Shown here: positions 1 through 33,144 of the stretch, piece by piece
Layout of the letters: the number at the start of each line of letters is the position of its first letter
Position numbering within the stretch: position 1 is the first letter of the stretch
NCBI GenBank assembly: GCA_025358765.1
Contig: JANYIG010000326.1
Coordinates: 1-33,144 of the forward strand
Length of the DNA stretch: 33,144 nt
Source: Candidatus Kapaibacterium sp.
Lineage (GTDB): Bacteria; Bacteroidota; Ignavibacteria; Kapaibacteriales; UBA4661
Reading direction: 5' to 3'
Translations under genes and position numbers: made by a program
The notes under the pieces: generated by a model
Database searches by the model: none
Seen by the model: the letters and a program-made list of their open reading frames with translations, nothing else
Told to the model about the DNA's origin: nothing

Positions 1-14
1 GTGAGGGGCTTAAC

Positions 15-197
15 TTAATGACATTGATGCTCAAAACCGCCATATAATTGCAACAGAAGTGAAAAAGCAGCAGCGCGTTCAATCTGTGTAAGCGAACCTT
101 CCTCAACCAAATCAGCAATCTCGCGTAGTGTCGTATCTACAATATCCAACGAGGCAAGTTCGACGGTGAGCTGTTCTCGTAAGTCGTTCAGTGTCAT
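15..197 (-). CDS. HepT-like HEPN protein, truncated (probable type VII toxin fragment)
   Basis: A 60-residue frame that starts inside the stop region of the nucleotidyltransferase gene (about 4 bp overlap, so the two are probably translationally coupled). Its residues look like the N-terminal half of HepT-like HEPN proteins: an amphipathic helix followed by IERAAAFSLLLQLYGGFEH, which resembles the ERAAL...FYNGIEN segment of that family. HepT proteins are usually 110-150 residues and carry a C-terminal RX4HXY RNase motif; this frame stops before any such motif. Reading on after the GAG codon (30-32) while skipping four bases (26-29) gives ENVIKL, close to the family's ENILK, and that frame stays open to the window edge. 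The copy may therefore be frameshifted, or simply short. The family call rests on remembered patterns and is moderate. Confidence 0.5.
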   Translation of the reverse strand: MTLNDLREQLTVELASLDIVDTTLREIADLVEEGSLTQIERAAAFSLLLQLYGGFEHQCH

Positions 198-469
198 AGC
201 AACTGCTTTCCATTACGCAGAACATATTGCACAAATGGATGGTCGTCGCTGTCGCCGCCAAGTGGTACAATATCAATTGGACAATGTAATTCTCGCTCAA
301 GATCATCGGCAAATACAAACACTTCCAACCCCGGAATATCCGCCGCAAGGTCAATATCGTTCGCGTTCTCCGGCGTGTCGAGCGCTGAACCAAACAAAAT
401 CAAGCGCCGCGCACCGTATTCTTTGGCGCGGGCGATGATGGTAGCGATATGTTCCGGCGTTACGATCAT
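194..469 (-). CDS. MNT-type minimal nucleotidyltransferase (MntA-like antitoxin)
   Basis: A 91-residue protein with the minimal DNA-polymerase-beta-like nucleotidyltransferase fold. The active site is visible as G27-S28 followed after nine residues by D38-x-D40, with a third carboxylate at D69 in CPIDIVPLG. The end (PFVQYVLRNGKQL) matches the family's usual C-terminus. Proteins of this class pair with HEPN proteins; in characterised MntA/HepT systems the nucleotidyltransferase adenylylates and silences the HEPN RNase. The downstream gene, overlapping by about 4 bp, is a HepT-like fragment, which supports a toxin-antitoxin origin. All catalytic residues are present, so this half looks intact even though the partner may not be. 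Substrate and activity are inferred from family only. Confidence 0.8.
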   Translation of the reverse strand: MIVTPEHIATIIARAKEYGARRLILFGSALDTPENANDIDLAADIPGLEVFVFADDLERELHCPIDIVPLGGDSDDHPFVQYVLRNGKQLL

Positions 470-499
470 GGTTTATCGGTTTTTTTTGCCAGCATGAGT

Positions 500-1846
500 T
501 TATTCCCCAAGCGCGTATTCCACTTTCCGCAGTAAATGACTAATTTTTTCTGCTAACGCTTGTTTTTCATCGTCCGGCAAAGCAAGAACGCCGATTGCGG
601 CTCCACTCGGAACCGATTCACTTTTGAGTAATTCGAGTTCTCTCTCTAAATCGGCAATGGTGGTGCGTTGCACGGACATCTCGTGCTCAAGCGTTGCAAC
701 GTTTTCTTGCAAGAGCATCGTCTGTTCAGAATCCTCGTCTTCTATCTTGAGAAGCTCGTCATGCACTAATTGTAGCGAAGTCAGCTGTTCTTGGAGAAGC
801 ATCGTTTGTTCGGAATCTTCGTCTTCTATTTTCAAAAGCTCATCATGGGCTTGTTGCAGCGTCGCAATTTGCTCCTGAAGAAGCATCGCTTGTTCGGAAT
901 CTTCATCTTCCATCTTCAAAAGCTCGTCGTGCACACGTTGAAGCGAGATTACTTGCTCTTGATACGCCGTCAAAGCCTCACGGAGCGTGGTGTTCTCGGC
1001 GGCTACGGTTCGCATTTGTTCGTAGATTACGTCGCGTTCCGCCTCCACTTGCTCCAATGCCTTTTGGTGCGCTGTTTGCTCCGTTTGCAATGCTGTTTGT
1101 AAGGTTAGGTGCGATTGTTGTGCTTCCTGTAATCGTGCGTTTTCCGCACGGAGGCTTTCAACTATACGCTGTTGGTTGAGTGTACGGTCTTCGAGTTCTG
1201 CAAAATGGCTTTTGTATTCCACCACTTCGTTGTAACGAGTATTGATTTCCGTGTTACGACGCACAAGCTCTGCCTGAAGTAAGACAATGTCGCTTTTGGT
1301 CTGTTCAAGCTCGCGCTCCTGCCCCGCTCCGCGCTGGAGGCGGGTTTGCAGGTCGTTGTGTTGGAGCGAAAGTGCTGCAAATTCTTCGTTGCGCTGCTGC
1401 AAAGCCGTCGTGAGGGCATCTACTTCTTGCATCCGCACGACAGTCCGCTCCAATTCAGCATCTTTACGGGTTATAGCGTTTTCGTGTTCCAGCAGAGTAC
1501 GCCGCAGGTCTTGTACCATCTGCTCCTGCGTTTGTGCCGCAGCGCCCGCTTGCTGAAGCACTTGCGTGAGTGATTCAATCTCCGCCCTTTGTTGCAGCGC
1601 TTCCGCCTGCAAATGCTCAATGTACGCCTGCATCTTGTCCGCAGCCGTTGCGTGTTGTTGCACTTGCTCCTCAAACTTCGCATTTTTCTTTTGCAGCGCG
1701 GCTTTGTCAACATTGAGTTTTGCCAGTACATTTGCGGATTCGCGGACGGCGTTCCACAACTGCATGACGGCGGCTTGCACTTCCGCGCTTGGTTTTGTGC
1801 CGTTCGGCGTTGGGTCGAGTGATTGCGATGGAGTCATAAGGTTCAT
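500..1846 (-). CDS. Large coiled-coil protein with three 28-residue tandem repeats
   Basis: A 448-residue protein that is almost wholly helical coiled coil from about residue 20 to 420, rich in Gln, Glu, Leu and Ala, with no signal peptide or membrane segment, so cytoplasmic. Near the C-terminus three 28-residue units (four heptads each) follow one another, each built as LQ..HDELLK.EDEDSEQ.MLLQE. A short non-coiled tail ends in DEKQALAEKISHLLRKVEYALGE-like sequence, in keeping with a small helical oligomerisation tip. The start at 1846 has no clear ribosome binding site; Met4 is an alternative. Similar proteins are often misannotated as SMC or myosin-like because of composition. A structural or scaffold role is possible, but no function can be assigned from sequence. 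It lies 30 bp upstream of the nucleotidyltransferase gene on the same strand and could be co-transcribed with it. Confidence 0.85.
   Translation of the reverse strand: MNLMTPSQSLDPTPNGTKPSAEVQAAVMQLWNAVRESANVLAKLNVDKAALQKKNAKFEEQVQQHATAADKMQAYIEHLQAEALQQRAEIESLTQVLQQAGAAAQTQEQMVQDLRRTLLEHENAITRKDAELERTVVRMQEVDALTTALQQRNEEFAALSLQHNDLQTRLQRGAGQERELEQTKSDIVLLQAELVRRNTEINTRYNEVVEYKSHFAELEDRTLNQQRIVESLRAENARLQEAQQSHLTLQTALQTEQTAHQKALEQVEAERDVIYEQMRTVAAENTTLREALTAYQEQVISLQRVHDELLKMEDEDSEQAMLLQEQIATLQQAHDELLKIEDEDSEQTMLLQEQLTSLQLVHDELLKIEDEDSEQTMLLQENVATLEHEMSVQRTTIADLERELELLKSESVPSGAAIGVLALPDDEKQALAEKISHLLRKVEYALGE
692..943 (-). repeat. Three in-frame 84-bp tandem repeats
   Basis: Units lie at 860-943, 776-859 and 692-775 inside the coiled-coil gene. 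Each encodes 28 residues and they differ at only a few positions (for example Lys-Met versus Lys-Ile before EDED). The period is exactly four heptads, so copy-number change would keep both the reading frame and the coiled-coil register. Confidence 0.9.
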
Positions 1847-1905
1847 GCTTTATACTGTAGGATGAACCGCCAAAAGCGACGGCATTCATACGACAGCGTA
1901 AGAGT

Positions 1906-3081
1906 TCAATTTTTTACAAACTTTGTTCGTTGTCGCTTCTTGCCGTCGTTCACCTCCAAAAAATAGACTCCGGGCGCAAGGGAAGACACGTTGAGCGTAT
2001 GCTCGCGGGCAGACAGAACAATATTCCGCACTTCCATTCCCGCCATATCGTACAGTGTTGCAGACAAGGCGGCGCTGTTATCGCTCGGCACATCAAAATG
2101 CACAACATCATTTGCCGGATTGGGATAGAGGCTCAGGGATGGTGCGTCTTCTGTGGAGGGAGATTGTACGCTGGTTGTAGCGTAAACCCTTTTTCCAAGA
2201 AACACTGTGTTTGATGCAATTGTGCAAATTATTGGCTCAGGTCCCATGCTGAAGGTTATTACATCGGCATATAAGCTAATTATATACGTATTGGTAGATT
2301 GGGTAAAAGTAGGGATAGTGACTGATAACCTGACGCTGCTTGTGGGAAACCTTGTACCCCACGCTGATGTCGTACTAATAATCACATAATCACTGGTCTT
2401 TATGGATAAATTACTGCTATTATAGGCATACGGCTGCTGCTCATACGGATCAACATATCGAACCAAAAAACTGAATGTCGCGCCTGTTATAGATATGACG
2501 GTAGGAGTAATTTCTAAAATCGGAGTCGGTGGACCATACTGTGGCTGTATCATAGCGCATTCCTCAAGCGTCAAACCGGAATGTTCCACCCACTGCAAAA
2601 GCTCCGGCTCGTTCATATCCTTGATATAATCGTATTTGTGGCGAGCATTGATAATCTCCGCCAAACCCCTGCCCGCGCTTTGTTCCACCAGATACCCGAC
2701 GGCGCAAATGTTTCCGAATTTGTCAATAAAGCAAGGGCGGCGTTCGTTGGGGCAATCAAGGTTTTTCGGGAACCGCCCTGCAAGCCAGTATTCATGGAGC
2801 TTGTCGAGCAATCTGCGACGTTGTGCTTGCGCTGTTTGCGGCAAATGTGAAACATCCCTTTGGCGAAGCAACTGCTCCACATATGCGAGGTGTGTTTGAA
2901 TCCGCAGTTTGTCGTCCGTCGTCGCCGTAGGCTGGTAGCCAAAGGTTTTTATGAAACTTTCATCACCCAAAACAGCATTGACGGGCTGGAGTGCTGCGGC
3001 GCTCGCAAACGCCTTGGCTGGAGCGCACAGACTTACGAGGACAGCGCCAACAGCGAATATAGTTGTCATCAAGTGTCGCAT
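1906..3081 (-). CDS. T9SS-exported protein with conserved cysteine-containing N-terminal domain
   Basis: A 391-residue secreted protein. Residues 1-26 form a Sec signal peptide ending in an Ala-rich cleavage region (PAKAFASA). Residues about 45-185 form a conserved domain with RRPCFIDKFGNICAVGYLVE, then AGRGLAEIIN, then SGLTLEECAMIQPQYG; I recognise this pattern from secreted proteins of Bacteroidota and relatives, where its function is unknown. A less conserved beta-rich middle (about 187-300) follows. The last 75 residues are a T9SS type-A sorting domain: LYPNPANDVVHFDV, LYDMAGMEV, and GVYFLEV...KFVKN. The protein should be exported by Sec and then passed to the surface by T9SS. Met5 is an alternative start. 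It is preceded by a structured repeat element rather than by an obvious operon partner. Confidence 0.88.
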   Translation of the reverse strand: MRHLMTTIFAVGAVLVSLCAPAKAFASAAALQPVNAVLGDESFIKTFGYQPTATTDDKLRIQTHLAYVEQLLRQRDVSHLPQTAQAQRRRLLDKLHEYWLAGRFPKNLDCPNERRPCFIDKFGNICAVGYLVEQSAGRGLAEIINARHKYDYIKDMNEPELLQWVEHSGLTLEECAMIQPQYGPPTPILEITPTVISITGATFSFLVRYVDPYEQQPYAYNSSNLSIKTSDYVIISTTSAWGTRFPTSSVRLSVTIPTFTQSTNTYIISLYADVITFSMGPEPIICTIASNTVFLGKRVYATTSVQSPSTEDAPSLSLYPNPANDVVHFDVPSDNSAALSATLYDMAGMEVRNIVLSAREHTLNVSSLAPGVYFLEVNDGKKRQRTKFVKN

Positions 3082-3135
3082 AGATTTTGCTCCGTGAATT
3101 TGGTGGATAGAGACTGACGGTACACGTTCGTTAAA

Positions 3136-3275
3136 AATTCCCCGCTTTCGCAGAAAGAGGGGTGGACTTCGCGGTAGCGAGGACGGAGTGTTTCTTCAAG
3201 CGGTAAAATCTTCTTTTGCCGCGCTGTTCATTCCTGACTACCCCGTCACCCCGAAGACGGCGGCGAAGGGGAATT
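3136..3275. repeat. 140-bp structured element with 8-bp terminal inverted repeats
   Basis: The ends are perfect inverted repeats, aattcccc (3136-3143) and ggggaatt (3268-3275). Inside are further helices: ctttc/gaaag at 3145-3157 capped outside by cccc/gggg; tcgc/gcga at 3169-3180; a 9-bp stem with one G-T pair, 3200-3208 with 3214-3222; and ccgtc/gacgg at 3243-3260. It lies between the pheT stop and the start of the T9SS gene and encodes nothing. The layout fits a MITE-like or REP-like dispersed element; only one copy is in this window. Confidence 0.65.
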
Positions 3276-3303
3276 GTGTTCAAGCGCAATTTCGCTTAAA
3301 ACC

Positions 3304-5745
3304 TTACTGCCGGAGCGCCGCACCAACACGCTCTTGCGCAACCTTCACTATGCGCTGGATGCTGGCATCCACGTCCGCATCGGCAAGCGTCTTCTCGTGC
3401 GAGTTGTACGTGAGTGCAAAAGCGAGGCTTTTTTTGTTTGCGCCAAGCGCATCATTTTTGAATACGTCGAACACCCGCACGCCGCGCAAATACTCGCCCG
3501 CCTCTGCCGCAATCAGCGCACGAACGGTTTCCGCTTCCACGCTTGCATCCACCACGAACGCCAAATCCCGTGCTACGGCTGGGTACGGCGACACAGCATG
3601 GTACGTGCGGCGCTTAACCGCGACGTGTGGCAGCATCCACAGATTCAGCACGCATACGAACACGTGTGTTTCCACGCCAAAGGCTTTAAGCGCCGTAGGC
3701 GCAATCTCGCCCGCAAAAGCGATGACGCTGTTGCCGTCATTCAGCTCAATACAATTTGCAGAAAACAGTGGTTGCGGAGCGCTTGCAGGCTTGAGTGTGG
3801 CGTTTTTAATGCCGATGCTCGCCGCGAGGCTTTCCAACACACCTTTGATGTCGTAGAAATCCACCATCCGCTCCGAAGCGCTCCAATGTTTGTTCGTAGC
3901 GGTGCTGCCTGTGAGTGCCACGATGAGCTGTTGTTGTTCGCGGAAGCCGCGCACGAATGTTTCTTCGGTTGGCGGAATGTGGCTAAATGAAGTATGGCTA
4001 AACACCGTTCCCGTCTCGAACAGGCGCAGATTTTTTTGCCCAAAGCGGTGATTGCGTTCAATCACTTTTAGCACCGATGGCACAAGCGACGGTCGCATAC
4101 AGGACAATTCCTCGCCGAGCGGATTTTGGAGGCGAACGGGATTGTCCGTAAAAAACGCGGCGGATTTTGGGTCAATCATATTTTGCGTCATAATCTCGTG
4201 AAAGCCATTCGAGCGCAACAATGCCGCTATTTCTTTTGTGAACGGTAACGGCGCAAGCGCTTCGGGTGTGCGCTGCGCGTCGAAGTTTACGTGTGAGTTC
4301 ATCTGTGGTTCGATATTATCGTAGCCGTACAACCGTGCGATTTCCTCAATTAGGTCGGTTTCATTGTCAATATCTACACGGTACGACGGGATGCGAACCC
4401 GCATAGCCACTAAGTCAATGGAGTCAATCGTGCAGCCAAGCCGTTGCAACAGCGATCGTTGCTCAGGTGCCTGTATTTCCTTGCCGATGAGCTTTTCCGC
4501 CCGTGCGTAGCGCACCGTTGCTGTTTTTGTGGGTTGTACGGTGGGGTACAGGTCTATGCCGGCGCTGGCTATCGCGCCGCCCGCAATCTCCGCAATCAGT
4601 TGTGCAGCGCGGTCTGCGGCATACACTACGGTTTCCATGTCCACGCCGCGCTCAAAGCGGTATGCTGCATCGCTGGTTATTCCAAGTTTTTTTGCGGTAC
4701 GGCGAATCGCGGACGGTTTCCAGATGGCGGATTCAATGCACACATTCACTGTTTCGTCGCTTATTTCGCTTATTTGTCCGCCCATAACGCCCGCCACGCC
4801 GGACGAACGCTCGGCATCGTGTACCATTGTCATCGAATCATCGAGCAAATGTTCTTTGCCGTCGAGCGTTGTGAATTTTTCGCCGTTTGTGGCGCGTTTG
4901 ACGATGAGTTTCCGCCCTGCAACTTTATCCAAATCGAACGCGTGGATAGGTTTGCCGCATTCGAGCATGACGTAATTCGTCACATCCACAACGTTGTTAA
5001 TTGGTCGTAAACCACACGCAATAAGGCGATTTTTGAGCCACGCGGGTGATTCTTGAATCTTCACACCACGAACGACGCGGGCTGCAAAGCGCCAGCATAC
5101 ATCGGGGTCATCAATGATGACTGTGACGTGTTCGTTTGTTTTGGTTTCGTCTTCGGAAAATACCATGACGGGTTTACGAAGCGGAGCGTTAAAATACGCG
5201 GCGATTTCGCGGGCGATTCCGAGATGGCTCAGGCAATCAGCACGGTTCGGCGTGATGGAAATGTCGTATAGAACGTCGTTCATTCCTATGTAATCTGCAA
5301 GCGGTGTTCCGGGCGGCGGTGCATCTGTCGGCAAAACCCAGATTCCATCGGATTCTTCGCCCAAACCAAGCTCTGCACGGCTACAAATCATGCCGTTGGA
5401 TTCCACACCGCGCAATTTCCGTTTGGCAATGGCAAACCCGCCGTTCGGCACAATTGCCCCTTCAAGCGCCACCGCTACATTTTGCCCAGCAGCCACATTT
5501 GGTGCGCCACAGACAATCGTATTTGTAACGTCGGGCGCAACTTGCACAGTACAGACCGAGAGTTTATCGGCATTGGGGTGTTTTTCGCGCTCCAGCACGT
5601 ACCCAACCACGAAGTGTTGAAATTTTTCTGCCGGATGGTCAATGCCTTCCACTTCCAAGCCGAGCATGGTGAGTATTGCCTCCAATTCCTTCGGGGAACA
5701 GGAAAAATCGGTGTATTCTTTGAGCCAGTTTTGGGAAATAAGCAT
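3304..5745 (-). CDS. pheT: Phenylalanine--tRNA ligase beta subunit
   Basis: An 813-residue protein, the usual length for the bacterial beta subunit, which joins PheS in an alpha2-beta2 cytoplasmic enzyme that charges tRNA-Phe. Domain order is standard: the B1 start MLISQNWLKEYTDF; an EMAP-like tRNA-binding domain (about 40-150) with HPNADKLSVCTV; the B3/B4 editing region with IACGLRPINNVVDVTNYVMLECG; the B5 domain (about 400-470); the synthetase-like core containing the IARLYGYDNI segment; and the C-terminal FDX-ACB anticodon-binding domain (last 95 residues, from SPYPAVARDLAFVV). An upstream in-frame ATG at 5802 would add 19 residues with no homologous counterpart, so the start at 5745 is preferred. 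No pheS lies next to it: upstream is a divergent histidine kinase and downstream the repeat element, so pheT appears to be transcribed alone. Confidence 0.97.
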   Translation of the reverse strand: MLISQNWLKEYTDFSCSPKELEAILTMLGLEVEGIDHPAEKFQHFVVGYVLEREKHPNADKLSVCTVQVAPDVTNTIVCGAPNVAAGQNVAVALEGAIVPNGGFAIAKRKLRGVESNGMICSRAELGLGEESDGIWVLPTDAPPPGTPLADYIGMNDVLYDISITPNRADCLSHLGIAREIAAYFNAPLRKPVMVFSEDETKTNEHVTVIIDDPDVCWRFAARVVRGVKIQESPAWLKNRLIACGLRPINNVVDVTNYVMLECGKPIHAFDLDKVAGRKLIVKRATNGEKFTTLDGKEHLLDDSMTMVHDAERSSGVAGVMGGQISEISDETVNVCIESAIWKPSAIRRTAKKLGITSDAAYRFERGVDMETVVYAADRAAQLIAEIAGGAIASAGIDLYPTVQPTKTATVRYARAEKLIGKEIQAPEQRSLLQRLGCTIDSIDLVAMRVRIPSYRVDIDNETDLIEEIARLYGYDNIEPQMNSHVNFDAQRTPEALAPLPFTKEIAALLRSNGFHEIMTQNMIDPKSAAFFTDNPVRLQNPLGEELSCMRPSLVPSVLKVIERNHRFGQKNLRLFETGTVFSHTSFSHIPPTEETFVRGFREQQQLIVALTGSTATNKHWSASERMVDFYDIKGVLESLAASIGIKNATLKPASAPQPLFSANCIELNDGNSVIAFAGEIAPTALKAFGVETHVFVCVLNLWMLPHVAVKRRTYHAVSPYPAVARDLAFVVDASVEAETVRALIAAEAGEYLRGVRVFDVFKNDALGANKKSLAFALTYNSHEKTLADADVDASIQRIVKVAQERVGAALRQ

Positions 5746-6047
5746 AAAAACAATGGTTACGAACGACAAACGTTTCTGATATACGGAAGACCATAGCCAC
5801 ATTACAATATTGCTATGACACTATGACATAGCTACAAAATACAACTTGCGAGGCAATATTTTGAGTGCGAAGACATAGATGACAACGAAAAAATGATGTA
5901 GCCTATCATTTTTTGTATTTTTTTATAGAAAAAGAAGAGCGAAACAAATAACTTGTATGCTGTGTGGAACCACAGATTGTATGGGCAGGACTATGAAATA
6001 ACGTAGCGGCTCAATGAAAGAAATGAACGAAATCATTAAATTTTGTC
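5746..6047. promoter_or_regulatory. Divergent intergenic region (pheT / histidine kinase)
   Basis: About 300 A/T-rich bases with no credible gene. It must hold the promoters of pheT (leftward) and the histidine kinase (rightward). A perfect 10-bp inverted repeat, aaaaaatgat at 5888-5897 and atcatttttt at 5905-5914 with a 7-base spacer, sits near its centre and may be an operator. No clear -7/-33 promoter pair could be fixed by eye. Confidence 0.45.
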
Positions 6048-7883
6048 ATGCACGAAGATTCACCACAAGAACGAATAGAAGAGCTTGAACGCCGTTTACG
6101 CGAGGAAACGGAGCGCCGCGTCGCACTCGAACATGAAATATCCAAAATAAAAGTACAGTTTGAAACACAGTTAAGTCAACGGACAGACTTATTGCAAGAG
6201 GTAATAGGGCAATTACAAAAGGAAATTGCCCAGCGCGATGAAGTAGAAGGCAAGCTGCGTCAACGCACAGAGGATATGGATACGTTCATCCAGCAGTTGA
6301 AGTATGAAATGGATGACCGCAAAAATGTTGAACAAACGCTCCGTCTGAGCGAAGAACGTTTTCGCAGTGTGATTGAAAATGCACCCGTTGGCATTTGTGT
6401 GATTGACGCGCACGGTATGTTTGAGTATTTGAATCCTGCATACTGCTTGATTTATGGCTATCTGCCGGACGACCTGATTGGCGAATCCATCATGGACGTG
6501 ATGCCAAAAACCAAACATGACGAGTTTTACAAAGCATATTCAGGAGTGTTCCGAGGCGAAGACTCCTTACAAGGTGAATGGGAAATGTTGACTAATAACG
6601 GCGAATTAGTGACCGTGTTGATGGACGCGGTGAGTTTTATTTCTTCCGACGTACAGACAGGCAATTCCGCCGATGGCGAAACGAAAAAACTTATTATCTT
6701 TGCATTGGACATCACAGAGCGTAAACGGGCGGAAGACATGTTCAAACGTGCAAAGGTCGTGATTGACCAAAGCCCTGCTGTTATCTATCAGTTTGCCCAC
6801 AGATCTGGGTTCCCGTTGGAGTTCGTGAGCGACAATATTAGCCAATTTGGGTATGCGCCGAGTGACTTTATTGCGCCGAAGTTGGAAGAACTTTGGTACG
6901 TACACTCCGACGACAGAGCCACGTTCATGAATAGCTTTACGGGTTTACGGGCGCAAAATATTGACCATCTGCGGCGTGAATTTCGTTTAAAGACACGAAG
7001 CGGTCTGCATTGCTGGGTGGAGGATAATATTGTAGCATCGCGGGATGAAAACGGCAAGATTACGCGCTATCAAGGCGTTCTTTTTGACATAACGGAGCGT
7101 AAAAAAGCCGAAGAAGAAATCAGCAAAGCGCTTGAAAAAGAGCGTGAACTTGTGCAACTCAAAACACGTTTCGTTACGATTGCCTCCCATGAATTTCGTA
7201 CGCCGCTCACGTCCATCATGCTTGCGGCGGGTATTTTGAACGACTTTGGTTCGATGCTTACTCCTGAGCAACACACAGAAAATCTGCTGCTCATTCGTGA
7301 AGGCGTTGAGCATATGACACAACTGCTCGATGATTTGTTGATGTTCAGTAGAGTGGATGCGACTTCGATGGCAGTTAATTACACAACATTTGATATCAGT
7401 TCGTGGTGTGAAGAGTTTGCACACCGCATTCAAAACACAATGGGCAGAGCGCACGATTTTGAATACTCTGTGCCTCAGCGAGAGTGTTCGTACACAGGCG
7501 ATGAATCTTTGCTCAAGCAAATGTTAGAACGTCTTCTCTCGAACGCTTTCAAATATTCGCCGGAGCGTAGCACTGTTCGGTTTGATGTCTCATATGATGA
7601 GCAATTCGTGGCATTCACTATTGTTGATAAGGGCATCGGCATTCTGCAAGAAGATGTCGTGCGGATTTTTGAGCCTTTTCATCGTGGTGCAAACATCGGT
7701 AATATTGGCGGAACGGGTATGGGGCTTGCGATATTGTCCAAACTCGTGGAGCTTCATAGCGGTACAATTCAGGTGCAGAGCAGTTTACAGGGTACAGTAT
7801 TCACACTTGCCTTACCCCTCACACTACAGATAACAATTCCCAACAGTACACGGTTAGAGCATGTATCATCTCATAATAATTGA
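6048..7883 (+). CDS. Cytoplasmic histidine kinase with coiled coil and two PAS domains
   Basis: A 611-residue sensor kinase without membrane segments. Residues 1-100 are a charged coiled coil. PAS domain 1 spans about 101-226 (SEERFRSVIENAPVGICVID ... LDITERKRAED) and PAS domain 2 about 235-352 (AKVVIDQSPAVIYQF ... GVLFDITERKKAEE). The HisKA domain carries the phosphorylated His381 in SHEFRTPL. The HATPase domain shows the N box with Asn499 in LLSNAFKYSPE, then DKGIGI and GTGMGLAI. It should autophosphorylate in response to an intracellular signal read by the PAS domains; their ligands cannot be told from sequence. The response regulator 63 bp downstream on the same strand is the likely partner. 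The start has no Shine-Dalgarno sequence. Confidence 0.93.
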   Translation: MHEDSPQERIEELERRLREETERRVALEHEISKIKVQFETQLSQRTDLLQEVIGQLQKEIAQRDEVEGKLRQRTEDMDTFIQQLKYEMDDRKNVEQTLRLSEERFRSVIENAPVGICVIDAHGMFEYLNPAYCLIYGYLPDDLIGESIMDVMPKTKHDEFYKAYSGVFRGEDSLQGEWEMLTNNGELVTVLMDAVSFISSDVQTGNSADGETKKLIIFALDITERKRAEDMFKRAKVVIDQSPAVIYQFAHRSGFPLEFVSDNISQFGYAPSDFIAPKLEELWYVHSDDRATFMNSFTGLRAQNIDHLRREFRLKTRSGLHCWVEDNIVASRDENGKITRYQGVLFDITERKKAEEEISKALEKERELVQLKTRFVTIASHEFRTPLTSIMLAAGILNDFGSMLTPEQHTENLLLIREGVEHMTQLLDDLLMFSRVDATSMAVNYTTFDISSWCEEFAHRIQNTMGRAHDFEYSVPQRECSYTGDESLLKQMLERLLSNAFKYSPERSTVRFDVSYDEQFVAFTIVDKGIGILQEDVVRIFEPFHRGANIGNIGGTGMGLAILSKLVELHSGTIQVQSSLQGTVFTLALPLTLQITIPNSTRLEHVSSHNN

Positions 7884-7946
7884 AGAAGAGTTGAGAAGCG
7901 ATAAGCACGTATTTTATCATGTTTCATTAGAACTTCCCTCACGTCT

Positions 7947-8327
7947 ATGAAAAAAGTCCTTGTTATTGAAGATGACGAATCCATCCGCCGTAGCGTTGGC
8001 ATGATGCTTCGTATCTCTGGTTTTGAAGCGTTTTACGCAGAGAATGGCTCCATCGGGTTGCAATTAGCGCAACAAAGTATGCCGGATGTGGTTATCTGCG
8101 ACATTGCTATGCCTGTGATGGATGGTTACAAGTTCATGGAGGAACTCAAGAAAAATAGCACTACAGCAAAGATTCCCGTAATTTTCCTGACAGCAAAAGC
8201 CTCCGAGGAAGATATTCAAAAAGGGAAAGCGCTTGGCGTAAATGCATATCTGACCAAACCGATTTGGCCCGCAGACTTGCTCAAAGCCGTGCAAGAGCAA
8301 ATCGGAGGCTCCACGACGGTTGCGTAA
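7947..8327 (+). CDS. Single-domain response regulator (CheY-like)
   Basis: A 126-residue protein that is only a receiver domain. The acidic pair is D9/D10, the phosphorylated aspartate is D52 (VVICDIAMPVMDG), and the conserved T82 and K104 (IFLTAK, YLTKP) are present, so all five signature positions are intact. There is no output domain; it must act by protein contact or pass phosphate on. It follows the double-PAS histidine kinase by 63 bp on the same strand and is its probable target. The ATG at 7947 has no clear ribosome binding site. Confidence 0.93.
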   Translation: MKKVLVIEDDESIRRSVGMMLRISGFEAFYAENGSIGLQLAQQSMPDVVICDIAMPVMDGYKFMEELKKNSTTAKIPVIFLTAKASEEDIQKGKALGVNAYLTKPIWPADLLKAVQEQIGGSTTVA

Positions 8328-8489
8328 ATGGTGTTAATATAAAGGTAAACTCCAAAAGGCTTACATGGAGTTGTGATGGCAATCCAGTGCGTCAATGCAC
8401 TGCTATGGCTCTTTTCTCGCGTCGTTAATCCTGCAAATGATAATTCATCTCTTTTCTGTTTCATTTCTACTCCAACAGCGAGGTATTTC
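8328..8489 (+). promoter_or_regulatory. Leader region of the beta-oxidation operon with two inverted repeats
   Basis: The 162 bp before fadN contain a 7-bp inverted repeat, aactcca (8348-8354) with tggagtt (8366-8372), and a second one, cagtgc (8385-8390) with gcactg (8397-8402), spaced by 6 bases. Neither is followed by a T run, so they look more like operator sites than terminators. Which regulator would bind is unknown. Confidence 0.35.
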
Positions 8490-10793
8490 ATGGCTCAAAC
8501 AATTCGTCGTGCGGCGGTCATCGGTTCCGGTACAATGGGTGCTGCTATTGCGGCACACCTGACAAACGCAGGTATTCCAACACTCCTGCTCGACATCGTG
8601 CCGAAAGAAGGCACTGACCGTAATGCCATCGTCAAAGCGGGCCTGGACCGAGCTGCCAAATCTCGACCGGCATCGTTTATGAGCAAAGACCGTCAGCGCC
8701 TTATTTCCATTGGCAATTTGGAGGACGATTTAGGTAAACTGGCGGAAGTGGATTGGATTATCGAAGCAGCGGTCGAAAACTTAGACATCAAACGTACACT
8801 TTGGGAAAACGTTGAAAAACATGCTTCGCCAACGGCTATTATCAGCAGTAACTCAAGCGGTATCCCTATGTCGTTGCAAATTGAAGGACGCTCGCAATCG
8901 TTCCGCGAGCGCTTCATTGGCGCACATTTTTTTAATCCGCCGCGTTATTTGTTTTTGCTCGAACTCATTCCAACAAAAGATACCAAGCCGGAAATCATCG
9001 AACAACTCAGGCATTTTGGCGACGTAGTATTAGGCAAAGGTATTGTGATTGCGAACGACGTGCCGGGCTTTGTGGCGAACCGTGTGGGCGTTTTTTCGCT
9101 CATGCATGCTGTTCGTGTGATGGTTGAATTAGGCTTAACACCAGACGTGGTGGACGCTTTGACGGGACCTATTATTGGTCGTCCCAAAAGCGCAACGTTC
9201 CGCACGGCTGATATCACGGGCTTGGACGTGCTGAATAGCGTTGCAACCAATCTGGGGAAAGCAACGGGCGAAAACTTCGCTATTCCGCCGTTTCTCGGAA
9301 CAATGGTGGAAAAGGGAATGCTCGGCGAAAAAACGAAAAAAGGCATTTATCAATCCAGCAAGGATGCAAGCGGCAAGCGCAAGATTTTGACGTTGAATTT
9401 TGACACATTTGAATACGAAGACAAAGGCAAAGTAAAACTGCCGGAATTGGATGCCGTCAAAGGGATGGATTCTGCCGCAGACCGCTTAAAATCACTGCTT
9501 GCCGCCGAAGGCACAATTGGCGATTTTATGCGATCGTCCACCTACGAGATGCTGCATTACGCCGCAAGCAAAGTTGGTGTGGTTGCTAATTCCTACGTCG
9601 AGATTGACAACGGCTTACAATGGGGCTTTGGCTGGGAACTCGGTCCATTCCATATTATTGACCTGCTCGGCGCAAAAGAAATAGCGGCGATGTTCGCAAA
9701 ACAAGGCAAAGATGTTCCGGCGATTCTCAAAGAATATGCCGAAAGCGGCAAGAAATTTTACCCTGACAACGAGGCTCCGCCACGTGCAGCTGGCGTGCTG
9801 ATTTTGAGCGACATCAAAGGCGACAAAAAACGCATCATAAAATCCACAACCGATGCAAGCCTTGTGGATATTGGCGATGGCGTTTTGCTGTTGGAATTCC
9901 ACAGCAAAATGAATGCTTTGGGCGAAGATGCTGTGCGAATGATTCAACAATCGCACACGCTCGTGCCACAACTTGGTTTTGCAGGCATGGTGGTGGGCAA
10001 TCAAGGCGAACAGTTCTCGGCAGGCGCAAACCTCGCAGTGGTACTGATGGCGGCAGGCGCAGGGCAATGGGAAGCTATTAACGATGCTATCAAAAACTTC
10101 CAACAAGCATCGCTTGGGCTGCGGTATGCGCCATTCCCCGTTGTGGCTGCACCATTTGGCTTGGCGCTTGGTGGCGGTTGCGAGTTTTCCATGTATTCCG
10201 ATGCCATTCAGTCACACGCCGAACTCTATATGGGTCTCGTGGAAATGGGTGTGGGTTTGATTCCGGCGGGTGGTGGCACAACCGAGATGCTTATTCGCTT
10301 TACCGACCAGCTCCATCCGGACGCAGACCCGTTCGAGGCGGTCAAACGGGCGTTCCAGCTTATCGCAATGGCAAAAACTTCGACATCGGCGCTCGAAGCA
10401 CGGGAACTCGGCTTCCTGCGTTCAAGCGACGACATAACCATGAGCCGTGAGCGTGTGATTGCCGATGCGAAAAAACGTGTCCTCGAACTCGCCGACGGTT
10501 ATGTGACACCAACGCCGCGCATGGTGAAAGTGATGGGCGAAGCGGGTTATGCGAATCTTGCAATGGCAGCATGGTCTATGAACGAAGCGAAGCAGATTAG
10601 CGACCATGACTTACATCTTGCAAAAACGCTGGCAAAGATCTTGTCGGGCGGTATGCAGAACTTCGCAACCGAGGTTCACGAAAATCATTTGCTTGATTTG
10701 GAGCGCGAGGCATTTTTGTCGCTTTGTGGCGAAAAGAAGACCCAAGAGCGGATTATGCACACGCTCACAACGGGCAAACCGCTTCGTAACTAA
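8490..10793 (+). CDS. fadN: Bifunctional 3-hydroxyacyl-CoA dehydrogenase / enoyl-CoA hydratase (FadN type)
   Basis: A 767-residue cytoplasmic enzyme for two steps of fatty acid beta-oxidation: hydration of enoyl-CoA and NAD-dependent oxidation of 3-hydroxyacyl-CoA. The dehydrogenase comes first: the Rossmann motif AVIGSGTMGAAIAAHLTNAG at about 8-27, catalytic His146 in GAHFFNPP and Glu158 in LLELIP. The hydratase is C-terminal (about 440-690): the oxyanion segment EQFSAGANLA, then Glu565 in GGGCEF and Glu585 in GLVEMGVGLIP, 20 residues apart as in known hydratases. This order is the reverse of E. coli FadB and equals Bacillus FadN (about 790 residues). An in-frame upstream ATG at 8373 is rejected because the added 39 residues are non-conserved; cgagg precedes the chosen start by about 6 bases. 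First gene of the operon running to 15718. Confidence 0.93.
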   Translation: MAQTIRRAAVIGSGTMGAAIAAHLTNAGIPTLLLDIVPKEGTDRNAIVKAGLDRAAKSRPASFMSKDRQRLISIGNLEDDLGKLAEVDWIIEAAVENLDIKRTLWENVEKHASPTAIISSNSSGIPMSLQIEGRSQSFRERFIGAHFFNPPRYLFLLELIPTKDTKPEIIEQLRHFGDVVLGKGIVIANDVPGFVANRVGVFSLMHAVRVMVELGLTPDVVDALTGPIIGRPKSATFRTADITGLDVLNSVATNLGKATGENFAIPPFLGTMVEKGMLGEKTKKGIYQSSKDASGKRKILTLNFDTFEYEDKGKVKLPELDAVKGMDSAADRLKSLLAAEGTIGDFMRSSTYEMLHYAASKVGVVANSYVEIDNGLQWGFGWELGPFHIIDLLGAKEIAAMFAKQGKDVPAILKEYAESGKKFYPDNEAPPRAAGVLILSDIKGDKKRIIKSTTDASLVDIGDGVLLLEFHSKMNALGEDAVRMIQQSHTLVPQLGFAGMVVGNQGEQFSAGANLAVVLMAAGAGQWEAINDAIKNFQQASLGLRYAPFPVVAAPFGLALGGGCEFSMYSDAIQSHAELYMGLVEMGVGLIPAGGGTTEMLIRFTDQLHPDADPFEAVKRAFQLIAMAKTSTSALEARELGFLRSSDDITMSRERVIADAKKRVLELADGYVTPTPRMVKVMGEAGYANLAMAAWSMNEAKQISDHDLHLAKTLAKILSGGMQNFATEVHENHLLDLEREAFLSLCGEKKTQERIMHTLTTGKPLRN

Positions 10794-10820
10794 TGATTGA
10801 CGAATTATCTTACTTTTAGA

Positions 10821-11153
10821 ATGAGCATTCAAGACGTTCCCTTTTGCACCATTGATTGGGCGAGTGTTATTCCAACAGAACACACGGGCGAGATTGGCTC
10901 TGCCTTTTGGCGGACGTTCGAGTTAGGCAACATCCGCGTTCGTATGGTGGAATACACGCCCGGCTACAAAGCGGATCACTGGTGCGCTCGCGGACACGTG
11001 ATTTTGTGTCTTGAGGGTGAGCTTGTAACGGAGTTGAAGGATGGACAAGTGTTCACTCTTACGCCCGGCATGAGTTACCAAACTTCCGACGACGAAACCA
11101 ATCCGCATCGTTCGACAGCGCCGCAAGGAGCGAAATTGTTTATTGTAGATTAG
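10821..11153 (+). CDS. DHCW-motif cupin-fold protein
   Basis: A 110-residue single-domain cupin. The family signature is seen as ADHWCARGHVILCLEGEL at about residues 53-70, followed by a second beta motif with FTLTPGMSYQTSDD and NPHRS near the C-terminus. The His and Cys residues could bind a metal, but the family has no established reaction. The upstream in-frame ATG at 10797 is less likely because the eight extra residues precede the conserved N-terminus. It lies 27 bp after fadN and 31 bp before the next gene on the same strand, so it is probably co-transcribed with the beta-oxidation genes; whether it acts in that pathway is unknown. Confidence 0.82.
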   Translation: MSIQDVPFCTIDWASVIPTEHTGEIGSAFWRTFELGNIRVRMVEYTPGYKADHWCARGHVILCLEGELVTELKDGQVFTLTPGMSYQTSDDETNPHRSTAPQGAKLFIVD

Positions 11154-11184
11154 CAAACGACCTTGACGAAAGGACGTACCATCT

Positions 11185-11622
11185 ATGGAAGAGATTCTGA
11201 CACTGCGACGCTATCTCGAAGAGCATCGTTATGACGAAGCATTACAAATAGCTGTGGAGCTCGGAGAGATGAGCAAAAACGATAAAATCACGCGCATTGG
11301 CAGTTACGCAAAGATTTTGCTGTTGCACCTTATCAAACAAGCGGCAGAAAGGCGTTCGACGCGCTCATGGGAGCTTTCCATTGAAGAAGCGGTTGACCAA
11401 ATTGCGGAGGCAAATGACCGACGGAATGCGGGTGGTTTTTATCTGCAGCCCGAAGAGCTGATGGAAATTTTACAAAGCAAGTATCTAAAAGCGCTTAAAT
11501 ATACGGCTTCAGAGGCATTAGAAGGGCAATTTTCTGCTCAAGAGATTGCTGCGAAAGTCAATAAAGAGGATATTCTCCAAGCGGCTTTACAGCTCATCCT
11601 CGAAGAACAACACAATCTTTAA
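11185..11622 (+). CDS. DUF29 family protein, copy 1
   Basis: A 145-residue helical protein of the DUF29 family, common in cyanobacteria and of unknown function. Family hallmarks: the N-terminal [25 protein letters not shown], the central [22 protein letters not shown], the GGFYL segment, and a C-terminal [15 protein letters not shown] helix. It aligns end to end with the protein at 13466-13894, so the two are paralogues. No signal peptide or membrane segment. Unlike most genes here it has a Shine-Dalgarno-like gaaagga about 10 bases upstream of the ATG. It sits between the cupin and fadA in the operon. In other genomes DUF29 genes often occur as scattered accessory genes, so the location may be an insertion rather than a functional link. 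Confidence 0.85.
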
Positions 11623-11657
11623 TTCAACATTTCAATACTTACAAATGTACCACCGAT

Positions 11658-12833
11658 ATGAATAACGCAGTTATCATTAGCGCCGTTCGCACCGCCGTCG
11701 GACGCGGCAAAAAAGGCAGTCTTACGAACACACGCCCCGACGATTTGGCAGCACTTGTGCTGAAAGAAGCTGTTAAAAGGGCTGGCATTGACCCGAAGCT
11801 CGTAGAAGACGTGATTATAGGCTGTGCGATGCCTGAAGGCGAGCAAGGCTTGAATTTCGCTCGCGTAGCATCGCTTCTGGCGGAATTGCCGGATAGTGTC
11901 TCTGCCATGACCGTCAATCGCTTTTGTGCGAGCGGCTTGCAGACGATTGCATTGGCAGCACAGTCAGTGATGAGCGGTATGTCGGAGTGCGTGATTGCGG
12001 GCGGCGCAGAATCCATGAGTATGGTTCCAATGAGCGGCAACAAACCTTCAATGAACCTTCGTGCCGTAGATATTCGTCCGGGTGTGTATATGAACATGGG
12101 ACTTACTGCCGAGCGCGTTGCCGACCAGTGGAGCATCTCGCGCCAGCAACAGGATGAGTTTGCCGCCGGAAGCCACCAAAGAGCAGCAAAGGCAATCGCT
12201 GATGGCAAATTTAAGGATGAAATCGTTGCAGTGCCAGTTCGTGTTGACAAAATGAATGGCACAAAGGTTGAATCAAAAACGATTCCGTTCGATACCGACG
12301 AACTTGTTCGTGGGGACACGACGGTTGATAAACTCAGTACGCTCCGTCCGGCGTTCAAAGAAGGTGGAACCGTCACGGCGGGCAATGCGTCACCGTTCTC
12401 GGATGGTGCGGCAGCATTAGTGGTGATGAGCGAAGCAAAAGCGAAAGAAGTTGGTGCGAAAGCGATTGCGCGGTTTGTATCATTTGCAACTGTAGGCGTT
12501 GCGCCAGAAATCATGGGCATCGGACCCATTGCAGCCGTTCCGAAAGCGCTGAAACTGGCGGGCTTAACGCTTGACCAGATGGACGTTATCGAACTTAACG
12601 AGGCATTTGCTGCACAAGCCTTAGCTGTTGTGAAAGACCTCGGCATCAATCCCGACAAACTGAACATCAACGGTGGTGCGATTGCGCTTGGTCATCCGCT
12701 CGGCTGTTCCGGTGCAAAGCTGACCGTATCAGCCATTCATGAACTCAGGCGCAGAGGCGGTCGTTACGGGATGGTGACGATGTGCATCGGTGGCGGACAA
12801 GGCGCGGCGGGCATTATCGAACTTTTGAATTAA
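11658..12833 (+). CDS. fadA: Acetyl-CoA C-acyltransferase (3-ketoacyl-CoA thiolase)
   Basis: A 391-residue thiolase, the same length as Bacillus FadA and near the 392-residue Zoogloea enzyme. It cleaves 3-ketoacyl-CoA with CoA to release acetyl-CoA, the last step of each beta-oxidation cycle. Active-site residues are all present: nucleophile Cys90 in NRFCASGLQ, His346 in [10 protein letters not shown] and acid/base Cys376 in [10 protein letters not shown]. The NEAFAAQ motif is also seen. Being cytoplasmic, it takes the product of FadN, encoded at the start of the same operon. The start codon has no Shine-Dalgarno sequence. A long open frame on the opposite strand (11639-12670) is a shadow of this gene. 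The next gene begins 9 bp after the stop. Confidence 0.96.
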
Positions 12834-12842
12834 ACGAATGGA

Positions 12843-13442
12843 ATGAAGTATAGCACGAGCAAAACTATGGAAATGACGCTCAACTTTGGCACATTGTTGC
12901 AACTCACCGACAAAGAATTGGTGGAACTCTCCTCGCTCAATGCTGGCTACAAATTAGAACGGAACGCAAAAGGTGAATTGAGTATGTCCCCAACATTTTT
13001 TCATACGGGTAGGAAAAACTTTCGCCTTTGTTTGCGGCTTGGCGAATGGAACGAACGAACGGCATTGGGCGAGGCAACAGATTCCTCGACGGGTTACAAA
13101 TTACCAAACGAAGCCGTTCGTTCGCCCGATGCGGCATGGATTTCTCACGACCGCATTGCAACGCTTACAGACAAGCAGTTAGACGGTTTTGCGCCTATTT
13201 GCCCAGATTTTATCGTTGAACTTATGTCTGATTCAGACCGACTTGAAACGGCACAACAGAAAATGCACGAATGGATGGATGCTGGTTGCCGATTAGCATG
13301 GTTGCTCAATCCATCAAGCGAAGCGGCATACATCTACCGCACAGGTTTTACGGAAATTGAGGTTGTGAGCGGCTTTAATACTGTGCTTTCGGGTGAAGAT
13401 GTCTTGCCTGGATTCGTGCTGAATCTTTCCGAATTGCGATAG
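12843..13442 (+). CDS. Uma2 family (DUF820) PD-(D/E)XK nuclease-fold protein
   Basis: A 199-residue protein of the Uma2/DUF820 family, related to restriction-endonuclease folds and heavily expanded in cyanobacteria. Visible motifs: an N-terminal GYKLERNAKGELSMSP, SPDAAWIS with the first acidic residue, PDFIVELMSDSD with the second Asp/Glu cluster, and KMHEWMDAGCRLAWLLNP with the following Lys. These suggest an intact metal-dependent active site, though no substrate is established for most members. Met9 (12867) is an alternative start and fits the usual N-terminus better. It begins 9 bp after fadA and ends 23 bp before a DUF29 gene, so it is transcribed within the beta-oxidation operon. Its metabolic relevance is doubtful; both it and the DUF29 genes look like inserted cargo. 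Confidence 0.85.
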   Translation: MKYSTSKTMEMTLNFGTLLQLTDKELVELSSLNAGYKLERNAKGELSMSPTFFHTGRKNFRLCLRLGEWNERTALGEATDSSTGYKLPNEAVRSPDAAWISHDRIATLTDKQLDGFAPICPDFIVELMSDSDRLETAQQKMHEWMDAGCRLAWLLNPSSEAAYIYRTGFTEIEVVSGFNTVLSGEDVLPGFVLNLSELR

Positions 13443-13465
13443 AAAGATAGAAAGGATGTGTGCTT

Positions 13466-13894
13466 ATGGACGAATTGATGGAACTTCGCACTTACATTGA
13501 GGCACAGCGCTACGACGACGCACTCGTGCTTATTGGAACAATGGAAGAAATGGCGAAGGACGACAAGCTCAATAAAATCTATAGTTTTTCGGTGGTACTG
13601 CTCATCCATCTTATCAAACAAGACGCGGAAAAGCGTACGACCCGTTCATGGGAAACCTCTATTGCATTGGCACTATTAGAAATACGACGAACAAACAAGT
13701 GCCGCAATGCTGGTGGATACTATGCCAGCAAGCAAGATATTATCGAAATTTTGGCAGAGGCATACACGGCAGCCCTGAAAAAAGCCGCATCGGAAGTGTT
13801 TGAAGGCAGATACGAAGATGATAACATTGCCCAAATGGTTGATAAACCAGCCATCCTCGACCAAGCCTTACATTTAATTCTCACAGAACAGTAA
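13466..13894 (+). CDS. DUF29 family protein, copy 2
   Basis: A 142-residue DUF29 protein paralogous to the one at 11185-11622. Shared features are LRTYIEAQRYDDALVLI, EEMAKDDKL.KI, LLIHLIKQDAEKRTTRSWETSI, RNAGGYY and ALKKAASEVFEG. Function unknown. The start chosen is the ATG at 13466: a GTG two codons upstream (13460) is possible but less likely, and aaagga at 13451-13456 is well placed as a ribosome binding site for the ATG, much as in copy 1. It lies between the Uma2 gene and fadE. Two divergent copies in the same operon suggest an old duplication or two separate gains. Confidence 0.85.
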   Translation: MDELMELRTYIEAQRYDDALVLIGTMEEMAKDDKLNKIYSFSVVLLIHLIKQDAEKRTTRSWETSIALALLEIRRTNKCRNAGGYYASKQDIIEILAEAYTAALKKAASEVFEGRYEDDNIAQMVDKPAILDQALHLILTEQ

Positions 13895-13921
13895 CTCACT
13901 CTATTCATCCAAACACGCACA

Positions 13922-15718
13922 ATGAAAGGCACTATTATGACAGCCGAGACAGAAGTCAGCATCCCAAAAGGCGGTATGTTCTTGATTGAACAGGCGTTGC
14001 CCGAAGCCATTTTTACGCCTGAAGATTTCAGTGATGAACTGAAAATGATTGGTCAGACGACAGAAAATTTCGTGGAAAATGAGATTGTGCCCATTATCCC
14101 GCGTTTAGAAAAATTAGAAGCTGGTTTGAGCGAAGACTTGCTCCGTAAGCTCGGTGAAATGGGTTTGCTCGGTATTGAAATTGCTGAAGAGTACGGTGGC
14201 ATTGACCTCCCAAAAACCGCGTCTATGCTTGTTGCCGAAAAATTAGCGCCGTCCGGCGGCTTCTCAACAACGTTTGGCGCGCACCAGAGCATCGGTTCGC
14301 TGCCGATTGTCTATTTTGGCAATCCTGAACAAAAAGCGAAATACTTGCCGAAGCTTGCAACGGCAGAAATTATCGGCGCTTACGCGCTCACAGAGCCGAA
14401 TGCGGGGTCTGATGCCTTAAGCGGAACCACGAAAGCTACACTCTCGGCTGATGGCAAACATTACATCCTCGAAGGCACAAAAATGTGGATTACGAACGCT
14501 GGTTTTGCGAATCTGTTTACGGTATTTGCAAAAGTGGACGGCGCGAAAGAAAAATTCAGTGCATTTTTGGTTGAGCGCGACTGGGAAGGCGTTTCCACAG
14601 GCGCGGAAGAACACAAAATGGGCATCAAATCATCTTCTACGCGGATGGTCATGTTCGATAAAGTAAAAGTCCCTGTTGAGAACTTGCTCGGCGAGGTTGG
14701 TCAAGGTCCCAAAATTGCGTTTAATATCCTGAACACTGGGCGCTTCAAACTCGGTGCGGGTGCATTAGGCGGCGCAAAGGCAGCATTGGGCATTGCAGCA
14801 AAGTATTCGCTGGAACGCAAACAATTCGGGCAGACGATTTCCAACTTTGGGATGATGCAAGAAAAATTAGCGGAAATCGCGCTCCGTTGTTTTGCCGTAG
14901 AATCTGTCGTATATCGCACTGCTGGTTTGATTGATGATGCAATTGGTGAGGAAACAGACGGCTTCAAACGTCTTAAGTGCATCGAAGAATACGCCGTTGA
15001 ATGTTCAGTGATTAAAGTTTTGGGTAGCGAAATCTTAGACTTTGCTGTTGACGAAGGTGTGCAGATTCATGGTGGTTACGGATTCTCTGCAGAATATGCT
15101 ATCGAACGTGCGTACCGTGACAGCCGCATTCAGCGCTTGTACGAGGGCACGAACGAAATCAATCGAATGCTGATTCCGGGAATGTTGCTCAAACGCGCGA
15201 TAAAAGGCGATCTCCCACTTTTGCCCGCCGCGCAGCGCATTAGCCGCGAAGTGCTTGACCCATCGCTCGATGCAAGTGCTGATGACGGCTTGCTTGGTGA
15301 AGAAATGAGCGTTGTGAATAATCTCAAAAAAATCGTTCTTATGCTCTCTGGTGCGGCTGCGATGAAGTTTGGTCCGAAGCTCGACCACGAACAAGAGGTT
15401 CTGGCACGTATTGCGGACATCATCATGCTCACATATGCCTCAGAATCGGCAATTCTTCGTACGCGCAAAATTGCCGCAAATGGCGGCGAGACAGCACTGC
15501 ACGCCAATATGGTTCGCGTGTACGTCCACGACGCGGCTGAGAAGGCTGCTACGCTTGCCCGTGAGGCTGTATGCCGCTTTGTGGAAGGTGATGATTTGAC
15601 GGTGTACCTAAGCACATTGCGTCGTCTGACGAAGCATGCACCTGTGAATACAGTTGCACTGCGGCGCACAATAGCGAAGGCAGTTTTGGAAGCAAACGGT
15701 TATCCGCTTCATTATTAA
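13922..15718 (+). CDS. fadE: Acyl-CoA dehydrogenase (FadE type, long C-terminal form)
   Basis: A 598-residue FAD enzyme, close in length to Bacillus FadE (594) and to VLCAD-like members rather than to the usual 380-residue form. It introduces the 2,3 double bond into acyl-CoA and passes electrons to electron-transfer flavoprotein; no etf genes are in this window. Visible motifs are ALTEPNAGSDA (FAD/substrate loop), WITNAGFA, RKQFGQTI, QIHGGYGFSAEYAIERAYRD, and catalytic Glu408 in LYEGTNEINR. The extra C-terminal helical domain spans about 430-598. The ATG at 13937 (MTAETEV) is an alternative start. It is the last gene of the operon and is followed by a strong hairpin terminator. Confidence 0.95.
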   Translation: MKGTIMTAETEVSIPKGGMFLIEQALPEAIFTPEDFSDELKMIGQTTENFVENEIVPIIPRLEKLEAGLSEDLLRKLGEMGLLGIEIAEEYGGIDLPKTASMLVAEKLAPSGGFSTTFGAHQSIGSLPIVYFGNPEQKAKYLPKLATAEIIGAYALTEPNAGSDALSGTTKATLSADGKHYILEGTKMWITNAGFANLFTVFAKVDGAKEKFSAFLVERDWEGVSTGAEEHKMGIKSSSTRMVMFDKVKVPVENLLGEVGQGPKIAFNILNTGRFKLGAGALGGAKAALGIAAKYSLERKQFGQTISNFGMMQEKLAEIALRCFAVESVVYRTAGLIDDAIGEETDGFKRLKCIEEYAVECSVIKVLGSEILDFAVDEGVQIHGGYGFSAEYAIERAYRDSRIQRLYEGTNEINRMLIPGMLLKRAIKGDLPLLPAAQRISREVLDPSLDASADDGLLGEEMSVVNNLKKIVLMLSGAAAMKFGPKLDHEQEVLARIADIIMLTYASESAILRTRKIAANGGETALHANMVRVYVHDAAEKAATLAREAVCRFVEGDDLTVYLSTLRRLTKHAPVNTVALRRTIAKAVLEANGYPLHY

Positions 15719-15769
15719 TACGGCTTCCGTACAATGATAGCGTTAGGTTAATGGTATTTGGCAAGTAAA

Positions 15770-15811
15770 AAAAACGCCGGTACAAGATATCTCCTTGTCT
15801 CCGGCGTTTTT
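15770..15811. terminator. Bidirectional intrinsic terminator between fadE and the KTSC gene
   Basis: A perfect 11-bp inverted repeat, aaaaacgccgg (15770-15780) and ccggcgttttt (15801-15811), with a 20-base loop that can pair further (acaag with cttgt). The A run on one side and T run on the other let it end transcription from both convergent genes. Confidence 0.88.
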
Positions 15812-15900
15812 GTATAAGAGTGACTCTCAATCACTCACTTGTTGAGCATTGCACAATGCTCATACATAATTGGTGATGGTGTATGATATGGGATATCCCG

Positions 15901-16107
15901 TCAGCGTAGCTTCATTCCGTAATATTTTCCTTTGATGCGTTCGCGGAAATACGCGACTTTATCGTCCGTTTGCAAAAGCTCCATATAAAGCGATGGAAAC
16001 ACATTAAAATACCGAATAACACTTGTGCTGTCAAAGGTAAGAGTCAACGTCAGGAGTTCGTACTCCACGGCGGTGATATCAGGCGATGTGAGAACTTCGG
16101 ATTCCAT
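15901..16107 (-). CDS. KTSC domain protein
   Basis: A 68-residue protein that is a single KTSC domain, a small fold also found fused to lysyl-tRNA synthetases. The pattern fits along its whole length: an ITAVEYE start strand, LTLTFDST.VIRYFNVFPSLYMELL in the middle and YFRERIKGKYYGMKL at the end, matching the family's usual F-x-NG-x-x-Y-x-Y-x-x-VP and YF...IRG.Y. The Gly of the central turn and the Pro after V are slightly altered. Molecular role unknown; nucleic acid binding is often proposed. It is convergent with fadE and shares its terminator. The start at 16107 has no clear ribosome binding site. Confidence 0.72.
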   Translation of the reverse strand: MESEVLTSPDITAVEYELLTLTLTFDSTSVIRYFNVFPSLYMELLQTDDKVAYFRERIKGKYYGMKLR

Positions 16108-16707
16108 AGCATTCTGAAAAAAATGAACCTAAATCGTGAATTCAGAACAAATCATGTTCAAAAAAACAAGGTGCACATCACGCGCTCCAAAGTAATCACC
16201 CCATCATTCGATGAACCCTCCCTTGCCAACACAATGAATCACTTATGTGAGTTGTGATAGCACCTTTGTAAGGGCTTACTCCAAAGGTCGTGCCAGAATT
16301 ATTATTGTGATGAATCATACCGCATAATCCACCTCAGTATTCACCCACTCATAAGATATTACAGGCTTTGGAGGAGAATATATCACGCTGCTTTCGCAGA
16401 ATATTTGTTGATAGTATCGAAAAGTGTTGCGGAAAAACGTCATATTATGATTTACAGAGTGTCACATTCAATAAGACTCGGATAGGCACAAAAGAAGCGT
16501 CTGCTATTCGATGGCGAGTAATTTTTCGTGAGCGGGTATCGCTTTTTTGTTACAGTTTATTCGTGGTTGTCACATAAAAATTGTCGCATAAAATAATAGC
16601 CATAGCATTTTCTTTTTATGATGGATAACACAAAAAATGGCAGTATTTTTACGCATTATATAAATAGACAAAGTTTTACACAAAAAGGCTTCAAGGAAGA
16701 GGCTTTT
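16108..16707. promoter_or_regulatory. Long intergenic region with a 14-bp tandem repeat
   Basis: About 600 A/T-rich bases without a convincing gene; short open frames here (for example 16368-16577) show no family pattern. It should hold divergent promoters for the KTSC gene and the response regulator operon. At 16567-16594 a 14-base unit is repeated in tandem (ttgtcacataaaaa then ttgtcgcataaaat), possibly a regulator site. A 7-bp inverted repeat, acctttg (16262-16268) with caaaggt (16282-16288), is also present. Confidence 0.4.
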
Positions 16708-17139
16708 ATGAATGTAATTGTACCGACAATGAGCACAAACACAAGTCCGAAAAAAGGCTTTGTGATGATCGTCGATGATGTGTTGGAAAATGCTAATGTA
16801 GCTGCTATGATGCTACGGACACAAGGATTTTCTGCTCTGGCATTTTCAAATAGCCACGAGTTTTTTCAAGCATTGTTGGAACAAACGCCAGATGTAATTC
16901 TTCTCGATATTGCGATGCCGTACATGAACGGTATTGAAGTATGCGAACGCCTCAAGGCAAACCCCGCAACAAGCGACATCCCCGTTATCTTTCTCACGGT
17001 TCATACTGGTCAACAATATATCGCCAATGCCTATAACGCCGGAGCCGCTGGGTTTCTTGCAAAACCGATTGAGCTTCGGGAATTACTGACTCACGTAAAA
17101 AAGCATATTGCATCGCACACTATTCATGGTGGAGTTTGA
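16708..17139 (+). CDS. Response regulator, receiver domain only
   Basis: A 143-residue receiver protein with a short Thr/Ser-rich leader. The acidic pair lies in MIVDD, the phosphorylated residue is D67 in VILLDIAMPYMNG, and IFLTVHT and AKPIEL supply the conserved Thr and Lys-Pro. The ATG at 16708 is preferred because aaggaagagg lies just upstream; an ATG at 16618 would add 30 non-conserved residues. Its receiver is clearly paralogous to that of the next gene (shared MLRTQGF, LLDIAMP, SDIPVIFLTVHT). The stop codon overlaps the next start as TGATG, so the two are translationally coupled. It may act as a phosphate sink or relay partner of that kinase. Confidence 0.9.
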   Translation: MNVIVPTMSTNTSPKKGFVMIVDDVLENANVAAMMLRTQGFSALAFSNSHEFFQALLEQTPDVILLDIAMPYMNGIEVCERLKANPATSDIPVIFLTVHTGQQYIANAYNAGAAGFLAKPIELRELLTHVKKHIASHTIHGGV

Positions 17140-18353
17140 TGAATACTCCTTTGTACACCGCCGCCGTCCTCCCTTCTTCTCCTAATGTTGTTGCGAAACC
17201 TGAGAACGCCTCTTATTATGAAATCCGCAACGCCGAGGAACTGCAAAAACCGCTCATTGCTATTGTAGATGATGTCCCTGAAAGCGCTGGGATGGCAGCC
17301 ATCATGCTGCGAACGCAGGGATTTTATGCTTCTGTGTTGTCCAGTGGACAGGAGCTTTTCGAGTCGTTTCGCTATCAGCACCCGGATTTAATATTGCTTG
17401 ATATTGCTATGCCCAACATGGACGGTCTTGAGGTCTGTCGCCGCCTCAAAACGATGAAGGAAATGAGCGATATACCTGTCATTTTCCTTACAGTGCATAC
17501 CGAAAAAGCGCACAAAATGGAGGCGTTTGAATTAGGTGCGGTGGATTTTGTGACAAAGCCCGTCGAACTTTGGGAGCTTATTTTGCGAGTCCGAGCGCAC
17601 GTAGAACTCAAGCAAGCGCGTGAGCAGCTTGCACGGCAAAACTTGGAACTTCAACGATTGACCAAAGAAAAAGATGAGTTTTTCGGAATGGCGGTGCATG
17701 AACTCAAGAACCCTCTTTCCGGTATTTCGGCAATGGCGCAATTTATGCAAGAACCCGATACGCCTGAGCAAGAACGGCGCTCTTTGTTAAATTTGATAGT
17801 TAAATCTTCGGAAGAAATATTCGTTCTCTTAAATGATTTGCTTCGTATTAACCGTATGGAGCAACAAGGTGTACAGATTACCTTAGAACCGTGCGATGTG
17901 TCTATCATTACATTGCAGCTTGTCGAAAGTTATGCGCTAAAAGCACGGGCAAAATCGCTGACTATTCGTATTGATGCTCCGAAAAATGTGATGGTACTTG
18001 CCGATGAAGCCGCATTGTTGCATGTGTTGGATAATGTATTGTCCAATGCACTGAAGTTTTCGCCGCCACAGAAATCTATCACGCTCCGTGTGATTGAAAG
18101 TGGGCAATCCGTGCGTATTGAAGTACACGACGAAGGTCCGGGAATATCGCTTGAGGATCAGAAACGATTGTTTGGTAAGTTTGTACAGCTCGCGGCAAAA
18201 CCAACTGCTGGCGAAAATTCGACGGGGTTAGGGCTATCTATCGCTAAGCGTTTTGTGGATGCAATGAAAGGGCAGATACGCTGTGAAAGCGAGGTCGGTC
18301 ACGGAGCGACGTTCATCGTAGAACTGCAAAAAGCTGAGGAGCCGGTAGAATGA
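17139..18353 (+). CDS. Receiver-histidine kinase (response regulator fused N-terminally to HisKA-HATPase)
   Basis: A 404-residue cytoplasmic protein. The receiver domain (about 38-160) has the phosphorylated D88 in LILLDIAMPNMDG. A short coiled-coil linker (LKQAREQLARQNLELQRL) leads to the HisKA domain with His187 in VHELKNPLSG, and the HATPase domain shows Asn303 in LSNALKFSP, DEGPGI and STGLGLSI. The receiver before the kinase implies control of the kinase by another phosphodonor, as in N-terminal-receiver hybrids. The ATG at 17139 overlaps the previous stop and ggtggag lies about 5 bases upstream. It is convergent with the sigma-54 response regulator gene 41 bp away, a possible partner. 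Confidence 0.93.
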   Translation: MNTPLYTAAVLPSSPNVVAKPENASYYEIRNAEELQKPLIAIVDDVPESAGMAAIMLRTQGFYASVLSSGQELFESFRYQHPDLILLDIAMPNMDGLEVCRRLKTMKEMSDIPVIFLTVHTEKAHKMEAFELGAVDFVTKPVELWELILRVRAHVELKQAREQLARQNLELQRLTKEKDEFFGMAVHELKNPLSGISAMAQFMQEPDTPEQERRSLLNLIVKSSEEIFVLLNDLLRINRMEQQGVQITLEPCDVSIITLQLVESYALKARAKSLTIRIDAPKNVMVLADEAALLHVLDNVLSNALKFSPPQKSITLRVIESGQSVRIEVHDEGPGISLEDQKRLFGKFVQLAAKPTAGENSTGLGLSIAKRFVDAMKGQIRCESEVGHGATFIVELQKAEEPVE

Positions 18354-18394
18354 TTGAGTGATTGATTTGAGGCAATTTAGATTCTTCCTTCAGC

Positions 18395-19831
18395 TTAAGT
18401 TCCGCGAAAAGTATCGGCTTCAATCGTATATTTTTGCATCAAACGGTGAAAGTTTTGGCGTGACATCTGCGATTCATCTGCTGCTGCACTTACATTGCCT
18501 CTGTGTATGGTAAGGAGCTTTACAACAAACTGCTGTTCAAATTCTGCCAATACCATTTCTCGTGCGTCGCTGAAGACATGACTTTGAATAGGAAATTGCA
18601 TCGGTGCTGTAGCCTCCGCAGAGACTTCTTGATGTTCGCTAATTCCTATTGCCGACGGAAGGATAAAATTCCCCGTCGTCAGCATCACTGCTCGTTCTGT
18701 AAGATTTTCTAATTCCCGTACATTTCCCGGAAACGAGTATTGCTCAAGCCTACGCCGTGCGTCGTCAGAAAATCCTTGAATCGTTTTGCCCATGCGAACG
18801 TTGTACTTGCTGAGGAAAAAATGTGCTAAGTGTCCGATGTCTTCTGGGCGCTCACGTAACGACGGAGCGTGTACCACAGCAACGTTCAAGCGGTAAAATA
18901 AATCTTCACGAAACCGTCCCGCACGTACTTCGTCCGTAAGATTGCGGTGTGTTGCGGCAACAAATCGCGCACGGATTTTTATCGGCTCATTGCTCCCAAT
19001 CCGCTCAAACGTCCGTTCTTGCAACACGCGCAACAATTTTGCTTGCAAACTCATTGGTAAATCGCCGATTTCGTCCAGAAAAATTGTCCCTTCGCCTGCA
19101 AGCTCAAACTTCCCGATGCGGCGTTGCATAGCGCCCGTATATGCTCCACGCTCGTAGCCGAACAACTCCGATTCCAAAAGATTCTCAGGAATTGCCGTAC
19201 AGTTAATGCCCACGAACGGTTCTGCGGCTGTCACACCGCCATTACCATTGGCATGGATAGCCCGCGCAATCAACTCCTTGCCGCTACCGCTCGCCCCCGT
19301 AATCAACACCGATGTGTGATTTGGTGTTGTGGAAATAAGCCCAATCAATTTGAATACCTCTTGCATGGGCTTGCTCGTGCCGATGATAGAATAATCTGCC
19401 GTCATGTCAGCGCTGAAGGTCATGCCAGTCGTTGGCTCTACCGGTTGTTCTAAGTTGGTCAAGGCGCGGTGGACGGTTTCGCGGACAACTTTTGCTGTAA
19501 ACGGTTTGGTCAGATAATCAAATGCACCTTGCTGCATTGCTCGCACGGCGATGCTTACGGAGCCAGCGCCGGTAATGATGATAATGGGCGTTGCAGGGTA
19601 TTGTTGCTTGATGAACATCATTGCTTCTAAGCCGCTCATGCCGGGCATTTGAACATCCATTAGTACAACAGAAGGAGGATGTGATGCGACGATGCTCACC
19701 GCCTCTTCGCCGCTTGAGGCAAAGAGCAATGTACAATGAAGGTCAAACAACATGGTGCGAAGCATGTCCCGAATATCGAGCGTATCGTCAACAATCAAAA
19801 TCGTCGGTTTTGGAGAAGATGTTGTGCTCAT
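18395..19831 (-). CDS. Sigma-54-dependent response regulator (NtrC family)
   Basis: A 478-residue transcription activator. The receiver domain (1-125) has phosphorylated D59 in VVLMDVQMPGMSG. The AAA+ domain (about 145-385) has the Walker A GASGSGKE (179-186), the sigma-54 contact loop as GAYTGA (229-234) in place of the usual GAFTGA, the Walker B TIFLDE (249-254), and FPGNVREL (367-374). The C-terminus (about 430-468) is a Fis-type helix-turn-helix, GNVSAAADESQMSRQNFHRLMQKY. On phosphorylation it should form a ring that opens sigma-54 promoters. No sigma-54 promoter with correct spacing was found in the window. It is convergent with the receiver-kinase and lies downstream of the GCS2 gene behind a terminator. 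Confidence 0.94.
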   Translation of the reverse strand: MSTTSSPKPTILIVDDTLDIRDMLRTMLFDLHCTLLFASSGEEAVSIVASHPPSVVLMDVQMPGMSGLEAMMFIKQQYPATPIIIITGAGSVSIAVRAMQQGAFDYLTKPFTAKVVRETVHRALTNLEQPVEPTTGMTFSADMTADYSIIGTSKPMQEVFKLIGLISTTPNHTSVLITGASGSGKELIARAIHANGNGGVTAAEPFVGINCTAIPENLLESELFGYERGAYTGAMQRRIGKFELAGEGTIFLDEIGDLPMSLQAKLLRVLQERTFERIGSNEPIKIRARFVAATHRNLTDEVRAGRFREDLFYRLNVAVVHAPSLRERPEDIGHLAHFFLSKYNVRMGKTIQGFSDDARRRLEQYSFPGNVRELENLTERAVMLTTGNFILPSAIGISEHQEVSAEATAPMQFPIQSHVFSDAREMVLAEFEQQFVVKLLTIHRGNVSAAADESQMSRQNFHRLMQKYTIEADTFRGT

Positions 19832-19912
19832 TGATTATGGTAATGTTGTGTAATAATTATCCCAAACTACCACTTTTGGCGCTTCCGATAAAGCATTGAT
19901 GAGCCACCCATC

Positions 19913-19963
19913 AAAAAAAAAAACGGCAACATGACTTCCAAGCCATGCCACCGCTTCATGTTG
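19913..19963 (-). terminator. Intrinsic terminator of the GCS2 gene
   Basis: Read leftwards: an 8-bp stem, caacatga (19927-19934 and 19956-19963, complementary), with further pairing aagc/gctt in the loop, followed by an 11-base T run (A run 19913-19923 on the given strand). It lies just after the stop of the leftward gene at 19981. Confidence 0.65.
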
Positions 19964-19980
19964 TAAAAGTACCGTTGTGA

Positions 19981-21210
19981 TTAGGTCAATGATGTTGCTT
20001 TTTCTTCGATAGAATCGGCTGAAGGGCGCTTCAAATCGCTTAAAAACGGCGTGACATCCTCAATCAATCCAACGCACGTTTCTTTGTGGATGTATTCTGC
20101 AACTGCCTGTGTGCTACCTGTTTCGGCAAAAACTTTGAGCTGGCGGTCAGCCCCCGTCCCGTTTTCCATGATAGTACGGATATACTCAATGTCATTGCGC
20201 GAACCCAAATCATCCACCACGTCGTCCACAAAATCCAGCAATTCCCCAATGAGCGTCCGCGTGGGCATTTCGCGCTGTTTGCCAAAGTCAATCAATTTGC
20301 CATCCAAACCGTATCGCACGGCACGCCATTTGTTTTCCATGAGCAACGCACGGTGATAAAGGCGGAAGCTGAGATTTTTTGAGTAGAGCGAGTACAGTTT
20401 TACGACAATTGCTTGGCAAAGTGCCGCAATAGCAATCGTCTCATCTACGCGCATCGGCAGGTCGCAAATACGGATTTCGAGCGTTGGAAAATTCGGGTGT
20501 GGGCGCACATCCCACCAAATTTTCTTTGCATTGTCAATACAGCCCGTTCGTACTAAGAGGTCAATATACGACTGATATTCGCCCCATGAGTTAAAATAAT
20601 CGGGAAAATTTGTGCGTGGGAAACGTTCAAATACCTTTGAGCGATAGGATTTCAGCCCCGTATTCGTGCCAGTCCAAAAGGGCGAATTGGTGGTGAGCGC
20701 AAGAATGTGCGGCAGGAAATAGCGCATTTCGTTCATGATCTGGATTTGAATCTCGCGGTTTTCGATGCCAATGTGAATATGCATTCCGAAGATGAGTAAC
20801 GACCGCGCCAGCACTTGCATGTCCTCCACAATAATGCGGTAGCGCTCGTCGGGAAAAATTTCTTGATCTTTCCAATGGGCGAACGGATGCGTACTCGCCG
20901 CACCAAGCAGCAACCCGTTTTGCTTGGATAAATGAGCCACAATCGAACGAATTTTTGTGATTTCGTCGCGAGCTTGTGTTACGTCTTTGCACACACCCGT
21001 ACCAATTTCCAGCATGGAGCCAATCATTTCAGGTTTGACGTGTTCGTGCAAAAGCATCTGCCCTTTCGAGAGCAATTCGGCATCAATATGGGAACGGAGG
21101 TCGAAAGTTTTCGGGTCGAGAACCATATATTCTTCTTCAATACCAAGCGAAAACGCGGGTCGGTCTGCATCGGCAACCTTCATGCGGCTTAACGAATCTG
21201 TTGGGGTCAT
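19981..21210 (-). CDS. GCS2-type carboxylate-amine ligase (YbdK-like)
   Basis: A 409-residue ATP-dependent ligase of the glutamate-cysteine ligase type 2 family (YbdK/EgtA-like). Visible family motifs: FSLGIEEEYMVLD at the start with the metal-binding Glu cluster, MLEIGTGVC, ASTHPFAHWKDQ, FGMHIHIGIE, TNSPFWTGTNTGLKSYR, WWDVRPHPNFPTLEIRICDLPM, and ENKWRAVRYGLDG. These cover the ATP/Mg site and the amine-ligase core. Members join glutamate or similar carboxylates to an amine such as cysteine; the exact substrate cannot be read here. Cytoplasmic. Met10 (21183) is an alternative start. It is divergent from the chemotaxis receptor gene and ends in a hairpin terminator. Confidence 0.9.
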   Translation of the reverse strand: MTPTDSLSRMKVADADRPAFSLGIEEEYMVLDPKTFDLRSHIDAELLSKGQMLLHEHVKPEMIGSMLEIGTGVCKDVTQARDEITKIRSIVAHLSKQNGLLLGAASTHPFAHWKDQEIFPDERYRIIVEDMQVLARSLLIFGMHIHIGIENREIQIQIMNEMRYFLPHILALTTNSPFWTGTNTGLKSYRSKVFERFPRTNFPDYFNSWGEYQSYIDLLVRTGCIDNAKKIWWDVRPHPNFPTLEIRICDLPMRVDETIAIAALCQAIVVKLYSLYSKNLSFRLYHRALLMENKWRAVRYGLDGKLIDFGKQREMPTRTLIGELLDFVDDVVDDLGSRNDIEYIRTIMENGTGADRQLKVFAETGSTQAVAEYIHKETCVGLIEDVTPFLSDLKRPSADSIEEKATSLT

Positions 21211-21367
21211 TAGTGTTTCACGATAGGATAAGGATATTGTGAACTATTTTTCATTTTTTTGAATTTGCTCAAGGTTATGAAATTATTTTGCATTTGTCAA
21301 GGTTTTTTTACGAATTTGCCATATATGTGTTGGCGTGGGGGAACCATTTTTAGATGTTTATCGCGTT
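21211..21367. promoter_or_regulatory. Divergent promoter region, ligase / chemotaxis receptor
   Basis: 157 A/T-rich bases between two divergent genes. It holds two near-copies of a short direct repeat, tttgctcaaggtt (about 21264-21276) and tttgtcaaggtt (about 21293-21304), and T runs. No promoter could be assigned firmly. Confidence 0.35.
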
Positions 21368-23176
21368 ATGCTTCAAAAAATCCGCTCATCGCTCGGCTTG
21401 CAAATAGCTATTCCTGCAACGCTCATCATTGTTGCGCTCACGTCGGTTGGTATTATTTCGTCATTTATCCAGCAAAACCAAAGTGGCATGGAATTGACGC
21501 TCGAAAAAACAGCTTCCATTGCAACCGTTGCGGCAGTATCTGCTGCGCCAGGTGTAGATTTTGATAGCCGCGAATCCGTTGGACAATCCCTCGAAGGCGT
21601 ATTGCGGCTGACGGGGCTTGAATACATCATCGTCACCAAAGCAAGTGGTGATACGATATACACGTATGGATATGCGAAAGTTCCTGAGACGTTAAAGGCG
21701 GAAAAAATCCACACCGATACCAATAATGTCCGTAGTCTGACGCTTGGCGACGTAGCAGTGGCAGCGGCTCCCGTGTCGCAGAACGAAAAAAAAATTGGCG
21801 AAGTTGTGTTAGGCGTGAATTTGGCACAGATGCGGCGTAGTGTGAACAGCGGTGTTCAGACGTTTACGATTATTGGTGTGATTGGCAGTGTGATTTGTGC
21901 AATTGTGATATTCCTTATTGTTCGGTCGCTTATCAAGCCTGTTGTGGCGCTCCGTGATGCCGCGCAAAAAGTCAGTAGTGGCGATCTTGAGCAAACCGTT
22001 CACAATAAATATAGCAATGAGGTCGGGCAATTAAGCATAGCGTTCAATTCGATGGTCGAAAGTATTCGCAAAGGTATTGCCGATATTGAAACTGAGAAGG
22101 CAAGCGTCGAACGGAAAGTTGAAATCGCGGTACGCGAGTCCGAAATGCGAAAAAAATATTTAGCATTCAGTGTTGAGGTTATTCTCACCGAAATGCGCCG
22201 TTTTGCCAACGGGAATCTTACGGTCGAGCTTACGCCTGCCTTCGAGAGCGATGAGATCGGCGAACTTTATACTGGTTTTAACGACGCTGTAAACAATGTG
22301 CGTGATATGCTCGTGACTATCTCGCAAGCATTGTCGGAGACAGCATCCACCTCAGAGCATATTACCGAAATAACGGAGCAATTAGCATCCGGTTCCGCAC
22401 GGCAAGCATTTCAGGCACAAGAGATTTCTGCGTCGGTGGATGAACTCGCACACGCTACCGCACAAAACAGCCAGAATGCCGATACTTCCTTGCGTGTAGC
22501 GGAGCGAAACGGTCAGATTGCTATTTCCGGCGGCGATATTGTGCGCCAAACATTGGAAAAAATTGAGGAAATTGCATCCGTTGTACAAAAATCGGCGGAA
22601 ACGGTAGAACGCTTAGGCGTTTCGAGCGCGGAAATCGGGGAAATCGTTTCTGTCATCAACGACATTGCCGACCAGACAAATCTGCTTGCTCTGAATGCGG
22701 CAATCGAAGCGGCTCGTGCTGGCGAGCAAGGACGTGGTTTTGCAGTTGTTGCCGACGAAGTACGGAAGCTCGCCGAGCGCACTTCGCAAGCCACGAAGCA
22801 AATCACCACAATGGTGAAAACCATTCAGAACGAAACTCGCGTTGCCGTTAAAGCGATGCACGACGGGAATGAGGAAGTTATTAAGGGCAAAGAACTTGCC
22901 GTCAATGCGGGCGAGGCACTGCGGCAAATCGTACAAAGCTCGAAAGAAGTTGCCACGACGGTGCAAACTATTGCCGAAGCAAGCAGCCGCCAATCTTCAA
23001 CAAGCCAAGCTCTTGCCCAGCGCATTGATGCTATGGCGGAAGTAACGACAATGACGGAACAAGGCGCAAAGCAAATTGCTATTTCTACGAGCGATTTGAA
23101 TGCTCTCATGGAAAATCTGCTCATGCTTATGCAAAAATTCAGAACCGATAACCGAACCAAAGATGTTCTTGATTAA
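21368..23176 (+). CDS. Methyl-accepting chemotaxis protein with two HAMP domains
   Basis: A 602-residue membrane receptor. Transmembrane segment 1 is about residues 10-33 ([20 protein letters not shown]) and segment 2 about 164-186 ([21 protein letters not shown]), enclosing a periplasmic domain of about 130 residues that may be a single Cache fold ([28 protein letters not shown]). A HAMP domain follows (about 187-240), then a coiled coil and a second HAMP-like unit (about 275-325, [24 protein letters not shown]). The signalling hairpin tip is [40 protein letters not shown]. The ATG at 21368 is chosen over a GTG at 21335 because the shorter form begins right before the membrane segment. No other che genes lie here, so its kinase complex is encoded elsewhere. 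Confidence 0.93.
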
Positions 23177-23207
23177 GAATTTCGTATGAAGTTGTTTACG
23201 ATTTTTT

Positions 23208-23308
23208 ACCGCAGAGGCGCAAAGGCGCAGAGGGCGCAGAAAATCAAGATTGTGGAATACATTTCAAAAGCTGTTTTTACCGCCTCTCTACCTCTGTGTC
23301 TCTGCGGT
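23208..23308. repeat. CGCAGAG-type inverted repeat element, copy A
   Basis: The left arm (23208-23240) runs accgcagaggcgcaaaggcg and on; the right arm (about 23277-23308) ends in cctctgtgtctctgcggt. The outermost 9 bases pair perfectly and the rest pair imperfectly. It lies between the chemotaxis receptor stop and the LRR gene start. It resembles the ACGCAGAG-rich repeats scattered in many bacterial genomes. Confidence 0.7.
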
Positions 23309-23361
23309 CAATCTCGAGGAAATATCAAACAAGTTCTATCTATGACAAACCACAACCTTCT

Positions 23362-24096
23362 ATGCCGCGTACAGCCTTACTCCACTGCTTTTTTCTTACA
23401 AGCAGTATTTTAATCGTTCAACCCTCCTTCGCGCAAACCTCACGCGTGTTGTTGGATTCGGTGGTGCTTGCAAAGCAGCCCACGTACAAAGTATGGGACA
23501 AAGCCGCAAAAGAGCCGCTCAAAATCTATAAACTCGACCTTTCGATTCAAGCACTTCCAGCATTAGCGCCGCAAGTAGGCAATATGCTGAATTTGCAAGA
23601 GCTTAACGTGAGCCGGAATAATTTCCGCACGATTCCGGGCGAACTCGGCGAGTTGACGAACCTACAAACGCTGTTTTTGCGCCGCAATCGTATTCAAGTT
23701 GTCCCAGTTGAGCTTGCTGATTTACCGAATATAACAACATTAGATTTGAGTGACAACCAGATAGAGGATGTTCCGGTGGAGCTTGGGAAGCTGGTAACGC
23801 TGAGAACACTCTACATAAGCCGCAATTACCTCACGCAGATCCCCACAGAATTCGGTAGGCTCATTAATTTAAAATTGCTCTATGTTGATAATAATCAAAT
23901 TGCGAAATTGCCACCCGAAATTGGCTTGCTTACGAAATTGGAATTGTTGGATGTGAGTGGAAATATGCTGACGACGATTCCAGCAGAAATTGCCAAGCTG
24001 ACAAATCTGAAAATCTTAAATATCAGTGGCAATCTTCTTTCGGAGGCAGAGCAGGCGCGTGTTAAACAGCTGTTGCCCAACGTAGAAATTCGATAA
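23362..24096 (+). CDS. Secreted leucine-rich-repeat protein
   Basis: A 244-residue protein with a Sec signal peptide (MPRTALLHCFFLTSSILIVQ, likely cleaved after PSFA or FAQ) and then leucine-rich repeats to the end. At least six repeats of exactly 23 residues follow the plant-like/Ras-suppressor pattern N-L-x-x-L-x-L-x-x-N-x-I-x-x-I/V-P-x-E-L/I-G-x-L-x; a divergent first unit lies near residue 55 and a capping unit at the C-terminus. The regular register suggests a curved protein-binding surface. There is no T9SS sorting domain, so it may stay in the periplasm. An upstream GTG (23296) lies inside the repeat element and gives no signal peptide at the N-terminus, so 23362 is chosen. Binding partner unknown. 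Confidence 0.88.
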   Translation: MPRTALLHCFFLTSSILIVQPSFAQTSRVLLDSVVLAKQPTYKVWDKAAKEPLKIYKLDLSIQALPALAPQVGNMLNLQELNVSRNNFRTIPGELGELTNLQTLFLRRNRIQVVPVELADLPNITTLDLSDNQIEDVPVELGKLVTLRTLYISRNYLTQIPTEFGRLINLKLLYVDNNQIAKLPPEIGLLTKLELLDVSGNMLTTIPAEIAKLTNLKILNISGNLLSEAEQARVKQLLPNVEIR

Positions 24097-24180
24097 ATAC
24101 TGGCAAATACCGATGAATACAAGTCTTGCAGTACACGCACTCGTAAAGCCCAGTACACAATGCCCAATGACTACCGACCA

Positions 24181-25734
24181 ATGTCCAATAAACTCCGTTC
24201 TCTCGCATCCGACACCGCTATTTATGGCGTTAGTACGATTGTTCAGCGTTTTCTGACCTTTTTTCTAACGCCGTTTTACACCAACTACCTCAAGCCCGCC
24301 GAACTCGGCGAAGTTGCTAACCTGTATTCTATCATTGCATTTGTGGGGATTTTTTACTCGTTTGGCTTAGACACGGCGTTTTTCCGTTTCTACCGTACGA
24401 ATAATGATGCCGACGATACGGCGCATAACCAAAAAGTTTTTGGGCTTGCCTTTGGAACCATCGTGCTAACAAGTGGTATGCTGACAATTCTCTTCACGGT
24501 GCTTTCTGGCGTGATAGCGTCAGTATTGGGTTTAAGCGTAGGCGGGCAAAATTTCGTTGTACTTTCGTGCTGTATAGCCTTTATGGACGCGCTGGCGCTG
24601 ATTCCTTACGCCACGCTCAGAATGGAGCGCCGCGCCAAGCGTTTTGCCTTCACAAAAGCGCTCGTGGTCTTGTTGAATGTTGCGTCCAATCTGGTGTTGA
24701 TTGCGGTACTCAACCAAGGCATGAAGGGTGTTTTTTTGGCGGGTGTTTTATCTTCGATGACGGGCGTGATTATCCTGCTGCCGGAGCTCAAGCGGTATCT
24801 CGTTATCAGCCAAACAAGCCGTGGCGGGGCTTATAGCGAACCGTACCGTATAGATTGGGTATTGCTCAAGGAAATGTGGCGTTTTGGGCTGCCATCAGTT
24901 CCATCAGCATTTTCGTCGGTGATGTTGCAAGTAGCAGATCGCCCGATTATGCGCTGGCTCACAAACGATGCGACGGTCGGGATTTATCAAGCAAATTACC
25001 GACTTGGCATTCCAATGATGCTTGTTGTATCGGTGTTTGAATATGCGTGGAAACCGTTCTTTCTGCGTGAAGCTGGTTCGCGCGAAACACGGACAATGTT
25101 CGCATACGTACTGACGTATTTTACCGTTATGTGCGGAGCCGTATTTCTGCTAACAGCGCTGTTGATTGAGTACGTTGTCGCAATGCCATTTATCGGAGGG
25201 CGTTTCTTGAATCCCGCGTATTTAAGCGGTTTGAGCATCATTCCGATTGTGTTAGCGGGCTATTATTTTAATGGTTTGTTTGTGAACTTCGCTGCCAGCA
25301 CGTACATCCGTAAACGCACGAAATATCTTCCGTTTGTAACGGGCATTGCGGCGGCGGCGAACGTCGCCCTGAATTTAATATTGATTCCTTCGTATGGAGC
25401 CGGATTGGGGATTGCGGGCGGGGCGTGGGCAACATTAGGGGCGTATATGGTGATGGCGGTGCTGATGTACTGTATTGCGCGGCGATTGTATCCGATACGC
25501 TACCAATGGGGGCGTGTAACGCTCGTGATGCTTGTTACCGCAGCAACGTTTTCCGTTGCTAAGATTATGACGGTCGGTATGCCCATTCTTCCATCAATAT
25601 TTTTGCGCTTGTGTTGTGTGGCAGGTGGAACGGTCGTGATGCTGGCAGCAGCCGGAGCCTTCAGCGCAAAAGGACGTTCGATGCTGCGCCCGTTCCATAT
25701 AAGCAGTAAAAACCCCATCACTCCCGATTCATAG
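24181..25734 (+). CDS. Polysaccharide flippase, Wzx/MOP family
   Basis: A 517-residue integral membrane protein of the oligosaccharide flippase family. The N-terminus is typical (MSNKLRSLASDTAIYGVSTIVQRFLTFFLTP), followed by about twelve to fourteen hydrophobic helices, with GLDTAFFRFYR after the second helix and FGLPSVPSAFSSVMLQVADRPIM near the centre. It should move lipid-linked sugar units across the inner membrane for exopolysaccharide or O-antigen assembly. The next genes encode glycosyltransferases and a sugar-nucleotide epimerase, in keeping with this role. An ATG at 24160 would add seven residues; the inner ATG fits the family better. Its 3' end overlaps the convergent glycosyltransferase gene by 17 bp. 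Confidence 0.9.
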   Translation: MSNKLRSLASDTAIYGVSTIVQRFLTFFLTPFYTNYLKPAELGEVANLYSIIAFVGIFYSFGLDTAFFRFYRTNNDADDTAHNQKVFGLAFGTIVLTSGMLTILFTVLSGVIASVLGLSVGGQNFVVLSCCIAFMDALALIPYATLRMERRAKRFAFTKALVVLLNVASNLVLIAVLNQGMKGVFLAGVLSSMTGVIILLPELKRYLVISQTSRGGAYSEPYRIDWVLLKEMWRFGLPSVPSAFSSVMLQVADRPIMRWLTNDATVGIYQANYRLGIPMMLVVSVFEYAWKPFFLREAGSRETRTMFAYVLTYFTVMCGAVFLLTALLIEYVVAMPFIGGRFLNPAYLSGLSIIPIVLAGYYFNGLFVNFAASTYIRKRTKYLPFVTGIAAAANVALNLILIPSYGAGLGIAGGAWATLGAYMVMAVLMYCIARRLYPIRYQWGRVTLVMLVTAATFSVAKIMTVGMPILPSIFLRLCCVAGGTVVMLAAAGAFSAKGRSMLRPFHISSKNPITPDS

Positions 25735-26857
25735 CTGCTTTAATGTCAATATCGCGGTCTTTCCACTGAATCGTACCGCGCTGTACTTGAATGTACGAGT
25801 TAATACCGATAGCAATTGTAAGCGCCATGCCTGCTGGATGCAGGAATACGCTGGTGAGCAGCGGATGTTTGAATTTAAGCGAAAGAATGAGACGCATGAG
25901 CATGTTCATCACAATCGCCGCGAGCGATAACCAACGGAAGCTCTCAAACCACACCGTGAAATATGGCACAATGCACACGAAGAATAACAATCCCATGAGC
26001 GCAAAAAATGACTCGCTGTTGTAACGCACAAGTCCGAAAATATTCTTGGTGAAGCCCGCCCAAACCTCGTCAAATGAGTGATACATCCGACAAAACACTG
26101 CTTCCGTACCCGTCATGGTAAGAATTTTGATGCCCCGTTGTTTCATAATGCGAGCTAGCTCCACATCCTCGACGATTTGATTTCGCACCGTTACGTGTCC
26201 ACCGATAAGCGTATAGGCATCTTTGTTAAACGCAATCCACTGACCATTTGCAGCAGAAAGCGACGTATGTTCTGATTTGTAGGTCAGCCAAAGCGGTAAG
26301 CCTGCATAGACAAACATATCCATGACCGGCACGACCAATTGCTCCGTCATCGAAACCGTTTGTTGTTGTGGAAATGCCGACAACATGCCGAGTTGATATT
26401 TCATCAGCCATGCAACGCTATTCGCTACGGCGTTTGGAGCGTGGGTATTGTCTGCATCGGTGAAGATAAGTACGTCGCCCGTTGCGGCAGAACTAAGCTG
26501 CTGGCATGCCCACGTTTTACCCAACCAATTCGGGGGAATCGTAATGCCGTTCAGGAGTTTGATGTTCGTGTGCTGACGCATGAATTCTTGGACAATACCT
26601 GCGGTTCCGTCTGTCGAATGGTCGTTCAGTACGAGGATTTCAAGGTTTTTGTAGGATTGCTCCACAAGCGCCGTCAAACAATTGCCAATGTTCTGTTCTT
26701 CATTACGAGCCGGAATTAACACTGACACGCGCGGAAGCAAAAACGGCGAGGTTGCGTCAAGATTTTGAGCATTCGGTGGCTGTTTACGGAGCATTGGTGC
26801 GGTGAAGGCGTTGTAAATGGCAATAGCGAGAAATACCGTCAATACGGCAAGCACCAT
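25718..26857 (-). CDS. Membrane-anchored family 2 glycosyltransferase
   Basis: A 379-residue protein with an N-terminal membrane helix (MVLAVLTVFLAIAIYNAF), a GT-A catalytic domain and two to three C-terminal membrane helices. Catalytic motifs: VSVLIPARNEEQNIGNCL, LNDHSTDGT, the DxD-like FTDADNTH, GQWIAFNKDAY, and VEDVELARIMKQRG with the acid/base ED. The layout matches CrtQ/HpnB-like enzymes that glycosylate lipids such as carotenoids or hopanoids, although polysaccharide acceptors cannot be excluded. A longer frame starting at 26980 is possible; the extra 41 residues are Trp/Tyr/Cys-rich and unlike the family start. Convergent with the flippase gene and divergent from the next glycosyltransferase. 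Confidence 0.87.
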   Translation of the reverse strand: MVLAVLTVFLAIAIYNAFTAPMLRKQPPNAQNLDATSPFLLPRVSVLIPARNEEQNIGNCLTALVEQSYKNLEILVLNDHSTDGTAGIVQEFMRQHTNIKLLNGITIPPNWLGKTWACQQLSSAATGDVLIFTDADNTHAPNAVANSVAWLMKYQLGMLSAFPQQQTVSMTEQLVVPVMDMFVYAGLPLWLTYKSEHTSLSAANGQWIAFNKDAYTLIGGHVTVRNQIVEDVELARIMKQRGIKILTMTGTEAVFCRMYHSFDEVWAGFTKNIFGLVRYNSESFFALMGLLFFVCIVPYFTVWFESFRWLSLAAIVMNMLMRLILSLKFKHPLLTSVFLHPAGMALTIAIGINSYIQVQRGTIQWKDRDIDIKAAMNRE

Positions 26858-27053
26858 ATACAAAATCACTGTAATCAAGAGACCTCCGCAGAAAATACGA
26901 TATAAATAATGCCACAAACGCTGATTCCACCTAAAACTGCGTTGCAGCGCGAATGCGGAAATATACTGATTTTTTCGCAATTCATTTTACGGAAACGAAA
27001 GTTTTTTGTTATTTGCTGTTCTTTCAAATCTCTTATACCAATGGAATCGCGTT

Positions 27054-27797
27054 ATGAACTCACCCAAAGTCACAGTTGTCACCATTTGTTATAATGCCGA
27101 AAAATTCGTTCGGGCGACGCTTGAAAGCGTGATTGGGCAGGATTATCCGAACATAGAATATTTCGTGATTGACGGTGGCTCGAAGGACGCAACACCGAGC
27201 ATTATTCGTGAGTACGAACAGCATATCAGTTGGTGGGTAAGCGAGAAGGACAGTGGCGTGAGTGAAGCGTTCAACAAAGGCATCGTGCGGAGTACCGGAG
27301 ATTTTTTAGGGTTTATGAACGCGGGCGATTATTTTTACAGCAACCACGCGCTTTCTGACCTTGTTCGCGCCGCCGATACAAGCGCAGACATCATCTACGG
27401 GAAAGCGCGACTCACGTTCGACCCATCGATAAACGGCATTACGGAAAAAATCGTTGGTGCAAACACCCGACCAATCCACAAACTGCCAACCGCGCATCAA
27501 GCAATGTATTACAACCGGCGCATCTGGGAGCGCTACGGCATGTTCAGCACGGATTACCGTTTTGCGATGGATTACGAGCATTATCACCGTTTCCGAACGA
27601 AAATTCATTATTCGTTTGCCGATGTTATTGTTGCCGAACGCCCGCTTACAGCTGCCCGCAACAGCTTTGGTAATCCGTCGCGCACGTACCGCGAATATTT
27701 GAAAGCTGACCGCGAACATGCTAACCCCGGCATCCTCTTTAACACGGTAAAATTTCTGCGCGACCGCTTCAAAGAGCGTATAAAACAAAGCAAGTGA
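27054..27797 (+). CDS. Family 2 glycosyltransferase (WcaA-like)
   Basis: A 247-residue cytoplasmic glycosyltransferase with a GT-A fold and no membrane helix. Motifs: KVTVVTICYNAEKFVRATLESVIGQ at the start, IEYFVIDGGSKDAT, WWVSEKDSGVSEAFNKGI, and FLGFMNAGDYF, where NAGD takes the place of the DxD-type metal site, as is common in this subgroup. The region HQAMYYNRRIWERYGMF follows. Such enzymes add single sugars to lipid-linked glycans for surface polysaccharide. The start at 27054 is chosen because the family begins just before the first beta strand; an upstream TTG frame is non-conserved. It lies in the same surface-glycan block as the flippase and the GDP-mannose 3,5-epimerase. Confidence 0.92.
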   Translation: MNSPKVTVVTICYNAEKFVRATLESVIGQDYPNIEYFVIDGGSKDATPSIIREYEQHISWWVSEKDSGVSEAFNKGIVRSTGDFLGFMNAGDYFYSNHALSDLVRAADTSADIIYGKARLTFDPSINGITEKIVGANTRPIHKLPTAHQAMYYNRRIWERYGMFSTDYRFAMDYEHYHRFRTKIHYSFADVIVAERPLTAARNSFGNPSRTYREYLKADREHANPGILFNTVKFLRDRFKERIKQSK

Positions 27798-27880
27798 TAG
27801 CTTTCTTTCACGCATTCATGGGAAATTCATCATAAAAGCGTAATTTTGTAGTTCTGTACTTTATTATCCTACACTCTTTT

Positions 27881-28016
27881 GAATGAGCGCAGAGGACGCA
27901 GATGAATGAGCGCAGAGGACGCAGAGTTTTTGAGGGTTTTTCCCGATGATATAAAAAAAATCTCGAATGCCTACAATGCAAGTTTCTCTGCGGTCTCAAC
28001 ACCTTTGCGGTTCAAT
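27881..28016. repeat. CGCAGAG-type inverted repeat element, copy B, with 23-bp direct repeat
   Basis: The left part is two direct copies of a 23-base unit, 27881-27903 and 27904-27926 (gaatgagcgcagaggacgca and on, identical but for the last base). The right part, about 27984-28016, holds ctctgcggt and ctttgcggttcaat, complementary to the CGCAGAG core. It occupies most of the 315-bp space between the glycosyltransferase stop (27797) and the epimerase start (28113), which otherwise holds no gene. Confidence 0.7.
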
Positions 28017-28112
28017 CTAAAATAAAAAAGTGTACGGTAGCGAAGGTATGTACTGTTATGTAAGCATACCAGTTTTTTATTATTCTCACTCACAGTTACT
28101 TTTAGAGTTTTT

Positions 28113-29096
28113 ATGCCACAGAAATCAGCGCTCGTCTGCGGTGCAGGCGGTTTTATCGGAAGCCATTTAGTGCGTCGTTTGAAACAAGAAGGATTTTGGG
28201 TGCGTGGGGTAGATTTGAAGCATCCCGAATATACTCCGACCGCTACCGACGACTTCATCATCGGTGATTTGCGCGACCAAAACGTTTGCAAGGACATTAT
28301 GGATTTGCCGTACGACGAGGTGTATCAACTTGCTGCCGATATGGGCGGTGCGGGCTACATCTTTACCGGCGAACACGATGCCGACGTGATGCACAATTCC
28401 GCCACGATTAACCTTAACATCGCCAATCTTGCCGTAAAAGTGGGCGCGAAAAAGATTTTTTATTCGTCCTCCGCTTGTATGTACCCCGCATACAACCAAG
28501 AAGACCCTGACAATCCCAAATGCTCCGAAGACTCGGCGTATCCTGCTGCACCCGATAGCGAATACGGTTGGGAAAAGCTCTTCAGCGAACGCTTGTATCT
28601 TGCGTATAACCGCAATTACGGTTTGCAGGTCCGCATCGCCCGCTATCACAACATCTTCGGGACGCAAGGCACGTGGCAGGGCGGCAAAGAGAAGGCTCCG
28701 GCGGCAATCTGCCGCAAAGTGGCGGAAACAGAAGACGGTGGAACCATCGAAATCTGGGGTGATGGCAAACAAACGCGCTCGTTCCTCTATATTGACGAAT
28801 GCCTTGAGGCAATGCGCCGTTTTATGGATTCTGAGTTCATGGGACCCGTCAATATTGGCTCGGAAGAGATGATTTCCATCAACGGTTTGGCAGAATTGGC
28901 GATGTCTATTTCGGGCAAAAAACTCCACATCAACAACATTCCGGGACCAGTGGGTGTGCGCGGCAGAAATTCCGACAACAGCCTCATCCGCACCGAACTT
29001 GGCTGGGCTCCGTCGCAGTCGCTCCGCGAAGGTCTGACCCAAACCTACAACTGGATTAACGAACAAGTGGAAGCCCGCAAAGCAGTCACGGTCTAA
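28113..29096 (+). CDS. GDP-mannose 3,5-epimerase
   Basis: A 327-residue short-chain dehydrogenase-type sugar-nucleotide epimerase that converts GDP-D-mannose to GDP-L-galactose (and GDP-L-gulose), a sugar donor in this setting for surface glycans. The NAD motif is CGAGGFIGSHLVRRL near the start. The catalytic residues of the Arabidopsis enzyme all appear at a constant offset of 23: Cys122 (C145) in SSSACMYP, Tyr151 (Y174) and Lys155 (K178) in YGWEKL, and Lys194 (K217) in GGKEKAPAA. Other strongly shared stretches are ADMGGAGYI, ARYHNIFG, WGDGKQTRSFLYIDEC, PVNIGSEEMIS, and GPVGVRGRNSDN. It lies 32 bp before a T9SS protein gene and downstream of glycosyltransferases on the same strand. No Shine-Dalgarno sequence. 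Confidence 0.93.
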   Translation: MPQKSALVCGAGGFIGSHLVRRLKQEGFWVRGVDLKHPEYTPTATDDFIIGDLRDQNVCKDIMDLPYDEVYQLAADMGGAGYIFTGEHDADVMHNSATINLNIANLAVKVGAKKIFYSSSACMYPAYNQEDPDNPKCSEDSAYPAAPDSEYGWEKLFSERLYLAYNRNYGLQVRIARYHNIFGTQGTWQGGKEKAPAAICRKVAETEDGGTIEIWGDGKQTRSFLYIDECLEAMRRFMDSEFMGPVNIGSEEMISINGLAELAMSISGKKLHINNIPGPVGVRGRNSDNSLIRTELGWAPSQSLREGLTQTYNWINEQVEARKAVTV

Positions 29097-29128
29097 AAAG
29101 ACGGTGTTTCACCTACACATCCATCACC

Positions 29129-30844
29129 ATGATAACCGTGAAAAGTTTTGTTGCAATCGTGATTCTTGGAGCGGCATCTATCACCGTTTCCGGTTCGCTT
29201 CATGCACAAACACCGCTTCGGGACTTGACGGTGGGTAATCGGTTTGTGTATAACCTTTGCCTTATAGATACTTATGATCCTTCATATTATTCGGGGGCAA
29301 TTTGTTGGGGGGGTAATTTTTATGAGGATGTTCTCCGTGATACGGTGATACAAGACATCCGATACGCGATAGTCTATAATTCATACGACCGCGTTACCCG
29401 ACTTGAACGTTCAGATGACTCTGTTATCTATACCTACAAGGCGGGACAAGAAGAAAAGACATATCGTTTCAACATCTCAACAAACGAGACGATGTTCGCA
29501 CAGCCCATTTCCTCAATTGGTCTTGATATTTATGTTTCTTCGGTCGAGTACTCGTTTGGCAATGCCGATACTACAATTTCAATCAGTATGAACTCTAAAG
29601 GCATTAATATTTTACATTCTTCTTCCTGTATTATCAGGAAAAAGTATGGACTGGTGAATGCCGAATCGTATTTTAGCGGTCATCCAGCCGGAATGTATAG
29701 ACACACCATGTCGTTAGTGGGCGCACGAATTAAGGGTGAAATTACAGGCGATACGGCATTGCCACGAATAACGGCACAGTTTCCAGATATTGTGTCCGCC
29801 ATACCTGGACAAACTATTGAACTGACATTTATTCTCAGGGGTACACGGCTATATGCTCAAAATGGAATATCTGCTGCCCAATACGAATGCTCTTTTAATG
29901 TCTCAATGCTTGAGCCAATTGCACCTACGCCACAAGGATCTGTACGAGAGGGCAAGCGAACGATACCACTAACCTTTGCGCTCAACACTGCAAGCGACAC
30001 CGCCATAGTACGATTAAAGTTTCGCGCTTTATTATCGAAAGACACATCAACAGGTTTGCAATATTCTAACATTAGTTGGAAGCCTCAAAGCAAAATAGGC
30101 TTTCCGCTTCTACAGAATGGAACCTTTCGATTGTTACCTATCCTTCCGATTTCCGTAAAAACGCAAATAGATAATCAGCAAGCAGCTGTTGGTCGTGAAG
30201 TATCTATTCCTATCATACTCACAGGCACTCGTCGTCTTGCCGAACTCGGCATTACAACAGGTACGGCAACACTTTCTTTTAATGCTTCGCTTTTGCAACC
30301 CGTAGATGCAACGCCGCGCGGCGAGGTTTCCGGCGGTGTTCGCCGCATCCCGATTGCGTTCTCCTTCGACAAAACAAGCGATACGGCTCTTGTGCAACTG
30401 CGTTTTCGCGTGACGCTTGGCAACGATACGGCAACTGTGCTAAAGGTAGATACAGTGCGGGTTCCTGATTTTGTCCGTATTCAACAAACCACAAACAATG
30501 GCACGTTTCATTTGTTGGGTTTGAACTATGCGGGCAGTACTCCGGCGTTATTTCTTTCCGACAAAGCCCTCATGTCGCTTACCGTACAGCCCAATCCTTT
30601 TACGCAAGAAGTACGCCTGAGTTTTTCGTTGAGCAAAACCGCTACGGTTGAAGCACGAGTGTATGCTGCGGATGGGAAACTTGTTGCAACGATTCAACAA
30701 GGCGTAACGGTAGTAGGGCAACATGAAATTCTGTGGAAGGCTTGCGCGGAGGGCGGTGGCGAGCTTTCGTCGGGCGTTTACACCATTCATTTGTTGCTTG
30801 ACGGTCAGAAAGCGGCAGAAGCGATGATAGTCAAAACACGATGA
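29129..30844 (+). CDS. T9SS-exported protein with two tandem cohesin-like beta domains
   Basis: A 571-residue secreted protein. The signal peptide is residues 1-26 (ends GSLHA). The region 27-205 is a beta-rich domain with no family I recognise. Two similar units follow at about 212-336 and 341-463, each with the order GQTIELTFILRGT / GREVSIPIILTGT, then a SFN.S.L.P segment, a RRIP-type strand, SDTA.V.L.FR, and a NGTF.LL end; the pattern recalls cohesin or Ig-like surface domains. The last 88 residues (from LTVQPNPFTQEVRLSF) form a T9SS type-A sorting domain ending SSGVYTIHLLLDG. It should reach the cell surface by Sec and T9SS. It starts 32 bp after the epimerase gene and may be co-transcribed. 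Confidence 0.87.
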   Translation: MITVKSFVAIVILGAASITVSGSLHAQTPLRDLTVGNRFVYNLCLIDTYDPSYYSGAICWGGNFYEDVLRDTVIQDIRYAIVYNSYDRVTRLERSDDSVIYTYKAGQEEKTYRFNISTNETMFAQPISSIGLDIYVSSVEYSFGNADTTISISMNSKGINILHSSSCIIRKKYGLVNAESYFSGHPAGMYRHTMSLVGARIKGEITGDTALPRITAQFPDIVSAIPGQTIELTFILRGTRLYAQNGISAAQYECSFNVSMLEPIAPTPQGSVREGKRTIPLTFALNTASDTAIVRLKFRALLSKDTSTGLQYSNISWKPQSKIGFPLLQNGTFRLLPILPISVKTQIDNQQAAVGREVSIPIILTGTRRLAELGITTGTATLSFNASLLQPVDATPRGEVSGGVRRIPIAFSFDKTSDTALVQLRFRVTLGNDTATVLKVDTVRVPDFVRIQQTTNNGTFHLLGLNYAGSTPALFLSDKALMSLTVQPNPFTQEVRLSFSLSKTATVEARVYAADGKLVATIQQGVTVVGQHEILWKACAEGGGELSSGVYTIHLLLDGQKAAEAMIVKTR

Positions 30845-30877
30845 GGAATGGAAAAGTCTATTTTTCAGGCTCTTTTC

Positions 30878-30993
30878 CCCTCATCCCAACCTTCTCCCAG
30901 AGGGAGAAGGAGCTGGAGTCCGCTCCTCATCGTATCTTCCAAACCTCTCCCTTTGGGAGAGGTCGCGTCTCGTCTTCGAGGCGCGGGTGAGGG
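30878..30993. repeat. 116-bp multi-hairpin repeat element
   Basis: Outer inverted ends: ccctcatccc (30878-30887) against gggtgaggg (30985-30993), near-complementary. Inside: a perfect 9-bp stem with a 3-base loop (30890-30898 with 30902-30910); a short ggagc/gctcc stem (30909-30913 with 30922-30926) overlapping its foot; a second perfect 9-bp stem with a 3-base loop (30943-30951 with 30955-30963); and a third 9-pair stem with one G-T pair and a 4-base loop (30964-30972 with 30977-30985). Similar CCTCTCCC...GGGAGAGG repeats are widespread in bacteria. Confidence 0.78.
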
Positions 30994-31047
30994 TAGTTAA
31001 ACCAAGTTCTCAAACAACCTTGAAGCAAAAAAATCAAAAAAATACGA

Positions 31048-32001
31048 ATGGGATTACAGCAAAAAGTAGAGCGGTTGAAGGCATTAGGCTTGAAAAAAGC
31101 GCTTTCCATGAAATTCGAGAATTTTCAGTGGACAACGATGTTTTCCTTCTTCGAGCCACTTGGCTTGAGCGTGTTGCCCGCACATTTTTACAGCCCCGTC
31201 CCCGACACCCGCGCGCTGCGCCGCAACTTCAAGCGCTGGTACAGCCCGTCGGAACTGCCCGGCATCACCATCAGCGTGGAGGCGCAAGCGGAGTTTGCAA
31301 AGGAACTCGTGCAATTCCGCGAGGAATGCGCCGCGCTGCCCGAATACGATTGGGTGACGCAACAGGGTTTGGGCGAAGGTTATGCTTTAGTGGACGCGCA
31401 TTTGCTCTACGTGATGATGCGCTACCACAAGCCTGAACGTCTGACAGAGGTTGGCTCGGGGGTTTCGACGTACTTTGCACTCCGCGCTGCGGAAATGAAT
31501 GCGAAAGAAGGGCATCCATGCAGCGTGACGTGCATCGAGCCGTATCCGCGCAAGGGTTTGCTGAAGTTGGCAGAAAGCGGGCAGGTAAATTTGATTATGA
31601 AGCCCGTGCAGGACGTGAGTTTCGACGTATTTCAGCTCTTGGGCGAACGCGACATATTTTTTATTGACTCAAGCCACGTTTTGAAAATTGATAGCGATGT
31701 GTATTTCCTGTATTTAGAAGTACTGCCGCGCCTGAAAAGCGGCGTGGTGATTCACATTCACGACATTTTTTTTCCCTACCCAACGCCGGAGCCGGAAGTC
31801 TGGATTTTCCGGCAGCACCAATTTTGGAACGAAGCCCCGCTTGTGCAGGCACTTCTTATGAACAACCCGACATATCGGATTCTGCTTTGTGGAAGTTATT
31901 TGCATTGGAAAGCGCCGCAGGTGCTTCAATCCTTTATTTCCGCATATCATCCTGCGGAAAATTTTGCATCGTCGCTGTGGCTGCAGAAGATTTCAGAATA
32001 G
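31048..32001 (+). CDS. Class I SAM-dependent methyltransferase (Methyltransf_24-like)
   Basis: A 317-residue cytoplasmic protein. The SAM-binding motif I is EVGSGVSTYFALRAAEMN at about 134-151; a second nucleotide-binding strand is TCIEPYPRKG; DIFFIDSSHVLKIDSDVYFLYLEVLPRLKSGVVIHIHDIFFPYP carries the post-motif acidic and His residues seen in this group of small-molecule and glycan methyltransferases. The N-terminal 100 residues are an extra region typical of this type. Acceptor unknown; the setting among surface glycan genes suggests a sugar or polysaccharide substrate. The ATG at 31048 has no Shine-Dalgarno sequence, and the multi-hairpin element lies just upstream. It is convergent with the peptidase gene, separated by a repeat and a strong terminator. 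Confidence 0.85.
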   Translation: MGLQQKVERLKALGLKKALSMKFENFQWTTMFSFFEPLGLSVLPAHFYSPVPDTRALRRNFKRWYSPSELPGITISVEAQAEFAKELVQFREECAALPEYDWVTQQGLGEGYALVDAHLLYVMMRYHKPERLTEVGSGVSTYFALRAAEMNAKEGHPCSVTCIEPYPRKGLLKLAESGQVNLIMKPVQDVSFDVFQLLGERDIFFIDSSHVLKIDSDVYFLYLEVLPRLKSGVVIHIHDIFFPYPTPEPEVWIFRQHQFWNEAPLVQALLMNNPTYRILLCGSYLHWKAPQVLQSFISAYHPAENFASSLWLQKISE

Positions 32002-32094
32002 CGCACGGAAGTTATCAGGTCTTGGAGACTTTGAACGCGGGTGATGCGGATTGGACAGTTGTTCACAGATTTTGGTATCTAATGCTTTTCGATG

Positions 32095-32187
32095 AAATGA
32101 ACGCAGAGGTAGGGAGTACGCAGAGTTTGAAAATAAAATTCCGCCTTCACTTTTTATTCTCTGCGCTCTCTGCGCCTCTGTGCTCAA
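32095..32187. repeat. CGCAGAG-type inverted repeat element, copy C
   Basis: Left arm about 32099-32126 (cgcagaggtagggagtacgc and on, cagag); right arm about 32155-32187 (attctctgcgctctctgcgc and on, ctctgtgctcaag). The arms pair imperfectly over about 25 bases, the strongest pairing being the CGCAGAG blocks. The most compact of the three copies, lying in the 365-bp space after the methyltransferase gene, which otherwise holds only the terminator. Confidence 0.7.
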
Positions 32188-32307
32188 GTCCGTTAGGTAC
32201 TGAGATTCATAGACAAGAGAAAAAAACAGGTGAGAGAAAATTCATCGTAATCAGCTAATCCGCGTCATTTGTACTCCCTTGCTACAAGACCAATACCTTC
32301 AAAACAA

Positions 32308-32342
32308 AAAGAGGGTCTTCGCACGAAACGAAGACCCTCTTT
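32308..32342. terminator. Bidirectional intrinsic terminator
   Basis: A perfect 14-bp inverted repeat, aaagagggtcttcg (32308-32321) and cgaagaccctcttt (32329-32342), with a 7-base loop. It lies between the convergent methyltransferase and peptidase genes, nearer the peptidase stop, and could serve both. Confidence 0.9.
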
Positions 32343-32366
32343 CTTGTGACATAGACAGAATGCGCC

Positions 32367-33144
32367 TTACAGGTTTTTCTTCCAAAACTCCAACATCGTT
32401 TTGTACAGATGTATCCGCGCTGGAGGGTCGCTGATGCCGTGTTTCCGCATTGGGTACATCGCCAAATCGAACAGTTTGCCTGCCTTCACGAGTTCGTCAA
32501 TAAAGTGCCATGCGTTTTGTGGGTGAACATTGTCATCACCCGTGCCGTGAACCAGTAATAATCTGCCGTGCAGGTCTTTTGCGCGGCTCGTCAGGTTCGT
32601 TTTATCGTAACCTGCTTGGTTATCTTGCGGTGTTTTCATCATTGCTTCGGTGTATTTCGTGTCGTAGTAGCGCCAATCCGTTGGCGCTGCGACAGCGATG
32701 CCCGCCTTGAACTCCTTGCTGCGCGTCATGCCCGCGAGTGTGAAATATCCCCCAAACGACCAACCCCACATTCCTACACGGCTTGAGTCAACGTAGGATT
32801 GCTTTTTGAGCCATTGTACGCCTGCCACAAGATCGTTCAATTCGTTTTCGCCAAGTTGTTTCAAACACGTGTTTTCATACGCTTTGCTGATGGCGGCAGC
32901 GCTGCGATTGTCCATTTCCACAATGAGATAGCCAGCATCGAGCAACATTTGGTAATAATAATAATCACCGCCAATCCAACGGTTTGCCACCACAGGTGCG
33001 GACGGTCCGCCATAGACATGGACGATAATCGGATAGCGTTTGTTTGCGTCAAAATCTTTGGGTTTGAGTATCTGTGCGGGCATCTGGTAGCCGTCGGCAA
33101 GCGGAATCGTGAACAGCGTCGGAAGCTGGATTCCTTGTTGCGCC
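32367..33144 (-). CDS. S9 prolyl oligopeptidase / dipeptidyl-peptidase IV-like enzyme (C-terminal part)
   Basis: The frame stays open to the right edge, so the N-terminus lies outside the window; about 259 residues of the alpha/beta-hydrolase domain are seen. The catalytic triad is complete: Ser in GMWGWSFGGYF (codon 32757-32759), Asp in HGTGDDNVHPQN (codon 32535-32537) and His in RKHGISDP (codon 32439-32441), with the DPP IV-like entry ILKPKDFDANKRYPIIVHVYGGP. Whole enzymes have an N-terminal beta propeller that limits substrates to short peptides, and cleave after proline or alanine. Related bacterial enzymes are often periplasmic; the signal peptide, if any, lies outside the window. It is convergent with the methyltransferase gene and shares a terminator hairpin. 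Confidence 0.92.
   Translation of the reverse strand, partial: AQQGIQLPTLFTIPLADGYQMPAQILKPKDFDANKRYPIIVHVYGGPSAPVVANRWIGGDYYYYQMLLDAGYLIVEMDNRSAAAISKAYENTCLKQLGENELNDLVAGVQWLKKQSYVDSSRVGMWGWSFGGYFTLAGMTRSKEFKAGIAVAAPTDWRYYDTKYTEAMMKTPQDNQAGYDKTNLTSRAKDLHGRLLLVHGTGDDNVHPQNAWHFIDELVKAGKLFDLAMYPMRKHGISDPPARIHLYKTMLEFWKKNL

Follow-up and report, generated by a model that had tools for sequence, protein, structure and literature searches.

The element described here is a 116-bp sequence in a 33,144-nt stretch of a contig of Candidatus Kapaibacterium sp. (JANYIG010000326.1; this whole stretch is referred to as the window), where it precedes a methyltransferase gene (Table 1). Its other neighbour had been called a T9SS gene in the first-pass annotation, an assignment that is weakly backed by an FlgD_ig match above the cut-off, but the T9SS sorting domain scored 20.8 against a cut-off of 27.

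Table 1. Positions of the element, its parts and other features in the window.
Feature	Position	Strand	Description
End of another repeat	1..26	-	Type A (IS982-like) TIR at 9-26, contig edge
Whole element	30878..30993	.	Probable inverted doublet of intrastrand-triplex units of the BoxC/TM type, with the tags facing outwards
Left unit	30878..30910	-	5'-CCTTCTCCC-TCT-GGGAGAAGG-TTG-GGATGAGGG-3'; 9/9 class II triads
Left-unit third strand (tag)	30878..30886	-	Left half of the near-complementary closing ends, CCCTCATCC; pairs with GGGTGAGGG (30985-30993) in eight pairs plus one T-G
Hairpin 1	30890..30910	.	9 pairs, loop 3; stem 1, CCTTCTCCC/GGGAGAAGG, 30890-30898 with 30902-30910, loop AGA
Spacer between units	30911..30942	.	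32 nt
Hairpin 2	30943..30963	+	Right-unit strands one and two; 9 pairs, loop 3; stem 2, ACCTCTCCC/GGGAGAGGT, 30943-30951 with 30955-30963, loop TTT
Hairpin 3	30964..30985	.	Stem-loop within the second loop of the right unit; stem 3, CGCGTCTCG/CGAGGCGCG, 30964-30972 with 30977-30985, loop TCTT; eight Watson-Crick pairs plus one G-T
Right-unit third strand (tag)	30985..30993	+	GGGTGAGGG; base 30985 common to stem 3 and the right closing end
Methyltransferase gene (Methyltransf_24)	31048..32001	+	54 bases from element to start codon

All three stems of 9 pairs, their loops of 3-4 bases and the near-complementary closing ends lie as the first-pass annotation had described them, and stems 1 and 2 are indeed variants of one theme, namely near-copies of one palindrome. 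For this reason, the local hairpins compete with a long arm. Of the cloverleaf-like layout that had been proposed, the stems and closing ends are present, but the predicted minimum-energy fold has one long arm in which stems 1 and 2 are paired together, plus stem 3 and the closing ends; the folding tools used favour this arm and cannot compute triplexes. The claim that such an arrangement is very unlikely by chance was borne out in comparison with 200 dinucleotide shuffles, none of which was as low as the element either as RNA (151 nt; -70.3 vs. -46.1 for shuffled sequences, z = -5.86) or as DNA (116 nt; -34.6 vs. -17.2, z = -7.26).

Dispersal of the repeat and its kinship with BoxC

The suggestion of a repeat element proved correct. 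With the 116 bp as BLAST query, 41 similar places were found in the organism's own genome, mostly matching the left 35 bp. In the recurring half-unit, the tag CCCTCAYCC is separated by a few bases from a hairpin with the core CYTCTCCC-NNN-GGGAGARG. A looser form of this pattern occurs 51 times in the own genome and 178 times in a genome of the neighbouring genus (G002), and it is present in 18 of the 99 genomes of the order, the reversed-pattern control yielding 0. Such genome-wide counts derive from BLAST and from pattern searching, together with 594 kb of sampled sequence partly enriched for copy-bearing contigs. Further copies and compensatory changes were both found, and two of the three refuting signs named in the first-pass annotation, a lack of copies and a lack of compensatory changes, therefore do not apply. 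Among the matches listed, the strict half-unit pattern was found in Pseudomonas, Enterobacterales, Variovorax, Chloroflexota, Verrucomicrobiota, Planctomycetes, Acidobacteria, Cyanobacteria and others, and an inverted partner tag lay within 400 bp in 40 of the 101 half-unit matches read in other taxa. A plasmid search with the element as query gave no match. According to crude ORF calls, most copies are intergenic, with flanking genes in mixed orientations, and a few apparently fall within open frames. One copy (contig C47, L260:150-260) is traversed by an open reading frame. Furthermore, seven half-units are clustered over 3 kb of genome G012 (L194:5399-8479), within and near a large methylase-like reading frame; translation of the repeat there yields peptides such as PSPTGRGAGGEG and SLTLTLSQSERE.

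Judged by its sequence, the half-unit read from the other strand is the intrastrand triplex motif known as TM_ECO or BoxC, also called PIT (Holder et al., 2015; PMC4666352). In E. coli, this motif consists of a C-rich stem, a G-rich stem and a second G-rich stem, occurs in inverted pairs and adopts a purine-motif triplex according to CD and NMR; such triplexes were reported not to form in RNA, and no association with transposons, phages or plasmids was found in that organism (PMC4666352). Exact matches to the published TM_ECO pattern number seven in the own genome and 11 in G002, and 5,395 of 5,426 E. coli genomes contain matches to a 33-nt unit taken from the own genome (median, 15 places). 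Neither unit of the window copy matches the literal pattern (CCCTCNCCC-N3-6-GGGNGAGGG-N3-GGGNGAGGG, one mismatch allowed): the left unit departs from it by three coordinated substitutions, and in the right unit the second loop is 21 nt long and one triad is broken. On this sequence comparison we class the window copy as a TM_ECO variant, not as TM_ECO itself, though seven sister copies match. The repeat shares with BoxC/TM_ECO the order of the three strands, a near-identical sequence, the inverted pairs, the mostly intergenic location and the large number of copies. It differs in the coordinated T-A.A triad of the left unit of the window copy, in the hairpin within the second loop of the right unit, and in that sister copies are enclosed by TIR-bounded elements, whereas no transposon link was reported for E. 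coli (PMC4666352).

Two short inverted palindromic units with outward tags and a variable spacer are also a feature of REPINs, which are inverted doublets of REP units moved by a RAYT (Y1 tyrosine transposase), and REP dimers nested in palindromes have been described in other genomes (PMC3733652). However, the tags of the window element are CCCTCATCC/GGGTGAGGG and not GTAG or CGTC, and the pattern involves three strands rather than two. Moreover, the Y1 transposase (PF01797) has no match in the own genome, although the search evidently works because 61 of the 99 genomes of the order possess this enzyme; the copy-richest neighbour G002 has two weak matches only. Nor was any gene for a Y1 transposase seen between CCCTCACCC-type units. 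A REPIN is thus a distinctly improbable identity for the element, and a RAYT-driven one was rejected for want of a Y1 transposase in the genome.

Fit of the units to a three-strand fold

Class II (purine-motif) intrastrand triplex motifs were defined as three consecutive stems of 6-15 nt separated by loops of 1-6 nt, with G.G-C, A.A-T or T.A-T as allowed triads. The left unit, read on the minus strand, conforms to this definition in all of its nine triads (of the kinds C-G.G, T-A.A and T-A.T), with loops of 3 and 3 nt. At position 3 it has T-A.A where the published consensus has C-G.G; as all three strands are altered together at this position, the nine triads are all still allowed. Within the window, the left unit is the sole perfect short-loop motif with a stem of at least 7, and none was found in ten shuffled versions of this stretch. 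In the 594-kb sample, 11 perfect short-loop motifs were found, as well as 18 having second loops of up to 36 nt, compared with none in four shuffles.

The right unit (ACCTCTCCC-TTT-GGGAGAGGT, then a 21-nt second loop with hairpin 3, then GGGTGAGGG) allows eight of nine triads, one being broken, and its second loop is above the class II limit. Its sequence indicates the same type of motif as the left unit, with stem 3 inserted in the second loop. Neither of these two three-strand motifs had been noticed in the first-pass annotation. The architecture shared by the two units is more in keeping with an intrastrand purine triplex, a DNA structure, than with a cloverleaf RNA.

Two kinds of covariation bear on the fold. 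Firstly, among units whose hairpin carries A rather than G at position 3, 10 of 13 have A or T in the third strand, compared with 11 of 71 among the other units (p = 2e-5 for distinct units from all sources, shared descent being ignored); we regard this as moderate evidence, at the level of sequence, for a link between the three strands. Secondly, hairpin 3 is a compensatory variant of a hairpin found at the same place in about 140 copies of the neighbouring genus; a search with the long-second-loop pattern recovered 141 copies from G002 and a few more from other members of the family. Of the 120 outer pairs in 24 distinct sequences, which represent 10 different stems, 119 are kept, while shuffling gave a mean of 82 and a maximum of 105. 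The compensatory signal for hairpin 3 is stronger than that for the third strand.

The element in the methyltransferase leader

Compensatory changes in hairpin 3 would also be expected of a structured small RNA or a cis-acting, whalefall-1-like leader RNA whose fold acts on the methyltransferase transcript. Such a function could further draw on the very stable RNA fold, the 54 bases that separate the element from the start codon, and the best Rfam match, whalefall-1, which extends over hairpins 2 and 3 and the tag with a score of 29.5 bits (E = 9e-6). This score, however, is below the gathering cut-off of 37, so that membership of the family is not supported, and the model has comparable sub-threshold matches at other places, which in part are further copies of the repeat. 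By the crude ORF calls, orientation relative to genes is mixed, and copies sometimes lie within open frames, neither of which fits a leader RNA. The methyltransferase orthologues of the neighbouring genus have no such element upstream; a synteny comparison revealed a different upstream gene there, and therefore no empty site can be read. Finally, the surroundings of the window copy yielded neither promoter-like nor terminator-like sites. The structured small RNA or RNA-processing signal considered in the first-pass annotation thus found no support, and we consider a small RNA or a leader RNA unlikely. Another Rfam match, to PreQ1 at 30997-31043, scored 20.6 against a cut-off of 39 bits and was discarded as not credible.

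The whalefall-1 family (RF01762) deserves a remark of its own. It was put forward as a non-coding RNA restricted to whale-fall metagenomes (PMC2864571) and is listed as a certain non-coding RNA, with sub-threshold matches on copies of the repeat described here. Its order of parts, a hairpin, a second hairpin and then GGGUGAGG, is that of the right unit, and by inspection six of seven positions of its consensus would fit the triad rule; the window copy differs in scoring under the family cut-off. The weak Rfam match and the shared order of parts suggest, as a lead, that whalefall-1 could itself be a DNA repeat of this kind.

Strong GC hairpins in an intergenic position could also represent a domesticated transcription terminator or insulator, and similar repeat hairpins have been proposed as terminators in Pseudomonas (PMC2718517). 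Yet a T-run is absent after every stem, and a search for intrinsic terminators (a GC stem followed by a T-run) yielded 0 sites at the element. The neighbouring genes are codirectional, and only 3 of the 24 intergenic copies for which both neighbours were called lie between convergent genes according to the crude ORF calls. A terminator or insulator role is accordingly very improbable.

As regards function, the element is most simply read as a selfish or neutral repeat, and this is also most likely. In the methyltransferase leader, it would be at most a stable RNA hairpin with a possible effect there.

Transposon context of the sister copies

Sister copies in this lineage lie in elements with differing terminal inverted repeats, often small TIR-bounded transposons. 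The type A TIR (CAATGNCATTAAGTTAAG, 18 bp) has 39 ends in the genome. Exact target duplications of 11-12 bp flank 11 of 15 type A elements, and those of three more are off by 1-2 bases. With one mismatch, the same TIR adjoins an IS982-family transposase gene in the own genome (NF033520, 246 bits). Type A sister copies thus combine the features of MITEs, namely TIRs, target duplications and a matching transposase in the genome. Duplications of 11 bp look long for IS982. At one locus (L239:45-1036), an IS982-family transposase gene is followed by a type A repeat. The type C TIR (TTGAAGTTTAGATAAA) is present in two genera; here, 14 of 24 elements have exact duplications of 5-9 bp, and 15 of 24 enclose a BoxC-type pair. 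Types B, D, E and F, which are represented in smaller numbers, gave no clear duplications by the exact test.

The 18-bp TIRs, 11-bp duplications and the TIR matching an IS982-family element end liken the type A sisters to IS982-driven MITEs. The window copy differs in this respect: at its borders neither a recognisable TIR nor a target duplication was found, only the closing 9-bp ends pair, and it cannot be classed as a MITE. The mobility of the window copy itself is therefore something we infer.

Dispersal, sequence kinship with BoxC, the three-strand fit, the compensatory changes and the sisters in TIR-bounded elements all support the reading of the element as a copy of a dispersed non-coding DNA repeat made of two inverted BoxC/TM_ECO-type triplex units, with a hairpin inserted in the second loop of the right unit, and we consider this identity probable. 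Exposure of one strand in the course of replication or transposition might allow the purine-rich third strand to fold back on its own hairpin. IS transposases that work in trans on the enclosing TIRs could have spread the sister copies; for family A these would be of the IS982 type. The window copy would then be a solo or decayed one whose ends of this kind were lost or never present.

Two other triplex sequences were found within the same transposon ends as the BoxC-type units. A type A element without the BoxC-type core (L235:206-430) contains the perfect seven-triad motif CCCCCTT/AAGGGGG/GGGGGAT twice, one of the two units having a 17-nt second loop, and type C elements without this core carry motifs of the CTCCCCT class with a long, hairpin-like second loop. 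These other sequences and the motif counts in the 594-kb sample are the grounds for a more speculative reading, in which the fold rather than the sequence is conserved. Several unrelated TIR families would then carry central triplex motifs of differing sequence (CCCTCTCCC, CTCCCCT and CCCCCTT, often with a loop-2 hairpin) but the same three-strand geometry, and the fold itself would be under selection, for example in presenting or protecting single-stranded transposon DNA. We put this forward tentatively and think it rather doubtful.

BoxC-type triplex repeats are widespread in bacteria, and the one dedicated study saw no link to mobile elements in E. coli. Units inside TIR-bounded elements with target duplications offer a testable route for their spread. 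Likewise, the three-strand compensation and the sequence-unrelated triplex motifs in the same ends provide natural variants for testing the importance of the triplex fold.

In three type C elements that lack the BoxC-type core (L228, L230 and L234), the CTCCCCT-class motif is a single hairpin flanked by two third strands, an arrangement also seen in type F elements (L255-L257). At the far end of the window, the assembly probably broke inside another repeat copy (positions 1-26), because a type A TIR is located at the very edge of the contig.
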